From positions 124,001-188,000 of the forward strand of contig NZ_VLKK01000001.1 of the NCBI RefSeq assembly GCF_007830065.1: a stretch of 64,000 nucleotides of DNA. The letters are read 5' to 3'. The notes beneath the pieces were generated by a model. It had not been told where the DNA came from and ran no database searches. It was given only the letters and a program-made list of their open reading frames with translations. Within the stretch, counting starts at the first letter, position 1. Each line of letters opens with the position of its first letter. A program made the translations under genes and the position numbers. Below, one piece after another: positions 1 to 64,000 of the stretch. This DNA comes from Sphingobium wenxiniae. Lineage in GTDB: Bacteria; Pseudomonadota; Alphaproteobacteria; Sphingomonadales; Sphingomonadaceae.

Positions 1-78
1 TTCCTTAACATATCGGCCAATTTGTGGCGCGCGCGATAAAGTCCCCCGCCAGGCGAGTTGCGTCATGGAATCCATCCT

Positions 79-2523
79 TCAAGCCGCCGGCAATACAACT
101 TCCTGAACAGCGCCCGGCGCATCGCGCAATTTCAGATAGAGCGTCCTTCCTTGCGGCGCAGGCACATCAATGGCGTTGCCGGTAAAGCCGCTGGGCACGG
201 CAACACTGCGATCGAATGTTCTGTCGTCAGCCACGGAATCGATCAGGAACAGATTCTTGCCCGTCAGGCGGCATGTCTTGGCGCCGGGGTCGCAGGACAC
301 CGATTGGACCGCTGGCAATCGAACCAAAGTCGCCAGCGGCTGCCAGTCGCCGGCGACCCCCGCCTGAACCCTGCGAAAGCGCAACGGACCGAAGGCTGAC
401 GAACCGAGAGCCGCGGGATCGAAACTGGCGATGGCGATCTGCGGGCTTTCAAGGCGCAATCCATTGGACGCCGACAGGCGCACATGCGCGCCCTCATCAA
501 TGGTTGCGATTTCAAGGGAGTCCTGCGCGCCGAACCGCATCCCCTCCGCGGCGCGAACCGACATCGTCATGCGCGCCGTGTCAGGCAACATGTCCTGCCC
601 TTCGAGATGAATCGCGAGGGCAGGCAACGGCTCCTTGTAATCGATGCTTTTAGTTATGAGCGTTACGGCCGGGCGCGGGGCCGTGATCGTCACCGGCAAG
701 CCGATGCTGCGTCCGTCCTTCAGCGTGACCCGCGCCCTTGCATTATGCCCCTGCCCCAACAACCGGACCTTGTCCGGCGTGTCGGCGCGGAACCGCAACG
801 TATCGACATCCCCTTCCCGCGACAGCTCGCCCGGCCGGAACGCCAGGTCATCGAGCATCAGGCCGGTAATCTCATCCAGCCGCAGGCCCGTCAGCACGGC
901 TTCATCGTCGCCCGCATGAAGCCGCAGATTGTCGATCCGGCTTGCCTCGGCATAGGCGCGGATTGTGAGCATCGTCGCCTGCGACGCGCCGAACGGCTTG
1001 ACCGCGAACTGAACGTCGCCAGCCCGCGCATCCGTCAGCGGTACATCGATGGCGATGCTGTCGGGACCGGAAACCTGCCATTTAACAGGCTGACTCGGCC
1101 TGCCCGGCAATTGCATCGTTATGCTTTCCACGCAGGCGGGCGCTGCCCCCTTGAGCGGCAGCATATTGTCGCGGCCGACGATCAGGCGCGGTGCGATATG
1201 GTCTACCTGCCAAGCGGCGTCCTGCGGGAACTGGACAGAAAATTCAGGACCGTCGAACCGGTTGAAGCCCCAGACCCCTTGAAGGCGTCCCGATGTGGAG
1301 GGAGCAAAATCTGCCGCTCTCAAGGGAGATACGAGGACGTAGCCGCCCTTGTCCGCCCGGGGCGCCACCGGCGCATCCATTGTTCGCCCGTCCTTCGTCG
1401 TCAGGCGCACGGTCATGTCATGGGCGTAGTCCGTCGCGTAGATCAGCGGCGCGCCTTCCACCCGGAACACCGCGCCGGCCCGCGCGGCGCAGACCGCGCT
1501 GTCGCTCGCGGCGCGAAGCGGCGGCGGCACGTCCTTTTCAATCGCGGGCATCGCAACGACGAGGACAGATTTAGGCTTTCGGAAGGATGGCGCGGCGTTC
1601 AGCAGCAGCGACATGGCCGTGCCGTTCTGGATACCGAGCGCAGGAAGGTAGGTAAATTCCGGATTGTTGAATGCGCCGAAGATACGGGCGACGTCGCGGA
1701 CCACGCCGATATAGGGACTGTAAAATCCATAGCCGGCCTCCCGCGTGGCGCTGATCTGAAATGCCAGATCAGCCGGCGTCCCGACGATGGTTTCGGTGAG
1801 CGAATTACTGTGGACGTCCACCAGGACGAGCGCTTCGCGATTTTCCAGGAGGCAGGCGGCTTGCGATTCGACCAGTTTCGCCAGGCAATCCGCATTCAGC
1901 TTGACCGCAAGGCTGGAAGACAGGACAGGCGCGACCGTCTTCAGATATTCGGGATGGCTGTTTTCCTGTGTCCGAATACCGGCCACGAAAGCATTGAGCC
2001 GCGCGCGGTCGAGCGAGGCCTGGCCGAGGATTTGCGTCACCCGCACAAACTCACCGGGTTTGCCGCGCACGACATCCGAAATCGTGCCGAAATCGCCGCC
2101 CGTGTCCGGCACCAGGAACAGGACGAGTTGCCGCGCGTCTTCGGGCACGGTCAGTTTCAATATCCTGTCCTTGTCCTTGCGCTTCCAGGTTTGCGCGCTG
2201 GCGATCCACTTTTTGGGCGGCGGGTTGGTCGCGCCGCGAAGAAAAGCCGAAACAAGCAGATATCGCACGGACTGGTCGGCGGGCAAATCGGCCTCGATCT
2301 CCAGCACATCGCCTGCGGCAAGGGCCGGAACCCGCCCGATCGGCAAGCTTTCCCCTCTCCGCGTGACGCTGACCGACAGTCCGGGGCCAGCCAGGTCGAA
2401 TGGCGCCGGATCTGCCGCCCCGGCAGCGGAAACCGAAAGGAGCGCAGCAAAGGCTGCAAACGCGGCATAGACCGCATGGACAGGTTGACAGATCATCGGG
2501 CCAAGGTGCCCGGTTGATCGCAT
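79..2523 (-). CDS. Large secreted protein of unknown function
   Basis: An 814-residue reading frame with an N-terminal export signal (hydrophobic Ala-rich stretch near residues 17-36, ending in an AGAAD-like cleavage region). The remainder is polar with many short beta-prone stretches, which suggests an extracytoplasmic multi-domain protein. I recognise no catalytic motif or family. Internal Met11 (ATG at 2493) is an equally good start and would give a more compact signal peptide; neither start has a strong Shine-Dalgarno. It is transcribed divergently from the ModE-type regulator gene, so the two may share a control region. Coding potential is convincing (long, sphingomonad-like codon use), function is not known. 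Confidence 0.8.
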   Translation of the reverse strand: MRSTGHLGPMICQPVHAVYAAFAAFAALLSVSAAGAADPAPFDLAGPGLSVSVTRRGESLPIGRVPALAAGDVLEIEADLPADQSVRYLLVSAFLRGATNPPPKKWIASAQTWKRKDKDRILKLTVPEDARQLVLFLVPDTGGDFGTISDVVRGKPGEFVRVTQILGQASLDRARLNAFVAGIRTQENSHPEYLKTVAPVLSSSLAVKLNADCLAKLVESQAACLLENREALVLVDVHSNSLTETIVGTPADLAFQISATREAGYGFYSPYIGVVRDVARIFGAFNNPEFTYLPALGIQNGTAMSLLLNAAPSFRKPKSVLVVAMPAIEKDVPPPLRAASDSAVCAARAGAVFRVEGAPLIYATDYAHDMTVRLTTKDGRTMDAPVAPRADKGGYVLVSPLRAADFAPSTSGRLQGVWGFNRFDGPEFSVQFPQDAAWQVDHIAPRLIVGRDNMLPLKGAAPACVESITMQLPGRPSQPVKWQVSGPDSIAIDVPLTDARAGDVQFAVKPFGASQATMLTIRAYAEASRIDNLRLHAGDDEAVLTGLRLDEITGLMLDDLAFRPGELSREGDVDTLRFRADTPDKVRLLGQGHNARARVTLKDGRSIGLPVTITAPRPAVTLITKSIDYKEPLPALAIHLEGQDMLPDTARMTMSVRAAEGMRFGAQDSLEIATIDEGAHVRLSASNGLRLESPQIAIASFDPAALGSSAFGPLRFRRVQAGVAGDWQPLATLVRLPAVQSVSCDPGAKTCRLTGKNLFLIDSVADDRTFDRSVAVPSGFTGNAIDVPAPQGRTLYLKLRDAPGAVQEVVLPAA

Positions 2524-2631
2524 CCGTCAAGGCCATCGGCAGAAAATCGGACGAAGCGACCAATGCCCCTCCGGTTGGCGGCGATGACGGCGTGGGCAGG
2601 CGCCATAACATCCGCTATCGTGGCAGCTATG

Positions 2632-3018
2632 ATGGAAGGCTCTCCTATCAAGATCAAGATCCAGCTCTTCTGCGGCGATGAGATCGCCATGGGACCGGGC
2701 AAGGCCGATCTCCTCGACGCGATCCGGGAACTTGGATCGATCTCGGCGGCGGGGCGGGCGCTGGGCATGAGCTATCGCCGTACGTGGCTGCTGGTCGATG
2801 CGATGAACCGCTGCTGGCGCGAGAAGCTCGTCGAGACGGTGCCGGGGGGCGGTCGCGAACGCGGCGCGCATGTCACCCAAAAGGGAGAGGCTGTCCTGTC
2901 GGCCTATCGCGCCATGCAGGCCGCCGCCAGCGCCGCTGTCGCGCCGCAGATGGAAGATCCGCTGCAATCCCTGCTCCGCACCGAACCGCTGCCGCAGGCA
3001 AGTCCGGCATCCTCATAA
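2632..3018 (+). CDS. Stand-alone ModE-type winged helix-turn-helix regulator
   Basis: A 128-residue protein matching the N-terminal DNA-binding domain of the molybdate regulator ModE: an opening strand, an LLDAIRELGSISAAGRALGM helix-turn-helix (about residues 25-45), then the wing with the GGGRERGAHVT element. It ends soon afterwards, so the molybdate-binding TOBE di-domain of full ModE is absent. The frame is open further upstream, but family alignment begins at the ATG at 2632 (or the adjacent ATG at 2629). It converges on the cytochrome c peroxidase gene with a 6-base overlap. Its likely target is the palindrome at 4545-4568, because that site has ModE-operator geometry. What effector it senses, if any, cannot be told. 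Confidence 0.85.
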   Translation: MEGSPIKIKIQLFCGDEIAMGPGKADLLDAIRELGSISAAGRALGMSYRRTWLLVDAMNRCWREKLVETVPGGGRERGAHVTQKGEAVLSAYRAMQAAASAAVAPQMEDPLQSLLRTEPLPQASPASS

Positions 3019-3993
3019 CCGCCGCCCGCAGGCGCGATCCGGCATGGACAGGCGCGGATCGGCGATGAAATGCGGGTCGGTCAGGCTCTCAAGAAAAGCG
3101 ATGAGCGAAGGCATGTCCTTGTCCGCCACCGCAATGCCATGGCGCTGAACCGCCGCCTCCAGCGTCCGCGCTGTCCCATCATGCCACCATGGCCCGGTCA
3201 GCGCGATATTGCGCAGCGACGGCGTGCGAAAGCGCCCCGCATCCTCCGCCCTGCCCGTGCGTTCGATCAGGCCGGGGTCGCCGGCCTTCGCCGGTTCCAG
3301 CCTGTGATAATCCATGTCGGTCAGCAGCCGGCCCGAATGGCAGGCCGCGCATCCAGCCTTCTCGAACAGCCTTGCGCCCTGCCGGGCGAGCGGCGTCAGC
3401 GCCACGCGGTCGCCCGCCGTGAAGCGATCATACGGACTGCCGAAGGAAATCATCGTCCGCTCGAAAGCGGCTAGCGCCGCCGTCACCGCGGGCAGATCGA
3501 TCCTGCCTCGCCGCTCCGGAAACGCGCGTGCGAACATGCGGCGATAGCAGCGATCCGCGCCCAGCCGCCGCTCCAGTTCCGCCTCCAGCCCTTTCATCCC
3601 CATTTCAACGGGATGCTCGCCGAGCAACGGCACCAGGACCTGTGCTTCGAGCGTCGTGAGATGCGGATCGGCGAAGGTCAGATGCGAGAACCAGCCGATA
3701 TTGGCAAGGCCCGGCACATTGCGCCGGCCCGGATCGCCATGCACGCCGGGCCGGGTCTCATTACCATCGGCAAAGCCACGCTTCTGTTCATGACAAGTTG
3801 CGCAGGCCATGGTGCCGTTCGCCGACAGGTCGGCATCGTAAAACAGACGCCGCCCCAATTCGACCCTGGCTTCGCGCATCGGATTGTCCGCTGGAACCGG
3901 CGGCGCTGCGATCCCCGCCGGAAGGTCCCAGCGCCACGGCTGACCCGCCGCGACCGAAAGCAGCAGCGCGGCGGCCAGCAACAAGCGCCTCAC
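3013..3993 (-). CDS. Di-haem cytochrome c peroxidase / MauG family protein
   Basis: A 326-residue exported protein with a signal peptide (residues 1-17) and two c-type haem attachment motifs: CATCH at C64/C67/H68 and CAACH at C215/C218/H219. Two domains with one CxxCH each are the hallmark of bacterial di-haem peroxidases and MauG-like enzymes, which act in the periplasm. The start is a GTG at 3993 that overlaps the stop of the upstream gene (GTGA), so translation is probably coupled to the small secreted protein before it. Whether it reduces peroxide or oxidises a protein or metal-linked substrate cannot be decided here. Confidence 0.9.
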   Translation of the reverse strand: MRRLLLAAALLLSVAAGQPWRWDLPAGIAAPPVPADNPMREARVELGRRLFYDADLSANGTMACATCHEQKRGFADGNETRPGVHGDPGRRNVPGLANIGWFSHLTFADPHLTTLEAQVLVPLLGEHPVEMGMKGLEAELERRLGADRCYRRMFARAFPERRGRIDLPAVTAALAAFERTMISFGSPYDRFTAGDRVALTPLARQGARLFEKAGCAACHSGRLLTDMDYHRLEPAKAGDPGLIERTGRAEDAGRFRTPSLRNIALTGPWWHDGTARTLEAAVQRHGIAVADKDMPSLIAFLESLTDPHFIADPRLSMPDRACGRRL

Positions 3994-4520
3994 GGCAAGC
4001 GCGTCACCAGCAGCGTCAGCCGATCCTCGCCATTGGCGGCAATTTGGAGCGTATAGCGCCCCGGCTTCAGGTCATAGTCCACCATCTTGCGGATGCCGCT
4101 GCAGTCGGGACCGTGGCCATGGGCAACCGAAGGCGCTGCCTTGCCATCCTTCACCACATCGACCCAAGCTCCCGAGCCGAGCGCCACACGCCAGGTTCCC
4201 GCTTCCCGCACGGTGAAACCGGCAAGCCCGCCAAAACTGACCGATCCGCTCGGTTTGGCGGGCCGCACCGGATAGTCGATCTTGGGCGTAGGACTGAGCG
4301 CCATCGTCACCGTCTTGCCTGGCTCCAGCACGGAGCGCGCCGCGCCTTTGCGATCGGTGGCGCCTTTTAACGCTGCCGGATTGCGCCACGATGCAAGAGG
4401 AGCGGGCAATTCGGCGGGTACGGCACAGGTCGATGGCGCCTGTTCCATCCGGGCATGTGCCGGTCCGGCAAGGCACACCATGTCCAATAACGGTAGAACG
4501 GTGCGGAACCGTAATCGCAT
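3990..4520 (-). CDS. Small secreted protein of unknown function, partner of the di-haem peroxidase
   Basis: A 176-residue protein with a typical signal peptide (MRLRFRTVLPLLDMVCLAGPAHA). The frame is open to 4544, but the ATG at 4520 has GAAGGA about 9 bases upstream and gives the better signal peptide. The mature part carries one Cys near the N-terminus and a second in a PDCSGIRKMVDY segment, and ends in strand-like repeats (YTLQIAANGEDRLTLLV), suggesting a small beta-sandwich. It overlaps the peroxidase start by four bases and is divergent from the TonB-dependent receptor. Similar small proteins beside such receptors are, to my knowledge, poorly characterised, so I name no function. Confidence 0.8.
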   Translation of the reverse strand: MRLRFRTVLPLLDMVCLAGPAHARMEQAPSTCAVPAELPAPLASWRNPAALKGATDRKGAARSVLEPGKTVTMALSPTPKIDYPVRPAKPSGSVSFGGLAGFTVREAGTWRVALGSGAWVDVVKDGKAAPSVAHGHGPDCSGIRKMVDYDLKPGRYTLQIAANGEDRLTLLVTRLP

Positions 4521-4544
4521 GAAGGTCTTCCTTCGCAGACTCAA

Positions 4545-4568
4545 AGCTATATACGACCGGATATAGTG
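4545..4568. promoter_or_regulatory. Putative ModE-type operator in a divergent promoter
   Basis: The palindrome CTATATACGACCGGATATAG (4547-4566) has arms CTATAT and ATATAG separated by 8 bases, with an additional matched CG/CG inside. E. coli ModE operators have the same geometry: CGTTATAT and ACATAACG arms with an 8-base spacer. It lies between the start of the small secreted protein (4520, minus) and the TonB-dependent receptor start (4596, plus), so it could control both. The ModE-type regulator is encoded about 1.5 kb away. Binding is inferred. Confidence 0.55.
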
Positions 4569-4595
4569 AGTCGAACGACTGGAAAAGGGGAATTC

Positions 4596-6750
4596 ATGCG
4601 CGCTGCTCTGACTGTCCTGTTATTGACGGGCACCATTTTCACGACGCAGGCGCGCGCCCAAGCCGCTGCCGCGCCGGATGCGGATGCGTCCGACCGCTTC
4701 TCGCTTGGCCAGATCATCGTCACCGCTCCGCGAACGCAGGGCATCGAGATCGACAGCAACACGCTATCGTCGGATGCCATCTACACCTTCGGCCGCACCG
4801 CGCTCGACGATGCGGTCAACCTTATGCCCGGCATTGCGGCTGGGAACAGTGGCGGCACCCGCAACGAACGTCTCGTCTTCGTGCGGGGTTTCGACCGGTT
4901 CCAGGTGCCGCTGTCGATCGACGGCATCCGCGTCTACCTGCCCGCCGACAACCGGCTCGACTATGGCCGCTTCCTCACCACCGACATTGCGGAGGTGCAG
5001 GTCGCCAAGGGCTATGCCTCGGTCCTCGACGGGCCGGGCGCGATGGGCGGCGCGATCAATCTCGTCACGCGCAAGCCGACGAAGGCACTGGACATCGATG
5101 TGCGCGGCACGGTCAATTTCGATAATGACGCCGATTATGCGGGCTATTCCACATCCGCCATGGTCGGCACCCGGCAGGACAAATGGTATGCGCAGGCCAG
5201 CTACGCCCGCAGCTTCACCGACCATTGGGACCTGCCCAACGATTTCACCGCGCGCATACCTGCGCTCGAAGATGGCGGCGCGCGCGATTTTTCGCGCACA
5301 CGCGACTGGCGCGCCAATGTGAAGCTGGGCTTCACCCCCAACGCGACGGATGAATATGCGATCAGCTAATACGCATCAGGAAGGGGCGAAAAACGCGCCG
5401 CTGCACATCAGCGACACGGTGAACGACCCGCGCTATTGGGACTGGCCGTCCTGGGACATCACCAGCGTCTATTTCCTCTCCACCACGGCGCTCGGCGATC
5501 GGGCGACGCTCAAGACGCGGGCCTATTACAATCGGTTCGATTCCATCCTGCGGTCCTTCGATACCCGTGCCCAAACGACGCAGAGCAGGGGCTATGCCTT
5601 TGACAGCCCTTATGAGGACCGGGCGTGGGGCGGGTCCGCGCAACTCGATTTCCAGGCAAGCGAGGCGGATACGCTGCGCCTCGCCTTCCACTATCGCCAT
5701 GACAAGCATGTCGAATTCCAGACCGGCTTCTCCAGCGCGGGCGTGCCGACGACCGAACCGAGGCAGACCCAGACTAAAAATACATGGTCGCTGGCGCTGG
5801 AAAACGAACTGAAGCTGTCTCCTGCCCTGACCTTCACCGTCGGCGGCAGCTTCGATTGGCGCGACCTCAAGCTGGCGGAGGAATATGGCGCGCCGCTGGG
5901 CACCAATTCCAATACCACGCCCAAAGTCCTCTTCCAATATCCGCGACGCGACGCGGACGCATGGAATCTCCAGGGACGGATCGACTGGCAGGCCGGCGAT
6001 GCACTGAACCTGCATGCCAGCCTGTCGTCCCGCGCCCGCTTTCCGACCATCTTCGAGCGGTTCAGCCAGCGTTTCAACACGGCCATTCCCAACCCCGACC
6101 TCAAGGCCGAACGCGCCACCAACGCGGAAATCGGCGCCAACTGGACCGATGGGCCCATCCGCGTCGAAGGCGCGCTGTTCTACAGTTGGGTCCGGCGCGC
6201 CATCTTCGGCGTGCCGACGCCCGCCTATCCCTGCACCGCATCGACCCTGCCCCCGGCCGTGCCCACGCCGGGCTGCGCGCTCACCAACCTCACGCAAAGC
6301 CGCAATGTCGGCGAGGGCCATTATTACGGGGTGGAATTGTCGGTTTCCGCGACGATCCTGCCCGGCCTCGACGCGGGGATCAACTATACGGGCATCAAGC
6401 GGAAGCTCGAATATGATGCCAATCCTGCCTTTCGCCCAACCGGCGTGCCGACGCACAAGGGTTTCGCCTATATCGATTGGGCGCCGGTCGAAGGGCTGCA
6501 CATAATCCCTAGCATCGATCTGGCGTCGAACCGCTGGACACTGTTCACCGCCACCCCGGCTGGGGCGCCGCAGGTCTATTATCGCACGGGCGCCTATGTG
6601 AATGCGGGGCTGCGCATCGACTATGCGCTGACCGACCATATCGACATCGGAGTAGGCGGACGAAACCTGTTCGACGATTATTACATGCTGACCGATGGCT
6701 TTCCGGAGCCAGGCCGGACGTTGTTCGCGAATATCAGGATGCGCTATTGA
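4596..6750 (+). pseudogene. TonB-dependent outer-membrane receptor, interrupted by a +1 frameshift
   Basis: Signal peptide (residues 1-22), TonB box QIIVTAPR (39-46), plug domain with VFVRGFDRFQVPLSIDGIRV, and a beta-barrel ending in an aromatic residue (NIRMRY). The frame stops at TAA 5367-5369 in the middle of a barrel strand, and the remainder continues in another frame. Removing one A at 5368/5369 turns AISstop into AISYTHQEGA and restores a single protein of about 717 residues. This is either a recent inactivating mutation, a phase-variable site, or a sequencing error. The ATG at 4596 follows AAAAGGGG; the GTG at 4566 lies inside the operator and is not used. Substrate unknown; the ModE-like site hints at an oxyanion or a metal chelate. 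Confidence 0.85.
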
Positions 6751-6983
6751 ACATCACGCGCCGGACGGCCGCCGCCGTTCGATGGGACAAGGAAGGCGTC
6801 CGGCTGCGCTAGTCGCCCGGAAACACATGCGGAGCCTTTCAGCACTTCAATCAGCGGCGTCCCGGTCGAATTTTTGAGGTTCGGGACGCACGCCTTGCCC
6901 ACTCTCGCCACCCTCGTTTAGAACCAGACGAAAAGATTTGATCTGGACTTGCGTTCGGACCGTCGGCGGAGCAGGGCAGCGAT

Positions 6984-8663
6984 GTGGTGAGAGAACAGCA
7001 TACATCCAGCGATTATCGGTTCGCGCCCCATGAGCGGCCGATGATGCCGGGATCGCCGGCCACTCCGGATCATCCGCTGCGGCGCCGGGTCGGCTATTTC
7101 GCCGCAGGCATTCTGATCGGGTTGACCGGCGGCTTCGTCAACGGCCTGCTCACCGCCAACCTGCCGCAGATCCAGGGCGCGCTGGGCCTGACCAGCGAAG
7201 AGGCGGGCTGGCTGACGGCTGCCTATTCCATGACCAATGTCTGCATGAGCCTGCTGCTCATCAAGTTCCGCCAGCAATTCGGCATTCAGAGATTTACGCG
7301 CATTTTTCTGTTCGCTTTCCTCATTCTCAACGTGGTGCAACTGTTCGTCCATAACTATGGCACGGAGTTGATCGTGCGTGCGGCGAGCGGAGTGGTGGCA
7401 AGCGGCCTTTCCACGCTGGGGCTTTTCTACTTCATGCAGGCCATGCCGGCCAAATGGCGGCTCAAGGGGCTGGTGCTCGGCATCGGCGTATCGCAGGTGG
7501 CGCTGCCGCTCGCGCGCGTCATTTCTCCCGCGCTGCTCATCAGCGGCGATATCCAGAACCTGTTCCTCTTCGAACTCGGGCTGACGCTGCTGTCGCTTGC
7601 CGCCGTGTCGCTGCTTCGCCTTCCGCCCAGCGAACGGATCGAGGCGTTCGAACCCATCGACTTCCTGACCTTCGCCTTCTTCGCGCCCGGCATCGCTCTG
7701 TTGTGCGCCATCCTTGTTCAAGGACGCATCGTCTGGTGGTCAACGCCCTGGATCGGCTATGCGCTGGCTGCTTCCATCGTCCTGATCGGCATAGCCCTGA
7801 TCATTGAACATAATCGAGCCAATCCTCTTCTCAACACGCGATGGCTTGCCAGCGCGGACGTTGTCCGCTTCGCTATCGTCGCTGCGAGCATGCGTCTGCT
7901 GCTCTCGGAGCAGAATTTTGGCGCCAGCGGGCTGCTCGCCGTTGTCGGCATGGGGCAGGAGCAACTTGTGCCTTTCTATGCGGTCGTGACGGGAGCCACT
8001 GTGCTGGGTTTGATAGCAAGCATGATCTTCCTCAACCCGATGGACCTGTTGCGGCCCGTCGCCTTTTCCTGCGGCCTCATTGCGGTAGCGGCTTTTCTCG
8101 ACGCCGATTCCAGCAATTTGACTCGTCCGGCGCAACTCTATCTGACGCAGGCGATGATCGCCTTCGCGGCGATTTATTTCATGGGTCCGACCATGCTGTC
8201 GGGCGTGCTGCACGCCTTGGCCAAGGGTCCGAGCCATATCGTGAGCTTCGCCGCGATTTTCGGTATCTCCCAGCAGTTGGGAGGCATTGGCGGCGCATCG
8301 CTGCTCGGCACATTCCAGACGGTTCGCGAACGCTTCCATTCGGAAATGCTGGCGCAGTCGATCCTGCCCACCGATCCGCAGGTAGCTTTGCGCCTGCAAC
8401 AGCTTGGCGGCGCTTACAGCCGCACGCTGGGCGACCCTGCACTGCGCCAGGCGGAAGGCACCGTCCTCCTTTCCCAGCAAGTGTCGCGCGAAGCGGCCAT
8501 ATTGGCGTTCAACGACGTTTTCCTTCTCATCGGATCGATAGCGACGATCGGTCTCGTCTATCTTCTGGGGCGCTGGACTTATTTCACGATCAAGGGGATC
8601 AATCCATTGGCGAATGAACTGGCGGCGATGGCCGCAATGCGGGAAAGGGCTGCGTCCGCATGA
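6984..8663 (+). CDS. MFS efflux pump, DHA2 / EmrB-like
   Basis: A 559-residue inner-membrane protein with about 14 hydrophobic segments, as in the DHA2 drug:proton antiporters. The first part (GGFVNGLLTANLPQIQGALG, then a GWLTAAYSM segment) is typical of the family. A soluble loop near residues 450-510 precedes the last helix, a common EmrB feature. Start uncertain: GTG at 6984 (GGAG 12 bases upstream) or the ATG pair at 7041. It overlaps the adaptor gene by ATGA, so the three genes to 11208 form one operon for a tripartite pump spanning both membranes. The substrate cannot be read from sequence; no dedicated regulator is adjacent. Confidence 0.9.
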   Translation: MVREQHTSSDYRFAPHERPMMPGSPATPDHPLRRRVGYFAAGILIGLTGGFVNGLLTANLPQIQGALGLTSEEAGWLTAAYSMTNVCMSLLLIKFRQQFGIQRFTRIFLFAFLILNVVQLFVHNYGTELIVRAASGVVASGLSTLGLFYFMQAMPAKWRLKGLVLGIGVSQVALPLARVISPALLISGDIQNLFLFELGLTLLSLAAVSLLRLPPSERIEAFEPIDFLTFAFFAPGIALLCAILVQGRIVWWSTPWIGYALAASIVLIGIALIIEHNRANPLLNTRWLASADVVRFAIVAASMRLLLSEQNFGASGLLAVVGMGQEQLVPFYAVVTGATVLGLIASMIFLNPMDLLRPVAFSCGLIAVAAFLDADSSNLTRPAQLYLTQAMIAFAAIYFMGPTMLSGVLHALAKGPSHIVSFAAIFGISQQLGGIGGASLLGTFQTVRERFHSEMLAQSILPTDPQVALRLQQLGGAYSRTLGDPALRQAEGTVLLSQQVSREAAILAFNDVFLLIGSIATIGLVYLLGRWTYFTIKGINPLANELAAMAAMRERAASA

Positions 8664-9835
8664 TGGACACGCCGGCCCGCCCCGATCAGGACGACAAGCG
8701 GCTCAACGACCCGGTCGAGGTGCCCGCCGATATTATAGAGCCGGCCCCTCCCCCGCCCGAGCCGCAGCGCGGTTGGGCGCCGCCGCGTGCGGGACGGACA
8801 GTCACGATCCTGACCGTCGCCTTCATCCTTATCGGCCTGGCGTTGGTGCTCTACGCCTGGGGCCTGCCTCCCTTCTCCTCGGCGGTGCAGACGACGGACA
8901 ATGCTTATGTGCGGGGGCAGACGACCGTGATCGCGCCGCAAGTATCCGGCTATGTCGTGGATGTCGCGGTGCAGGACTATGATCGGGTGACAAAGGGACA
9001 GGTGCTCGCCCGCATCGATGACCGCATATACCGCCAGCGGGTCGACCAGGCGAAGGCGCAGGTGAGCGCGCAGATCGCCAATCTTGAAAACAGCCAGCAA
9101 AGCCAGCGATCCAGCGAGGCGCAGCTAGGCGGGCAGGAAGCCAATGTGGCGAGCGCCCGTGCCCAGCTTGCCCGCGCTCAGGCCGACATGCGCCGTGTGA
9201 ACGACCTGCTCGGCGGCGGTTCCATTTCGGTGCGCGAGCGGGACCAAACGCTGGCGGCGCTGCGGCAGGCGGAAGCCGCCGTTCGCCAGGCGGAGGCACA
9301 GCGCGCCGTCGCGGGCGAGCAGGTCCGGACTGTCACGGTCGGCCGGGGCGGCCTGCGCGCCAATGTCGAGGCGGCTCGCGCCGCGCTCCGCCTCGCGGAG
9401 ATCGATCTCGCCAACACGATCATCCGCGCGCCGCAGGACGGACAACTGGGCGAGGTGGGCGTGAGACTGGGCCAATATGTGACTGCGGGCAGCCAGCTCA
9501 CTTTCCTGGTGCCCCCGCTCATCTGGGTGTCGGCAAATTACAAGGAAGCGCAGACAGCGCGCATGGCGCCGGGACAACCGGTCAGGCTTAGCGTCGACGC
9601 ACTTGACCGGGCCGAGATCAAGGGACGGGTCGAGCGTCTCGCCCCGGCGGCGGGCAACGAGTTTCAGGTCATTCGTTCCGACAACGCCACCGGCAATTTT
9701 GTGAAGGTGCCGCAGCGCATCAGCGTCCGCATCGCGCTTGATCGGACAGACCCGCTCTACCGGCGGATGCGGCCCGGCATGTCGGTGATCGCGCGGATCG
9801 ATACGACGGACGGCCCCGTGCCCAGGCAGCGTTGA
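8660..9835 (+). CDS. HlyD/EmrA-type membrane fusion protein
   Basis: A 391-residue periplasmic adaptor: a proline-rich cytoplasmic N-terminus, a single membrane anchor near residues 35-58, a biotinyl-lipoyl-like half (TTDNAYVRGQTTVIAPQVSG), a long alpha-helical hairpin (about 120-230) rich in Gln/Ala/Arg, the second lipoyl half (IIRAPQDGQLGEVGVRLGQY), then a beta-barrel. It would couple the MFS pump to the outer-membrane factor. Its start overlaps the stop of the MFS gene and its own stop overlaps the next start, indicating coupled translation. Confidence 0.92.
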   Translation: MMDTPARPDQDDKRLNDPVEVPADIIEPAPPPPEPQRGWAPPRAGRTVTILTVAFILIGLALVLYAWGLPPFSSAVQTTDNAYVRGQTTVIAPQVSGYVVDVAVQDYDRVTKGQVLARIDDRIYRQRVDQAKAQVSAQIANLENSQQSQRSSEAQLGGQEANVASARAQLARAQADMRRVNDLLGGGSISVRERDQTLAALRQAEAAVRQAEAQRAVAGEQVRTVTVGRGGLRANVEAARAALRLAEIDLANTIIRAPQDGQLGEVGVRLGQYVTAGSQLTFLVPPLIWVSANYKEAQTARMAPGQPVRLSVDALDRAEIKGRVERLAPAAGNEFQVIRSDNATGNFVKVPQRISVRIALDRTDPLYRRMRPGMSVIARIDTTDGPVPRQR

Positions 9836-11208
9836 TGGGAAGGCTGCTTCTTCCCTGCACCGGGCTGCTGCTGCTCACCGGCTGCACCTTGCGCGATACG
9901 CCGCCCCCTGAAGGAGCGGCCGTCGTGGCGCCCGATGCATGGCGCAGCGACCTTGCCGGAACCGCGCCGGTCGACAGCGAATGGTGGCGCGGCTTTGGCG
10001 GCCCGCCGCTGGAAGCGCTGGTGGCGCGCGCGCTCGACCATAATCCCGATATAGCGATCGCCATGGCCCGCGTGCGCGAAGCGCGGGCGCAGGAACGGCT
10101 GGCGCGCGCGGCGCTTTTCCCCACGCTTGACGCAAACGCCTCCGCCAGCGAGACGCGCACGGTCAATGCGCTCGGCCAGGGTATAGAGGGACGCACAGCC
10201 CAGCCCGCCGTTCAGGCAGCCTATGAGGCAGACCTGTGGGGACGCATAAGCGATCAGGTGTCGGCCGCGCGCAATGCCGCGCTGTCGAGCGAGGCGGCTC
10301 GTGACACGGTTCGGCTGTCGGTCGCCGCGGCCACCGCGTCGGGTTGGCTGACGCTCGCCGGATTGCACAGCCGGTTGCGGGTGGCGCAGGATACGGTACG
10401 AGTCCGGCAATGGGCGCTGCGGCTCGCGCGTCAGCGCGGCGAAGCGGGCTATATCTCCGCCCTTGAAGTGCGGCAGGCGGAGGTGGAATATCAGAGCGCC
10501 GCGCTGATCTCGCCGCAGGTCGAACTGGCTATCAGCCGACAGGAAAATGCCTTGCGACTGCTGACCGGAGACACGCCGGGACCGGTGCCGTCCGCAGAGA
10601 TCGAGACCATTACGCCTCCCCTGCTGCCGGAGACGGGCTTGCCCTCCGAACTGCTTCGGCGGCGGCCGGACATCGCGCAGGCGGAATATTCGCTCGCCGC
10701 GACTGATGCCACCCTGTCCGCCGCACGCAAGCAATTCCTTCCAAGCCTCCGCCTTTCCGCCTCGGCCGGAGCGGTCTTCAACAATGCGCTGCCCGATCCG
10801 GTCACCATCTGGTCGGTGGGCGGCAGCATCCTCGCGCCGCTTTTCCGGGGCGGGTCGCTGCGCGCGGGCGTCGAAACGGCGGCAGCGCGGCGGGATCAGG
10901 CTGCCTATGCCTATCAGAAGGCGGCACTTACAGCCTTTCGCGATGTGGAAGACGCATTGACCGCAATCGCCCGGCTCGCCGACCAGCGCGCGCTCCAGGA
11001 GGCGCAGGTCGCTAATTTGCGCCAGACGGTGCGGCAGGCAACCGACCGCTACGAAGCGGGCTATGCCAGTGTGCTGGAGAGGATCGACGCGGAACGGGCG
11101 CTCCTCGCGGCAGAGTTGAACCTCGTACAGTTGCGCACCGACGAACTGACCGCGCGCGTGACGCTCTACCAGGCGCTGGGCGGTGGCTGGCGGGAGGATG
11201 GCGTTTAG
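9835..11208 (+). CDS. NodT-type outer-membrane efflux lipoprotein (TolC family)
   Basis: A 457-residue outer-membrane factor. The N-terminus ends in a lipobox (LLTGC, with acylated Cys at position 17), and the body has the two repeated OEP domains with long helices (ARAQERLARAALFPTLDANA; ATDATLSAARKQFLPSLRLS). The ATG at 9835 shares one base with the upstream TGA; a TTG immediately before it (9832) is the alternative. It supplies the exit duct for the MFS/HlyD pump. Assignment to the NodT/CusC-like lipoprotein class is secure from the lipobox and repeats; transport specificity is unknown. Confidence 0.92.
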   Translation: MGRLLLPCTGLLLLTGCTLRDTPPPEGAAVVAPDAWRSDLAGTAPVDSEWWRGFGGPPLEALVARALDHNPDIAIAMARVREARAQERLARAALFPTLDANASASETRTVNALGQGIEGRTAQPAVQAAYEADLWGRISDQVSAARNAALSSEAARDTVRLSVAAATASGWLTLAGLHSRLRVAQDTVRVRQWALRLARQRGEAGYISALEVRQAEVEYQSAALISPQVELAISRQENALRLLTGDTPGPVPSAEIETITPPLLPETGLPSELLRRRPDIAQAEYSLAATDATLSAARKQFLPSLRLSASAGAVFNNALPDPVTIWSVGGSILAPLFRGGSLRAGVETAAARRDQAAYAYQKAALTAFRDVEDALTAIARLADQRALQEAQVANLRQTVRQATDRYEAGYASVLERIDAERALLAAELNLVQLRTDELTARVTLYQALGGGWREDGV

Positions 11209-11281
11209 CCTCAGCGGCTACGCCGCGCGGCGCAGGTCTTACCCACGGCGCTTCAGACTACATCCCGTCTTCCGATTTCCG

Positions 11282-11301
11282 TGACAGGTTGATGACAGCG
11301 A
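11282..11301 (+). promoter_or_regulatory. Putative response-regulator site upstream of the serine hydrolase
   Basis: TGACAGGTTGATGACAGCGA, containing the direct repeat TGACAG-N5-TGACAG with an 11-base period. The same 20 bases occur at 18136-18155 before the capA-like gene. OmpR/PhoB-family regulators bind direct repeats with about this spacing, and such a regulator is encoded at 15955. It lies 80 bases upstream of the preferred hydrolase start, a plausible activator position. Confidence 0.6.
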
Positions 11302-11381
11302 TCTGCGTTATCGGCCTGCCGTTGGATCGCCTCCGCCGCAAATCCGACTTAGGGGCGGCGGGCGCAAATCGGAGGAAACGG

Positions 11382-13067
11382 GTGCGCGATGCTATACGAC
11401 GAATAGCGGGGCTGCCAGTCGCCGTCACGCTTGGCATCGCCGCTCTTGGCGTAAACCCCGCGTGGGCGGCCGATGCGCCGCTTGACCGGCTGGACGCGAT
11501 CTTCGCACGCTGGGCGGGCAAGGACACCCCCGGTTGCGCGGTGGCCGTATCGCGCGCCGGCCAGCCGGTCGCGATGCGCGCCTATGGCATGGCCGATCTG
11601 GAGCAGGGCATCCCGGCCACCGTCGATTCGATCTATGAAGCAGGGTCCGACTCCAAGCAGTTCACCGCCGCCGCGCTGCTGATGCTCGCGCGCGAAGGCA
11701 AGCTGTCGCTCGACGACGATGTGCGCGAATATCTCCCTGAGCTGCCCGATTACGGCGCGGTCATCACGCTGCGCGACATGCTGCACCATGTCAGCGGGCT
11801 GCGCGATTGGGGATCGATCGCCGCCATCGAAGGCTGGCCGCGCAACAGCCGCACCGCCGACAATCAGGACGTGCTCGATATGGTCGTGCGGCAGAAGGAA
11901 CTGAACTTCGCGCCCCGCACGCATTATCTCTACAGCAACAGCAATTATAATCTGGCCGCGATCATCGTGGCGCGGGTCAGCGGCCAGTCGCTGGCCGCAT
12001 TCACCCGTGATCGCATATTCGTGCCGCTGGGCATGACCCGCACGAGCTGGCGCGACGACCATCATCGCATCGTTGCCGGACGGACCGGAGCCTATGAGGC
12101 CTCGCCCCAGGGCTATCTCAACGAACAGGTGATCGAGGACGCATATGGCAACGGCGGACTGCTGACCACCGTTGGCGATCTCGTCAAATGGCAGACGGCG
12201 CTGGACAACGACTTTTTCGGCAAGGGTTTCGCCGCCGAGATGCAGCAGCCCGCCATGCTGAAGGACGGCACCAGGATCAGCTATGGCCTCGCGCTGGTGG
12301 CGGGCGACTACAAAGGTGTGTTCGAGGTCGGCCATTCCGGTTCGACCGGCGGCTATCGCGCATGGATGGCGCGCTATCCGGCGCAAAAACTGACGGTGTC
12401 GCTGCTGTGCAATAGCGGCGACGCGGACACGCCGGCACTGGGCCGGGATGTGGCGGATCTTTACCTCCCGACGCGCCCGGAAAAGCCTTACGCACCGCGC
12501 GGCCCTCTGCCGGAAGGCGTGTGGGCCGACCGGCTGACGGGCTTCCCCTATCGCTTTGCCGCGGACGGCAAGGGCGGGCTGACCGTCAATGGCCGCGCGC
12601 TCGCGCCGGTCGGCGCGGGACGCTGGCGGCTGCGCGAGGATGTGTTCGCCTTCAAGAGCGACACGCTCGTCCGTGAAGTCCGGGAGGGTGAGCGCCTGCC
12701 CGCCGACCTTGCCGCGCCGCCCGCCAATGACCTGACGCCCTATCTCGGCCGCTTCTGCGGCGTCGATAATCTTTCATGCATCACGGTCGCGGCCGATGGC
12801 GGGCGGCTGGTGTTCAGCGGACCGCGCTGGCGTGGGCAGGCGTTGGTGCCGGCCTATCGCGACGTATTCACCGGCGCCGCCGAGCCGGTCGCGCCAGAGC
12901 TGGTGCTGAAGTTCCAGCGCGACGCCGCCGGCCGCGTCGACACGCTGCGCGCCGGGGACGGCCGCGCCTTCGATTTTCTGTTCAACCGGGCCGGTCCGAC
13001 CGCGCCCGTGCACAGCAAGCAACAAGATACCGGACCCGAAACCGCGGGCATTCCGGTCGACCGATAA
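11382..13067 (+). CDS. Secreted class C beta-lactamase-family serine hydrolase
   Basis: About 561 residues from GTG 11382, which has GGAGGA five bases upstream; the frame is open back to 11289 but that start has no ribosome site. Signal peptide ends at AWA29. Catalytic motifs: SDSK (S89, K92), YSN (Y184, N186) and a GHSGSTGGY element serving as the third (KTG-like) box. The first roughly 350 residues are the penicillin-binding/beta-lactamase fold and the last 200 form an extra C-terminal region, as in esterases and D-amino-acid peptidases of this family. The next gene is a TonB-dependent receptor 18 bases downstream, so the pair probably acts on and imports one substrate. Acting on a D-residue peptide or ester is an inference; it need not be an antibiotic-resistance enzyme. 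Confidence 0.88.
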   Translation: MRDAIRRIAGLPVAVTLGIAALGVNPAWAADAPLDRLDAIFARWAGKDTPGCAVAVSRAGQPVAMRAYGMADLEQGIPATVDSIYEAGSDSKQFTAAALLMLAREGKLSLDDDVREYLPELPDYGAVITLRDMLHHVSGLRDWGSIAAIEGWPRNSRTADNQDVLDMVVRQKELNFAPRTHYLYSNSNYNLAAIIVARVSGQSLAAFTRDRIFVPLGMTRTSWRDDHHRIVAGRTGAYEASPQGYLNEQVIEDAYGNGGLLTTVGDLVKWQTALDNDFFGKGFAAEMQQPAMLKDGTRISYGLALVAGDYKGVFEVGHSGSTGGYRAWMARYPAQKLTVSLLCNSGDADTPALGRDVADLYLPTRPEKPYAPRGPLPEGVWADRLTGFPYRFAADGKGGLTVNGRALAPVGAGRWRLREDVFAFKSDTLVREVREGERLPADLAAPPANDLTPYLGRFCGVDNLSCITVAADGGRLVFSGPRWRGQALVPAYRDVFTGAAEPVAPELVLKFQRDAAGRVDTLRAGDGRAFDFLFNRAGPTAPVHSKQQDTGPETAGIPVDR

Positions 13068-13085
13068 TCAAAAGGGGAAGTAGTC

Positions 13086-15797
13086 ATGTCAATTCATTGT
13101 GATCGCCTGCGCCATGTCCTTCTAAGGGGCACCTCCGCCACCGCCGTCCTCCTGACCTCGCTCGCGGCGGGCGCCGCGCTGGCGCAGACCGCTCCGGCCA
13201 CCGACGCCGCAGCCGACGCGGACGCGCAGCCCGAGATCATCGTCACCGGTTCGCGCATCGACAAGGCCGGGTTCGACGCACCGACCCCCACCACGGTGGT
13301 CAGCGACGTCGACCTGCGCATGGGCGCGCGTCCCAGCATTGCGCAGGCGCTCAACGACCTGCCGCAATTCCGTGCGACCCAGACCCCGGTCAGCACGGTC
13401 GCCAATACCAATTCCTCGTCCTCGGCGATGGACCTGCGCGGGCTTGGCGTGACGCGCACGCTGACGCTGCTCAACAACCGCCGCTTCACCGGCTCGGCCG
13501 ACCTGAACACGATTCCGCAGAACATGATCAAGCGAGTCGAGGTCGTCACCGGCGGCGCCAGCGCGGCCTGGGGTTCGGGCGCGGTCGGCGGCGTGGTCAA
13601 CCTGATCCTCGACGACAAGCTCGAAGGGCTGACGGTCGGCGGGCAGACCGGCATCTCCTCGCGCGGGGACGGCCACCGCTACAGCTTCGACGGTTCGTTC
13701 GGCACCAGCTTCGCCGGAGGGCGCGGCCACTTCATGATCGGCGGCGAATATCAGCAGGATATGGGCATCTTCGATCGCTTCTCGCGTCCGAATGTGGGCA
13801 GCACCGACCTGTTTTCGCCGGTCGGCGGCGTCAACGGGCATAAGCTGATCCTGTCGCGCGATGTTTTCTATTCCAATTTCGGCACCAACGGCCTGATCAC
13901 CTCGGGCGACCTGGCGGGCCAGACCTTCAATGCCGATGGTTCGCTGCGTCCGTTCCAATTCGGTCAGGTGAGCGGCAGCTCCATGGTCGGCGGCGAGGGT
14001 GTGTCGTCGAACAGCGAGCATACGCTGACCAACCCCTACCAGCGCTACAATAGCTATGCGCGCCTCAGCTATGAAGTCGGGCAGGCGACCTTCTGGGCCG
14101 ACGCCGCGGTGAGCCGCATCTGGGCGAAATATCCCTTCTATGCGGAAACCGGCACCTACACGCTGTCGGCTACTAATCCGTTCCTGACCCAGGGCGTGCA
14201 GAACCAACTCGCCGCAGCCGGGGAAACGGAAATCACGGTCGGCCGCGTGTTCGAGGATTACGGCATGCGCACCTTCGGGTTCAGCCGCCGCAACATCGAA
14301 GGCGCGATCGGCGTCGACGGCGTGATCGGCGACGGCAACTGGAAGTACAGCGCCTATTATTCCCATGGCGAACTGAAAAATTCCCAGAGCTACGACAACC
14401 AGATCACCCGCACGAACCTTGCCAACGCGCTGGATGCGGTGCGCGACGGCAATAACAACATCGTCTGCGCCATTGCGCTCACCGATCCCGGCACCGCGTG
14501 CCGTCCACTCAACATCTTCGGCGAAGGCGCAGCCGATCCGGCGGCGGTGAACTATGTGTTCGGCAACCAGGCGCATGTCGCCTACACGACCAAGCTGGAC
14601 TCGACCGGCGTCAGCCTGCGCGGTGATGCCTTCGACACCTGGGCCGGTCCGGTTTCGGTGGCCATCGGCGGCGAGGCGCGCTGGGAAAGCATCTCGACCA
14701 GCAACCTTGATCCGGTGTCGGCGGCGAGCGGCTTCAGCCGCTTCAACTTCTCGCCGCTCAACGGTGGGTTCAACGTGCAGGAAGGCTTCGCCGAAGTGGC
14801 CGTGCCGCTGCTCGACCAGCCGTTCAGCAAGCTCGACGTCAATGGCGCGGCGCGTTACAGCCACTACAGCACCAGCGGCGGCATCTGGTCATGGAAGCTG
14901 GGCCTGACGGACCGTATCTTCGACAATCTGCTGCTGCGCGTATCACGTTCACGCGACATCCGTTCAGGCAGCCTGACGGAACTGTACACCACGGTCGCCA
15001 CCAGCTTCTTCTCGGTCGCGGAGGGTGGCAATACCTACAACGTCACCCGCTATGCGGGCGGCAACCCGAACCTGCGGCCGGAAATCGGCAGCACGCTGAC
15101 GCTGGGCGCGGTGTTCACGCCGACCTTCGTGCCGGGCCTGAACCTCTCGGTCGATTATTACCAGATCAAGATCCGGGATGCGATCGTGTCGCTCGGCGCG
15201 CAGGATATCATCAGCGGCTGCGATCAGGGCCGGGGCAATCCCACGCTGTGCGCCCAGATCGTCCGCGATACCAACGGTGCGCCGACCACGATCTATTCGA
15301 CCTACATCAATCTGGCGCACTACAAGACGCGCGGGATCGACATGGAAGCGTCCTACACCCTGCCGCTGGACCGCATCGGCAACCTGCCCGGCTCGCTGCG
15401 CTTCCGCGCCCTGGCGACCTATGTTCCCAAGGTCGAGATCGACAACGGCGTGACGGTCATGGACCGCGCCGGCGACGTCGGCGACGGCGTCAACTTCGGC
15501 ACGCCCAAGTGGCGCGGCACGGGTTCGATCACCTACACGAACAGCGACTTCTCCATCGACGCGCGCGTGCGTTATGTCGGCGGCGGCAATTATGACCACC
15601 TGCTCGACCTTGCCAACAACAAGATCGGCAGCCGCACCTATGTCGATCTTGGCGGTCAGGCGACGATCGGCGGGCTGACCCTGTTCGCCAGCGTCAACAA
15701 CCTGTTCGACCGCAAGCCGCCGCTCACCACCTATGGCTCGATCTTCTACGATGCGATCGGCCGTTACATGAATGTCGGCGCGAAGGTTCACTTCTGA
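13086..15797 (+). CDS. TonB-dependent outer-membrane receptor
   Basis: A complete 903-residue receptor: signal peptide ending near ALAQ, TonB box EIIVTGSR (about residues 50-57), a plug domain with LRGLGVTRTLTLLNNRRF and the GGASAAWGSGAVGGVVNLIL segment, and a 22-strand-type barrel ending in VGAKVHF with the expected C-terminal aromatic residue. AAAAGGGGAAG lies upstream of the ATG. Plug features resemble the sphingomonad receptors for organic substrates rather than classic siderophore receptors, but the ligand is unknown. It follows the serine hydrolase in the same operon and is ended by a strong hairpin. Confidence 0.95.
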   Translation: MSIHCDRLRHVLLRGTSATAVLLTSLAAGAALAQTAPATDAAADADAQPEIIVTGSRIDKAGFDAPTPTTVVSDVDLRMGARPSIAQALNDLPQFRATQTPVSTVANTNSSSSAMDLRGLGVTRTLTLLNNRRFTGSADLNTIPQNMIKRVEVVTGGASAAWGSGAVGGVVNLILDDKLEGLTVGGQTGISSRGDGHRYSFDGSFGTSFAGGRGHFMIGGEYQQDMGIFDRFSRPNVGSTDLFSPVGGVNGHKLILSRDVFYSNFGTNGLITSGDLAGQTFNADGSLRPFQFGQVSGSSMVGGEGVSSNSEHTLTNPYQRYNSYARLSYEVGQATFWADAAVSRIWAKYPFYAETGTYTLSATNPFLTQGVQNQLAAAGETEITVGRVFEDYGMRTFGFSRRNIEGAIGVDGVIGDGNWKYSAYYSHGELKNSQSYDNQITRTNLANALDAVRDGNNNIVCAIALTDPGTACRPLNIFGEGAADPAAVNYVFGNQAHVAYTTKLDSTGVSLRGDAFDTWAGPVSVAIGGEARWESISTSNLDPVSAASGFSRFNFSPLNGGFNVQEGFAEVAVPLLDQPFSKLDVNGAARYSHYSTSGGIWSWKLGLTDRIFDNLLLRVSRSRDIRSGSLTELYTTVATSFFSVAEGGNTYNVTRYAGGNPNLRPEIGSTLTLGAVFTPTFVPGLNLSVDYYQIKIRDAIVSLGAQDIISGCDQGRGNPTLCAQIVRDTNGAPTTIYSTYINLAHYKTRGIDMEASYTLPLDRIGNLPGSLRFRALATYVPKVEIDNGVTVMDRAGDVGDGVNFGTPKWRGTGSITYTNSDFSIDARVRYVGGGNYDHLLDLANNKIGSRTYVDLGGQATIGGLTLFASVNNLFDRKPPLTTYGSIFYDAIGRYMNVGAKVHF

Positions 15798-15830
15798 TCC
15801 AGCGTCGCACAGGGCGCTGAAAAGGGACAG

Positions 15831-15862
15831 GGGGGCGATCGCACGGCGGTCGCCCCCTTTTT
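15831..15862 (+). terminator. Rho-independent terminator after the TonB-dependent receptor
   Basis: GGGGGCGA (15831-15838) pairs with TCGCCCCC (15850-15857); the stem extends inward with one wobble pair around a short loop, and five T residues follow. It separates the hydrolase/receptor operon from the two-component genes. Confidence 0.85.
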
Positions 15863-15954
15863 CATTTTCAATGCGCCGTTCCACTTGACGTGGCTGGCGG
15901 GAGTGCGAGGAAGTTCCGGAAAGAATTGGACGCATGCAACCGAAGGAAAGCGGG

Positions 15955-16620
15955 ATGCGCATCATGCTGGTGGAGGACGACGCCGCGCTCGCCCGCGGGA
16001 TCGCATCCTCCCTTGGGTCCGAGGGATGCTCGGTCGATATTGTCGGCAGCGGCGAGGATGCGCTGCTGATCGCGCCGAGCGAGCCTTATGCCGCGATCAT
16101 TCTCGACCTTGGCCTGCCGGACCTCGATGGGATCGAGCTGCTGCGCCGCCTGCGCCAGTCGCGAGTGAAGACACCGATCCTGATCCTGACCGCCCGCGAC
16201 CGGATCGACGACCGCGTCACGGGCCTCGATCACGGCGCCGACGATTACATGGTCAAGCCCTTCGACCCGCGCGAACTGCATTCCCGCGTCCGCGCCTTGA
16301 TGCGCCGGGCGCACGGCACGCCGGCCCCGGTGCTGAAGCTCGGCGCGCTGGAATTCGACCGTTCCAGCCGCACCGTGCTGCTGGAGGGCGTGGTCGTGCC
16401 GTTGCGCGCGCGGGAGCTGGCCGTGCTGGAGATGCTGATGACCCAGCCAGGCAGGCTGGTGGGCAAGGAGCGGCTTTCCGCTTCGGTGTTCAGCTTCGAC
16501 GACAATGTCGGGATCAACGCGCTGGAGGTCTATATCGGGCGGTTGCGCCGCAAGCTGGGCGACAAGGGGCCTGCGATCCGCACCGTGCGCGGGCTGGGCT
16601 ATATGATCGAGGCCCACTGA
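15955..16620 (+). CDS. OmpR-family response regulator
   Basis: A 221-residue two-domain regulator. Receiver: acidic pocket E7-D8-D9, phosphoacceptor D51 in ILDLGLPDLDG, and the conserved Lys in MVKPFDPREL. DNA-binding: winged helix in the C-terminal half with VGINALEVYIGRLRRKLGD and RTVRGLGYMIE. ATG 15955 is preferred because homologues begin MRIMLVEDD; ATG 15934 is possible. The kinase gene starts 3 bases after the stop. Given the shared TGACAG repeats upstream of both flanking units, it probably activates or represses the hydrolase/receptor operon and the capA-like gene. Confidence 0.93.
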   Translation: MRIMLVEDDAALARGIASSLGSEGCSVDIVGSGEDALLIAPSEPYAAIILDLGLPDLDGIELLRRLRQSRVKTPILILTARDRIDDRVTGLDHGADDYMVKPFDPRELHSRVRALMRRAHGTPAPVLKLGALEFDRSSRTVLLEGVVVPLRARELAVLEMLMTQPGRLVGKERLSASVFSFDDNVGINALEVYIGRLRRKLGDKGPAIRTVRGLGYMIEAH

Positions 16621-16623
16621 ACG

Positions 16624-18138
16624 ATGGCGCACAGGCGCTACAAGTCGCTTCAGACCCGGCTGATCGCGGCCGTGATGCTGCCGGTGGCGCTGCTCGTCGC
16701 GCTTTTGACCGGCATCGCCGGCTGGGTGGTGAGCAACACCGAAGCCGAAACGCTCGATCGCGTGCTGGTCGGATCGGTGCGCACGCTCAGCCTCGCCTTC
16801 GGTCAGCCGCCCGCCGTGCGGGAGAAGATCGCCCCCATCGTCATTCACCTGCTGGAGCGCCGCGCCCGGCCTGTGGTCAACTTCAGCGTCTATCGGGGGA
16901 ATAAGGTGCTGATGGGCGATCCGGACCTGCGCCCGCCCCCCGATTATCGCCTGGACGACGATGGCGTGATCGATCGGCATCCGCCGACCGAGTTTCCCAA
17001 GCAGGCGCGCGGCACCCCCATGGTGCGCGGCTATGTCCACGCGCAAGATGCCGCCAGTGTGACGCAGGCCGCCTATCTGCGCAACGGAACCCTGCACGGC
17101 CGGCCGGCGAGGATAGCGACCGAAATTCGCCGGCTGGACGGCGGCCCCGATCTGGTGGCGATCCAGATCGCCGATTATGTCGACGACCAGCAAGCCTATA
17201 CCCGCCGTTACGCGCTCCAGATCGCGGGGGAAGGCGCGGCGACGCTGATCGTCGCGGTGCTGCTGATCTGGCTGGCGATCGGCTGGGGCCTGCGGCCCTT
17301 CGCCGCGCTGACCCGGCAGGTCGGCGCGGCGCAGACCGATCCGTCACCGCAATTCCGCCTCCATCTCCAGCCCGACATGCCGCGCGAGGCGGTGCCGTTC
17401 GTCGAATCCTTCAACGGGCTGATGACGAGGCTGGAGAAGATCAACGCATCGCTCCGCCAGTTCACCTCCAATGCGTCGCACCAGATGCGCACGCCGCTGG
17501 CGGTGGCGCGCGTGCATCTTGACGTGCTGCGCCGCGCGGGTCCTCATACGCCCGATGCGCGCGCGGCTATGCGCGACATCACCCTTGCCGTGGAGACGCT
17601 GGAACGGCTGCTGTTCCAACTCATCGCACTGGCGCGCACCGATGAACAGCAGAGCCTGCCGGCCCAGTCGTTTGACCTCACTGCGCTCGCTGGCCGCGTG
17701 ACGGCCGAACATGCCGCGCGGAGTGAGAATGACAGCGTCGACATAGTGTTCGAGGCGAAGGCTCCGCTCGCCGCGCTGGGCGACCCGGCGCTGGCGGCAG
17801 AGCTGGCCAGCAATCTGGTCGATAATGCGATACGCTACAACCGCACGGGCGGCACCGTTCGCGTGATCGTGGAGCGCGCGGAAAAGGGCGTGCGGCTGAT
17901 CGTGGAAGACGATGGGCCGGGCATTCCCGAAGCCGAGCGCGAAAAGGTGTGGGACCGTTTTTATCGCGTCCCTCGGGAAAATGCGCCGCCCGGCAGCGGG
18001 CTTGGCCTGCCGATCGTCCGCGCGCTGGCCGAGCGGATCGGCGCGCATGTCGCGCTGGCGGATGGAACGGGCGGCAGCGGCCTGCGCGCGATCGTCGATT
18101 TCCCGGCGCCGAAGAATGACCCGGACCGCCGATCATGA
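16624..18138 (+). CDS. Sensor histidine kinase (TctE/QseC type)
   Basis: A 504-residue inner-membrane kinase: membrane helix 1 (about 13-36), a periplasmic sensor of about 165 residues (2CSK-N-like), membrane helix 2 (about 203-222), a HAMP-like linker, the phosphoacceptor H286 in SNASHQMRTPLA, and the ATPase domain with N box (SNLVDNAIRYN), G1 (EDDGPGIPEAE) and G2 (PGSGLGLPIV). It pairs with the regulator just upstream. The sensor domain class is known in kinases that respond to small organic acids or metals; the signal here is unknown. Its TGA stop is also the first triplet of the downstream operator. Confidence 0.93.
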   Translation: MAHRRYKSLQTRLIAAVMLPVALLVALLTGIAGWVVSNTEAETLDRVLVGSVRTLSLAFGQPPAVREKIAPIVIHLLERRARPVVNFSVYRGNKVLMGDPDLRPPPDYRLDDDGVIDRHPPTEFPKQARGTPMVRGYVHAQDAASVTQAAYLRNGTLHGRPARIATEIRRLDGGPDLVAIQIADYVDDQQAYTRRYALQIAGEGAATLIVAVLLIWLAIGWGLRPFAALTRQVGAAQTDPSPQFRLHLQPDMPREAVPFVESFNGLMTRLEKINASLRQFTSNASHQMRTPLAVARVHLDVLRRAGPHTPDARAAMRDITLAVETLERLLFQLIALARTDEQQSLPAQSFDLTALAGRVTAEHAARSENDSVDIVFEAKAPLAALGDPALAAELASNLVDNAIRYNRTGGTVRVIVERAEKGVRLIVEDDGPGIPEAEREKVWDRFYRVPRENAPPGSGLGLPIVRALAERIGAHVALADGTGGSGLRAIVDFPAPKNDPDRRS

Positions 18139-18155
18139 CAGGTTGATGACAGCGA
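18136..18155 (+). promoter_or_regulatory. Putative response-regulator site upstream of the capA-like gene
   Basis: Exact second copy of the 20-base sequence at 11282-11301 (TGACAG-N5-TGACAG plus CGA). It overlaps the stop codon of the histidine kinase gene and lies 54 bases before the capA-like start, so the capA-like gene likely has its own regulated promoter and is not just read through from the kinase. Confidence 0.6.
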
Positions 18156-18208
18156 GACATTCTAGTCCTCTGCCCAAATTCGGCACGGTTTGAACGGGAG
18201 AATGGCAG

Positions 18209-19636
18209 ATGGGGGCTGGACGCATCGGATGGATGGCAAGATCGCGCTGCGCGACGCTTGCGATAGTGGCGGTGATGGCGGGCCTTGCAGCGCCGGCTGC
18301 GGCGAATGAGCGCGAGCCGCTTGCCATCACCCCCGTTCCCAGCACGCCGGTCGCCGGGGCGTTCACTCTCGCCGCGGTCGGCGACCTGATCTATCTCAGG
18401 CCCATGCTGGCGACGATGGAACGCAAGTCGCCGGAGATGCTGCGCATTCTGCGCCGCGCCGACGTCACTTACGGCAATTTCGAGGAAGTCGTGTTCGACC
18501 TCTCCACCTTCAAGGGCGCGCCGCAGGCCGAATCCGGCGGCACATGGATGCTCGGCGATCCCAAGGTGGTCGACGATCTCGTCTCGATGGGATTCGACCT
18601 CGTCAGCACCGCGAACAACCATGCGACCGACTGGGGCGTGGAGGGCATGCTGGAAACGATCCGGCGGCTCGACGCGGCAAAACTGGTCAATGCCGGGACG
18701 GGCCGCACCATGTCGGAAGCGCGCGCGCCGCATTATCTCGACGCGCCGCCGGGCCGGATCGGATTGGTGGCCGCTACCTCCACCTTCACGCCGATGACGC
18801 CGGCCTCCGACCCGCTGGGCATGGTGCCGGGACGGCCGGGCGCGAACGTGATCCGCACGCGCGAGATCGGGCTGGTGTCCGACGCGGATCTCGCGGTGCT
18901 GGGAAGGCTGGCGGGCGCGAAGCCCGGTTCCCCGGTGACACTGGGCGAACGCACCTATCGCGCCACCCCCTCACCCCAGCAGCCGCTGACGATCGAATAT
19001 GAGCCGAACGGCAAGGACGAGACCGCCAATCTGCGCTCGATCCGGCAAGCGAAACAGAACGGCAATTTCGTCATCTTTTCCTTCCACAATCACGAACCGA
19101 ACGAGGAAACGCAGCAGCCACCCGCCTTCACGGTCGATTTCGCCCGCCGTGCGATAGACGAGGGCGCGGACGCCTTCATCGCGCATGGCCCGCACCAGTT
19201 GCGCGGGATCGAGATCTACAAGGGACGGCCGATCTTCTATTCGCTCGGCAACTTTGCGATGATGAACAACTCGCTCGATCACCTCCCGGCGGACATGTAC
19301 GACCAGTTCGGCATCGACCCGGCGAAGGTGACGGCGCCGGAGTTCCTTCAGGCGCGCGGCGCGGCGATCTTCGCTGACCCGAACCTGTATGAATCGGTGA
19401 TCGCGGAGAGCCGCTTCATCGACGGTCAGATTGCGGAAATCCGACTGTATCCCGTTGACCTGGGCGTGACGGCGAAGGGGGCGGAGCGCGGCGTCCCGCA
19501 TCTTGCCGATGCGGCGGTCGGCGCGCGCATCCTCGAACGCCTCGCACGGCTGTCAGCGCCGTTCGGAACGAACATCGCGATCGAAAAGGGCATAGGCGTC
19601 ATCCGCCTCGCGGCGCGCCAACGCCCCAGCCCCTGA
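18209..19636 (+). CDS. CapA-family (poly-gamma-glutamate type) exported metallophosphatase-like protein
   Basis: A 475-residue protein with a signal peptide (residues 1-33, ending AAPAAA). The PGA_cap/calcineurin-like fold motifs are all visible: GDLIYLRPM, TYGNFEEVVFD, DLVSTANNHATDWGVEGM, FVIFSFHNHEP and ADAFIAHGPHQLRGIEIYKG. In Bacillus, CapA/PgsA takes part in poly-gamma-glutamate export; most proteobacterial relatives have unknown substrates. There are no capB/capC genes here, so capsule synthesis is not supported. Its shared operator with the serine hydrolase operon suggests a joint job on an extracytoplasmic peptide or polymer. Confidence 0.88.
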   Translation: MGAGRIGWMARSRCATLAIVAVMAGLAAPAAANEREPLAITPVPSTPVAGAFTLAAVGDLIYLRPMLATMERKSPEMLRILRRADVTYGNFEEVVFDLSTFKGAPQAESGGTWMLGDPKVVDDLVSMGFDLVSTANNHATDWGVEGMLETIRRLDAAKLVNAGTGRTMSEARAPHYLDAPPGRIGLVAATSTFTPMTPASDPLGMVPGRPGANVIRTREIGLVSDADLAVLGRLAGAKPGSPVTLGERTYRATPSPQQPLTIEYEPNGKDETANLRSIRQAKQNGNFVIFSFHNHEPNEETQQPPAFTVDFARRAIDEGADAFIAHGPHQLRGIEIYKGRPIFYSLGNFAMMNNSLDHLPADMYDQFGIDPAKVTAPEFLQARGAAIFADPNLYESVIAESRFIDGQIAEIRLYPVDLGVTAKGAERGVPHLADAAVGARILERLARLSAPFGTNIAIEKGIGVIRLAARQRPSP

Positions 19637-19742
19637 TCGAAGCCGCATTGAAGGAGATCGAGGGAACTTCTCCTCCACATGCGCGCTGTGTCCGGGGAGG
19701 GTTTCCGATGGCGCGTGCATATTGGCGAGGCAGGAGCGAACC

Positions 19743-20222
19743 ATGGAGCTGAACGCGCCTACGCCCTTGCATCTGGTGGATGGACCGATCCTGGCGCGGC
19801 TCGGCGTGGCGGCGGGTTTAGGGCTGCTTCTTGGCCTGGATCGGGAATTGCGGGGACACCCCGCCGGGATGCGCACCCATGGCATCATCTGCTTCACCTG
19901 CGCCCTGATGACGATCAGCGCGATCACGCTGCATAGACAGTTGCGGGGCGAGGGCAATATCGATCCCCTGCGCGTGTTCGAAGCCTCCGCCGCCTTCACC
20001 GGCATTATCGCGGCGGGCCTGATCGTGTTCAACAAAGGGGAAATCCACAATCTGACGACCGCGGCCCATATATGGCTGGCGGGGATGATCGGCATTGCCT
20101 GTGGGGCGGCGCAATGGCCGCTCGTGATCAGCGCGGCGATCGTCGCCGTCCTGATGCTGACGGCATTGCGCGTCGTCGAAACGCGCTGGCTAGACCCCCG
20201 TAAGCGGGACAGGGAAGACTGA
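19743..20222 (+). CDS. MgtC/SapB-family inner-membrane protein
   Basis: A 159-residue protein with about four membrane helices. The start region (LARLGVAAGLGLLLGLDREL, followed by HPAGMRTHGIICFTCALM) carries the MgtC/SapB signature including the R/E and RTH elements. ATG 19743 has AGGAG seven bases upstream, preferred over the upstream in-frame start at 19722. The C-terminal cytoplasmic ACT-like domain of true MgtC is absent, so a role in magnesium-stress virulence physiology should not be assumed. It shares one base with the ligD start, so the two are co-transcribed. Confidence 0.8.
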   Translation: MELNAPTPLHLVDGPILARLGVAAGLGLLLGLDRELRGHPAGMRTHGIICFTCALMTISAITLHRQLRGEGNIDPLRVFEASAAFTGIIAAGLIVFNKGEIHNLTTAAHIWLAGMIGIACGAAQWPLVISAAIVAVLMLTALRVVETRWLDPRKRDRED

Positions 20223-22723
20223 TGGGCACGCGCGACGCCCTCGCCTCCTACAACGCCAAGCGCGACTTCACGCGCACCCGCGAGCCGAAGGGCGAAATGC
20301 GGACGAAGGGCGGCAACGGCTTTGTCGTGCAGAAGCACGAGGCCACCCGCCTTCACTGGGACTTCCGGCTGGAGATGGACGGCGTGCTCAAGAGCTGGGC
20401 CGTGACCAAGGGTCCCAGCCTCGATCCCGCCGACCGGCGGCTGGCGGTGCGGACGGAGGATCACCCGATCAGCTATGGCGATTTCGAGGGCACTATTCCC
20501 AAGGGGGAATATGGCGGCGGCACGGTGATGCTGTGGGACCGGGGCACATGGGAGCCGGTTGCGGGCAAGGACGCGGATCTGAAGGACGGCCATCTCCATT
20601 TCGTGCTGCATGGCGAGCGCATGAAGGGCGAATGGCTGCTTGTCCGCATGAAGGGAAGGCCCGGCGAAAAGCGGGAGAACTGGCTGCTCCGCAAGATCGA
20701 GGACAAGGAGGCCGACACGGGCGCCCCGCTGGTCGACCGCGCGTTGACCAGCGTTCTTACCGGCCGGTCCATGGCGGAAATCGCGGCGGACCGGGCGGGA
20801 ACGCAATCCCTTGCGGGAAGCAAGGGCAAGGATTTCGCCCAAAAGATGCAGGCGGCGCGCGATCACAATGCGCAGGTGAAGCCCAGGGGCCGCAAGGGAA
20901 GCGGTTCGCTGCCTCGCTTCTCCCCGCCGCAACTCGCAACCCTGGTGGACAGCGTGCCCACCGGCAACGACTGGCTGCATGAGATAAAGTTCGATGGCTA
21001 TCGCGCGCTGATCGCGGCCGCGGGAAAGCAGGTGAAGGTCTTCACGCGCAGCGGCCTGGACTGGAGCGACAAATTCATCCCCCTGACCCGCGGCATCGCC
21101 GCGCTCGACCTCCCGCCGGCCTTGATCGATGGGGAGATCGTGGCTTTCGGCGCGGACGGCAATCCGAGCTTCTCCGCGCTTCAGGCCGTGCTGAAACGCG
21201 GTCACGGCGCGCAGAGGGAAGAAACGCCGTTCAGCTTCTTCGCCTTCGACCTGTTGGCGCTGGACGGCATGGACCTGAAACCCTTGGGGACGATCGAGCG
21301 CAAGGAGCGGCTGGAAGCACTGCTGCATGATGCAAGGCCACCCGTTCATGTCGCCGACCATGTCATCGGCGCGGGCGAAACGCTCTATCGTTCGATGTGC
21401 GATGCCGGGCAGGAAGGCATTATTTCCAAGCGGGTCGACGCCCCTTATCGCGGCACGCGGACGAAAAGCTGGGTGAAGGTCAAATGCACGCGGCGACAGG
21501 AGTTCGTCATTGTCGGCTGGGGCGCGAGCAGCGCGAAGGGACGCCCCTTCCGCTCCCTGTTCCTGGCGCAGCATGAAGGTCGCAAGCTGGTCTTCAAAGG
21601 CAAGGTCGGCACCGGTTTCGATGCAACGGCGATGGATGATCTGGCCAGGGCGATGTCTCCGCTTGCAAGGGACAAGGCCCCGGTCGAGATCAACAGGGCG
21701 GAAGCGCGGGGCGCGCATTGGATCGAACCCCGGTTGGTGGCCGAGGTCGCCTTTTCCGAATTCACCGCCGACGGGCGCATCCGCCATGGCAGCTTCCTGG
21801 GCCTGCGCGCCGACAAGAAGGCCGGGACCGTAAAGCCCGAGAAGAGCGAACCCGCCCCCGTCAGCAAAAGCAGCATCAGGATCAGCAACCCCGACCGCGT
21901 CCTGTTCCCCGAAAGCGGCCAGACCAAGGGCGAACTGGCGGATTACTATGCGCGCATCGCCCCGCTCATGCTTCCCTTTGCGGCGAATCGTCCCATCAGC
22001 CTCGTCCGCTGCCCTCAGGGACGAGCGAAAAAATGCTTCTTCCAGAAGCATGACAGCGGCGCCTTCGGCGAGCATGTGCGGCAGGTGCCGATCCGGGAAA
22101 AGGACGGGAGCAGCGAAGACTATATCTACATCGAGGATGCCGACGGCCTGCTCGCCTGCGTGCAGATGGGGACCATCGAGTTCCATGGCTGGGCCAGCCG
22201 CGCCGATGCGGTGGAAAAGCCCGAACGGATGATCTTCGACCTCGATCCCGACGAGGGGCTGGATTTCGGGGAAGTGAAGCGTGCGGCCCGCGATATCCGC
22301 GACCGGTTGAGCGATATAGGGCTGATGTCCTTCGCGATGCTGTCCGGGGGCAAGGGCGTGCATGTGGTCGTTCCGCTCACGCCCGGCCATGACTGGGACA
22401 CGCACAAGGATTTCGCGTCCCGCTTCGCGCAAGCGCTAAGCCTGGCGGAACCGGAGCGCTTCGTCGCGACGATGAGCAAGGCCAAGCGCAAGGGACGAAT
22501 TTTCATCGATTGGCTGCGCAATCAGCGGGGGAGCACGGCCATCCTCCCCTATTCCGCCCGGGCGCGGGCGCAAGCGCCCGTCGCGGCGCCTGTCGATTGG
22601 GAAGAACTGGAAAGCGTGGAAAATGCCCATCCCTTCACGATCGAGGATGCCGACCGCCTGATCGAGCGTGCGTCGAAACTCAAAGGCTGGGGCTTTGCCG
22701 CCCAGAAACTGCCGGCGATATAA
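20222..22723 (+). CDS. ligD: DNA ligase D, non-homologous end-joining
   Basis: A 833-residue three-domain enzyme in the order phosphoesterase (about 25-180; HWDFRLEMDGVLKSWAVTKG), ATP-dependent ligase (about 230-530; nucleotidyl lysine K256 in EIKFDGYR), and primase/polymerase (about 560-830; metal-binding DLDPDEG). It would trim, fill and seal double-strand breaks together with Ku. All three active-site regions look intact. No ku gene lies in this window, though Ku is usually needed and often adjacent. It shares one base with the MgtC-like gene upstream and converges on proS. Confidence 0.95.
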   Translation: MGTRDALASYNAKRDFTRTREPKGEMRTKGGNGFVVQKHEATRLHWDFRLEMDGVLKSWAVTKGPSLDPADRRLAVRTEDHPISYGDFEGTIPKGEYGGGTVMLWDRGTWEPVAGKDADLKDGHLHFVLHGERMKGEWLLVRMKGRPGEKRENWLLRKIEDKEADTGAPLVDRALTSVLTGRSMAEIAADRAGTQSLAGSKGKDFAQKMQAARDHNAQVKPRGRKGSGSLPRFSPPQLATLVDSVPTGNDWLHEIKFDGYRALIAAAGKQVKVFTRSGLDWSDKFIPLTRGIAALDLPPALIDGEIVAFGADGNPSFSALQAVLKRGHGAQREETPFSFFAFDLLALDGMDLKPLGTIERKERLEALLHDARPPVHVADHVIGAGETLYRSMCDAGQEGIISKRVDAPYRGTRTKSWVKVKCTRRQEFVIVGWGASSAKGRPFRSLFLAQHEGRKLVFKGKVGTGFDATAMDDLARAMSPLARDKAPVEINRAEARGAHWIEPRLVAEVAFSEFTADGRIRHGSFLGLRADKKAGTVKPEKSEPAPVSKSSIRISNPDRVLFPESGQTKGELADYYARIAPLMLPFAANRPISLVRCPQGRAKKCFFQKHDSGAFGEHVRQVPIREKDGSSEDYIYIEDADGLLACVQMGTIEFHGWASRADAVEKPERMIFDLDPDEGLDFGEVKRAARDIRDRLSDIGLMSFAMLSGGKGVHVVVPLTPGHDWDTHKDFASRFAQALSLAEPERFVATMSKAKRKGRIFIDWLRNQRGSTAILPYSARARAQAPVAAPVDWEELESVENAHPFTIEDADRLIERASKLKGWGFAAQKLPAI

Positions 22724-22761
22724 AGCATCTTCGCGTCAGGGGACTCAATCTGATGCGCCGC

Positions 22762-24288
22762 TTAATAAGAGCGCCCCACCAGAACCCGTTCCACCGCGGC
22801 TTGCCCGGTAAAGATGCACGCCCCGTCCGCGGCTTCCACATCCAGGGGAATGTTGCGGAGGGTCAGCTTTTCCCCCTTCAGCCATTCCACGACCTTATCA
22901 AGCGCCGCGCCCGTGGGCTTGCTCCACTGCACCAGCGCCCAGCCCGGCTTTGAACTGGCTGCGAAAAGGGACTTGAGATCATCCAGGGACGCAATCGTCC
23001 GGTCGATATTGTCGTGCAGCCGGGCATGTGCCTGCTCGAAAAGCGCCTGCTGGACGCCCTCCAGCATTGTCGTGGCCTGCGCGAGGAAATCGTCCTTGGC
23101 AATGATCCGACTATCGAGCTTTCCATCCTCGCGATAGAGCCGGTCGCGCCGCAATACCGATACATTCCCCCCGGCGACATCGCGGCCGCCGACCTCGATC
23201 ACGATCGGCGCGCCCTTCTTGATCCAGCCCCAGCGCTTGTTGGCCGCCTTTGCAGGCCGCCTGTCGAGCAGCGCGCGGACCGGCTCGCGGAACACGTCCT
23301 GTCCGTTCAGCGCGCCGACCAGCGCCGAGCAATAGTCGAGAATGGCGGCATCCTCCTCCGTGTCGCGCAGCATCGGCACCACGACGATCTGGTGAGGCGC
23401 GACACGCGGAGGGACACGCAGGCCATCGTCGTCGCCATGCACCATGATGAGTCCGCCGATCATGCGCGTAGACATGCCCCAGCTTGTCGTCTGCGCCAGT
23501 TCCTGCTGCCCTTCGGCGTTCTGGAACTTGATGTTCTGCGCCCGGCTGAAGGTCGTGCCCAGGAAATGCGACGTGCCGGCCTGAAGCGCCTTCCCGTCCT
23601 GCATCATCGCTTCGATGGAATAAGTCGCGACCGCGCCGGGAAAGCGCTCATTCTCCGGCTTTTCGCCCGCGATGACCGGAAGCGCGACACATTCCTCGGC
23701 AAAGCTGCGGTAGACTTCCAGCATCTTCATCGTCTCGTCCATCGCTTCATCGACGGTGGCATGGGCGGTATGTCCTTCCTGCCAAAGGAACTCGCTGGTG
23801 CGCAGGAACATGCGCGTCCGCATTTCCCAACGCACGACATTGGCCCATTGGTTGATGAGCACGGGCAGGTCGCGCCAGCTCTGCACCCAGCGGGAAAAGG
23901 CCGCGCCGATCACGGTTTCGGACGTCGGACGCACCACCAGCGGCTCTTCCAGCTTCGCTTCGGGGTCCGGCACCAGCTTGCCGTCCTTCTGGATCAGGCG
24001 GTGATGGGTGACGACAGCCATTTCCTTGGCGAAGCCGTCCACATGTTCCGCTTCCTTCTCGAAATAGGAAAGCGGAATGAACAGCGGGAAATAGCAGTTT
24101 TCGTGGCCCGTCGCCTTGATCCGGTCGTCCAGCAGCTTCTGGATGCGTTCCCAGATTCCATAACCCCACGGGCGGATGACCATGCAGCCGCGCACGCCGC
24201 TTTCCTCGGCCATGTCGGCTTCGGATATGACCGCCTGATACCAGGCGGCGAAATCCTGTTCACGGGTTACGGAAAGGGCGTGTTTCAC
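22762..24288 (-). CDS. proS: Prolyl-tRNA synthetase, archaeal/eukaryote-like type
   Basis: Class II synthetase charging tRNA-Pro. Motif 2 and neighbouring elements (RPTSETVIGAAFSRW; INQWANVVRWEMR; RTSEFLWQEGHTAH) and motif 3 (TTSWGMSTRMIGGLIMVHGDD) are clear. It lacks the editing insertion of the long bacterial form and carries the C-terminal extension of the archaeal-type enzyme. GTG 24288 is chosen (508 residues): AAGG lies 8 bases upstream and homology starts about there. An in-frame GTG at 24345 would add 19 residues but has poor spacing. Monocistronic, between ligD (convergent) and phaR. Confidence 0.93.
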   Translation of the reverse strand: MKHALSVTREQDFAAWYQAVISEADMAEESGVRGCMVIRPWGYGIWERIQKLLDDRIKATGHENCYFPLFIPLSYFEKEAEHVDGFAKEMAVVTHHRLIQKDGKLVPDPEAKLEEPLVVRPTSETVIGAAFSRWVQSWRDLPVLINQWANVVRWEMRTRMFLRTSEFLWQEGHTAHATVDEAMDETMKMLEVYRSFAEECVALPVIAGEKPENERFPGAVATYSIEAMMQDGKALQAGTSHFLGTTFSRAQNIKFQNAEGQQELAQTTSWGMSTRMIGGLIMVHGDDDGLRVPPRVAPHQIVVVPMLRDTEEDAAILDYCSALVGALNGQDVFREPVRALLDRRPAKAANKRWGWIKKGAPIVIEVGGRDVAGGNVSVLRRDRLYREDGKLDSRIIAKDDFLAQATTMLEGVQQALFEQAHARLHDNIDRTIASLDDLKSLFAASSKPGWALVQWSKPTGAALDKVVEWLKGEKLTLRNIPLDVEAADGACIFTGQAAVERVLVGRSY

Positions 24289-24383
24289 GGGGTCGACCTT
24301 AGGCTGCCTGAGTGCGGATGATGGCGCGCCATAGGGCACGCGCACGGCCTCTGTCGACCCCCGAAGCGAGCGGGCGGGACTCT

Positions 24384-24950
24384 TTAGCCCAGCTTGTCGA
24401 TCTTGGCGTTGAGCGCCGCCAGCTGCGCCTTGAGGTCGGCGATCTCGTCATCCTTGCTTTCGTCGGATCGCGCAGGCTCCGCCGCCGCCGGCGAAGCGAC
24501 GCTCCCGCCAAAGGCGCTGGCCGCGGCCTCGAACATCTGCATGTTCCGCTTGGCGATCTCCGCGAAGGGGCCGCCGCCGAAAGCGCCTTTCATCGCTTCC
24601 CGGAATTGCTGCTGGTTCTTGCGGAACGCATCCATGGACGCCTCCAGATATTGCGGCACCATCGACTGCATGGAATCGCCATACATCGCGATCAACTGGC
24701 GCAGGAAGTTGACGGGCAGCATGTTCTTGCCGCGCTGCTCTTCCTCCATGATGATCTGGGTCAGGACATTGTGCGTGATGTCTTCGCCGGTCTTTGCATC
24801 GACCACCACGAACTCGCGCCCCTCGCGAGTCATCTGCGACAACAGATCGAGCGTGATATAGCTCGATGTTTCCGTATTATAGAGCCGCCGGTTAGCATAT
24901 TTCTTGATAATCACCGGCTCGGATTCGTTTGCCGTCTTGGACTTCGCCAT
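24384..24950 (-). CDS. phaR: Polyhydroxyalkanoate synthesis repressor PhaR
   Basis: A 188-residue DNA-binding regulator. The N-terminal PHB/PHA-accumulation domain (IIKKYANRRLYNTETSSYIT and FVVVDAKTGEDITHNVLTQI) is followed by the second conserved block, an Ala/Gln-rich region and a C-terminal coiled coil (DDEIADLKAQLAALNAKIDK). PhaR senses PHA granules and represses phasin and PHA genes. ATG 24950 follows GGGAGAG at good spacing. Its start codon overlaps, on the opposite strand, that of the PHA-synthase-like hydrolase. Confidence 0.94.
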   Translation of the reverse strand: MAKSKTANESEPVIIKKYANRRLYNTETSSYITLDLLSQMTREGREFVVVDAKTGEDITHNVLTQIIMEEEQRGKNMLPVNFLRQLIAMYGDSMQSMVPQYLEASMDAFRKNQQQFREAMKGAFGGGPFAEIAKRNMQMFEAAASAFGGSVASPAAAEPARSDESKDDEIADLKAQLAALNAKIDKLG

Positions 24951-26037
24951 GGACATCTCTCCCACACCTGCTCATTCCGCATTAGCACAAGCCAATGCCG
25001 CGCCGCAACATGGCCCCCGCCCCTTGCCGCTTTTCCTGGATATTTTATGGCGGGAAACAGAGGGCGACCCGGAATTGCGCCGCCGCGCTTTTGAAGGCCT
25101 GAAAAAATATCAGTGGGCGGAGCGGCCCGACCCGCCCCCTTCCGCCCCCGTTTTTGCTGCGGCGGGAAACGCCCGATTGCTGCGTTACGGCAAGGCGAGC
25201 GGGCGTAATCCCGTCGTCTTCGTGCCATCGCTCATCAATCCGCCCACCGTGCTCGACCTATCGGAAAGCCGATCGATGCTGCGCCACATGGCCGCACAAG
25301 GACATGACGCCTATCTGGTCGACTGGGGAACGCCTGCGGCAGAAGATTCGACGCTCGGCCTGGACGGCCATGTAGCGGAGCGACTGGTTCCGATGCTGGC
25401 GGCGCTCCCCGCTCCCCCGCTCCTCGTCGGCTATTGCCTTGGAGGCAGCCTGGCGCTGGGCGCGGCTATGCTGCACCCGGTGCGGGCCATCGCAACCATC
25501 GCCGCCCCCTGGCATTTCGATGGTTTCCCGCAAGCCGACCTCGATCAGATCATCGGCCTATGGAGGGGCGCGAAGGCGACATGCCAGCGTCTTGGCTATG
25601 TTCCGATGGAAGTTCTTCAATCGGGTTTCTGGGCCCTCGATCCCGCGCGAACCATCCGGAAATTCGCGGCCTTTGCCGACACGCCGCACGGAACGGACGA
25701 TGAGCGCGCCTTCCTCGCGGTGGAAGATTGGGCGAATGGCGGCGCGCACTTGACCTTTGCCGCGGGACGCGACCTCTTCGAGGCATTCTATCACGGGAAT
25801 ATCAGCGGATCGGGGAAATGGACGGTGCGGGGCCGCGCCGTGCAGATCGAATCCCTGCGCTGTCCCGGCTTGTCCATTCGTTCCGCCACGGACCGGATCG
25901 TTCCGGCGGCCGCCGCGCCAAGGCTTGCGGAAGGCCGGACCCTGCAAATGGGGCATGTGGGGATGATCGTAGGGCGTCGGGCACCGGACCTGCTATGGAA
26001 TCCTTTATCCCGGTGGCTTTCGGGACATGGCGGATAA
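24949..26037 (+). CDS. PHA-synthase-like alpha/beta hydrolase with Cys nucleophile
   Basis: A 362-residue alpha/beta-hydrolase. The nucleophile elbow is GYCLGG (C163) instead of the usual GxSxG; with the later Asp (SATDRIVP) and His (GHVGMIVG) it forms a Cys-Asp-His triad as in PHA synthases. Its tryptophan after the elbow (APWHFDGF) and the VDWGTP segment also match the PhaC family. It is shorter than class I PhaC (about 590 residues). ATG 24949 is the likely start although no good Shine-Dalgarno precedes it; TTG 24904 and TTG 25024 are alternatives. Divergent from phaR and followed by a thiolase, so a PHA role is likely, but synthase and depolymerase activity cannot be separated. Confidence 0.8.
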   Translation: MDISPTPAHSALAQANAAPQHGPRPLPLFLDILWRETEGDPELRRRAFEGLKKYQWAERPDPPPSAPVFAAAGNARLLRYGKASGRNPVVFVPSLINPPTVLDLSESRSMLRHMAAQGHDAYLVDWGTPAAEDSTLGLDGHVAERLVPMLAALPAPPLLVGYCLGGSLALGAAMLHPVRAIATIAAPWHFDGFPQADLDQIIGLWRGAKATCQRLGYVPMEVLQSGFWALDPARTIRKFAAFADTPHGTDDERAFLAVEDWANGGAHLTFAAGRDLFEAFYHGNISGSGKWTVRGRAVQIESLRCPGLSIRSATDRIVPAAAAPRLAEGRTLQMGHVGMIVGRRAPDLLWNPLSRWLSGHGG

Positions 26038-26098
26038 TGATATGCGGACGCGCTAGGGGCCGATCGGCCTAAGGATTTCCCAATACAAGGATGTGAAC

Positions 26099-27271
26099 GT
26101 GTCAGACATCGTCATCACCGCAGCCAAGCGAACCGCCGTCGGGAGTTTCCTGGGCGCGTATGCCAACACGCCCGCGCACGAACTGGGCAGGACGGCAATC
26201 GTCGCCGCCCTGGCGCAGGCGGGTGTCTCGCCCGGAGACGTGGACGAAGTCATACTGGGCCAGATACTGACTGCCGGACAAGGACAGAATCCCGCCCGGC
26301 AGGCGGCGGTCAACGCTGGTATTCCGGTCGAACGGACCGCCATCGGGCTTAATCAGCTTTGCGGTTCGGGCCTGCGCGCCGTGGCGCTGGCGGCGCAGGC
26401 GATCAAGGCCGGCGACGCCCGCATCATGATCGCGGGCGGTCAGGAAAATATGTCCATGGCGCCTCATGCGCAAAATCTGCGCAACGGCGTCAAGATGGGC
26501 GCCTTGTCGCTGGTCGATACCATGATCCTCGACGGCCTGACCGACGCGTTCCACAATTACCATATGGGCGTAACCGCTGAAAACCTGGCCGAAAAATACC
26601 AGATTTCCCGCGATGCGCAGGATCAGTTCGCCGTCGCGAGCCAGAACAAGGCGGAGGCCGCGCGCGCAGCCGGTCGCTTCAAGGACGAAATCGCGCCCGT
26701 CACGATCAAGGGCCGCAAAGGCGATGTGGTGGTCGACAGCGACGAATATATCCGCACCGGCGCGACGCTGGAGGCGATGCAGGCATTGAAGCCCGCCTTC
26801 AAGAAGGACGGCACCGTCACCGCCGGCAACGCCAGCGGCATCAACGACGGCGCAGCGGCATTGGTCGTCATGAGCGGGACGGAAGCAGCCAGGCGCACTG
26901 CGCCGGTGCTGGGACGCATCGCCTCCTTCGCCACCTGCGGCGTGGACCCGGCGATCATGGGCATAGGCCCCGCCCCGGCCACCCGCATCGCGCTGGAGAA
27001 GGCCGGCTGGTCGCTGGACGACATCGATCTGATCGAGGCCAATGAGGCTTTCGCCGCTCAGTCCCTGGCCGTGGGACAGGAGCTGGGCTGGGATCCGGCG
27101 AAGGTGAACGTCAATGGCGGGGCCATCGCCCTCGGCCACCCGATAGGCGCTTCCGGCGCGCGCGTGCTCACCACGCTGCTTTATGAAATGCAGAAGCGCG
27201 ACGCCAAAAAGGGTCTGGCAACATTGTGTGTCGGCGGCGGCATGGGCGTCGCCATGTGCATCGAGCGCTGA
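26099..27271 (+). CDS. phaA: Acetyl-CoA C-acetyltransferase (beta-ketothiolase)
   Basis: A 390-residue thiolase with acylated Cys in [11 protein letters not shown] (about residue 87), GHPIGASG and the C-terminal catalytic CVGGGMG. It condenses two acetyl-CoA to acetoacetyl-CoA, the first step to polyhydroxybutyrate, or works in reverse in degradation. GTG 26099 is preferred over GTG 26093 because AAGG then lies 8 bases upstream and the protein begins [11 protein letters not shown] as in the family. The context beside phaR and a PhaC-like protein supports phaA, although no phaB is next to it. Confidence 0.9.
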
Positions 27272-27290
27272 TTTTTCAGCGTCGGAGATG

Positions 27291-27323
27291 CGGCCGCCGG
27301 TCGATGGATCGGCGGCCTTCCTT
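27291..27323. terminator. Putative bidirectional terminator between phaA and alr
   Basis: GGCCGCCG (27292-27299) pairs with CGGCGGCC (27310-27317) around a 10-base loop, followed by TTCCTT. It lies between two convergent genes. The T run is weak, so termination strength is uncertain. Confidence 0.5.
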
Positions 27324-28368
27324 ATACCCAGATTCGATCGAAACGATTTCCAAGGCCGGTGAGAAGTTCATATTGCGACAGGCCCGATGCGGCGGCGGCC
27401 CGCGATAACGCATAATCGATGCCCAGCCATTGCCCTTCGCCGATGCCCGGCTTGCCTGTCACGTCGACCGCCAGCAAGTCCATGGAGATGCGCCCGACGA
27501 GCGGCAGCCTCTCACCTTCCACGAATACCGCGCCGCAGCCGGAAAAGCTGCGCAAATATCCGTCCGCATAACCAAGGTTCAATATCGCTATATCCATATC
27601 GGCGGGCGCGCGGAAGGTTGCATTATAGCCGATGGTGTCGCCGGCGATGACACGGCGGCGTTGCAGCACCTGCGCTTCGGGAAACACCACCTGACGGATA
27701 TGGCGGGCGGCCAGATCGTGCACGATGCCGCCATAGAGCGCGATTCCCGGACGCGTCAGATCGAAGGCATAATCGCGGCCCAGGCAAATGCCTGCGCTGT
27801 TGGCGAGACTATAGCGCCGGGCTGCGACCCTGGCCTTGATCGCGAGGAAGCGTTCGCGTTGAAGCGCGTTTAACGGCGTGTCCTCGTCCGCCGAGGCCAG
27901 ATGGCTGAACAGGGTATCGATCGGCAGTCCTTCGACCAGCGCGGCGACGTCATCCCGCCAGTCGATTCCCAGGCGGTTCATGCCGGTATCGACCATGACG
28001 TGACATTCGCCCCCGCCAGCGGCTTTCCATCGTTCGATCTGGCCGGGCGAGCATAATACAGGCATGGCGCGCGAAATCCGGGCATGGGGCATGTCTTCTT
28101 CACGCACCCCATGCAGGACCGACAGGCAGGTCCCCGTTTCCAGCAGGGTTTCCAGTTGCTCCGCTTCATGCCAGTTCGAGACGAAGAAATCCCTGCAACC
28201 CGCGGCTATCAAGCGGCGCATGACCTCGCGAGCGCCCAGACCATAGCCGTCCGCCTTGATCGCGGCGCCACAGGCGGCCGCGCCGCTTTGCCTTGCAAGC
28301 CATTGCCAGTTCGAAACCAGCGCATCGCTATCGAGGCGCAAGCGGAGCGGAGCGGGAAAGGAACGCAT
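27322..28368 (-). CDS. alr: Alanine racemase
   Basis: A 348-residue PLP enzyme interconverting L- and D-alanine for peptidoglycan. PLP lysine K38 lies in AAIKADGYGLG, and the partner catalytic tyrosine in GDTIGYNATF. The N-terminal TIM barrel and C-terminal beta domain (VGRISMDLLAVDV) are both present. It is shorter than the average of about 370 residues but without a missing motif. It is a single gene between the PHA block and the propionate operon, with 139 unremarkable bases upstream of its start. Confidence 0.94.
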   Translation of the reverse strand: MRSFPAPLRLRLDSDALVSNWQWLARQSGAAACGAAIKADGYGLGAREVMRRLIAAGCRDFFVSNWHEAEQLETLLETGTCLSVLHGVREEDMPHARISRAMPVLCSPGQIERWKAAGGGECHVMVDTGMNRLGIDWRDDVAALVEGLPIDTLFSHLASADEDTPLNALQRERFLAIKARVAARRYSLANSAGICLGRDYAFDLTRPGIALYGGIVHDLAARHIRQVVFPEAQVLQRRRVIAGDTIGYNATFRAPADMDIAILNLGYADGYLRSFSGCGAVFVEGERLPLVGRISMDLLAVDVTGKPGIGEGQWLGIDYALSRAAAASGLSQYELLTGLGNRFDRIWV

Positions 28369-28507
28369 GGCTCCGCCGATAGACCCATCCCACTCTCAGG
28401 TCGAGCGTTCAGGCATCGAGTTTCTTTCCGCGCGTTTCAACGGATATCCGGGCGGCCAAGGCAGGAACAGGCGCAAGACCTGTTCTCGCCCATGTCCTGC
28501 AAAACGG

Positions 28508-30493
28508 CTATTCCAGTTCCAGAATGATCGCGTCGACCGGCAGGCTTTCGCCCTGCGCCGCCGAGACGCTCTTCACCACGCCCGCCTTTTGCGCGCGCAG
28601 GATGTTCTCCATCTTCATCGCCTCGATCACCGCGAGCGGCTGGCCGATTTCGACCTTGTCGCCTTCCTTCACATTGAGCGCCACCAGCAGGCCCGGCATC
28701 GGGCAGATGAGGAACCTCGAAAGATCGGGCGGAATCTTCTCGATCATGTGCTTCGCATAAGGCGCGGCGTGAGCGGGCAGGATACGCAGCTTGTGGCTCG
28801 CGCCATGCGCGGTCAGCACGAAGCCTGCGCGCACCGGCGCGATCTTGACCGAAAGCGGCTCATCGCCGAACTCCGCCTCGATCAGGCGGTCGCCGGGCGT
28901 ATATTCAAGGCTCATGTCCAGCGGCTCGCCGTCGACGGTCACGTCGTCGCCCATGATGACGACATCATGGATCGCTTCCCCGATCCTGACCTGCCAGCCG
29001 GTCGGAGCCTTCAGCTTCTTGCCGAGCTGGCCATCGATGCGGCGGGCGCGGTCGGCCTGTGCCATGGCGGCGAACGCGCCGATAGCCGCCAGCTTGCGAA
29101 GCAGTTCCTCCGACGCCGGCGCGCCTTCGAAACCTTCCGGATATTCCTGCGCGATGAAGCCGGTCGTGATGTCCCCCGAACGGAAGCGTTCATGCTGCAT
29201 CAGCGCCGACAGGAAATCGATATTATGGCCTGGCCCTTCGATCTCGAAGCGGTCGAGCGCCACGATCTGCTTGTCGATGGCTTCCAGGCGCGTCGGCGCC
29301 CAGGTGATCAGCTTGGCGATCATCGGGTCGTAGAACATGCTGACCTCACCGCCTTCCTGCACGCCGTCGTCGACGCGCACGCCATCGCCGGTTTCGGGCG
29401 GCGTGTAACGGATCAGACGACCCGTCGAGGGCAGGAAGCCACGATAGGGATCTTCGGCATAGACGCGGTTTTCGATGGCCCAGCCGTTGATCTTCACATC
29501 CTCCTGACGGAAGGAGAGTTCCTCGCCATTGGCGACGCGGATCATCTGCTCGACCAGATCGAGGCCGGTGATCTCTTCGGTCACAGGATGCTCGACCTGC
29601 AAACGGGTGTTCATTTCGAGGAAGTAGAAACCGTCCCCCGTCTTGTCCGCGCCCGACACGATCAGTTCCACCGTGCCCGCGCTGAAATAGCCGACCGCGC
29701 GCGCCAGGGCGACGCACTGCTCGCCCATCTTCTTGCGCATTTCGGGGGATACGAAGGGCGAAGGCGCTTCCTCCACCACCTTCTGGTGGCGGCGCTGGAT
29801 CGAGCATTCGCGCTCGTTGAGGTAGACGATATTGCCGTGCTGGTCGCCCAGGATCTGGATTTCGATGTGGCGCGGGCTTTCGATGAACTTCTCGATGAAC
29901 ACGCGATCGTCGCCGAAGCTGTTCAGCCCCTCGCGCTTGGTCGCCTCGAAGCCTTCGCGGACGTCCTGCTCGGAATAGGCAAGGCGCATCCCCTTGCCGC
30001 CGCCGCCGGCCGACGCCTTCATCATCACCGGATAGCCGATCTCGTTGGAGATCTTCACCGCATGTTCGGTATCCTCGATCACGCCGACATAGCCGGGGAC
30101 GACATTGACGCCCGCTTCCATCGCCAGCTTCTTGGATTCGATCTTGTCGCCCATCGCGGCGATGGCGTTGGCGGGCGGGCCGACGAAGATGATGCCCTCT
30201 GCATCCAACGCCTTGCGGAAGCTCTCGCGCTCCGACAGGAAGCCATAGCCGGGGTGAACCGCATCGGCGCCGGTCGCCTTGCACGCCTCGATGATCTTGT
30301 CCGCGAGCAGATAAGACTGGGCGGCGGGCGGCGGGCCGAGGTGCACGGCTTCATCCGCCATCAGCACATGGGGGCTGCGCGCATCGGCATCGGAATAGAC
30401 CGCCACGGTCTTGATGCCCATCTTCTGCGCGGTGCGGATCACGCGGCACGCGATTTCGCCACGGTTCGCGATCAGGATCTTGGTGATTGCCAT
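28508..30493 (-). CDS. pccA: Propionyl-CoA carboxylase, biotin-containing alpha subunit
   Basis: A 661-residue biotin carboxylase/carrier: N-terminal ILIANRGEIACRVIRTA, ATP-grasp domain with ASAGGGGKGMR and HIEIQILGDQHG, and the C-terminal biotinyl domain with VIEAMKMENILRA where the Lys is biotinylated. The long region between them (the BT domain) is typical of acyl-CoA carboxylases that pair with a separate carboxyltransferase. The partner is pccB about 5 kb upstream in the same operon. It makes the carboxybiotin used to convert propionyl-CoA to methylmalonyl-CoA. The 187-base gap before it holds a repeat element. Confidence 0.94.
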   Translation of the reverse strand: MAITKILIANRGEIACRVIRTAQKMGIKTVAVYSDADARSPHVLMADEAVHLGPPPAAQSYLLADKIIEACKATGADAVHPGYGFLSERESFRKALDAEGIIFVGPPANAIAAMGDKIESKKLAMEAGVNVVPGYVGVIEDTEHAVKISNEIGYPVMMKASAGGGGKGMRLAYSEQDVREGFEATKREGLNSFGDDRVFIEKFIESPRHIEIQILGDQHGNIVYLNERECSIQRRHQKVVEEAPSPFVSPEMRKKMGEQCVALARAVGYFSAGTVELIVSGADKTGDGFYFLEMNTRLQVEHPVTEEITGLDLVEQMIRVANGEELSFRQEDVKINGWAIENRVYAEDPYRGFLPSTGRLIRYTPPETGDGVRVDDGVQEGGEVSMFYDPMIAKLITWAPTRLEAIDKQIVALDRFEIEGPGHNIDFLSALMQHERFRSGDITTGFIAQEYPEGFEGAPASEELLRKLAAIGAFAAMAQADRARRIDGQLGKKLKAPTGWQVRIGEAIHDVVIMGDDVTVDGEPLDMSLEYTPGDRLIEAEFGDEPLSVKIAPVRAGFVLTAHGASHKLRILPAHAAPYAKHMIEKIPPDLSRFLICPMPGLLVALNVKEGDKVEIGQPLAVIEAMKMENILRAQKAGVVKSVSAAQGESLPVDAIILELE

Positions 30494-30555
30494 CTTTAGT
30501 CCTTGCCCAGTCCTATTCTTCTCGCCCTTGCGGGCTATCCTGTTCCCTCGCGACC

Positions 30556-30665
30556 GTCACCCTGAACATGTTTGGCTTGCGCCGACTTTCAGTTCAGGGC
30601 CCATCTCTCCTCTCGAACCAAAGGCCGGAAAGGCACAATGGATGCTGAAACAAGTTCAGCATGAC
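30556..30665. repeat. Bipartite inverted-repeat element (REP/MITE-like)
   Basis: About 110 bases in the bioB-pccA gap, ended by related inverted repeats: GTCACCCTGAACATGTTT (30556-30573) and AAACAAGTTCAGCATGAC (30648-30665). Each end can also form its own hairpin: CCCTGAAC/GTTCAGGG (30560-30567 with 30592-30599) and ATGCTGAA/TTCAGCAT (30642-30649 with 30655-30662). Similar paired hairpins are, from general knowledge, common intergenic repeats in sphingomonads. Confidence 0.6.
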
Positions 30666-30680
30666 CGAAGAAGGGAAATA

Positions 30681-31682
30681 TTATTCCGCCGCCTCCAGAT
30701 GCCCGTGCGGCTGCGCCATCATCGGCGTCAGCCCCAGCTTGCCCAGCAGCGTCGCATCCTTGTCGTCCCCGGCATTGGCCGCCGTCAGTAGCTTGTCGCC
30801 CGTGAAGATGCTGTTCGCGCCCGCCATGAAGCAGAGCGCCTGACAGGCTTCGCTCATGCTCTCGCGGCCCGCGCTCAGGCGCACCATGGACTGCGGCATG
30901 ACGATCCGCGCCACGGCCACGGTGCGGACGAACTCGACCTCATCGATCTTCGCGAGCGGCGTGTCCTTGAGCATATCGCCCAGCACCGTGCCAGCGACCG
31001 GCACCAGCGCGTTGATCGGCACGCTTTCCGGATGCGGCATGGTGGCAAGCGCGTGGAGGAAACCGATGCGGTCGCTCCGCGTCTCGCCCATGCCCACGAT
31101 GCCGCCGCAACACACGTTGATGCCCGCCGAACGCACATTTTCCAGCGTCTCGATCCGGTCCTCGAAGGTCCGGGTGGTGATGACGTTGGCGTAGTTTTCC
31201 GGCGAGGTATCGATATTGTGGTTATAATAATCGAGGCCCGCATCCGCGAGTTGCCTGGCCTGCCCCTCGCTCAACATGCCGAGCGTCATGCAGGTTTCCA
31301 TGCCCATCGCACGGACGCCCTTCACCATCTCGACCAGCTTGGGCATGTCCCGTTCCTTGGGATTGCGCCATGCCGCGCCCATGCAGAAACGGCCCGACCC
31401 ATGATCCTTGGCCTGCGCCGCCGCCTGGAGCACAGCCTGCACGTCCATCAGCTTGGTGGCCTTGAGGCCGCTTTCCGCTTCGGTCGACTGGCTGCAATAG
31501 CCGCAGTCTTCGGGGCAACCGCCGGTCTTGATCGACAACAGGGTCGAAAGCTGCACCTCGTTGCGCGGGAAGTTCGCGCGGTGGATCGACTGCGCCTCGA
31601 ACATCAGGTCGTTGAAGGGCAGGTCGAACAGCGCGGCGATTTCGTCGCGCGTCCAGTCGGTGCGGGGCGTCATCTGGTTCAA
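30681..31682 (-). CDS. bioB: Biotin synthase
   Basis: Radical SAM enzyme inserting sulfur into dethiobiotin to give biotin. The 4Fe-4S cluster motif is CPEDCGYC (C56, C60, C63); further blocks include [17 protein letters not shown] and [13 protein letters not shown]. The TTG at 31682 is chosen: GGAGGA ends six bases before it and it overlaps the mutase stop as TTGA. The ATG three codons later (31673) is too far from that ribosome site. It sits between the mutase and pccA in the propionate operon, presumably to supply biotin to the carboxylase; other bio genes are not in the window. Confidence 0.95.
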
Positions 31683-33832
31683 GCGGCTTCCTCCAGCCCC
31701 GCCGGGGGCATGTTGTGGCCGAGAAGGCGCAGCACATCGGCGGCGCATTCCACGACGTTGGAGCCTGGGCCATAAATCCCCTGCACGCCCGCGTCACGGA
31801 GATAGTCATAATCCTGCGGCGGAATGACCCCGCCCGCGATCACCTTGATGTCGTTGCGCCCGGCTTCGCGAAGCTGGCGGATGAGGTCGGGGATCAGCGT
31901 CTTGTGCCCGGCGGCGAGCGACGATGCGCCGACCACGTCCACGCCGCTATCCAGCGCCAGCACGACGGTTTCCTCCGGCGTCTGGAACAATGGTCCCGAC
32001 ACGACGTCGAAACCCATGTCCCCGAAGGCGGAAGCGATGATATTGGCGCCCCGGTCGTGGCCGTCCTGCCCCATCTTGGCGATAAGGATCTTCGGCTTGC
32101 GACCAAGGCGCCGCTCGACGGCCTGCACACCGTCAAGAACCTGTTTCCAGCGGCTGTCGTCCTTGTAAGGCGCGGCATAGACGCCCTTCACCGGCGTCGG
32201 CACGGTGCCGTAGCGGTCGAATCTCTCCTCCATCGCGGAGCTGATTTCACCCAGCGTCGCGCGGGCGCGTGCCGCCTCCACCGCCAGCGCGAGCAGGTTG
32301 TTCTCGATGCTCGCCGGGCTGGCCGCGCCCTTACGAAGGGCGTCCAGAGCCGCCTGACACTTCGCCTCGTCGCGCTCCGCCTTCATCTTGTTGATGCGGG
32401 CGATCTGCGCTTCGCGGACCTTGGTGTTGTCGACCTCCAGCGTTTCAAGCAGGTCTTCATTGGCAAGGCGATATTTGTTGACGCCGACGATCACGTCCTC
32501 GCCCCGGTCCACGCGGGCCTGACGGGCGGCGGCGGCTTCCTCGATCATCGCCTTGGGCCAGCCGGCCGCGACCGCCTTGGCCATGCCGCCTTCGCTCTGG
32601 ACGCGGTCGATGATCTCCTGCGCGCGGTCGACCAGTTCCTGCGTCAGCGCTTCGACATAATAGCTGCCACCCAACGGATCGACGACATTGCACATGCCCG
32701 TCTCTTCCTGGATGATGATCTGCGTATTACGGGCGATGCGCGCCGAAAAATCCGTCGGCAGCGCGATGGCTTCGTCCAGCGCGTTGGTGTGCAGCGACTG
32801 GGTGCCGCCCAGCATCGCGGCCATCGCCTCGATGGTGGTGCGCATGACGTTGTTATAGGGGTCCTGCTCGGTCAGCGACACGCCGCTGGTCTGGCAGTGG
32901 GTGCGCAGCATCTTGGAGCGCTCGTCCTGCGCGCCCAGCTTCGTCATGGCGCGGTGCCACAGGACGCGTGCGGCGCGCAGCTTCGCCACTTCCATGAAGA
33001 AGTTCATGCCGATGGCGAAGAAGAAGCTCAGCCGTCCCGCGAACTTGTCGATGTCGAGGCCCGACGCCACGCCATATTTCACATATTCCATGCCGTCCGC
33101 GATGGTGAAGGCCAGTTCCTGCACCTGCGTCGCACCGGCTTCCTGCATGTGATAGCCGGAGATGGAGATGCTGTTGAATTTCGGCATCTCGCGGCTGGTA
33201 TAGCCGAAAATATCGGAGATGATCCGCATCGAGGGTTCGGGCGGGTAGATATAGGTGTTGCGGACCATGAACTCTTTCAGAATGTCGTTCTGAATGGTCC
33301 CGTCGAGCAGCTTGCGGTCGACGCCCTGCTCCTCGCCCGCCACGATGAAGAAGGAGAGGATCGGGATGACCGCACCGTTCATGGTCATGGAGACCGACAT
33401 CTGGTCGAGCGGAATGCCGTCGAACAGGATCTTCATGTCCTCGACGCTGTCGATCGCCACGCCCGCCTTACCCACGTCGCCCACGACGCGCGGATGGTCG
33501 CTGTCATATCCCCGATGGGTGGCAAGGTCGAAGGCGACCGAAAGCCCCTTCTGCCCCGCCGCCAGGTTGCGGCGATAGAAGGCGTTGGATTCCTCGGCGG
33601 TCGAAAAGCCCGCATATTGGCGGATGGTCCACGGACGCCCCGCATACATGGATGCCTTCACGCCGCGGGTGAAGGGCGCAAAGCCGGGAAAGCCCGGATC
33701 GACCTGCACATCCTGCGCCGTGTAAAGCGGCTTGACGTCGATCCCTTCCGGCGTGTGCCAGGTAAGGTCCTTGCCCTTCACTTCCTTGGTCGCGGCGGCG
33801 GCCCATTGATCCAGCGTCGGCTTGTCGGTCAC
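31679..33832 (-). CDS. Methylmalonyl-CoA mutase
   Basis: A 717-residue adenosylcobalamin enzyme that isomerises (R)-methylmalonyl-CoA to succinyl-CoA. The N-terminal TIM-barrel holds the substrate site ([20 protein letters not shown] and the [10 protein letters not shown] segment); the C-terminal B12 domain has the base-off motif [14 protein letters not shown]. Single-chain, as in E. coli ScpA. GTG 33832 has GGAG six bases upstream and gives the family N-terminus; the ATG at 33874 would add 14 unrelated residues. It requires cobalamin; no B12 synthesis genes or cobalamin riboswitch are seen here. Confidence 0.95.
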
Positions 33833-33879
33833 TTCAATCTCCGTTCGTCCCGAGTGCAGTCGAGAGACGTTCATTCCGT

Positions 33880-34317
33880 TCAGTGCGCCTCTTTGGGCGT
33901 TTCCATGATTTCGGTCAGGACACCGTTCATGTCCTTGGGATGGACGAAGAAGATCAGCGTGCCATGCGCGCCGATGCGGGGTTCACCCAGCACCTTCTTG
34001 CCCAGACCTTCAAACCATGCCTTCGCCTCATGGATATCGGGCACTTCGTAGCACATATGATGCTGTCCGCCCGCCGGGTTCTTGGCGATGAAGCCGTGAA
34101 TGGGGCTGTTTTCGCCCAGCGGTTCGATCAGCTCGATCTGTGTGCCATTGGTGCCATTTTCGCCCGGCGTGTCAACGAAGCAGACCTTCACGCCCTGCGA
34201 AGGCATATCGAAAGATTCGTGGATCTTCGTCGCGCCCATCACGTCGCGATAATAAACGATGCTGGCCTCCAGCGAGGGGGTCGCAATGCCGATATGGTTA
34301 AGCCGTCCGAGTTTCAT
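33880..34317 (-). CDS. mce: Methylmalonyl-CoA epimerase
   Basis: A 145-residue vicinal-oxygen-chelate protein: [12 protein letters not shown] start with the metal-binding His, central [12 protein letters not shown], and [12 protein letters not shown] with the second His pair. It converts (S)- to (R)-methylmalonyl-CoA between the carboxylase and the mutase. The ATG at 34317 overlaps the stop of the upstream thiolase gene (ATGA), indicating coupled translation; the longer frame to 34365 is not needed. Confidence 0.94.
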
Positions 34318-35504
34318 GCCACATTCTCGATGACCATGGCGATCCCCTGACCGCCGCCAATGCACATGGTGATAAGGCCATATTTACCGCCCGTGCGCTT
34401 GAGTTCATAGGCCGTCTTAACCGTCAGGATCGCGCCGGTCGCGCCGACCGGATGACCCAGCGCGATGCCGCTGCCATTGGGATTGACCTTTTCCGGATCG
34501 AAGCCCAGTTCCTTGGCGACGGCGCAGGCCTGCGCGGCAAAAGCCTCATTGGCCTCGATCACGTCGATCTGATCAAGCGTCACACCAGCCCGCTCCAGAG
34601 CGATGGGGACCGCCTTGATCGGCCCGACGCCCATGATCCGCGGATCGACGCCCGCATGGCCCCATCCCAGGATGCGCGCAAGCGGCTTCAAGCCCTTTTC
34701 CGCCACCGCCTTACCGCTTGCCACCACGACGGCGCCCGCGCCATCGTTGATGCCGGATGCGTTGCCGGGTGTCACGGTGCCGCCCTCCTTCCGGAAGGCA
34801 GGCTTGAGCTTCGCCATCTCCTCCAGGCTGGCGTCGGCGCGGACATGCTCGTCCGTATCGAAAGTGACGACGCCCTTGCGGCTCTTCACTTCCACCGGCA
34901 CGATCTGTTCCTTGAAGCGGCCTTCCACAATGGCTCTTGCGGCACGGCTATGCCCTTCGACCGCAAGCGCATCCTGTGCGGCGCGGGAAACCTGATATTT
35001 CTCAGCCACATTCTCGGCGGTGATGCCCATGTGGAAATGCTCGAACGGGTCCGAAAGCACCTCCAGCATGGCGTCGATCATCTTGATGTCGCCCATCTTG
35101 GTGCCGAAGCGGGCGGCTTTCACCACATGCGGGGAATTGCTCATGCTTTCCGTGCCGCCTGCCAGGGCGATATCGGCCTCGCCCAGCTTCAGCGTCTGCG
35201 CGGCGGAAATGATCGCCTGCAACCCCGATCCGCACAAACGATTGAGCGTCAGCGCGGGCGCTTCAACGGGAATACCGGCGTTCACGCCGATGACGCGCGC
35301 GATATAGGCATCGCGCGGGCCGCTCTGGATGACCTGTCCTATAACGACGTGCTGTACATCGGCGGGCGCGACGGCCGCCCGTTCCATGGCGGCGACCGCA
35401 ACGATGCGGCCCAGCTCGTCGGGCTGTACATCCTTGAGCGCCCCTCCGAAATCACCGATCGCGGTGCGCGCCGCGCCGACAATGAAAATGTCCCGATCGT
35501 CCAT
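34314..35504 (-). CDS. Acetyl-CoA acyltransferase / beta-ketothiolase (BktB-like)
   Basis: A 396-residue thiolase with catalytic Cys in LNRLCGSGLQAI, GHPVGATGAI and C-terminal CIGGGQG. Being second in an operon for propionyl-CoA breakdown, it probably cleaves 3-ketovaleryl-CoA to acetyl-CoA and propionyl-CoA, feeding the carboxylase, or makes it in reverse. This is inferred from position; the sequence alone shows only the thiolase family. ATG 35504 has AGG 8 bases upstream, better than the TTG at 35510. Confidence 0.92.
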   Translation of the reverse strand: MDDRDIFIVGAARTAIGDFGGALKDVQPDELGRIVAVAAMERAAVAPADVQHVVIGQVIQSGPRDAYIARVIGVNAGIPVEAPALTLNRLCGSGLQAIISAAQTLKLGEADIALAGGTESMSNSPHVVKAARFGTKMGDIKMIDAMLEVLSDPFEHFHMGITAENVAEKYQVSRAAQDALAVEGHSRAARAIVEGRFKEQIVPVEVKSRKGVVTFDTDEHVRADASLEEMAKLKPAFRKEGGTVTPGNASGINDGAGAVVVASGKAVAEKGLKPLARILGWGHAGVDPRIMGVGPIKAVPIALERAGVTLDQIDVIEANEAFAAQACAVAKELGFDPEKVNPNGSGIALGHPVGATGAILTVKTAYELKRTGGKYGLITMCIGGGQGIAMVIENVA

Positions 35505-35549
35505 GACCAATACCTTTTTGCTTTAACGATCCGTCACCTGACCGATATG

Positions 35550-37082
35550 TCAGAGCGGAATATTGTCGTGCTTCTTCCAGGGGTTCTCCAGGCTCTTGTT
35601 GCGGAGCTTGCGGAGGCCGAGCGCGATGCGCTTGCGGGTGGAATGGGGCTGGATCACCTCATCGATGAAGCCCTTGCTCGCGGCGACGAAGGGATTGGCG
35701 AAGCGGTCCTCATATTCCTTGGTGCGCTCGGCGATCTCTTCGGGAGTCTTGCCGCGAAAGATGATCTCGACCGCGCCCTTCGCGCCCATCACCGCGATCT
35801 CGGCGGTCGGCCAGGCATAGTTGAGGTCGCCGCGCAGATGCTTGGAGGACATGACGTCATAGGCCCCGCCATAGGCCTTGCGCGTGATGACGGTGATCTT
35901 TGGCACGGTCGCTTCGGCATAGGCGAAGAGCAGCTTCGCGCCATGCTTGATGATGCCGTTATGCTCCTGCGCGGTGCCCGGCAGGAAGCCCGGCACATCG
36001 ACGAAGGTGACGATGGGAATCTCGAACGCGTCGCAGAAGCGGACGAAACGGGCCGCCTTCTTGGACGAGTTGATGTCCAGCACCCCCGCCAGCACCATCG
36101 GCTGATTGGCGACGATGCCGACGGTCCGCCCTTCGATCCGGCCGAAACCGCAGAGGATATTGCCCGCGTGGGCGGGCTGCACTTCAAAGAAGTCGCCTTC
36201 GTCCACGACCTTTCGGATCAATTCATGCATGTCATAGGGCTGGTTGGCGTTAGCCGGAACCAGCGTATCGAGACTTTCGTCGGCCCGGTCCCAGGGGTCC
36301 GCGCTGGGGCGCTCCGGCACAGGCTCGCGGTTGGAGGCGGGCAGGAAATCCACGAAATCGCGCACCGACAGCAGCGCTTCCAGATCGTTCTCGAACGCCA
36401 CGTCGGCGACGCCCGACTTGGTGGTATGGGCCACGGCCCCGCCCAGTTCCTCCTGCGTCACGACTTCGTTGGTGACGGTCTTCACGACGTCGGGACCCGT
36501 CACGAACATGAAGCTTGAATCCTTCACCATGAAGATGAAGTCGGTCATGGCGGGCGAATAGACCGCGCCGCCCGCGCACGGCCCCATGATGACGCTGATC
36601 TGCGGCACGACGCCCGATGCCAGCACATTGCGCTGGAACACCTCGGCATAGCCCGCGAGGCTGGCGACGCCTTCCTGAATACGCGCGCCGCCGGAATCGT
36701 TGAGGCCGATGACCGGTGCGCCGACCTTCAGCGCCATGTCCATGATCTTGCAGATCTTGGTCGCGTGCCGTTCGGATAGCGCCCCGCCGTAAACGGTGAA
36801 GTCCTGGCTGAAGACATAGACCAGCCGGCCGTTGATGGTGCCGGAGCCGGTGACGACGCCATCGCCCGGAATATGCTGCTCATCCATGCCGAAATCGACG
36901 CAGTTATGTTCGACATACATGTCGAGTTCTTCGAAGCTGTCCTCGTCCAGCAGCACCTCCAGCCTCTCGCGCGCGGTCAGCTTGCCCTTGGCGTGCTGGG
37001 CGTCGATGCGGCGCTGGCCGCCGCCGAGGCGGGCGGCTTCGCGCTTCGCTTCAAGCTGTTCGATGATGGCGAGCTTGGACAT
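35550..37082 (-). CDS. pccB: Propionyl-CoA carboxylase beta subunit (carboxyltransferase)
   Basis: A 510-residue carboxyltransferase with the two crotonase-like halves: N-terminal [13 protein letters not shown] binding acyl-CoA and C-terminal [13 protein letters not shown] binding carboxybiotin. It transfers CO2 from biotin on the alpha subunit to propionyl-CoA. ATG 37082 begins [14 protein letters not shown] as in relatives; the open frame upstream to 37781 is the antisense of the regulator. First gene of the operon pccB-thiolase-mce-mutase-bioB-pccA, controlled from the region 37083-37205. Confidence 0.95.
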
Positions 37083-37146
37083 AATAAGGCATCTCTCCAG
37101 TCGGTACGGACGGGTATGCCTGCCCCTTTCCAGCCTTTGGCGCTTT

Positions 37147-37191
37147 TTCGCAAATGTAAATTTGCTAATTTGCAAATCACGACTTTGCAAA
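37147..37191. promoter_or_regulatory. Cluster of TTTGCAAA sites in the pccB/regulator divergent region
   Basis: Two exact TTTGCAAA copies (37169-37176, 37184-37191) and two degenerate ones (TTTGCTAA 37161-37168; TTCGCAAA 37147-37154). TTTGCAAA is the core of sites bound by RamB/PrpR/MccR-type regulators in actinobacteria and proteobacteria. The divergent gene encodes a member of that family. The site at 37184-37191 ends 14 bases before the regulator start, so autoregulation is likely. Confidence 0.7.
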
Positions 37192-37205
37192 TTATGCGGA
37201 GCAGC

Positions 37206-38621
37206 ATGGCACGCGGCAATCGCATCTTCGCCGGTCAGAGGCTCCGTCAGCTTCGGATCGATCATCGCATGGACCAGGCCGCCATGGCGCAGGCGCTTGG
37301 GATTTCCGTATCCTATCTTAGCCAGTTGGAGAATGACGACCGGCCGCTCACCGCCAAGGTGAAGGCAGCACTCGCCAGCGCCTTCCCGACCGACTGGGCG
37401 AGTTTCGACAGCCGGGAGGAGGAGCAGCTTCTGGGCGCGTTCACCTTCGCCCTGGCGCACCCCGAATTGCCGGGCGCATTGCTGGAGCCGGAGCGGATCG
37501 AGAAGCTTCATCTCCAATTCCCCGAATTCGCAGCCCGCTATGTCGATCTCTACAACGCCCATATGCGCGCCAATGAGCGGATCAACATGATCGAGGAGGC
37601 CATCGCCAACGATCATGCCGTGCAAGCCCGCCTGCCATGGGAAGCGGCGCGCGACTGGTTCCATGAGGCGGGCAATTACGTCCATCCGCTCGATTGCCTG
37701 GCGGAGGATATGGCCGCCAGCTTCACCGCGGGGCAGGCGCTGGACGAAGGGATGCTGGTGGAAGCGCTGGCGCGGCGGCACGGTATCGAAACGCTGATCG
37801 CCGACACGCCGGACTCATCGCTTCGCACCTATAGCGCGAACGACAGGCGGCTGTTCGTCAACGCCGCCCTGCCCACCGAAAGCCGCAAGTTCATGTTGGG
37901 CCATCAGTTGATGATCCTGGAGGGGCAGACGCTGATCGCGGACATAGTGGCGAAGGCCGCCCTGTCCGTGGCGGGCGCGGACCGGCTGCTGGCCGTCGGC
38001 CTGGGCAATTATGCGGCGGGCGCATTGCTGATGCCCTATGCTCCGTTCCGGGAGGCGGCGCGGGAAAGCCGGCACGATATCGACAAGCTGGCGCGGCGCT
38101 TCGGCGTCAGTTTCGAACAGGCATGCCATCGCCTCTCGACGCTGCAAAGGCCGGGGCTGCGCGGCATTCCCTTCTTTTTCTGCCGGGTCGACATGGCGGG
38201 GAATATCACGAAGCGCCACAGCGCCACCCGGCTGCAATTCGCGCGCTTCGGCGGGGCCTGCCCGCTATGGAACGTGCATGAGGCAGTCGCCATTCCAGAC
38301 CGCATCAACGTGCAGCTTGGCGAAACGCCGGACGGGGTGCGCTATGTGTCCATGGCCAAGGGGCTGGTGAAGCCGTCCGGCAGCTACGCCCGAACGCCGC
38401 GCCGCTATGCCGTGGTGCTGGGATGCGAAGTCGCCCATGCGGCGAACTTCGTCTATGCGGACGGCCTGCGGCTGGAGGACGAGGGCGCGGCGACGCCCAT
38501 CGGCATCACCTGCCGCCTCTGCCCGCGCCAAAGCTGCGACCAGCGCGCGTTCCCGCCCGCCGACCGGCCGATCCATGTCGATCCCGACAACCGGCAGATC
38601 GTGCCCTACTGGATCGGTTGA
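37206..38621 (+). CDS. Short-chain acyl-CoA responsive regulator (RamB/PrpR/MccR family)
   Basis: A 471-residue regulator: N-terminal XRE helix-turn-helix ([24 protein letters not shown] region, residues 10-35), an ImmA/IrrE-like middle domain with [13 protein letters not shown], and a C-terminal DUF2083-type domain with the cysteine motif [16 protein letters not shown]. Relatives control propionate, glyoxylate or methylcitrate genes and are reported to sense acyl-CoA. ATG 37206 has GGAG at 37198-37201; ATG 37194 is possible. Divergent from pccB with TTTGCAAA sites between, so it very likely controls the propionate operon. Confidence 0.92.
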
Positions 38622-38680
38622 GCCAGTTTGATCCAATTGGCCCTGCCAGGCGGGGATCGGCTTTCCTAAAAGGGGATGCG

Positions 38681-39391
38681 ATGACATATGACGCCGCCCT
38701 TCCCGACCTGCGCGATGACCTTGCGGAACGGGGCTACGCGCGGCTGGAGAGCGCCCAGACGCTGGCGCTGCTGAATGTCGCGTCGGATGCATGGGAGAGT
38801 TTCGCGGCAAGCTGGAACGATCTTGGCTCCGATCTCTACATGGCGGACGGAGGGCGCTACCGCCGCCGCCGTCACGCGGCTTTCCGCTGCGAGGACGGAG
38901 TCTTCATCCGCAAGCCGCATCAGCCGCATTTCCAGAGCCGCGATTATAATCCGCTGAACGGCGACGTGCAGCGCTGGTTCGATCCAGTAGCGGACGCAAC
39001 GGCGGACGGCGCCGTGATGCAGGCCGTCTTCGCGCTGTGCGCGCGGGCATTTGCGGAGCGCGGCGCGCCGTCCTGGCATGTCGAGGCGCATCAGTTCCGT
39101 ATCGAAACCGGCAAGGATGAGACAGGCAGGCCCACGCCCGAAGGATTGCATCGGGACGGCGTAGACTGGGTCTTCGTGATGCTGATCGAACGCCGCAATG
39201 TACGCGAGGGCGTTACCCGTATCGGCGCGCCGGACGGAACCGGGCTGGGCGAGTTCACGCTGGCCCTGCCGGGCGACGCGGTGCTGATCGACGATCGCCG
39301 CATCCTGCACGGCGTCACGGAAATCCATGCCGTCGATCCCGAACGGCCCGCCTGGCGGGATGCCCTGGTCGTGACGTTCGCGGCGGAATAA
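38681..39391 (+). CDS. 2-oxoglutarate/Fe(II) dioxygenase family protein
   Basis: A 236-residue protein of the 2OG-Fe dioxygenase (BsmA-like) family. The metal ligands are visible: HRDGVDW gives the His-x-Asp pair and ILHGVTEI the distal His, with a 2OG-binding Arg likely near the C-terminus (PERPAWRDALVVTF). The ATG at 38681 follows AAAGGGG. It starts 59 bases after the acyl-CoA regulator on the same strand. Members of this family include amino-acid hydroxylases; the substrate here is unknown. Confidence 0.82.
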   Translation: MTYDAALPDLRDDLAERGYARLESAQTLALLNVASDAWESFAASWNDLGSDLYMADGGRYRRRRHAAFRCEDGVFIRKPHQPHFQSRDYNPLNGDVQRWFDPVADATADGAVMQAVFALCARAFAERGAPSWHVEAHQFRIETGKDETGRPTPEGLHRDGVDWVFVMLIERRNVREGVTRIGAPDGTGLGEFTLALPGDAVLIDDRRILHGVTEIHAVDPERPAWRDALVVTFAAE

Positions 39392-39393
39392 GC

Positions 39394-40740
39394 CTATTTC
39401 AGCAGCACCAGCTCCTCTGCCATGCTTGGGTGGAGGGCGACCGTATCGTCGAACTGCTGCTTGGTAAGGCCCGCCTTGACCGCGATGGCCGCGGCTTGCA
39501 GGATTTCGGGCGCATCGGGACCGATCATGTGGAGGCCGACGACGCGGTCGGTGGTGGCGTCCACCACCATCTTGTAGAGCGCCCTTTCCTCCCGGCCCGC
39601 CAGCACATTCTTCATCGGGCGGAAGTCGGATGTGTAGACCTTGACCGTGCCGAGCTTGTTCTTCGCCTGCGCCTCGGTCAGGCCCACGCCCGCGAGCGGC
39701 GGATCGCTGAACACGGCGGAGGGCACGCAGTCATAATCGACCGTGCGAGGGTTGCCGCCGAACACGGTGTCGGCAAAGGCATGGCCTTCGCGAATGGCGA
39801 CGGGGGTGAGTTGCAACCGATCGGTCACGTCGCCCACCGCATAGATGCTCTCGCAACTGGTACGGCTATGATCGTCGACCTTGATCGCGCCCTTTTCGTT
39901 GACTTCCACGCCCGCATTTTCGAGGCCAAGCCCATCGGTATGGGGCCGTCGCCCGGCCGCGAACAAAACGACATCGCAAGGGATCGGATCGCCGTCCTTG
40001 AAATGGACGCAGAGGGTGCCGTCATCCATCTTTTCGATCTTGTCCAACTGCGCGTTGAAGCGGAACTGGATGCCCTTCCCCATGGAAATCTGCATCAGCC
40101 GGTCGCGGACGCTTTCGTCATAGCCGCGCAGCAGCGTCGAGGAGCGGTTTACCAGCGTCACCTGACTGCCGAACTGGTGGAAGATGCCCGCGAACTCATT
40201 GGCGATATAGCCGCCGCCGACGATGGCGAGACGCCTGGGGCACGCCTCCAGATGGAACATTTCGTTGGAGGTGATGCCATGCTCCGCCCCTTCGATTTCC
40301 GGGACGACCGGCCAAGCGCCGGTGGCGATCAGGATATGTTTCGCCGTGACTTCGCGCCCGCTGGCGAGGTGCACCGAATGCGGGCCGGTGATGGCGGCGC
40401 GTTCGGGGATCAGTTCGACCTGATGGCTGTCGAGCGTGTTCTTGTATAGCCCCTCCAGCCGATCCACTTCGGCCAGCACATTGTCGCGCAGCGTCGGCCA
40501 TTCGAAGCCGCAATCGGGCACATTCCAGCCGAAACGGCGCGCATCCTTCAAGTCTTCGGCGAAATGCGCACCATAGACGAGCAGCTTCTTGGGCACGCAG
40601 CCCCGGATGACGCAGGTGCCCCCGACCCGATATTCCTCCGCCACCGCGACCTTCGCGCCATGACCGGCGGCGACCCGCGAGGCGCGCACGCCGCCCGATC
40701 CCGCGCCAATGACGAAAAGGTCGAAATCATAGTCGCTCAT
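39394..40740 (-). CDS. gor: Glutathione-disulfide reductase
   Basis: A 448-residue FAD/NADPH oxidoreductase. FAD motif GAGSGGVRASRVAA; redox-active cysteines C43 and C48 in GGTCVIRGCVPKK; NADPH motif VGGGYIANEFAGIF; C-terminal HPSMAEE with the catalytic His. RGCVPKK and VRASR mark glutathione reductase apart from dihydrolipoamide dehydrogenase. ATG 40740 has GGAGG five bases upstream; an ATG four codons earlier is weaker. Convergent with the dioxygenase gene, which ends two bases away. Confidence 0.94.
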   Translation of the reverse strand: MSDYDFDLFVIGAGSGGVRASRVAAGHGAKVAVAEEYRVGGTCVIRGCVPKKLLVYGAHFAEDLKDARRFGWNVPDCGFEWPTLRDNVLAEVDRLEGLYKNTLDSHQVELIPERAAITGPHSVHLASGREVTAKHILIATGAWPVVPEIEGAEHGITSNEMFHLEACPRRLAIVGGGYIANEFAGIFHQFGSQVTLVNRSSTLLRGYDESVRDRLMQISMGKGIQFRFNAQLDKIEKMDDGTLCVHFKDGDPIPCDVVLFAAGRRPHTDGLGLENAGVEVNEKGAIKVDDHSRTSCESIYAVGDVTDRLQLTPVAIREGHAFADTVFGGNPRTVDYDCVPSAVFSDPPLAGVGLTEAQAKNKLGTVKVYTSDFRPMKNVLAGREERALYKMVVDATTDRVVGLHMIGPDAPEILQAAAIAVKAGLTKQQFDDTVALHPSMAEELVLLK

Positions 40741-40907
40741 GCAAGCCTCCACTGGGTATGCCGCGCATATGACGGCACCCCGGCGGAGTTACAAACAGCT
40801 TTTATGTGGCTGTGGGTGGAAGGCGGACGTTGCAGCCTCCCTTCTTCCGCCAGGCCGACGAAAGCGGGCATCTCTTTTCTTCGTAGGCACGACCTAGCCT
40901 AAGTGAA

Positions 40908-40927
40908 ATCCCAGCTTTCGCTGGGAT
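40908..40927. repeat. Short palindromic repeat
   Basis: ATCCCAGC (40908-40915), loop TTTC, GCTGGGAT (40920-40927): a perfect 8-base stem with a 4-base loop in the 236-base gap between gor and pgi. This type of sequence is known as a dispersed palindrome in many alphaproteobacterial genomes. Nothing else is recognised in the gap. Confidence 0.55.
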
Positions 40928-40976
40928 GACGGACATTGAATGGCGAAAAACGGCCGCAATCAGCCCGCCGCAATCC

Positions 40977-42482
40977 CTACCCGCCGCCCAAAGCGATGCC
41001 GATCAGCGCCATGGTGGACGGATCGAAACCCTTCGGCCCATCCGCCTCGATGGATTTGGCGATTTCCTTGCCCAGCTCCACGCCGAACTGGTCGAAAGGG
41101 TTGATGCCCATCAGCACGGCATTGGCGAATGTGCGATGCTCGTAAAAGGCGATGAGCGCGCCCAGCGCCTCCGGCGTCACGTCCTCCATCAGAATGGTCG
41201 TGGAGGGGCGATTGCCTGGATAGGCCCGCGCGGGATCGTCGGGATTGTCGCGCCCGCGCATCAGCGCCGCTCCCTGCGCAAAGCAGTTGACCAGCAGCGC
41301 CCGGTGATGCGCCGGATCGAGCGCATGGCCCGGCTCGATCGAGGCGACGAACTCGACCGGCGTCAGGATCGTGCCCTGGTGGAGAAGCTGGAACACGGCA
41401 TGTTGCGCGTCTGTCCCCACGCCGCCCCAGGTGATCGGCGCGGTGGGACCATCCACCGGATCGCCTTCCCGCGTGACGCTCTTGCCGTTGCTCTCCATCT
41501 CGAGCTGCTGGAGATAGGAGGGGAGCAGCCGCAGCCGCTCGTCATAGGCGAACAGCGCGCGGGTCTGGCAACCCATCACCCGCGTATAATATTGGTCGGC
41601 GAAGGCAGCGATCAGCGGCGCATTCTCATGCGGGGCGGAGAGGCGGAAATGCCGATCCATGGCGGCCGCGCCTTCCAGCAGGCTTTCGAAGGCGTCCCAT
41701 CCCAGTGCTAGCGCCGCCGGGAAACCGATGGAGGACCAGAGCGAATAGCGCCCGCCCACGCTTTCGGAGAAAGGCAGGATGCGCGTTTCGTCGACGCCCC
41801 ATTCTATCGCCTTGTCCGGCGAAGCGGTCAGCGCCACGACACGGCCATAGGGGTCGTCCACGCCCGCTTCCACCATCCAGTTGATCGCGCTCGCCGCGTT
41901 CAGCATGGTTTCGGTCGTGGTGAAGGTCTTGGACGCGATGGCGATCAATGTCGTGTGCGGATCGAAGCTGCTGATCGCCCGCTCCAGCGCGGTGCCATCC
42001 ACATTGGAGACGATGGCGACATCATAGCGCAGACCGTCGCCGCCCAGCGCATCGACGATCAGGTCGGGTCCCAGCGCGGAACCGCCGATCCCGATATGCA
42101 GGATATGGCGGATCGGACCCAGCGCCTCCGCCTCTATGGCGTCGATCAGGGCGCGCATCCGGGCATGGAACATCCGCGCCCGCGCGACGCTGTCGGCATT
42201 GCCCTGGCCCCGCTCGGCGGGATGCTCGGCGGCGCGGCCTTCGCTGTTGTTGACGGGCTTTCCGGCGAACAATGCCTCGCGCCAGCCGGTGAAATCCCGC
42301 TCCTGCGCCAGCGTCAGGAAGGCATCCATCAGATCGTCCGTCAGATGCGTCTTCGACCAGTCGAACCGGATCGGCCCCTGCGTCAGCACGAAGCGGGACA
42401 GCCGGTCGGGATCGGCCGTGAAGATGGACTTGAGGTCAGCTTGCGGAAGGCGCGCGATGGCGGCCTGTGCAGGAGACGGCAT
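40977..42482 (-). CDS. pgi: Glucose-6-phosphate isomerase
   Basis: A 501-residue cytosolic enzyme interconverting glucose-6-phosphate and fructose-6-phosphate. Family motifs: HIGIGGSALGPDL and SKTFTTTETM (phosphate binding), SVGGRYSLWSSIGF (signature 1 region, catalytic Arg), GGVGTDAQHAVFQLLHQG, and the C-terminal Lys in LGKEIAKSIE. The protein is slightly shorter than E. coli Pgi (549). In sphingomonads it serves the Entner-Doudoroff and pentose routes. Divergent from lepB across 176 bases. Confidence 0.95.
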   Translation of the reverse strand: MPSPAQAAIARLPQADLKSIFTADPDRLSRFVLTQGPIRFDWSKTHLTDDLMDAFLTLAQERDFTGWREALFAGKPVNNSEGRAAEHPAERGQGNADSVARARMFHARMRALIDAIEAEALGPIRHILHIGIGGSALGPDLIVDALGGDGLRYDVAIVSNVDGTALERAISSFDPHTTLIAIASKTFTTTETMLNAASAINWMVEAGVDDPYGRVVALTASPDKAIEWGVDETRILPFSESVGGRYSLWSSIGFPAALALGWDAFESLLEGAAAMDRHFRLSAPHENAPLIAAFADQYYTRVMGCQTRALFAYDERLRLLPSYLQQLEMESNGKSVTREGDPVDGPTAPITWGGVGTDAQHAVFQLLHQGTILTPVEFVASIEPGHALDPAHHRALLVNCFAQGAALMRGRDNPDDPARAYPGNRPSTTILMEDVTPEALGALIAFYEHRTFANAVLMGINPFDQFGVELGKEIAKSIEADGPKGFDPSTMALIGIALGGG

Positions 42483-42658
42483 GGGGAAATCCTCTTGTGA
42501 CGTTGGCGATACCGACGCGGCGCCTGTCGATTCTTTCCCTCTTTAGTCAAAGACGGGACCATTTGCATCGGTGCCCGTGCTTGACGCGGCTCATTCAAGC
42601 CCGCAAAAGCCGCGACAGGCCGCTTTGCCGGCATCACGAAGGGACACATCGAACGAGC

Positions 42659-43483
42659 ATGAGCGCAAAATCCGAAACGCGGGATTTCCTCTGGTTTCTC
42701 GCAAAGCTGGCGGTGTTCGTCTTTGTCCTGCGGAGCTTCATCGTTTCGCCGTTCAATATTCCATCGGAATCGATGCAGCCGCGCCTGCTGATCGGCGATT
42801 ACCTGCTGGTGGCGAAATGGCCCTATGGCTATTCGCGCTATTCCCTGCCTTTCGGCGTGCCGCTGATCCCCGGCCGCATCTTCGCCTCGACGCCGGAACG
42901 CGGCGACGTGGCGGTGTTCAAGGCGCCGCCCAGCCAGAAGAATGATTATATCAAGCGCGTGATCGGCCTGCCCGGCGACATGATTTCCGTGCGCGGCGGC
43001 ACGGTCTACCTGAACGGACAGGCCATACCGAAGAAGCGTGTCGCCGATCTGGTGATCCCCGTCACGCCCAATATGGTGGACGCGGCGCAGAAGGAGGGCA
43101 GCCCCTCCCCCTGCTATCGCCCGACATTCGAGGAAGCCGCGCCCGGCGGCGGACGCCAGTGCCGCTATCCGCAATATCGCGAGACGCTGCCCAACGGGAA
43201 AAGCTATAATGTGCTGGATCTCGTGCCCGATGGCGCGGCCGACGATCGCGATACGGTGGTCGTGCCCGAAGGCCATCTGTTCATGATGGGCGACAATCGC
43301 GACCGTAGCGCCGACAGCCGCTTTCCGGCGGTCGACGGCGGCGGCATCGGCCTGGTCCCGGAGGAAAATCTGGTGGGCAAGGCGATGATCTCCGTCTTCT
43401 CGACCGACGGCAGCGCCAACTGGTTCCTGCCGTGGACCTGGTTCACCGCCGCACGATGGAGCCGGATCGGGGAAGGCTTTTGA
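42659..43483 (+). CDS. lepB: Signal peptidase I
   Basis: A 274-residue membrane protease that removes Sec/Tat signal peptides. One N-terminal membrane helix (about 11-32), nucleophile Ser in NIPSESMQPRLLIGDYLLV, general-base Lys in NDYIKRVIGLPGD, and the box E region MMGDNRDRSADSR. ATG 42659 fits the family N-terminus; the long frame upstream to 42467 lies in the promoter region. First gene of the classic lepB-rnc-era order. Confidence 0.95.
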   Translation: MSAKSETRDFLWFLAKLAVFVFVLRSFIVSPFNIPSESMQPRLLIGDYLLVAKWPYGYSRYSLPFGVPLIPGRIFASTPERGDVAVFKAPPSQKNDYIKRVIGLPGDMISVRGGTVYLNGQAIPKKRVADLVIPVTPNMVDAAQKEGSPSPCYRPTFEEAAPGGGRQCRYPQYRETLPNGKSYNVLDLVPDGAADDRDTVVVPEGHLFMMGDNRDRSADSRFPAVDGGGIGLVPEENLVGKAMISVFSTDGSANWFLPWTWFTAARWSRIGEGF

Positions 43484-44151
43484 CCAAGCCCGACACGGCG
43501 GCGTGGCTGAGCGCCCTCATTGGGCGCGCGCCGCGCGATGAGGGGCGGTTTCGACAGGCGCTGACCCATGGCAGCGCCAATGCCGCCAATTATGAACGGC
43601 TGGAGTTCCTGGGCGACCGGGTGCTGGGGCTGCTGATTTCCGAATGGCTCTATGACCGCTTTTCAGACGAGCCGGAAGGGAAACTATCCCGCCGGTTCAA
43701 TGCGCTGGTGTCCGGGGAAACCTGTGCCGAGATCGCGCGTGGGGCGGGCGTGCCCACCCATCTCGTGCTGGGCAAACAGGCGCGCGACGACGGCGCGAAC
43801 GACAGCGACAATGTGCTGGGCGACGTGATGGAGGCGCTGATCGGCGCGCTCTATCTGGAAGGCGGGCTGGACGAAGCGCGCACGCTGGTGCGGCGGCTCT
43901 GGGGCAACCGGGTCGACACGCAGACCAGCGCGCCCCGCCATCCCAAGTCCACGCTCCAGGAATGGGCCGCCGCCAACCGGCGCAAGCCGCCCGAATATGT
44001 GATGACTGACCGATCCGGCCCGCATCATGCGCTGCGCTTCACCGTCACCGTCTCGATCAAGGGCGCGGGCGAGGCGAGCGCCACGGGCGGATCGAAGCAG
44101 GAGGCGGAAACCGCCGCTGCAAAGGCGCTGCTGGAAAAGCTGATGGGCTGA
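43480..44151 (+). CDS. rnc: Ribonuclease III
   Basis: A 223-residue double-strand RNA endonuclease for rRNA and mRNA processing. Signature ERLEFLGDRVLGL and the second acidic helix DVMEALIGALYLEGG, followed by a C-terminal dsRNA-binding domain (KSTLQEWAAANRRKPPEY; SKQEAETAAAKALL). TTG 43480 overlaps the lepB stop (TTGA) and has GGGGA six bases upstream; upstream in-frame ATGs (43432, 43456) lie inside lepB. Confidence 0.94.
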   Translation: MTKPDTAAWLSALIGRAPRDEGRFRQALTHGSANAANYERLEFLGDRVLGLLISEWLYDRFSDEPEGKLSRRFNALVSGETCAEIARGAGVPTHLVLGKQARDDGANDSDNVLGDVMEALIGALYLEGGLDEARTLVRRLWGNRVDTQTSAPRHPKSTLQEWAAANRRKPPEYVMTDRSGPHHALRFTVTVSIKGAGEASATGGSKQEAETAAAKALLEKLMG

Positions 44152-44224
44152 AAGCCTGTCGTCGTCGCAATTTTTGGATTAAGCAGAAACAGCCGCGCCG
44201 ACATGCGGATGAATGGAGTTTTGA

Positions 44225-45133
44225 TTGACGGTTGACCTCAATAACCAGCGCTGCGGCGTGGTTGCCATTGTTGGCGCTCCCAATGCGGGCAAGTCCACGC
44301 TCGTCAACGCGCTGGTGGGGCAGAAGGTGGCGATCACCAGTCCCAAGGCGCAGACCACCCGCACCCGCGTCATGGGCGTCGCGATAGAGGGCGACGCGCA
44401 GATCGTGCTGGTCGACACGCCCGGCATCTTCCAGCCCAGGCGGCGGCTGGACCGCGCCATGGTGCAGGCGGCATGGGGCGGCGCGCAGGGGGCGGACCTG
44501 ATCGCGCTGATCGTCGATGGCAAGGCGGGACTGGGACCGAAGGTCGAACCGATCATCGAAGCCCTATCCGCCCGGTCGGAACGCAAATGGCTGATCCTCA
44601 ACAAGGTCGACATCGCCGCGAAGGACAAGCTGCTGGTCCATACCCAGAAGCTGAACGACGCGCTGGGCTTCGAGGAGATTTTCTTCGTCAGCGCCGCGAC
44701 CGGGGACGGCCTGCCCGAACTCAAGTCCGCTTTCGCCGCCGCGATGCCGGAAGGGCCATGGCACTTCCCGGAGGATCAGGTTTCCGACGCCACCGACCGC
44801 ATGATGGCCGCCGAAATCACACGCGAGCAGCTCTATCACCAGCTCCACGCCGAATTGCCCTATGCAGCCGCCGTCGATACGGAGAAATATACCGAGCGCG
44901 AGGATGGATCGGTGGAAATCCACCAGCAGATACTCGTCGGCCGTCCCACCCAGCGGGCCATCGTGCTGGGCAAGGGCGGGCAGCGGCTCAAGGAAATCGG
45001 GTCGAAGGCACGGGCCGAGTTGTCCGCCCTGCTGGGCTGCCGGGTCCACCTCTACCTCCACGTCAAGGTGAAGGAGGATTGGGAGGAAGATCGCGGGATT
45101 TACCGGGATATCGGGCTGGACTGGGTCGATTGA
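44225..45133 (+). CDS. era: GTPase Era
   Basis: A 302-residue GTPase needed for 16S rRNA maturation and 30S assembly. G1 GAPNAGKS, G3 DTPG, G4 NKVD, then a C-terminal KH domain with GKGGQRLKEIG. The start is TTG 44225, with GGAG six bases upstream at 44215-44218. Co-transcribed with lepB and rnc, as in many bacteria, 73 bases after rnc. Confidence 0.95.
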   Translation: MTVDLNNQRCGVVAIVGAPNAGKSTLVNALVGQKVAITSPKAQTTRTRVMGVAIEGDAQIVLVDTPGIFQPRRRLDRAMVQAAWGGAQGADLIALIVDGKAGLGPKVEPIIEALSARSERKWLILNKVDIAAKDKLLVHTQKLNDALGFEEIFFVSAATGDGLPELKSAFAAAMPEGPWHFPEDQVSDATDRMMAAEITREQLYHQLHAELPYAAAVDTEKYTEREDGSVEIHQQILVGRPTQRAIVLGKGGQRLKEIGSKARAELSALLGCRVHLYLHVKVKEDWEEDRGIYRDIGLDWVD

Positions 45134-45212
45134 ATTTCCGGACCTGCGGAACCAGTCTCATCGACCATGTCAGGGCGCGGCGGGCTTGTCGGACACGGGA
45201 AGCAATGATGGC

Positions 45213-45241
45213 GGCGGGATCGATCCGGGCGCGATCCCGCC
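45213..45241. terminator. Putative bidirectional hairpin between era and topA
   Basis: GGCGGGATCG (45213-45222) pairs perfectly with CGATCCCGCC (45232-45241) around a 9-base loop, between convergent genes. No T run follows on the plus strand, so its role as terminator is only probable. Confidence 0.4.
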
Positions 45242-45249
45242 GAGCATGA

Positions 45250-47814
45250 TTATTCAGCCGCGGCCTTCTTCGCGGTTGCTTTCTTTGCAGGCGCCTTCTT
45301 CACCGGAGCTTTCTTGGCCGCCGCCTTTTTGGGAGCCGCCTTCCTGCCCTTCTTCGCCGGAGCCGCCGCCGCGCGCGCGTCGATCAGTTGCGCGGCCTCC
45401 TCCAGCGTCAGGGCGTCCTGCTCGATCGTCTTGGGCAAGGTGGCGTTGGTGGTGCCGTCCGTGACATAAGGGCCATAGCGGCCCGCCATCAGCTTGATCT
45501 CCGCCTCGGTGCGCGGGTGCTTGCCCAGCACCTTGAGCGGCTCGCGCCCGCCCGCCGAACGCCCGCCGCGATTGGCAGCGTCTGCCAGCTTGGCGACCGC
45601 GCTGTTCATGCCGACCTCGAAAATCTCGGCGGTGGAGGAGAGGCGGCCATATTTGCCGTCATGCAGCAAATAGGGACCAAAGCGGCCGATATTGGCGACG
45701 ATGGGCTTGCCCGTTTCGGGATGCATCCCGATTTCCCGAGGCAGGCTCAGCAGCTTCACCGCCCAGTCGAGCGTCAGTTCGCCATCCGGCAAGTCCTTGG
45801 GGATCGACCCGCGCTTCGCCTCCTTCCCCACGCCCATTTCGATATAGGGACCGAATCGGCCCGATTTCCTGACGATATCCTGCCCGGTTTCGGGGTGCTG
45901 GCCCAGCACTTCGGGTCCCGTATCCTGGCCGCCATCGGCGCCGCCGGGCTGGCCGAACTTCCGCGTATATTTGCACTCCGGATAGTTGGAGCAGGCAATG
46001 AACGCGCCGAAACGCCCACCGCGCAGCGACAATTGCCCGTCGCCGCACATCGGGCAGGCGCGCGGGTTACTGCCGTCCGCCTTCGGGGGGAAGAGCATGG
46101 GTTCGAGGAACTTGTCCAGTTCCGCCGTGATGTCGGACGGCTTCTGCTCCATGACCTCGGCGGTCTTGGGCTTGAAGTCGCGCCAGAAGGCTTCCAGCAC
46201 CGCCTGCCACTGGGCGCGGCCGCCGGAAATCTCGTCCAGCTCGTCCTCAAGGCCCGCCGTGAAGTCATAGGAGACATAGCGCTCGAAGAAGCGCTCAAGG
46301 AACGCCGTCACCAGCCGCCCGCTTTCCTCGGCGAAGAAGCGGTTCTTCTCCACCCGCACATAGTCGCGGTCCTTGAGCACCTGAAGCGTCGAGGCATAGG
46401 TGGACGGCCGCCCGATCCCCAGTTCCTCCAGCTTCTTCACAAGGCTCGCTTCGGAATAGCGCGGCGGAGGCTGGGTGAAATGCTGCTCCGCCGTCACTTT
46501 CTTCTTGGCCGGGGCATCGCCCGCCGCCATGCGGGGCAAGAGCTTGCCGTCCTCATCCTCGCTATCGTCGCGGCCTTCCTCATAGAGCGCGAGGAAACCG
46601 GGGAAGATCACCACCTGCCCGGTCGCGCGCAGCCCGTGCTGGCCGGTGCCGTCGAGCAGGTCGATGGTCGTGCGCTCCATCCGCGCCGATGCCATCTGGC
46701 TCGCCAGCGCGCGCTTGAAAATCAGGTCGTAAAGCCGCGCATGATCCCCGCCGCCCGCCTTGTCCCGCCCGAAATCGGTCGGACGGATGGCTTCGTGCGC
46801 TTCCTGCGCATTCTTGGCCTTGGTCTGATATTGGCGCGGCTTTTCGGGCAGATATCCCCCGTCATAGCGCTCCGCTATGGCCTTGCGCGCTGCGGAGATG
46901 GCGCTGCCGTCCATCTGCACGCCGTCGGTCCGCATATAGGTGATCGCGCCGTCCTCATAGAGCTGCTGCGCGATCCGCATCGTGTGGCTCGCGGAAAAGC
47001 CCAGCTTGCGCGCGGCTTCCTGCTGGAGGGTCGAGGTGGTGAAAGGCGGCGGAGGATTACGGGTGAGCGGCTTCGTCTCGACCTTCTCGACCGTGAAGCG
47101 GCCTGCCTCCACGTCCGCCTTCGCGGCCATGGCGTCGCCTTCCTTGCCGATGGTCAGGCGATCGATCTTCTCGCCGCGCCAGCGGACGAGGCGCGCGATG
47201 AAGCCTTGTCCGCCCTGCTCCATCTCCGCGGCGACGGACCAATATTCCTGCGGGGTGAAACTCTCGATCTCGCGCTCGCGGTCCACCACCAGACGCAGCG
47301 CCACCGATTGCACACGCCCCGCCGATTTTGCCCCCGGCAGCTTGCGCCACAGCACCGGCGACAGCGTGAAACCCACCAGATAGTCGAGCGCCCGCCGCGC
47401 CCGGTAAGCGTCGATCAGATCCTCGTCCAGCGCGCGGGGATGCGCCATGGCCTCCGTCACCGCCTGCTTGGTGATCGCGTTGAAGGTGACGCGGTCGACC
47501 TTCGCGGGAAGCGCCTTTTTCGCGCGCAGCACTTCCTGGACATGCCAGCTTATCGCTTCGCCCTCGCGATCGGGGTCAGTAGCCAGGATCAGGCGATCGG
47601 CTTTCTTGGCCTCATCGGTGATGGCCTTGAGCTGCTTGCCCTTGTCGCCATAATTTTCCCAGCTCATCGCAAAGCCGGCGTCGGGGTCCACCGAGCCGTC
47701 CTTGGCCGGCAGATCGCGGATATGACCATAGCTGGCGAGCACATGGAAATCGCCGCCCAGATATTTCTCGATTGTCTTCGCCTTGGCGGGCGATTCGACG
47801 ATAACTAGCTGCAT
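45250..47814 (-). CDS. topA: DNA topoisomerase I
   Basis: An 854-residue type IA enzyme relaxing negative supercoils. TOPRIM domain (MQLVIVESPAKAKTIEKYLG and DPDREGEAI), catalytic Y293 in GAITYMRTDG, and one four-Cys zinc ribbon (CPMCGDGQ to CSNYPEC). It is followed by several GRFGPY-type C-terminal repeats and a Lys/Ala-rich basic tail of about 45 residues, common in alphaproteobacterial TopA. Last gene of plsY-dprA-topA. Confidence 0.96.
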   Translation of the reverse strand: MQLVIVESPAKAKTIEKYLGGDFHVLASYGHIRDLPAKDGSVDPDAGFAMSWENYGDKGKQLKAITDEAKKADRLILATDPDREGEAISWHVQEVLRAKKALPAKVDRVTFNAITKQAVTEAMAHPRALDEDLIDAYRARRALDYLVGFTLSPVLWRKLPGAKSAGRVQSVALRLVVDREREIESFTPQEYWSVAAEMEQGGQGFIARLVRWRGEKIDRLTIGKEGDAMAAKADVEAGRFTVEKVETKPLTRNPPPPFTTSTLQQEAARKLGFSASHTMRIAQQLYEDGAITYMRTDGVQMDGSAISAARKAIAERYDGGYLPEKPRQYQTKAKNAQEAHEAIRPTDFGRDKAGGGDHARLYDLIFKRALASQMASARMERTTIDLLDGTGQHGLRATGQVVIFPGFLALYEEGRDDSEDEDGKLLPRMAAGDAPAKKKVTAEQHFTQPPPRYSEASLVKKLEELGIGRPSTYASTLQVLKDRDYVRVEKNRFFAEESGRLVTAFLERFFERYVSYDFTAGLEDELDEISGGRAQWQAVLEAFWRDFKPKTAEVMEQKPSDITAELDKFLEPMLFPPKADGSNPRACPMCGDGQLSLRGGRFGAFIACSNYPECKYTRKFGQPGGADGGQDTGPEVLGQHPETGQDIVRKSGRFGPYIEMGVGKEAKRGSIPKDLPDGELTLDWAVKLLSLPREIGMHPETGKPIVANIGRFGPYLLHDGKYGRLSSTAEIFEVGMNSAVAKLADAANRGGRSAGGREPLKVLGKHPRTEAEIKLMAGRYGPYVTDGTTNATLPKTIEQDALTLEEAAQLIDARAAAAPAKKGRKAAPKKAAAKKAPVKKAPAKKATAKKAAAE

Positions 47815-47943
47815 TCAGGCCCCGGTTCTGGATATTCTCACACGTACGCGCGAGTCTGGAAGGCGCTGACGGCTGGCGTCAAGCGGTGCGGTGATTAAGT
47901 GGTAAGTCGCTCAAGCGCCAGCAAGACTTTCTTCCATGGACGT

Positions 47944-49026
47944 TCAACGCAGGCTGACGCGCCCGCCCGCATGACGATCCAAACGGTCGGCCAGTTCCAG
48001 TTCCAGCAGCACGGTCTGCACCAGCGCAGAGCCAAGACCGGACAGCCGCACGATCTCATCCACCGGCGCGGGCGCGGAGCCGAGCAGAGTCATGACAGTG
48101 GCGCGCTCCTTCTCCGAAACGTCGGCGCTGACGGGTTCGGCGAAAAAATCCATGCGCGACTGCCGCACCATGGCGGTGTCGATCGAACCGATCGCCTCCA
48201 TGACATCGGCGGCATTCTGGATCAGCGTCGCCCCTTCGCGAATCAACTGGTTGCAACCCTGCGCGCGCGGGTCGAGCGGCGATCCGGGCACCGCCATGAC
48301 CTCCCGCCCCGCCTCTCCCGCCAGCCGCGCGGTGATGAGCGACCCCGATTTCGGCGCGGCCTCCACCACGACGGTTCCCACCGCCACCCCCGCGATGATG
48401 CGGTTGCGCGCCGGGAAATGACGGGCGAGCGGCTGGGTGCCGGGCGGATGCTCGGTGATGAGCAGGCCGATCTCCGCCACTTGCTGCTGAATCTCCGCAT
48501 TTTCGGGCGGAAAGACCTGATCGATGCCGCTCGCGATCACGCCGATGGTCCCGCTGGCGAGCGATCCCCGATGCGCCGCCGTGTCGATCCCGCGCGCGAG
48601 GCCCGATACCACCGTGGCACCCATCCCGCCCAGTTCCTGCGCCAGGGTCCGCGCGAAACGGCAAGCCGCCGCCGAAGCATTGCGCGCGCCGACCATCGCC
48701 ACGCAGGGTTTCGCCGCGAGGGCGCTGTCGCCCTTCACGATCAGCGCGGGCGGCGCGCCTTCCATCTGCTCCAGCAGGAAAGGATAGTCCGCATCGCCCC
48801 ACAACAGATATCGCGCGCCCCAGGAACGGCTGCGCGCGATCTCCGCTTCCACCGCGCGCGCGTCGGCTACCTGCCCCTTGCCGCCTCCGCGCGCCGCCAG
48901 ATCGGGAATAGCGCGCAGGGCTTCGCCCGCCGTGCCGAAACGCGCCAGAAGCTGACGAAAGCTGACAGGGCCGATGCGCGGCGAACGGATCAGGCGCAGG
49001 CGGTCGAACCGCTCTTTTTCGCTCAC
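47944..49026 (-). CDS. dprA: DNA-processing protein DprA (Smf)
   Basis: A 360-residue single-strand DNA binding protein that loads RecA during natural transformation. Rossmann-like core: MVGARNASA, SGLARGIDTAAHRG, GSGLITARLA-type segment (KSGSLITARLAGE) and VPGSPLDPRAQGCNQLI; C-terminal winged helix (APVDEIVRLSGL). GTG 49026 overlaps the plsY stop (GTGA). The frame runs open much further, but that part is antisense or overlaps plsY. It does not by itself show competence. Confidence 0.95.
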   Translation of the reverse strand: MSEKERFDRLRLIRSPRIGPVSFRQLLARFGTAGEALRAIPDLAARGGGKGQVADARAVEAEIARSRSWGARYLLWGDADYPFLLEQMEGAPPALIVKGDSALAAKPCVAMVGARNASAAACRFARTLAQELGGMGATVVSGLARGIDTAAHRGSLASGTIGVIASGIDQVFPPENAEIQQQVAEIGLLITEHPPGTQPLARHFPARNRIIAGVAVGTVVVEAAPKSGSLITARLAGEAGREVMAVPGSPLDPRAQGCNQLIREGATLIQNAADVMEAIGSIDTAMVRQSRMDFFAEPVSADVSEKERATVMTLLGSAPAPVDEIVRLSGLGSALVQTVLLELELADRLDRHAGGRVSLR

Positions 49027-49622
49027 CCCCTGGACGCTCCGACCTTCGGTTCCGCGCCTTTGGCAAGGCGCGCGATATTGGCGCGGTGCCGCCACAACAC
49101 GATCAGCGCGAGCGCAAGCGTCACCGGCACAATGTCGAATCGCCCCATAACCGCCATCGCGATGGGCGCGCTGACCGCCGCGCTCATGCCTCCCACCGAC
49201 GACCAGCGCGTGCCGAATAGCGTGCCCAGCCACACCAGCGCGAAGACGATCCCCGCGGGCCAGTAAAGGGCCGTCACCACGCCCATCATGGTGGCCACAC
49301 CCTTGCCCCCGGCAAAACGCAGCCACACCGGATAGCAATGGCCGATAAACGCCATCGCGCCCGCCATCGCACCGCCGCCGCCGATCATCCAGTCGCCGAT
49401 CAGCACGGCGGCCGCTCCCTTTGCAAGGTCGAACAGCAGCGTCGCCGCCGCAAGCCCCTTGCGCCCCGTCCGCAGCACATTGGTCGCGCCGATATTGCCG
49501 GACCCGATCTTTCGCAGGTCGCCTGCGCCCGTCGCCTTCGTCAGCAGCAGGCCGAAGGGGATGGAGCCGAGCAGATAACCGATCAGCAGCAGGAAAGCGG
49601 GAACAAGCCAGGGCGCCGTCAT
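49023..49622 (-). CDS. plsY: Glycerol-3-phosphate acyltransferase PlsY
   Basis: A 199-residue inner-membrane protein with about five to six helices that acylates glycerol-3-phosphate with acyl-phosphate at the start of phospholipid synthesis. Motif 1 GSIPFGLLLTK, the G-S-G-N-I-G-A-T-N-V-L-R stretch, motif with GGKGVAT, and HRANI are all visible. The start ATG 49622 is family-typical. It overlaps dprA by four bases and is divergent from murI. Confidence 0.95.
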   Translation of the reverse strand: MTAPWLVPAFLLLIGYLLGSIPFGLLLTKATGAGDLRKIGSGNIGATNVLRTGRKGLAAATLLFDLAKGAAAVLIGDWMIGGGGAMAGAMAFIGHCYPVWLRFAGGKGVATMMGVVTALYWPAGIVFALVWLGTLFGTRWSSVGGMSAAVSAPIAMAVMGRFDIVPVTLALALIVLWRHRANIARLAKGAEPKVGASRG

Positions 49623-49742
49623 AGTCTCTCCGAAACGGGAGGTTGCGGCGCGACCATAGCGTCCCCGGCGCGCCGGGCAATGACGAAGGTGGGCTTTCCG
49701 CCGGTTGACAGCCCGCTTCGGGATGGCGAGATGTGAACGCCC

Positions 49743-50546
49743 ATGACGGTCGCGCCCACAGCCCCTCTGCTCTTCTTCGATTCCGGCGTTGGCGGGCTTT
49801 CCATCCTTGGCCCTTCACGGGCGGCTTTGCCCAATGCGCCGGTAGTTTATGCCGCCGACAGCGCCGGTTTCCCCTATGGCACGAAGAGCGAGGCGGAAAT
49901 CGCCGCCCGCGTGCCCGCGCTGCTGGGCCGTCTGGTGGAACGCTATCGGCCGAGGCTGGCGGTGATCGCGTGCAACACCGCCTCCACCATCGCCCTGCCC
50001 GTGGTGCGCGCGGCGCTCGACATTCCGGTGGTGGGCACGGTGCCCGCGATCAAGCCCGCCGCCCTCCTCTCCCGAAGCCGGGTCTTGGGCGTGCTGGGCA
50101 CGGACGCAACCGTGCGGCAGCCCTATGTCGACCGGCTCGCCGCCGAGTTCGGGAATGACTGCATCGTGCTGCGCCACGGTTCGGCGGCCCTGGTGCAACT
50201 GGCGGAGGCGAAATTGCGGGGCGAAACGCTCGATCCCGCCGTCGCCCGCGATGCGCTGTCCGGATTGCTGGATCAACCGGGCGGGGACCGTATGGATGTG
50301 GCCGTGCTCGCCTGCACGCATTTTCCGCTGGTGGAGGAAGAGCTTGCCGCCGCCGCGCCGCATCCCATCCGCTTCGTCCATGGCGGCCAAGGCATCGCGC
50401 GGCGAATCGCCTATCTGACGCAGGGCCAGCCTTGGCCGGATGCCCCTCCGCCCGGAACAGCCGTGTTCACGCGCGTCAATGACGACGTCCATGCGCTGGA
50501 GAAGGCCCTGGCGGGCTACGGCCTGGCCCGGATCGAGGCGCTATAG
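49743..50546 (+). CDS. murI: Glutamate racemase
   Basis: A 267-residue cofactor-independent racemase making D-glutamate for peptidoglycan. Substrate motif FFDSGVGGLSI, first catalytic Cys in IACNTAS, second in ACTHFPL. The gene is divergent from plsY across 120 bases and precedes hemA by 129 bases. All catalytic residues are present. Confidence 0.95.
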   Translation: MTVAPTAPLLFFDSGVGGLSILGPSRAALPNAPVVYAADSAGFPYGTKSEAEIAARVPALLGRLVERYRPRLAVIACNTASTIALPVVRAALDIPVVGTVPAIKPAALLSRSRVLGVLGTDATVRQPYVDRLAAEFGNDCIVLRHGSAALVQLAEAKLRGETLDPAVARDALSGLLDQPGGDRMDVAVLACTHFPLVEEELAAAAPHPIRFVHGGQGIARRIAYLTQGQPWPDAPPPGTAVFTRVNDDVHALEKALAGYGLARIEAL

Positions 50547-50675
50547 GACAAAAAGTCCGATTCCAACGGCCGGCACTTCGCCCTATATTTGCGAACGGTT
50601 ATCGCTGGTAATGGCGTCGTGGAGCAGCTAAACGCCCGCATCAAGAGGATGCTGGCCACAGGAATAGGGCTTTCA

Positions 50676-51896
50676 GTGAACTACAAGCATATCTTCACGC
50701 AGGCGATCGACCGGCTCCATAGCGAAGGCCGCTATCGCGTTTTCATCGATATCCTGCGCAACAAGGGCGCTTACCCCAACGCCCGCTGCTTTCACGGCCA
50801 TAACGGGCCGAAGCCGATCACCGTCTGGTGCTCGAACGACTATCTCGCCATGGGCCAGCATCCCAAGGTCGTCGCCGCCATGGAAGAAGCGCTGCACGAT
50901 GTCGGCGCGGGATCGGGCGGCACGCGCAATATCGGCGGCAACACCCATTATCATGTCGATCTGGAAGCCGAACTGGCCGACCTGCACGGCAAGGAAGGCG
51001 CGCTGCTCTTCACCTCCGGCTATGTGTCGAACGAAGCCACGCTGTCGACGCTCGCCAAGCTGCTGCCGGGCTGCATCATCTTTTCCGATGAGCTGAACCA
51101 TGCGTCGATGATCGCGGGCATCCGCAATTCCGGCTGCGAAAAGCGTGTCTTCCGCCACAATGACGTAGAGCATCTGCGCGAACTGCTGGCGGCGGAAGAC
51201 CCCGAAACGCCCAAGCTGATCGCTTTCGAAAGCGTCTATTCGATGGACGGCGACATCGCCCCCATCGCGGCGATCTGCGACCTTGCGGACGAATTCAACG
51301 CGCTCACCTATCTGGACGAGGTTCATGCGGTCGGCATGTACGGCGCGCGCGGCGGCGGCATTTCCGAACGGGATGAGGTCGCCGATCGCCTGACCATCAT
51401 CGAAGGCACGCTGGGCAAGGCGTTCGGCGTCATGGGCGGCTATATCGCGGCCGACCAGATGATTATCGACGTCATCCGCAGCTATGCGCCGGGCTTCATC
51501 TTCACCACCTCGCTTTCGCCCGTGCTGGTCGCGGGCGTGCTGGCGAGCGTGCGCCACTTGAAACAATCGAGCGAGGAACGCGAAGGGCAGCAGGCCGCCG
51601 CAGCCATGCTCAAGCAGATGATGCGCGAGGCTGGCCTGCCGGTCATGCCGTCGGTCACGCATATCGTCCCGCTGATGGTCGGCGACCCGGTCAAGGCCAA
51701 GCGCATCAGCGATGTCCTGCTCGCCGAATATGGCGCCTATGTGCAGCCCATCAACTATCCGACCGTGCCGCGCGGCACCGAACGCCTGCGCTTCACCCCC
51801 GGCCCGGCGCATGATGAAACCATGATGCGCGACCTGGTGAATGCGCTGGTGGAAATCTGGGACCGTCTGGAACTGGAGCTCAGGAAGGCGGCTTGA
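50676..51896 (+). CDS. hemA: 5-aminolevulinate synthase
   Basis: A 406-residue PLP enzyme that condenses glycine and succinyl-CoA, the C4 route to haem found in Alphaproteobacteria. PLP lysine K248 in [13 protein letters not shown]; substrate-binding [10 protein letters not shown] and [13 protein letters not shown] 50676 gives the family length and N-terminus ([13 protein letters not shown]); the frame upstream to 50589 has no homology. Its substrate succinyl-CoA is also the end product of the propionate operon in this window. Confidence 0.96.
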
Positions 51897-52107
51897 TCCT
51901 CAAACGCGGATCAGCCCAGCCCGTATAGCCGCGAATAGAGTGTCCGGCCGTGCGGGAGGCCGCTCATGTCTGCCGCCAATGCCTTGATCGCCGCTGGCAA
52001 ATCGGCCTGCGGCGACACATGAAAGCGCGCCGCCCGACCGAACGGCGCGCGCCGATTCCATGAAGACCCTTGCGGAACCGATGCGGGCTTTCCCATCTTG
52101 TGCCTGC

Positions 52108-53100
52108 ATGTCCCATTGGATCGAGCCTCATCCCACCGGCATCTATGTGCGTCCCGCCGATGCATGGATCGATCCGTCCGTTCCGCGAGAACGCGCGCTG
52201 GTCACGCATGGCCACGCCGATCATGCGCGCGGGGGGCATGGCCGCGCATGGGCGACCAGGGAAACGCTCGCCATCATGGCGCTGCGCTACGGCACGGCGG
52301 CGGGCGCGGCGGTCGGCTATGGCGAGGATTTCCGATTGGGCGGCGTGTCCATCCGCTATGTGCCCGCCGGCCATGTCCTGGGATCGGCCCAGATCGTGCT
52401 GGAACATGCGGGCGAGCGGGTCGTGGTGACAGGCGACTACAAGCGGCGCGCCGACCCCACCTGCCTGCCCTTCGAGCCGGTGCCCTGCGACATCTTCGTT
52501 ACGGAGGCGACCTTCGCCCTACCGGTTTTTCGCCATCCCGATACCGGCAGCGAGATCGACCGGCTGCTGGGCGCGCTTCACGCCAATCCGGACAGGTGCG
52601 TGCTGGTCGGCGCCTATGCGCTGGGCAAGGCGCAGCGCCTGATCGCGGGACTTCGGGCAAGGGGCCATCACGATGCGATCTATATCCATGGCGCGCTTGA
52701 AAGGATGTGTGCGCTCTACGGTTCGTTCGGCGTGGAGCTGGGCGAGCTTCGTCTCGCGACCGGACTGCCTGCAAAGGCAATGCGCGGCGCCATCGTCGTC
52801 GCGCCGCCCTCGGCCCTCAACGACCGCTGGAGCCGCCGCCTGCCCGATCCGATCACGGCCATGGCGTCGGGATGGATGCGTATCCGCCAGCGGGCGCGGC
52901 AGCGCAATGTCGAACTGCCGCTCGTCATTTCCGACCATGCCGACTGGGACGAACTGACCGGCACCATCCGCGAAGTCGCGCCCAATGAAACATGGATCAC
53001 CCACGGACGCGACGAAGCGCTGGCGCATTGGTGCATGACCCATCAGATGCGCGCCCGTGCGCTGGCGCTGGTCGGGCGCGAAGACGAGGACGAGGGATGA
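52108..53100 (+). CDS. Ligase-associated DNA damage response exonuclease
   Basis: About 330 residues of the metallo-beta-lactamase/beta-CASP fold. The metal motif THGHADHARGG (HxHxDH) is near the N-terminus, then GHVLGSAQI, TGDYKRR, and the C-terminal SDHADW. It belongs to the exonuclease subfamily that accompanies bacterial ATP-dependent ligases in repair. The ATG at 52108 begins MSHWIEPHPTGIYVRP as in relatives; upstream ATGs at 52060 and 52081 are possible since none has a strong ribosome site. Its stop overlaps the ligase start (ATGA). Confidence 0.9.
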   Translation: MSHWIEPHPTGIYVRPADAWIDPSVPRERALVTHGHADHARGGHGRAWATRETLAIMALRYGTAAGAAVGYGEDFRLGGVSIRYVPAGHVLGSAQIVLEHAGERVVVTGDYKRRADPTCLPFEPVPCDIFVTEATFALPVFRHPDTGSEIDRLLGALHANPDRCVLVGAYALGKAQRLIAGLRARGHHDAIYIHGALERMCALYGSFGVELGELRLATGLPAKAMRGAIVVAPPSALNDRWSRRLPDPITAMASGWMRIRQRARQRNVELPLVISDHADWDELTGTIREVAPNETWITHGRDEALAHWCMTHQMRARALALVGREDEDEG

Positions 53101-54668
53101 GAAGCTTTTCCCAGCTTCTCGACGGCCTGGTCTATACACGGTCGCGCAACGGCAAGCTCGCGCTGATCGCGGACTATATGCGCGGCACGCCCGATCCCGA
53201 TCGCGGATGGGCGCTCGCCGCGCTGACCGGCAATCTGGACCTCAAGGCCGTCAAGGCATCCGCCATCGGAGACATGATCCGCGCCCGCGTCGATCCCATG
53301 CTGTTCGAAATGAGCCGCGACTATGTGGGCGACCTCGCCGAAACGGTCGCTCTGTTATGGCCCAAGGGAGAAGAGACGGATGACGGATCGCTCACCCTGT
53401 CGACCGTGGTGGAGCGGCTCCACGGCCTTAGCCGCGCGGAGGCGCCCGCCGCGCTGGCCGCGATGATGGACCATCTGGATGCACCGGGCCGTTTCGCCCT
53501 CCTGAAGCTGGCCACCGGCGGGTTGCGCGTGGGCATTTCCGCGCGTCTGGCCCGGACCGGATTTGCACGGGCCTTCAGCCTCGACGTGGATGATGTGGAG
53601 CAGTTATGGCACGTCCTCCAGCCGCCCTACACGCCTCTCTTCCACTGGGCCGAAGGACGCGCCGAACGGCCCGACCCCGGCGGAATGCCCTTTTTCCGTC
53701 CCTTCATGCTGGCGCATCCGCTGGAGGCGGAAAGCATCGACCTCAACGCCTATGCCGCCGAATGGAAATGGGACGGCATCCGTGTGCAGATCGTCGGAAC
53801 GGGCCGGGAAACGCGGCTCTACAGCCGGGCGGGCGACGACATCACGGGCAGTTTCCCCGATATCGCGCGCGCCTTTTCGGGCGATGCGGTGCTGGACGGC
53901 GAACTGCTGGTGAAGGGAGACTATCAGGGCGGCGAAGCGGCCAGCTTCAACGCCCTGCAACAGCGGCTGGGGCGCAAGGCCGTCTCAGCGAAGATGATGA
54001 ACGACTATCCCGCTTTCGTGCGGCTCTATGACCTTCTGCTGGAGGGGAGAGACGATCTCCGGCCGCTCCCATGGACTGTGCGGCGCGATCGGCTGGAAAC
54101 CTTCATGGCGCAACTCGATCCGGAGCGCTTCGATATTTCCGCCCTGATCGAGGCCCCCGGCTTCGACGCGCTGGCGGACCTGCGCGCCGGCACGAGGGAC
54201 GCCGCCATCGAAGGGGTGATGCTCAAAAAGCGCGACAGTCCCTATGTCGCCGGACGAAAGGCCGCGCTCTGGTACAAATGGAAACGCGATCCGCTAACCG
54301 CCGATTGCGTGATGATGTATGCCCAGCGCGGTCACGGCAAACGCTCATCCTATTATTCGGACTACACCTTCGGCTGCTGGACGGAGGAAGGCGAACTGCT
54401 CCCCGTTGGCAAAGCCTATTCCGGCTTCACCGACGAGGAACTGAAATGGCTCGACCGCTTCGTGCGGACCAACACGGTCAACCGCTTCGGCCCGGTGCGA
54501 GAGGTCGAAAAGTCCCTGGTGCTGGAGGTCGCCTTCGATAGCATCCACGACAGCAAACGCCACAAATCCGGCCTCGCCATGCGCTTCCCCCGCATCGCGC
54601 GGATACGGCGCGACAAGCCTGCAAGCGAGGCGGATACGGTGGAGGGATTGAGGCGGTTGGTAAGTTAA
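53097..54668 (+). CDS. ATP-dependent DNA ligase, repair-associated type
   Basis: A 523-residue ATP-dependent ligase. An N-terminal all-helical DNA-binding domain (1-210) precedes the nucleotidyltransferase core with lysine motif EWKWDGIRVQI, DGELLVKGDYQGG and EGVMLKKRDSPYVAGRK, then an OB-fold. This is the bacterial family coupled to a beta-CASP exonuclease, distinct from LigD since phosphoesterase and polymerase domains are missing. Translation is coupled to the exonuclease by ATGA. The helicase and PdeM phosphoesterase that complete the cluster in other genomes are not adjacent here. Confidence 0.92.
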   Translation: MRSFSQLLDGLVYTRSRNGKLALIADYMRGTPDPDRGWALAALTGNLDLKAVKASAIGDMIRARVDPMLFEMSRDYVGDLAETVALLWPKGEETDDGSLTLSTVVERLHGLSRAEAPAALAAMMDHLDAPGRFALLKLATGGLRVGISARLARTGFARAFSLDVDDVEQLWHVLQPPYTPLFHWAEGRAERPDPGGMPFFRPFMLAHPLEAESIDLNAYAAEWKWDGIRVQIVGTGRETRLYSRAGDDITGSFPDIARAFSGDAVLDGELLVKGDYQGGEAASFNALQQRLGRKAVSAKMMNDYPAFVRLYDLLLEGRDDLRPLPWTVRRDRLETFMAQLDPERFDISALIEAPGFDALADLRAGTRDAAIEGVMLKKRDSPYVAGRKAALWYKWKRDPLTADCVMMYAQRGHGKRSSYYSDYTFGCWTEEGELLPVGKAYSGFTDEELKWLDRFVRTNTVNRFGPVREVEKSLVLEVAFDSIHDSKRHKSGLAMRFPRIARIRRDKPASEADTVEGLRRLVS

Positions 54669-54752
54669 CTCCGTCCTTCTCCCTGGCAGGTAGAGGGAGG
54701 AGGCACGACATCACATTCACACACAATCAGTTGCAATCGTTCCATCAGCGTG

Positions 54753-55292
54753 ATGTTTAAAAATGTGCACGTCCCAAGAATCATCCTTTTAGCTTCGGTT
54801 ATAGCCTTGGCCTCGTGCTCAAAGGCTCCTTGTCAGCGCAACGAAGCGCTGGAGCAAGAAGTCAAAGAATTGCGCGAAATGCGGGACAGTGCACGGACAC
54901 CTGCATACACCAATGCAATCCTGATGGCTGGGATTGCTACATTCGGCCCGGAGCAAAGCGATATCGCCATATGCGACCCGCTTTCGTCCTCTGGGTCCTA
55001 TTCTTTCGCTCCGGCTGATCGAAATTCCTGCCGCATGCCAACAAATGTGGATGGTTCCTATCAACCATGCTGGCTTGAACTCACTCCCAATGGCAGCGCC
55101 GATCTCAAAAGATTAACGAAATCCGGAAGATTGGACGAGGGGAGCTATTGGGTGCGAGGCAAAGGGCGGTTGGCGCTGGAGCCGGGTTCGTTCGGGCATT
55201 TGGGTAGGTACTCCTGCCAAGTTGAAATCGATCAACTCCAAACTTTACAGCCGACAAGAGGTTGGTTTGAACCACCGTCCCCCAAACATTAG
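54753..55292 (+). CDS. Small lipoprotein of unknown function
   Basis: A 179-residue protein with a lipoprotein signal (IILLASVIALASC, lipidated Cys about position 22), a short coiled coil (NEALEQEVKELREM), and a mature domain with five more Cys. Base composition and codon use are visibly more AT-rich than the neighbours, suggesting recent acquisition. Start uncertain between GTG 54750 and ATG 54753; neither has a clear Shine-Dalgarno. I recognise no family. Confidence 0.6.
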   Translation: MFKNVHVPRIILLASVIALASCSKAPCQRNEALEQEVKELREMRDSARTPAYTNAILMAGIATFGPEQSDIAICDPLSSSGSYSFAPADRNSCRMPTNVDGSYQPCWLELTPNGSADLKRLTKSGRLDEGSYWVRGKGRLALEPGSFGHLGRYSCQVEIDQLQTLQPTRGWFEPPSPKH

Positions 55293-55379
55293 CAGTTAAT
55301 ATCACGAGCCATCCACACTGGTTGAACGGTTCCCTTCGTTACGCGGAAGTCCTATTCTCCATACCAAAGGAGAGTCCTC

Positions 55380-55727
55380 ATGCCCTACACCGGAAGCTGC
55401 CACTGCGGCGCGGTCGCCTTCACCGTCGCCGCCGACGCGCCCACCGAAGCGATGACCTGCAACTGCTCCCATTGCCACGCAAAGGGCCTGACCCTCACCT
55501 TCGTTCCCGACGCCCAGTTCACGCTCAACAGTGGCGCGGACAAGCTCACCGACTATCAATTCTACAAGCATCAGATCACGCACCAATTCTGCGCCACCTG
55601 CGGCACCCAGCCCTTCGCGCTCGGCCATTCCCCGGATGGCCCGATGCGCGCCATCAACCTGCGTTGCGTGCCGTCCGTCGATATCGACGCCCTCACCATC
55701 AACAGGGTCGACGGCGCCCGCTTCTGA
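55380..55727 (+). CDS. GFA-family (glutathione-dependent formaldehyde-activating-like) zinc protein
   Basis: A 115-residue Mss4-like fold protein with zinc cysteines in GSCHCGAVAF, CNCSHCHAKG and FCATCGTQPF. AAGGAG is well placed before the ATG. The founding member Gfa speeds glutathione-formaldehyde adduct formation, but most members have unknown roles, so only the family is asserted. It is a single gene between the lipoprotein and the polyamine genes. Confidence 0.88.
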   Translation: MPYTGSCHCGAVAFTVAADAPTEAMTCNCSHCHAKGLTLTFVPDAQFTLNSGADKLTDYQFYKHQITHQFCATCGTQPFALGHSPDGPMRAINLRCVPSVDIDALTINRVDGARF

Positions 55728-55808
55728 CAGACTGACTTTGCGCTGTCATGCGCAGCCCCTATATGGGCGCTTTCGCGTGCCACGCGCGGTCTGGTCATGG
55801 AGACGAAA

Positions 55809-57014
55809 TTGAGCAAGGTTCTGGTCATCGGCGCGGGCGGCGTCGGCTCTGTCGCGGTTCACAAGATGGCGATGAACCCGGAGATATTCTCGCACGTCAC
55901 GCTCGCCAGCCGCCGCCTCGTTTCTTGCGAGAAGGTCGCCGAATCGGTGAAGGCCCGCACCGGCGTCACCATCGACGTGGCGCAGGTCGACGCCGATGAT
56001 GTCGCCGCCACCATCGCCCTCATCGAGAAAGTCCAGCCCAAGCTGGTCGTCAATCTGGCCCTGCCCTATCAGGATCTCAACATCATGGACGCCTGCCTCG
56101 CGACCAGGGTGGACTATCTCGACACCGCCAACTACGAACCGCGCGACACGCCCAAATTCGAATATGGCTGGCAATGGGCCTATCAGGACCGCTTCAAGGA
56201 AGCCGGGATCATGGCGCTGCTGGGTTCGGGCTTCGACCCCGGCGTCACCAGCGTCTTCGCCTCCTATATCAAGAAGCATCTGCTCGACCGGATCGACACG
56301 CTCGACATTCTCGACTGCAATGGCGGCGACCATGGCCAGCACTTCGCGACCAACTTCAACCCGGAAATCAATATCCGCGAAGTCACCGCCCCCTCGCGCC
56401 ATTGGGAGGGCGGCAAATGGGTCGAAGGGCCTGCGCTCAGCCACAAGCAGGCGTTCGACTTCGAAGCCGTGGGCGAAAAGAACATGTACCTCATGTATCA
56501 TGAGGAACTGGAATCGCTCGCCAAATTCTACCCGGAAATCAAGCGCATCCGCTTCTGGATGACTTTCGGCGACGCGTATCTCAAGCATCTGGAGGTGCTC
56601 CAGAATGTCGGCATGACCCGGATCGACCCGGTGATCTACGAAGGCAAGGAGATCATCCCGCTCCAGTTCCTCAAGGCCGTGCTGCCCGAACCGTCGAGCC
56701 TCGGCTCCACGACCAAGGGCAAGACGAACATCGGCGACATCGCGACCGGCGAGAAGGACGGACGGCAGAAGACCGTCTATGTCTATAATATCTGCGATCA
56801 TGAAGACGCCTATGCCGAAACCGGCAATCAGGCGGTCAGCTACACCACCGGCGTTCCCGCGATGATCGGCGCGGCGATGATGCTGACCGGCGCGTGGAAG
56901 GGCGAAGGCGTGTTCAACATCGAACAGTTCGACCCCGATCCCTTCATGGACATGCTGAACAAGCACGGCCTGCCCTGGCAGGTGAAGGAACTGCCCGCGC
57001 CGCTGGACTTCTGA
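55809..57014 (+). CDS. Carboxynorspermidine/carboxyspermidine synthase (saccharopine dehydrogenase family)
   Basis: A 401-residue NAD(P)H enzyme with Rossmann motif VLVIGAGGVGSVAVHK. It belongs to the saccharopine-dehydrogenase-like family that condenses aspartate semialdehyde with a diamine; with putrescine the product is carboxyspermidine. TTG 55809 is chosen: GGAG lies six bases upstream and the protein then begins MSKVLVIGAGG. ATG 55797 would add four residues. The next gene is the matching decarboxylase, 26 bases downstream, which fixes the pathway. Confidence 0.9.
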   Translation: MSKVLVIGAGGVGSVAVHKMAMNPEIFSHVTLASRRLVSCEKVAESVKARTGVTIDVAQVDADDVAATIALIEKVQPKLVVNLALPYQDLNIMDACLATRVDYLDTANYEPRDTPKFEYGWQWAYQDRFKEAGIMALLGSGFDPGVTSVFASYIKKHLLDRIDTLDILDCNGGDHGQHFATNFNPEINIREVTAPSRHWEGGKWVEGPALSHKQAFDFEAVGEKNMYLMYHEELESLAKFYPEIKRIRFWMTFGDAYLKHLEVLQNVGMTRIDPVIYEGKEIIPLQFLKAVLPEPSSLGSTTKGKTNIGDIATGEKDGRQKTVYVYNICDHEDAYAETGNQAVSYTTGVPAMIGAAMMLTGAWKGEGVFNIEQFDPDPFMDMLNKHGLPWQVKELPAPLDF

Positions 57015-57040
57015 TTTCGCGGGAAGGACGGGAAGACACT

Positions 57041-58213
57041 ATGGAAACCAGAGCCGGCGACCCCGCCGCCTTCGCGCAGTTCGACCTTCACCGCGTCCCG
57101 TCCCCCGCCTTCGTGGTGGACGAGGCCGCGATTCGCCGCAACCTCGCCATCCTGGCCGACATAGGCGAACGCGCCGGGATCAAGGTCCTGGGCGCGCTCA
57201 AGGCCTTCTCCATGTGGTCGCTGGGCGGCGTGGTGGCGGAATATCTCGATGGCGTCTGCGCCTCCGGCATTTACGAAGCGCGCCTGGGCCGCGAGGAATA
57301 TGGCGGCGAAGTCGCAACCTACTGCGCCGCCTACAAGGCACAGGACCTGCCCGAAATCCTGCGCTTGTCGGATCATGTGATCTTCAACAGCCCCGGCCAG
57401 ATCGCCCGCTTGCGCCCGATCATCGAGGCGGCCCGCGCCGAAGGTCACGCCTTCGACATCGGCCTGCGGATCAATCCTCTCCACGCCGAGGGAGAGGTGC
57501 CCAAATACGATCCCTGCCAGCCGCACAGCCGCCTGGGCTTCCCCATCGACCAGTTGAGGGCGGAGCATCTGGAGGGCGTTTCCGGTCTCCATTTCCATTC
57601 GCTGTGCGAACAGGATTTCCTGCCGCTGGAACGGACATGGGCCGCAATCGAATCGCGCGTCCTTCCCCATGCCGGCCGCCTTGAATGGTTGAACTTCGGC
57701 GGCGGGCATCATGTCACCCGTGCCGATTATCAGCGGGAGGAGCTGATCGCCTTCCTGCGCGGCGTCCGGGAAAAGACCGGCCTCCAGCTTTATATCGAAC
57801 CGGGCGAGGCCATGGCCCTGGACGCCGGCATCCTCGTCGGCGAGATCCTCGACGTGATCGACAACGGCATGGAAGTCGCGATCACCGACATTTCCGCCAC
57901 CTGCCACATGCCCGACGTGATCGAGGCCCCCTACCGCCCCGCCATGCTGCACGAGGAGCCGGAAGGCCAGCCGGCCAGACTCGGCGGCCCATCCTGCCTC
58001 GCTGGCGACATCATCGGCGACTATCGAGTCCCCGGCGGCGCGACTCCGGGACGGCGCATCGCGTTCCTGGATCAGGCGCATTATTCGATGGTGAAGACAA
58101 ATACCTTCAACGGCGTGCCCTTGCCCTCCATCTGGCTGTGGAACTCAATGACGGACGAACTCAAGGAAATCCGCCAGTTTTCCTATGCCGACTTCAAGGG
58201 CCGTCTTTCGTAG
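57041..58213 (+). CDS. nspC: Carboxynorspermidine decarboxylase
   Basis: A 390-residue fold-III PLP decarboxylase of the NspC/CANSDC type. PLP lysine is in VLGALKAFSMWS near residue 50, NFGGGHHVTRADY binds phosphate, IEPGEAMALDAG and the catalytic region CHMPDVIEAPYRP follow. It removes CO2 from carboxyspermidine to give spermidine. The ATG at 57041 follows GGAAG. It is downstream of the dehydrogenase and upstream of ornithine decarboxylase, all on the same strand. Confidence 0.93.
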   Translation: METRAGDPAAFAQFDLHRVPSPAFVVDEAAIRRNLAILADIGERAGIKVLGALKAFSMWSLGGVVAEYLDGVCASGIYEARLGREEYGGEVATYCAAYKAQDLPEILRLSDHVIFNSPGQIARLRPIIEAARAEGHAFDIGLRINPLHAEGEVPKYDPCQPHSRLGFPIDQLRAEHLEGVSGLHFHSLCEQDFLPLERTWAAIESRVLPHAGRLEWLNFGGGHHVTRADYQREELIAFLRGVREKTGLQLYIEPGEAMALDAGILVGEILDVIDNGMEVAITDISATCHMPDVIEAPYRPAMLHEEPEGQPARLGGPSCLAGDIIGDYRVPGGATPGRRIAFLDQAHYSMVKTNTFNGVPLPSIWLWNSMTDELKEIRQFSYADFKGRLS

Positions 58214-58262
58214 AGCACGTTTCATAGCCAGCCGCGCAACAAAATTCGTCCATGCGCTTTAC

Positions 58263-58360
58263 AGGGGGACCCCCTCGGCATATATCGCCCTTCCGCTGCC
58301 CCATGGGACTTCCACCGCAAGGCAGCTGATTGCCACGAACTACACTGGAGGTCCCTTGAG
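58263..58360 (+). ncRNA. Candidate structured leader of the ornithine decarboxylase gene
   Basis: Potential H-type pseudoknot: stem 1 GCTGCC (58295-58300) with GGCAGC (58321-58326), stem 2 GGGACTTCCA (58305-58314) with TGGAGGTCCC (58346-58355), the latter 10 pairs with one G-U. Stem 2 contains the Shine-Dalgarno GGAGG (58347-58351) of the TTG start at 58361. A GGGGG-A-CCCCC palindrome lies upstream at 58264-58274. The speF motif is a known alphaproteobacterial leader before such genes; whether this is one cannot be verified here. Confidence 0.5.
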
Positions 58361-59560
58361 TTGCACAAGCACCATAGCGCGCTGGGGGTAGCGACCGCCC
58401 TCAAGCCGGCAGCACCGGTAACGCTGATTCGCCCCCAGGCCGCGGCCAGGGCTGCCCGCTTCTTCGTTGAGAAGTTTCCGGGACGCTCGCTCTATGCGGT
58501 CAAGGCGAATCCTTCTCCCGACCTGATCCGCACGCTGTTCGCTTGCGGAATCACGCATTTCGACGTGGCGTCGATCGCGGAAGTGCGTCTGGTCGCGGAA
58601 ACGCTGGCCGGACAGGATCAGGCGAAGCTTTGCTTCATGCACCCGGTCAAGGCCGAGGAAGCGATCGCGGAAGCCTATCATGCCCATGGCGTGCGGACCT
58701 TCTCGCTGGACACGATGGACGAGCTGGAAAAGATCATGCGCGCCACCGGCGACGCCACCGATCTGGAACTGTGCGTGCGCCTGCGCGTGTCGTCGGAGCA
58801 TTCCGAACTCAGCCTCGCGTCCAAATTCGGCGCGGATTTGAGCGAAACCCGCGAACTGCTGATGGCCACGCGCCAGGCGGCCGACGCGCTGGGCATCTGC
58901 TTCCATGTGGGCAGCCAGGCAATGAGTCCGCAAGCCTATAGCGACGCCATCGAACGCGTCCGCGCGGCGATCGTCGATGCCTCCGTCACCGTCGACATCG
59001 TCGATGTCGGCGGCGGCTTCCCATCGGTCTATCCCGGCATGGAACCGCCCGCGCTGGAAGCCTATTTCGATGCGATCCATCGCGGTTTCGAAAGCCTGCC
59101 GATCAGCTATTCCGCTGAACTGTGGTGCGAGCCGGGCCGCGCCCTGTCCGCCGAATACAGCTCCGTCATCGTGCGTGTGGAGCGCCGCCGCGGCAAGGAA
59201 CTCTACATCAACGACGGCGCCTATGGCGCATTGTTCGACGCGGCGCATATCGGCTGGCGTTTCCCCGTGGCGCTGCTGCGCGACGAGGAAAGCGAGGAGG
59301 AACTGACCGGCTTCTCCTTCTACGGCCCGACCTGCGACGATATGGACCATATGGCCGGTCCCTTCCTGCTGCCCGAAGACGTGGCAGCGGGCGACTATAT
59401 CGAAATCGGGATGCTGGGCGCTTACGGCGCGGCGATGCGGACCGGGTTCAACGGCTTCACGTCGGAAGCGGTCATCGAAGTGGAGGACGAGCCGATGGCT
59501 AGCCTCTATGCCGATCCGGTTCCGGTGCGCCGTCGCGCAAATGTCATCAAGCTGGGATAG
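58361..59560 (+). CDS. Ornithine/lysine decarboxylase, PLP fold III
   Basis: A 399-residue enzyme with PLP lysine K48 in LYAVKANPSPDLI, Gly-rich phosphate loop VDVGGGFPSVYPG, CEPGRALSAE, and the active-site Cys in GPTCDDMD, which is typical of ornithine decarboxylase and related lysine/ornithine enzymes. It makes putrescine, the diamine used by the two genes upstream. The start is TTG 58361 with GGAGG nine bases upstream. The 147-base leader can hide that ribosome site, so translation is likely feedback controlled. Confidence 0.93.
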   Translation: MHKHHSALGVATALKPAAPVTLIRPQAAARAARFFVEKFPGRSLYAVKANPSPDLIRTLFACGITHFDVASIAEVRLVAETLAGQDQAKLCFMHPVKAEEAIAEAYHAHGVRTFSLDTMDELEKIMRATGDATDLELCVRLRVSSEHSELSLASKFGADLSETRELLMATRQAADALGICFHVGSQAMSPQAYSDAIERVRAAIVDASVTVDIVDVGGGFPSVYPGMEPPALEAYFDAIHRGFESLPISYSAELWCEPGRALSAEYSSVIVRVERRRGKELYINDGAYGALFDAAHIGWRFPVALLRDEESEEELTGFSFYGPTCDDMDHMAGPFLLPEDVAAGDYIEIGMLGAYGAAMRTGFNGFTSEAVIEVEDEPMASLYADPVPVRRRANVIKLG

Positions 59561-59561
59561 A

Positions 59562-59627
59562 AGGGGATAGCTCCCCTTTTGGAGAGGATGCTGGTCCCTC
59601 GCCGCGCTCCCCCCGCGGCGAGGGACA
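59562..59627. terminator. Two hairpins between ornithine decarboxylase and the convergent methyltransferase
   Basis: AAGGGGA (59562-59568) with TCCCCTT (59573-59579) followed by T residues is a plus-strand terminator. GTCCCTCGCCGCG (59595-59607) with CGCGGCGAGGGAC (59615-59627) is a perfect 13-pair stem with a 7-base loop serving either direction. Confidence 0.75.
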
Positions 59628-59629
59628 TT

Positions 59630-60838
59630 TCATAGGCGGCGGAAAATGCCGACCAGCTCCACATGGGTCGACCAGCGGAACTGCCCCACCGGCTTCACGC
59701 TTTCCAGCCTGTATCCGCCCGCGACCATATGCGCGGCATCGCGCGCGAAGCTCGCCGGATTGCAGGATACATAGGCGACGGTCGCCACCCTTGCGGCGGC
59801 AAGCTGCATAACCTGCTCGCGAGCCCCCGCGCGCGGCGGGTCGATGATGATCGCGGCGAAGCGCTCCAGTTCCTGCGGCGTCAGAGGTCGGCGGAACAGG
59901 TCGCGATGATCCGCCGCCAGCTTACGCTGCGTCCTTCCCGCCGCCGCCTTGAGCGACAGGATCAGGTCGCGCGCCGCCTCCGCCGCATATACCGGGCGAC
60001 CTTCTCCCACACCCAGCGCGAAGGTGCCAAGGCCGCAAAACAGATCGGCGATGGCGCCCTGCGGCGGCAGGGCCGCGCGCACGGCCTGCGCCAATGCCGC
60101 CTCGCCATCGGGAGTCGCCTGGAGAAAGGCGAAGGGCGGGAACCCGACCGCCACGCCGCCGAAGCTGACTGTCACAGGATCGGGTTCCCAGCGCGTTTCC
60201 GGGCCGTCCCCTTGATCTATCGCCAGCCGGGCGAGGCGGTTCACGGCGGCGAAATCGCGCAGCGCCTCATCGGCCGTCAAACCTTGGGGGGCGACCCCTT
60301 CCAGCAAAAGGTCGATTCCCTGATCCACGATCGACATGCGGACATGCGCCGCGCCCTTCGCCGGCAGGATGTCCGCCAGGAGCCGCCGGAGCGGAGCCAG
60401 GAGGGCAAATAGTCGCGCGTCCAGCACCTCGCACATCGTCAGGTCGATCAGGCGATGGCTCCCCGCTTCGGCGAAACCGATAGCGACCTGCCTGCCTTGC
60501 CGGATCGCGCGCAACGATGCCCTGCGGCGGGTGCGCGGCGGCGAAATATGGGGCGGCAGGACCATGTCCGGCGCAATTCCCTGTCCCGCCAGCGCGCCCG
60601 TGACCCGCATGGCGACGAAGCCGGCATAGCTCTCCTCATCCACATGCTGCAATTCGCAGCCGCCACAGGCCGGGAAATGCGCGCAGGGCGGATCGGCATG
60701 ATGCGGACCGAATGCCACGCCTCCATCCGCGTCGATCCGGTCGCCCGGCGCGGCGAGAGGGATATGGCGTCCATCGCCGGTTACGCCATCGCCCTTGGCG
60801 GCGATGCGGACGATAAGGTCTTTGTCTTGGTCAGTCAC
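59630..60838 (-). CDS. RlmD/RumA-type 23S rRNA uracil-C5 methyltransferase
   Basis: A 402-residue SAM-dependent RNA methyltransferase. Fe-S cysteines C52, C58, C61 (CAHFPACGGC) and C135; SAM motif DLFCGLGTFALGVG; DPPRAGAREQ; and nucleophile Cys in VSCNPASFARD. The usual N-terminal TRAM domain seems short or reduced. It probably forms m5U in 23S rRNA; distinguishing RlmD from RlmC or TrmA needs phylogeny. GTG 60838 overlaps the nnr stop (GTGA). Last gene of the minus-strand operon. Confidence 0.88.
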   Translation of the reverse strand: MTDQDKDLIVRIAAKGDGVTGDGRHIPLAAPGDRIDADGGVAFGPHHADPPCAHFPACGGCELQHVDEESYAGFVAMRVTGALAGQGIAPDMVLPPHISPPRTRRRASLRAIRQGRQVAIGFAEAGSHRLIDLTMCEVLDARLFALLAPLRRLLADILPAKGAAHVRMSIVDQGIDLLLEGVAPQGLTADEALRDFAAVNRLARLAIDQGDGPETRWEPDPVTVSFGGVAVGFPPFAFLQATPDGEAALAQAVRAALPPQGAIADLFCGLGTFALGVGEGRPVYAAEAARDLILSLKAAAGRTQRKLAADHRDLFRRPLTPQELERFAAIIIDPPRAGAREQVMQLAAARVATVAYVSCNPASFARDAAHMVAGGYRLESVKPVGQFRWSTHVELVGIFRRL

Positions 60839-62223
60839 AAGCGGCGGGCAATAGCGGCAGGAAGCCTTTCGATCAAATCATCCGCGATAAAGGCGGCACC
60901 CGCCTGCCGCGCCGCTTCGCCATGCAACCATACCGCCTCGCAGGCCGCCCGGAACGGGTCGCCCGTCACCGCAAACCTGCCTGCTGCCAGCCCCGCCAGC
61001 ACATCGCCGGTCCCCGCCGTGGAAAGCCAAAACGACCCGCGGCTTGCAACGGCCGCCTTTCCGTCCGGCGCGGCGATGACGGTATCGGCCCCTTTATAGA
61101 CGAGGACACAGCGCGACCGCTGCGCCGCTGCCAGCGCCTTGTCGATCTTGCTTCCCGGCACATCCCCGAACAGGCGCGCGAATTCGCCTTCATGCGGCGT
61201 CAGGATCGCTCCGGCGGGGAGTTGATCTGGCCCCTTGTCGGCCAGCAAGGTCAGCGCATCGGCATCCAGCACCAACCGATGCTCGCTTTCCAGCACCGCC
61301 TCCAGCCGCTCCCACGCGCCATCGTCCCGGCCCAGGCCCGGCCCTGCCAGAACCGCCGACAGCCGCTTGTCCTCAAGGGCTTTTGCCACGTCCGCGACCT
61401 TCATGGCGGCAGAGGTGATGATCGCGTCCGGCCCGCGCCCATCCGCATCCGGCACGATCCTCCGCACCGCTCCCGCCCCGGATCGCGCGGCCGCCCGGCT
61501 GGCGAGCAGGCCGGCTCCCGCCATGCCTCCGCCGATCACCGCCACTAGGCCCCGGCTATATTTATGGGCGTCGGAAGCAGGTGCATCCAAATGCGGCGGC
61601 GCAAGGCTGTGCAGCGGGGATGAGGGCGCAATGCCGATGTCGACCGAAACCAGCCGCTCGAACCTGTCCGCCGCCGGATAAAGCAGATGCGCGGGCTTCA
61701 ACGCGCCCAGCGCGATGCAGACGCCAAAGCGCGGCACCGGCGACAGCAGCCTGCCGCTGTCCGTTTCCACTCCGCTCGGCAGATCGACCGCGTACCTATG
61801 GTTGGCTCTCCCGACGAGCCGTTCCAATGACGCAGCAACCGCATCCGCCAGCCCCCGCGTCAAGCCGGTGCCGAACAGCGCATCCACCAATTGCGCCGCC
61901 GGTTTGGCCTGATGCAGCGCCTCCACAGGACCATCCCACCTCGCCCGGGCGCGAAGGCTGGAGGCGGTCCCGCTCTCTCCCAGCGCGGCGACGCGCACCG
62001 GCACGCCCTTTGCCCGCAATATCCGCGCGATGACGAAGCCATCCCCGCCATTATTGCCCGGACCGCACAGGACCAACGTGTCGCGCGATCCGCCCGCCCG
62101 CCACACGATCTCGGCAGCGGTGGCGCCCGCGCGCTCCATCAGATCATATTCGGGCACGCCCGATGCGATGGCCGCCTGCTCGGCCGCCCGCATCGCGGCG
62201 GCTGTCAGAACGGGCGCGCCCAT
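60835..62223 (-). CDS. nnr: Bifunctional NAD(P)H-hydrate epimerase / ADP-dependent dehydratase
   Basis: A 462-residue fusion. N-terminal YjeF epimerase domain (LCGPGNNGGDGFVIARIL and AVDLPSGVETDSG) and C-terminal ribokinase-like dehydratase (LAGPGLGRD, LDADALTLL, TPHEGEFARLFG, STAGTGDVLAG). It repairs hydrated NAD(P)H. The ATG at 62223 lies two bases after the stop of the small lipoprotein gene; the open frame to 62550 is not needed. All key motifs are present. Confidence 0.95.
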   Translation of the reverse strand: MGAPVLTAAAMRAAEQAAIASGVPEYDLMERAGATAAEIVWRAGGSRDTLVLCGPGNNGGDGFVIARILRAKGVPVRVAALGESGTASSLRARARWDGPVEALHQAKPAAQLVDALFGTGLTRGLADAVAASLERLVGRANHRYAVDLPSGVETDSGRLLSPVPRFGVCIALGALKPAHLLYPAADRFERLVSVDIGIAPSSPLHSLAPPHLDAPASDAHKYSRGLVAVIGGGMAGAGLLASRAAARSGAGAVRRIVPDADGRGPDAIITSAAMKVADVAKALEDKRLSAVLAGPGLGRDDGAWERLEAVLESEHRLVLDADALTLLADKGPDQLPAGAILTPHEGEFARLFGDVPGSKIDKALAAAQRSRCVLVYKGADTVIAAPDGKAAVASRGSFWLSTAGTGDVLAGLAAGRFAVTGDPFRAACEAVWLHGEAARQAGAAFIADDLIERLPAAIARRL

Positions 62224-62225
62224 CG

Positions 62226-62594
62226 TCAGCGCGAAACGCCCGCGATGGTGGCGGGCAGGCGATAGCGGGCGTCGCCCACCGTCACGTCGATCTGACGATC
62301 TCCGGCAATATCGATCGTCGCCTGTTCCGCGCCATCGGCAGGGACAAGGCCGCGCCCATCCTTGACGATATGGAAACGGCGAAAGCCCCCATCGGCATGG
62401 CGCAATGTCAGCACCTCGCCTTTGCGTTCGGCCACGCAATCGCGCGTCCAGTCCGTCTTTGCCCCGATGGCGCATTCGATCCTGCCGCCATCGGTTCCGG
62501 CCGCTCCGGCGTCCGGCCCCTGCTTCCCGCAAGCGGCAAGGGCGAAGCACATCAGCCCCGCCCCGATCAAACCATCAGATATCCGCATAAACAT
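62226..62594 (-). CDS. Small putative lipoprotein
   Basis: A 122-residue (or 120 from ATG 62588) protein with a lipoprotein signal LMCFALAAC, lipidated Cys at about 22, and a compact mature domain with two Cys (IECAIGAKTDWTRDC) that may form a disulfide. Similar small sphingomonad lipoproteins are uncharacterised. It overlaps the ORF upstream by 14-20 bases and is two bases from nnr, so it belongs to the operon. Confidence 0.75.
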   Translation of the reverse strand: MFMRISDGLIGAGLMCFALAACGKQGPDAGAAGTDGGRIECAIGAKTDWTRDCVAERKGEVLTLRHADGGFRRFHIVKDGRGLVPADGAEQATIDIAGDRQIDVTVGDARYRLPATIAGVSR

Positions 62595-62778
62595 GGGTTT
62601 CGGCCTTTGCTTCGGGATGTGTCACCGCTCCCTTGTAGGCCGGACCGGCATTCTGTGCATAGCGCCACAATGCATCCGCCTGATAATCATTCTGGCGCGG
62701 TTGCCAGTTCTTGCGCCGTTCGTATGACGCATAAAACCGACCCTTCTTGCGGCGGCTCTTCCAAAAAGAGCAATTCAC
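62575..62778 (-). CDS. Small basic protein of unknown function
   Basis: A 67-residue ORF starting at GTG 62778, which overlaps the stop of the N-formylglutamate amidohydrolase-like gene as GTGA, exactly as its operon neighbours do. The N-terminus is strongly basic (KSRRKKGRFYASYERRKNW) and the rest acidic to neutral and aromatic. No family recognised. Coding is supported by position and overlap pattern, not by motifs. Confidence 0.5.
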   Translation of the reverse strand: MNCSFWKSRRKKGRFYASYERRKNWQPRQNDYQADALWRYAQNAGPAYKGAVTHPEAKAETHVYADI

Positions 62779-63491
62779 GCAAGTCTGTTACGGCATTCAA
62801 GCGCAATTTGTCCCAATATTTCCGCAAACCGGCGCTGACCCGCAGCCTCGCCAACCAGATCCTGTCGCATTTCCACGCCCAGATAGGGGATGCCATTGGC
62901 TTCGGCATGGCGGTTCATGGTCGCGTTGAGCAGCTTGCCCGAATAGGGGAGCTGATCGCCGACCTTGAGACCCGCCGTCTCCAGCAGGGGAATGGCGATC
63001 CGGGCCGCGCGGTCGTCCTCATTATAAAGGACGCCGATGTCCCAGGGCCGCTGCTGGCCGGGATCGCTAACGAGATGGGGCGTGAAGCTGTGCACCGACA
63101 GGATGAAAGGCGACGTCATGCCATCCAGCAAGCGGCCGATCCGGTGATGATAGGGATGGTGGAACCGCATCATGCGCTCGGCCAGATCCACGTCGCGATT
63201 GCCCGGAATGACATGGCCGTCGCTCATCACCGGGAGCAATCCGGGCGCGTCGTCTTCCCGATTGAGGTCTATCACCAGACGGGACACCCCGCCCAGGATT
63301 GCCGTGCAGCCCAATTGCCGCGCGATCGTCCCGCTCACCTCCGCCACGCCGATGTCGACGGCGATATGGTCCTTGAGCAGGACGGGATCGATATCGAGAT
63401 CGATATCGTCCGGCACATGCGCGGAAGCATGGTCCGCGACGACAAGGATATCGAGGCCGCCGCCGTCGATCTGGGTAAATGCCTCGCTCAT
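62775..63491 (-). CDS. N-formylglutamate amidohydrolase family protein
   Basis: A 238-residue zinc-amidase-like protein of the HutG/N-formylglutamate amidohydrolase family: ILVVADHASAHVPDD, then RLVIDLNRE, and FILSVHSFTPHL and GVLYNEDDRA segments match the family. HutG acts in histidine breakdown, but no hut genes are here, so the physiological substrate is unknown. ATG 63491 overlaps the ispE stop (ATGA), indicating coupled translation. Confidence 0.85.
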   Translation of the reverse strand: MSEAFTQIDGGGLDILVVADHASAHVPDDIDLDIDPVLLKDHIAVDIGVAEVSGTIARQLGCTAILGGVSRLVIDLNREDDAPGLLPVMSDGHVIPGNRDVDLAERMMRFHHPYHHRIGRLLDGMTSPFILSVHSFTPHLVSDPGQQRPWDIGVLYNEDDRAARIAIPLLETAGLKVGDQLPYSGKLLNATMNRHAEANGIPYLGVEMRQDLVGEAAGQRRFAEILGQIALECRNRLA

Positions 63492-64000
63492 GCCGTCCTG
63501 ATCCGCGTTTCCATGATCCACCATAGAGGATGGTCCGCGCGCAAGGTTCGCGCGGCCGCCCGCATGTCGGCCTGCGCATCGAACAGCGCGAAGCAGGTGG
63601 CGCCCGACCCCGACATGCGGGCAAGAACCTGGCCTTCGCATCGGGCCAATCGCGAGAGCACATCCGCGATTGCCGGCGCCTGCCCAATCGCCGCCGCCTC
63701 GAGGTCGTTGCGTCCGTCCGCGCGAAGCTGCCTCACAGTATCGGCGGCCAACGCGCCCCGATCCATTCCGTCCCATCCGGCAAAGACCCGCCCCGTCGAA
63801 AGCGCCACGCCCGGATTGACCAGCAACAGCGGCCGCCCGGCCAATCCGGGCAGATCGTGATCCGCCAGCAATTCGCCGCGTCCCCGGACCAGCCGGGTGG
63901 TGCTGGCGAGGCAGGCCGGAACGTCCGACCCGATTTCCAGGGCGAGCTTTTCCAGCGGGGCCGGTTCGATCCTGACGTCCCAGAGCCGGACCAGCAGCCT
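63488..64000 (-). CDS. ispE: 4-(cytidine 5'-diphospho)-2-C-methyl-D-erythritol kinase, N-terminal part outside the window
   Basis: The C-terminal 170 residues of a GHMP kinase; the frame is open to the window edge so the start lies beyond 64000. Visible: EIGSDVPACLAS (the GADVPxCL-type motif), RGRGE, PLLLVNPGVALST, and the C-terminal Gly-rich MSGSGATCFALF. It is the fourth step of the non-mevalonate isoprenoid pathway, phosphorylating CDP-methylerythritol. It overlaps the following gene by four bases. Confidence 0.9.
   Translation of the reverse strand, partial: RLLVRLWDVRIEPAPLEKLALEIGSDVPACLASTTRLVRGRGELLADHDLPGLAGRPLLLVNPGVALSTGRVFAGWDGMDRGALAADTVRQLRADGRNDLEAAAIGQAPAIADVLSRLARCEGQVLARMSGSGATCFALFDAQADMRAAARTLRADHPLWWIMETRIRTA

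Follow-up and report, generated by a model that had tools for sequence, protein, structure and literature searches.

A conserved box array beside pccB is a predicted operator for a PccR-like regulator in Sphingobium wenxiniae and related sphingomonads

Introduction

In Sphingobium wenxiniae, a gap of 123 bp separates pccB from the divergent gene of an ScfR-family regulator, and four TTTGCAAA-like boxes lie within this gap. This arrangement raises the question of whether the boxes form an operator for the adjacent regulator and, if so, how the regulator would control pccB. We analyzed the locus in its window, i.e., the whole 64-kb stretch of DNA under study, and in related genomes.

The first-pass annotation had predicted that this operator mediates direct control of a methylmalonyl-CoA pathway operon, and had contrasted it with better known regulators of the methylcitrate cycle or glyoxylate shunt. 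Direct control is upheld by inference, given that an ScfR gene adjoins the array and that the array is conserved with it. As a novelty, the prediction does not stand: direct ScfR control of propionyl-CoA carboxylase and the methylmalonyl-CoA pathway is described for PccR of Rhodobacter sphaeroides (PMC12632250, PMC10370305, PMC6765138), and the contrast with methylcitrate and glyoxylate regulators is therefore not new. A sphingomonad locus has also been named pccR/pcc already, with its regulator termed hypothetical (PMC9195938). What is new here is the exact geometry of the boxes, the conservation of this geometry, and leads to sucC and to an ETF gene. Our search of the literature, which covered mainly open-access papers, found none on this operator in sphingomonads. 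Since the degradation of testosterone and ibuprofen by sphingomonads feeds the propionyl-CoA pathway (PMC6895838, PMC9195938), a defined operator would offer a direct handle on the switching of propionyl-CoA flux.

Genes surrounding the array

Coordinates are collected in Table 1. No NCBIfam model scored above its cut-off against pccB, and we infer its specificity for propionyl-CoA from the carboxyl transferase domain and the neighboring genes. Gene order and strand likewise suggest that pccB-thiolase-epimerase-mutase-bioB-pccA is one operon. On the other side of the gap, the listed ORF for a 2OG-Fe dioxygenase (PF10014, 38423-39391, plus strand) overlaps pccR at its 3' end, although translation of this ORF probably begins further downstream.

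Table 1. Genes and sequence elements of the pccB-pccR locus, in window coordinates
Feature	Position	Strand	Remarks
pccA, biotin carboxylase/carrier subunit	28508..30493	-	PCC_BT domain
bioB, biotin synthase	30681..31748	-	TIGR00433 above cut-off; start codon uncertain
Methylmalonyl-CoA mutase	31679..33874	-	NF006944 above cut-off
Methylmalonyl-CoA epimerase	33880..34365	-	TIGR03081 above cut-off; start codon uncertain
Thiolase, BktB-like	34314..35510	-	NF006552 above cut-off; start codon uncertain
pccB, carboxyl transferase subunit, 510 aa	35550..37082	-	PF01039 above cut-off
Box A, TTCGCAAA	37147..37154	.	Outside close relatives, right half alone conserved
TGTAAA (family consensus TGTGAA)	37155..37160	-	Minus strand TTTACA/TTCACA; putative -35-like hexamer for pccB
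Box B, TTTGCTAA (family TTGCRAA)	37161..37168	.	Mismatch search and column conservation
Box C, TTTGCAAA	37169..37176	.	Abuts box B, 8-bp tandem pair
Box D, TTTGCAAA	37184..37191	.	Most conserved among the boxes
Sigma-70-like match TTGCCG-17-CATAAT, 9/12	37191..37219	-	Towards pccB; second hexamer touches box D
pccR, ScfR-family regulator, 471 aa	37206..38621	+	HTH, IrrE-like and ScfRs C-terminal domains

The box array

The first-pass annotation had placed a four-site operator at 37147-37191, with two perfect and two degenerate sites in 45 bases. Both the span and the composition proved accurate. The boxes start at 37147, 37161, 37169 and 37184, i.e., 14, 8 and 15 bp apart; the latter two are exact copies of TTTGCAAA, while those at 37147 (TTCGCAAA) and 37161 (TTTGCTAA) are copies with one mismatch.

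Single boxes are not enriched across the window, which has 7 at up to one mismatch versus 12.9 expected. The exact copies at 37169 and 37184 are the two that occur in the 64 kb, and at least two were also found in 7 of 100 shuffles. The clustering of the boxes is far beyond chance: four lie within 45 bp, the maximum in 150 first-order Markov simulated windows was two per 45 bp, and when the 123-bp gap was shuffled 20,000 times by mononucleotide, a single shuffle had three boxes and none had four.

Conservation of the array

A divergent pccB accompanies the regulator gene in 79 of 80 named loci (the best 80 of 584). Leaving the window aside, the same holds for 28 of the 29 best family loci, some of them from genomes that also belong to the named set. 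At a spacing of 8/15, boxes B, C and D fit all 79 of the named loci (from the best 80 of 584) with 1-6 mismatches per 24 positions, and a control of 50 shuffles per locus never gave fewer than 7. Among the 48 loci with less than 75% protein identity, 37 fit this spacing at up to 4 mismatches, compared with 11 for the next best spacing. In these 48 loci, the column consensus is TTGCRAA for box B, TTGCRAA for box C and TTTGCAAA for box D, and CAA and TGTGAA (the latter at offsets 8-13) are conserved ahead of box B. Many box columns reach 1.5-2 bits at this level of protein identity, and most flanking columns are unconserved.

Box A behaves differently. A near-complete copy, with one mismatch, is present in 22 of the 31 loci with at least 75% identity; a copy with none or one is found in 2 of the 48 others, among which the left half of the box is not conserved. 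Because only the right half persists beyond close relatives, the family-wide operator consists of three full boxes, which are nearly invariant across sphingomonads, and a half, rather than four. A four-site description thus fits the operator at genus level and fails family-wide, where the half box and a -35-like element run into each other. Two of the 30 family loci (L033 and L034) have no box at up to one mismatch.

We also searched 99 family genomes for the operator pattern, allowing up to 2 mismatches. It occurs in 25 of them, at 28 places: 25 places precede pccR by no more than about 200 bp, and 3 are elsewhere; a reversed control gave 0. A PccR orthologue, defined as a full-length or split match with E of 1e-119 or better, is present in 33 of the 99 genomes, and these 33 include every genome with the pattern. 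The pattern is absent at this threshold from the other 8 of these 33, and from all 66 family genomes that have no PccR.

Two further observations concern the sequence around the array. A flanking T at window position 37129, 18 bases before box A, is kept in 46 of the 48 divergent loci and is perhaps near the start of the pccB transcript. In L013, L042, L054, L060 and others, the stretch between the operator and pccR is lengthened while the array is intact, and in some of these the added length has, by eye, inverted-repeat-like sequence.

Identity of the regulator

The regulator has three domains, all above cut-off: PF09856 (223 bits), PF06114 (75 bits) and PF01381 (38 bits). The first of these marks it as an ScfR, the protein group to which both RamB and PrpR belong, which agrees with the RamB/PrpR-type protein proposed in the first-pass annotation. 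A narrower assignment to RamB is not indicated, as the score against the RamB equivalog model NF038139 was 402.5 bits, and the curated cut-off is 700. The closest named relatives, at 89-93% identity, are mostly from Sphingobium, along with some MAGs and one Novosphingobium sp. (among the best 80 of 584).

The protein aligns with PrpR of Mycobacterium tuberculosis (MtPrpR) at 2e-80. In MtPrpR, residue 155 sets ligand selectivity, a position occupied by Trp in R. sphaeroides PccR, and the ligands of the [4Fe4S] cluster are C363 and C447-X2-C-X4-C455 (PMC6765138). W145 of our regulator aligns with position 155 (F in 6cyy, H in 6cyj), and its C352 and C436-X2-C439-X4-C444 match the cluster ligands; W145 and the four cysteines are invariant across 21 sphingomonad sequences. 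In a tree of 31 sequences, from which R. sphaeroides PccR was left out, the sphingomonad regulators form a clade (100/98) with 4 of the 5 pccB-adjacent ScfRs of other alphaproteobacteria, the fifth (L121) having no clear placement. The other three ScfRs of the S. wenxiniae genome are outside this clade. The ScfR domains, the cysteines, the Trp position, clade membership and the association with pccB all point to a PccR-like regulator, and the array would then be a real, conserved operator for a known type of regulator, by which it is predicted to be bound.

Promoter placement and mode of control

The TGTGAA element reads TTCACA on the minus strand (TTTACA in the window), which matches TTGACA at 5 of 6 positions, and it lies directly downstream of box B in the direction of pccB. 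On the basis of its conservation, this element may be the -35 of pccB. If TTCACA has this role, the center of box B is near -41, which would be a position typical of an activator.

We consider it probable that the array is the PccR operator, and that propionyl-CoA-bound PccR activates the pccB operon from boxes B, C and D. In this model, a PccR oligomer, probably a dimer or tetramer, would bind these three boxes just upstream of the -35-like element, and the presence of propionyl-CoA in its CoA pocket would lead to activation of the genes from pccB to pccA. As PccR occupancy would cover the start region of pccR, this gene is probably autoregulated. In line with this model, testosterone, a source of propionyl-CoA, strongly induces the corresponding gene cluster in Novosphingobium tardaugens, a species reported to have no methylcitrate cycle (PMC6895838). 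An observation against the model is that in Paracoccus denitrificans, deletion of an ScfR that groups with PccR left growth and the ccr and icl reporters unchanged under the conditions tested (PMC10370305).

The main alternative is that ligand-free PccR represses pccB from the boxes and is released by propionyl-CoA. A sigma-70 promoter scan of the gap did not list the -35-like element between boxes A and B, and gave one match, at 37219-37191 and directed towards pccB. If this match is the real pccB promoter, the array is downstream of the promoter, and repression becomes more likely. Box A is also downstream of the alternative -35-like element, and RamB of M. tuberculosis is reported as a likely repressor (PMC6765138). 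However, the match agrees at just 9 of 12 positions, 0.2 such matches are expected by chance in shuffles, and its second hexamer is well conserved only in the parts shared with box D and in the TA that follows. We therefore regard repression as unlikely.

We also considered a promoter for pccR itself, formed by box C as the -35 and a TA-rich -10 following box D, but do not claim it, as box D is too near the pccR start in some loci. In 1 of 79 named loci (from the best 80 of 584), no more than 5 bp separate the end of box D from the aligned pccR start codon, and in L020 and L021 the two overlap.

Other ScfR proteins of the genome

The genome has four ScfR genes, and motifs overlap between members of this group (PMC6765138), so the array might in principle serve an ScfR other than PccR, e.g., a methylcitrate-type paralogue or a RamB-like one. 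The methylcitrate-type paralogue (C3, L005:577-1983) has Phe at the selectivity position, as read by eye, and lies in divergent orientation to prpD and a 2-methylcitrate synthase-like gene (L262:3-2298); the best NCBIfam scores of these two genes are below the full-length cut-offs, and the second gene is incomplete. Because of this arrangement, both propionate routes appear to be present in the genome, each beside its own ScfR. The RamB-like paralogue (C4) adjoins a gene that, judged from 145 residues, is isocitrate lyase-like. For the remaining paralogue (C13), neither such neighboring genes nor boxes were found within the 3.5 kb examined.

Several observations make it very improbable that one of these paralogues is the cognate protein. 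The boxes upstream of the RamB-like paralogue itself are TTTGTAAA-like, rather than TTTGCAAA. The C3 paralogue is present in just 5 of 61 genomes of the genus, assigned by score band, while the pccB array extends well beyond the genus and was found in no family genome lacking PccR (0 of 66). Finally, we give practically no credence to the idea that the boxes are AT-rich repeats without function, due to chance or shared descent: the gap is AT-rich for its region (GC 0.47), but shuffles fail to yield the array, and in loci with less than 75% protein identity many box columns are conserved where most flanking columns are not.

Possible additional targets

The first-pass annotation had proposed to search the genome for the motif elsewhere. 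Exact TTTGCAAA sites number 32, versus 5 for a reversed-pattern control. A broad regulon made up of single sites was rejected, as a neighboring box within 40 bp accompanies only 4 of the 30 sites outside the array, distributed over 3 loci. These three loci are sucC, an OYE-family oxidoreductase gene and a place inside an ORF. Before the oxidoreductase gene, the arrangement is TTTGCAAA-N13-TTTGCGAA (C4, L154:1518-1546). A degenerate three-box pattern matched the pccB array with 0 mismatches and one other place, near sucC, with 3, and its reversed control matched 0.

The sucC array (C29, L162:1506-1534) reads TTTGCAAT-TTTGCAAA-N5-TTTGCAAA and is 76 bp before sucC. It is present at up to 2 mismatches per 24 positions in 56 of 61 genomes of the genus, the other 5 having 8 or more, with the consensus TTTGCAAT-TTTGCAAA-N5-TTTGCRAA and a spacing of 8/13 versus 8/15 at pccB. 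Conservation in the 56 genomes is close to 2 bits for most columns of the boxes. It stays below 0.5 bit in the upstream flank until 3 bases short of the array, and is mixed on the downstream side. We surveyed 30 sucC loci in the family, of which 28 are outside the genus and one of these is truncated at a contig end. At least two boxes (up to one mismatch) were found in 1 of the 27 readable loci outside the genus (G075), and the sucC array was accordingly rejected as a family-wide trait.

Within the genus, PccR is present in 58 of 61 genomes, by a score band that we assigned. The sucC array is found in 55 of the 58 genomes with PccR and in 1 of the 3 without (G355, which is 93% complete), counts that are uncorrected for kinship, and another genome without PccR (G375) still keeps a tandem box pair before sucC. 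The presence of PccR and that of the sucC array do not track each other tightly. PccR is nonetheless favored as the protein that would bind the sucC array, because the boxes have the TTTGCAAA spelling and the C3 paralogue is rare (5 of 61 genomes). The array thus suggests sucC, encoding succinyl-CoA synthetase, as a further predicted target of PccR. A narrow search of open-access papers found no literature on a link between PccR and sucC.

The operator also recurs outside the pccB locus in other genomes. In another sphingomonad genome (G028), an ETF subunit gene is preceded by the pccB module, including TTCACATTTGCA and GCTTGGAAG, and the gene of a TonB-dependent receptor by a similar module (copies at L229:1390-1419 and L228:1488-1517). 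The third off-locus match, in G095 (L230), has no clear target gene in its neighborhood. Whether PccR regulates the C3-to-succinate route more widely than published, with the sucC, ETF and TonB copies as instances of a portable cassette, is in our judgment evenly balanced. If it does, the operator cassette would recruit new genes to propionyl-CoA control, and through the sucC array an enzyme of the TCA cycle would be linked to propionyl-CoA status in a single genus.

Comparison with known systems

The closest parallel is PccR of Rhodobacter (Cereibacter) sphaeroides (Carter & Alber 2015), which is also an ScfR, has Trp at the selectivity position, and controls both pccB and the methylmalonyl-CoA pathway. 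The motif of that protein is reportedly TTTGCAAA-N4-TTTGCAAA. Our array departs from such an N4 arrangement of two boxes, as its boxes start 14, 8 and 15 bp apart. We interpret this departure as a variant operator, rather than failed orthology, because spacing varies between lineages. This variation is apparent from 20 ScfR loci of other alphaproteobacterial families, of which 5 have pccB upstream. Two of these (L123 and L124, with Trp) have tandem 8-bp box pairs among the boxes upstream of pccB, with about 1.5 kb from pccB to the regulator. Two others have Tyr: L121, with TTGCGAA-N4-TTTGCAAA between divergent genes, and L122, with a tandem box pair at the start of the regulator. The fifth (L128, with Phe) has one weak box.

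Of the ScfR proteins with other roles, M. tuberculosis PrpR shares the domain family, TTTGCAAA boxes between divergent genes and the [4Fe4S] cysteines. It differs in having two boxes 1 bp apart, in controlling the methylcitrate cycle and in having Phe at 155 (PMC6765138). RamB class 2 of Paracoccus denitrificans is an ScfR activator, with two boxes beside its own gene and CoA-ester ligands, but it controls the glyoxylate cycle and its boxes are separated by an 18-bp spacer (PMC10370305). The pcc locus of Rhizorhabdus wittichii MPO218 has a similar gene set and a hypothetical pccR, and the available text on this locus describes no operator (PMC9195938). The three-box geometry at the S. wenxiniae locus differs from the ScfR spacings cited here, and would thus provide a test of how ScfR proteins read the spacing of their boxes.

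Follow-up and report, generated by a model that had tools for sequence, protein, structure and literature searches.

The leader of the ornithine decarboxylase (ODC) gene in the window, the 64,000-nucleotide stretch of Sphingobium wenxiniae DNA that was analysed, is a member of the published odc1 motif, an already known orphan regulatory RNA that precedes ODC. This motif, also listed as uORF-25-1 (RNA Biol 2021;18:2417; PMC8632094), was reported with 272 alphaproteobacterial examples before ODC, and the assignment was made through its description in the text of that paper. In that description, the ribosome site lies on the 3′ side of the main stem of a hairpin, a pseudoknot links the 5′ end to the hairpin loop, the starts have the form UUG-NN-UUG, and the uORF encodes a peptide of 11 residues whose length is constant (PMC8632094). 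The gene, the clade, the hairpin, the pseudoknot, the UUG-NN-UUG arrangement and the 11-codon uORF are all common to odc1 and the window element, and no difference was found between the published text and the element. The literature search yielded no later odc1 papers, and in the literature searched no odc1 ligand is reported. In our reading, the pseudoknot most probably determines whether ribosomes gain access and which start they use, in response to polyamine state. An earlier note on this DNA had recognized the regulatory layout, which is supported, and had suggested a speF identity, which is not; the overlapping 11-codon uORF and the identity with odc1 had been overlooked.

Architecture of the leader

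The elements of the leader, its predicted promoter and the neighboring genes are as follows.

55797–57014, + strand: carboxynorspermidine synthase-like dehydrogenase, outside the element (NF043000, 443 bits, cut-off 800)
57041–58213, + strand: carboxynorspermidine/carboxyspermidine decarboxylase-like gene (nspC), outside the element (TIGR01047, 388 bits, cut-off 409)
58258–58263, + strand: proposed −35 element TTTACA (TTTAC 35–39 nt ahead of stem 1 in 104/150 leaders)
58281–58286, + strand: proposed −10 element TATATC (first TAT 12–16 nt ahead of stem 1 in 132/150 leaders)
58295–58300, + strand: 5′ strand of stem S1, GCTGCC (4/6 pairs changed on both sides, 98.2% paired)
58301–58304, + strand: loop 1, CCAT (from alignment A1; extra hairpin in some relatives)
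58305–58314, + strand: 5′ strand of stem S2, GGGACTTCCA, anti-Shine-Dalgarno (98.0% of cells paired over 9 pairs)
58315–58320, + strand: loop 2, CCGCAA, candidate recognition site (at least 90% identical in 118 leaders)
58321–58326, + strand: 3′ strand of stem S1, GGCAGC (pair conservation)
58327–58345, + strand: linker (L3), variable, 19 nt (neither sequence nor length conserved)
58346–58355, + strand: 3′ strand of stem S2, TGGAGGTCCC, including the Shine-Dalgarno sequence GGAGG at 58347–58351 (sequence and pair conservation)
58356–58391, + strand: 11-codon uORF, TTG to TAG, peptide MSCTSTIARWG (overlaps the ODC start in a different frame)
58361–59560, + strand: ornithine (lysine/ornithine) decarboxylase, TTG start at 58361–58363 (PF02784, PF00278)

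The two stems cross each other at exactly the coordinates that the earlier note had claimed for them. S1 consists of six pairs and S2 of ten, one of which is G-U, and the segments follow one another in the order of an H-type pseudoknot: S1, loop 1, S2, loop 2, the 3′ strand of S1 (S1′), the linker and the 3′ strand of S2 (S2′). The loop of S2 is knotted by S1, and the complete Shine-Dalgarno sequence is base-paired within S2; that the second stem encloses the entire GGAGG ahead of a TTG start, as had been noted before, is seen in the sequence. The expression platform thus lies inside the conserved structure, with the Shine-Dalgarno sequence within S2, in a leader of ∼70 nt. When a 159-nt leader was folded, its energy was that of shuffled sequences (z = −0.04), so thermodynamic stability was dropped as evidence, and the case for the structure rests on comparison.

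The proposed −35 and −10 elements are separated by a 17-nt spacer, and a strict consensus promoter scan made no call at this pair. A transcription start downstream of 58295, which the earlier note had regarded as speaking against the element, is not indicated, since the promoter-like pair predicts a start at ∼58292–58294, just 5′ of stem 1.

Conservation and distribution of the motif

ODC orthologues were gathered from the genus of the window (Sphingobium) and from its family, and 118 non-redundant leaders were aligned with MAFFT (alignment A1). In this alignment S1, loop 1, S2, loop 2 and S1′ are nearly invariant; they are followed by the variable linker and then by a nearly invariant GGRGGTCYC-TTG-RR-TTG. 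Pair statistics were computed over 15 pairs, namely S1 and the nine-pair core of S2. Across the 118 leaders, 98.1% of the cells hold standard pairs, compared with 37–60% when the partners are slid by 1–3 columns. Double-sided changes were found in 5 of the 15 pairs, four of them in S1, in a total of 20 cells, and no shuffle out of 500 attained any of the five measures. The covariation check proposed in the earlier note therefore came out in favor of the structure, both stems being kept in related leaders. Double-sided changes are few in S2, as the Shine-Dalgarno sequence makes up its 3′ strand. The extension of S2 past nine pairs does co-vary, with a mean of 1.07 extra pairs against 0.82 in shuffled leaders, a value that 0 of 2000 shuffles reached. 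The core GCTGCCCCATGGGACTTCCACCGCAAGGCAGC is identical in every congeneric leader that is readable in full, and there is hardly any variation in the loop nucleotides CCA and CCGCAA.

In the divergent leader L161, S1 is kept with other letters (GTTGCCGCG/CGCGGTGAC), and in the divergent leader L157 it takes the form GCTGACGAGC/GCTCGCCGGC, with one mismatch. In eleven leaders (L154, L157, L158, L161, L172, L174, L183, L185, L257, L288 and L368) loop 1 is expanded to a hairpin whose arms change in step (CCCCTG..CAGGGG, CCCCTA..TAGGGG, CCCTT..AAGGG and CCCCG..CGGGG), a feature that is absent from the published odc1 text (PMC8632094). The linker between S1′ and S2′ is longer by roughly 50–100 nt in L061, L110 and L143, with both ends of the motif retained. 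A candidate for the alternative state of a switch, a competing hairpin in which the 3′ strand of S1 would pair with the linker, has at least four pairs in 37 of the 118 leaders, with ∼20 expected, but permutation of the linkers left the mean unchanged (2.97 vs 2.98). Pairing of GCTGCCCC with GGGGGTAGC inside ODC is possible in Sphingobium but, judged by eye, is broken by GGGGCTAGC in other genera and is therefore not general.

In the genome of the window, model R1 has a single strong match, at 58288–58363. All strong matches in the order sample belong to family f1, and class-wide, among 289 genomes, strong matches were again found in f1 members only. Candidate homologues from outside the family were rejected, as their matches to R1 were weak (E from 3e-4 to 0.05) and lay at unrelated places, with none before ODC. 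The named homologues come from Sphingobium, Sphingomonas, Novosphingobium, Erythrobacter and relatives, the matches being Sphingomonadales genera or MAGs. ODC lies directly downstream of the motif in 108 of 110 loci, and the remaining two end at contig ends; the protein encoded in the window has lysine/ornithine decarboxylase 5gjm as its best PDB match (E 2e-43). The start-site pattern GGRGGTCYCDTGRRDTG was found in 367 of 399 genomes of the family and in 94 of its 96 genera. The start-site motif was found in none of the ten sampled genomes of genus g97, and an ODC orthologue is missing in all three of the g97 genomes that were tested for it. The motif is thus single-copy, always stands before ODC and is present in nearly all Sphingomonadaceae; among the sampled genomes it was not found outside this family. 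The wider sampling also adds to odc1 the optional loop 1 hairpin, rare uORF lengths of 9, 16 and 22 codons, and paired ATG/ATG starts. In family f8, two leaders (L226 and L037) carry GGAGGTCCCATGAATG 5′ of ODC and a short ORF that overlaps the ODC start, without a clear pseudoknot; the model match is weak (E 0.25 in the genome), and they are possibly distant relatives of the two-start arrangement.

The overlapping uORF and the paired starts

A single Shine-Dalgarno sequence serves two UUG starts, that of the uORF 4 nt away and that of ODC 9 nt away, with two nucleotides between TTG 58356 and TTG 58361. The uORF (TTG AGT TGC ACA AGC ACC ATA GCG CGC TGG GGG TAG) ends 28 nt inside ODC. It comprises 11 codons in 163 of 165 distinct leaders from more than 90 genera; in one exception, L105, the stop comes two codons early and the TAG at the usual place is still present. 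The TAG of the uORF requires that ODC codon 10 end in TA, and this codon is indeed GTA, CTA or TTA in 161 of 165 genes; the valine and leucine codon usage of these genes predicts 6.1 ± 2.3. These codon counts show that the uORF stop is under strong selection, and the uORF length is under selection as well. Resampling of synonymous codons further revealed excess conservation in the uORF frame across much of ODC codons 2–10, which is gone at codons 11–12. The third frame also shows excess conservation, so part of the signal may be a nucleotide-level constraint.

Among the 165 leaders, the uORF/ODC start pairs are TTG/TTG in 160, ATG/ATG in four and GTG/TTG in one, and ATG/TTG does not occur. The two start codons change together, as expected if the ratio of starts matters. 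A uORF of another length was found in 4 of 251 leaders, and three of these four are among the 10 leaders with a weak S2, so a weak S2 and loss of the uORF stop tend to go together (Fisher p 2e-4, without correction for shared ancestry; L061, one of the ten, scores as weak solely through its very long linker). The 11-codon uORF is still present in a few leaders in which loop 2 or S1 is altered (L157, L161 and L174) or S2 is weak (L163, L167, L177 and L186), which weighs against the mechanism proposed below. Genus g77 includes one species with the full motif and an 11-codon uORF (L368) and two species that have lost S2 and whose uORFs run to 22 and 16 codons (L369 and L370), which represent natural broken copies. 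Further into the gene, where ODC codon 20 (58418–58420) encodes valine, GTA is used in 54 of 140 genes as opposed to 4% elsewhere in the gene; with the codon that follows, this GTA often creates another stop, TAA, in the uORF frame. An 8-codon ORF that begins at ATG 58303 (MGLPPQGS*) was rejected, as many relatives have AAG in place of the ATG and do not preserve the stop.

The selected stop and the length fixed in more than 90 genera would also suit a model in which the nascent uORF peptide is the sensor. Stalling at the uORF stop under high polyamines (or ornithine) would then block ODC initiation, and the pseudoknot would only set the initiation rate. Stalling of this kind has analogies in the uORF of mammalian AdoMet decarboxylase and in enterobacterial speF leader peptides; to our knowledge, the Salmonella speF leader ORF, unlike the uORF of the window, does not overlap the enzyme start. 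Synonymous choice in ODC is uneven in a manner that preserves Thr4 and Ile7 of the peptide (CAC 126:4 at codon 2 and CAT 81:1 at codon 5), and the excess constraint ends at the uORF stop, which is in line with such a model. However, the peptide differs by clade (..IARWG vs ..TPRL or ..THGL), which is unusual for an arrest peptide; its end near the stop is RWG in one large group and RL, GL or other residues in the remainder. The loops of the RNA are better conserved than the peptide, and the data equally fit a requirement that concerns nothing but the position of the stop. We therefore consider it unlikely that the uORF peptide is the sensor, and retain the reading in which the pseudoknot governs access and start choice.

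Start choice, alternative explanations and related leaders

The layout of a translational riboswitch or attenuator over the ODC ribosome site, inferred in the earlier note from a single sequence, is now supported by the covariation, by the universal association with ODC and by published reporter data. In a leader-lacZ fusion from Sphingomonas echinoides assayed in E. coli, both starts were used, that of the uORF ∼3 times more, and expression was higher in minimal medium (PMC8632094). Mutants M4–M6, which alter conserved nucleotides just before the pseudoknot strand, abolished expression of the main ORF, and in M4 and M5 expression of the uORF was hardly changed (PMC8632094). M4–M6 thus lower ODC expression, whereas hiding of the ribosome site alone predicts a rise, so sequestration by itself does not explain everything, and the drop in ODC expression in loop mutants argues against a lock that only turns ODC off. 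According to these data, the conserved loop nucleotides favor the ODC start (PMC8632094).

The mechanism we prefer starts from a compact H-type pseudoknot that is fused to the start-overlapping 11-codon uORF and would occupy the extreme 5′ end of the ODC mRNA. The pseudoknot would toggle between forms that hide and expose the Shine-Dalgarno sequence according to polyamine state, and its core of loops 1 and 2 may bind a polyamine, ornithine or a related metabolite. Once the Shine-Dalgarno sequence is exposed, ribosomes would distribute over the two starts. One that translates the uORF would cover the ODC start and end 28 nt inside ODC, so use of the uORF would be unproductive and would lower ODC output; the folded core would bias initiation towards the ODC start. 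Of the candidate sensors, namely the RNA, the uORF peptide and a protein, the nearly invariant loops favor the RNA, and the selected uORF stop favors some role for uORF translation. These findings argue that any model must account for the RNA and the uORF jointly. A more elaborate arrangement is possible, although we hold it only tentatively: a two-layer device within ∼70 nt, in which the ribosome site common to both starts is hidden by a pseudoknot aptamer, the uORF acts as a second sensor or decoy, and the fold picks the UUG. If true, this would be a riboswitch that chooses between overlapping frames rather than one limited to switching off, a new mode of control for bacterial ODC. The odc1 motif guards the entry step of polyamine synthesis in a bacterial family that is very common, and the selected stop, the coupled starts, the joint decay of S2 and uORF and the sole target gene turn the published question of start choice into specific tests.

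The small, nearly invariant loops, the single copy and the single target would also suit autoregulation by a protein, such as ODC or an RNA-binding regulator, that binds the pseudoknot and represses translation, with the RNA binding no metabolite. This is rather improbable, as the reporter was active and the mutants had their effects in E. coli, where the sphingomonad protein is absent (PMC8632094). Sequestration of the Shine-Dalgarno sequence in a stable 10-pair stem could in principle reflect a static weak ribosome site or an RNA thermometer that keeps ODC low, but such an element would leave the invariant loops, the conserved pseudoknot, the selected uORF stop and the paired starts unexplained, and we regard it as very improbable.

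The earlier note had suggested that the element might be speF or a variant of it. At the gathering threshold, the Rfam scan of the window gave no matches, the alphaproteobacterial speF leader (RF00518) and SAM-II (metA, RF00521) included, and the same held for a scan of 58150–58450 with E values up to 10. Twelve diverse homologues compared with Rfam at E values up to 1 gave unrelated chance matches only, so RF00518 is unmatched in the window leader and in its relatives alike. The resemblance to speF (Corbino et al. 2005, PMC1273637) lies in an alphaproteobacterial leader of an ODC-type gene and in conservation that begins near the putative transcription start; speF differs from the window element in its much greater length and its fold, and has no described start-overlapping uORF. 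Membership in or derivation from speF, suggested by a downstream gene of the same kind (a COG0019-type decarboxylase), has practically no chance, given the missing covariance-model match and a ∼70-nt leader set against an element of roughly 400 nt whose long stem-loop is bulged and which may contain a four-stem junction (PMC1273637). The speF RNA itself bound none of ornithine, lysine, putrescine, cadaverine, spermidine and diaminopimelate (PMC1273637).

The window element shares with SAM-II a compact form with a single stem and a pseudoknot, and promoter elements just 5′ of the first helix (PMC1273637), but differs from it in sequence and genes and lacks an Rfam match. With the control of Salmonella speF (PMC6386406) it has in common an ornithine decarboxylase leader with more than one regulatory layer, although the leader and the species are unrelated. 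In the window, the three genes in a row at 55797–59560 look like a carboxyspermidine route to spermidine, the matches lying under the curated cut-offs. An operon with the nspC-like gene was rejected as a rule, as that gene is a neighbor in only 12 of 62 named loci; ODC is therefore the constant partner of the motif.
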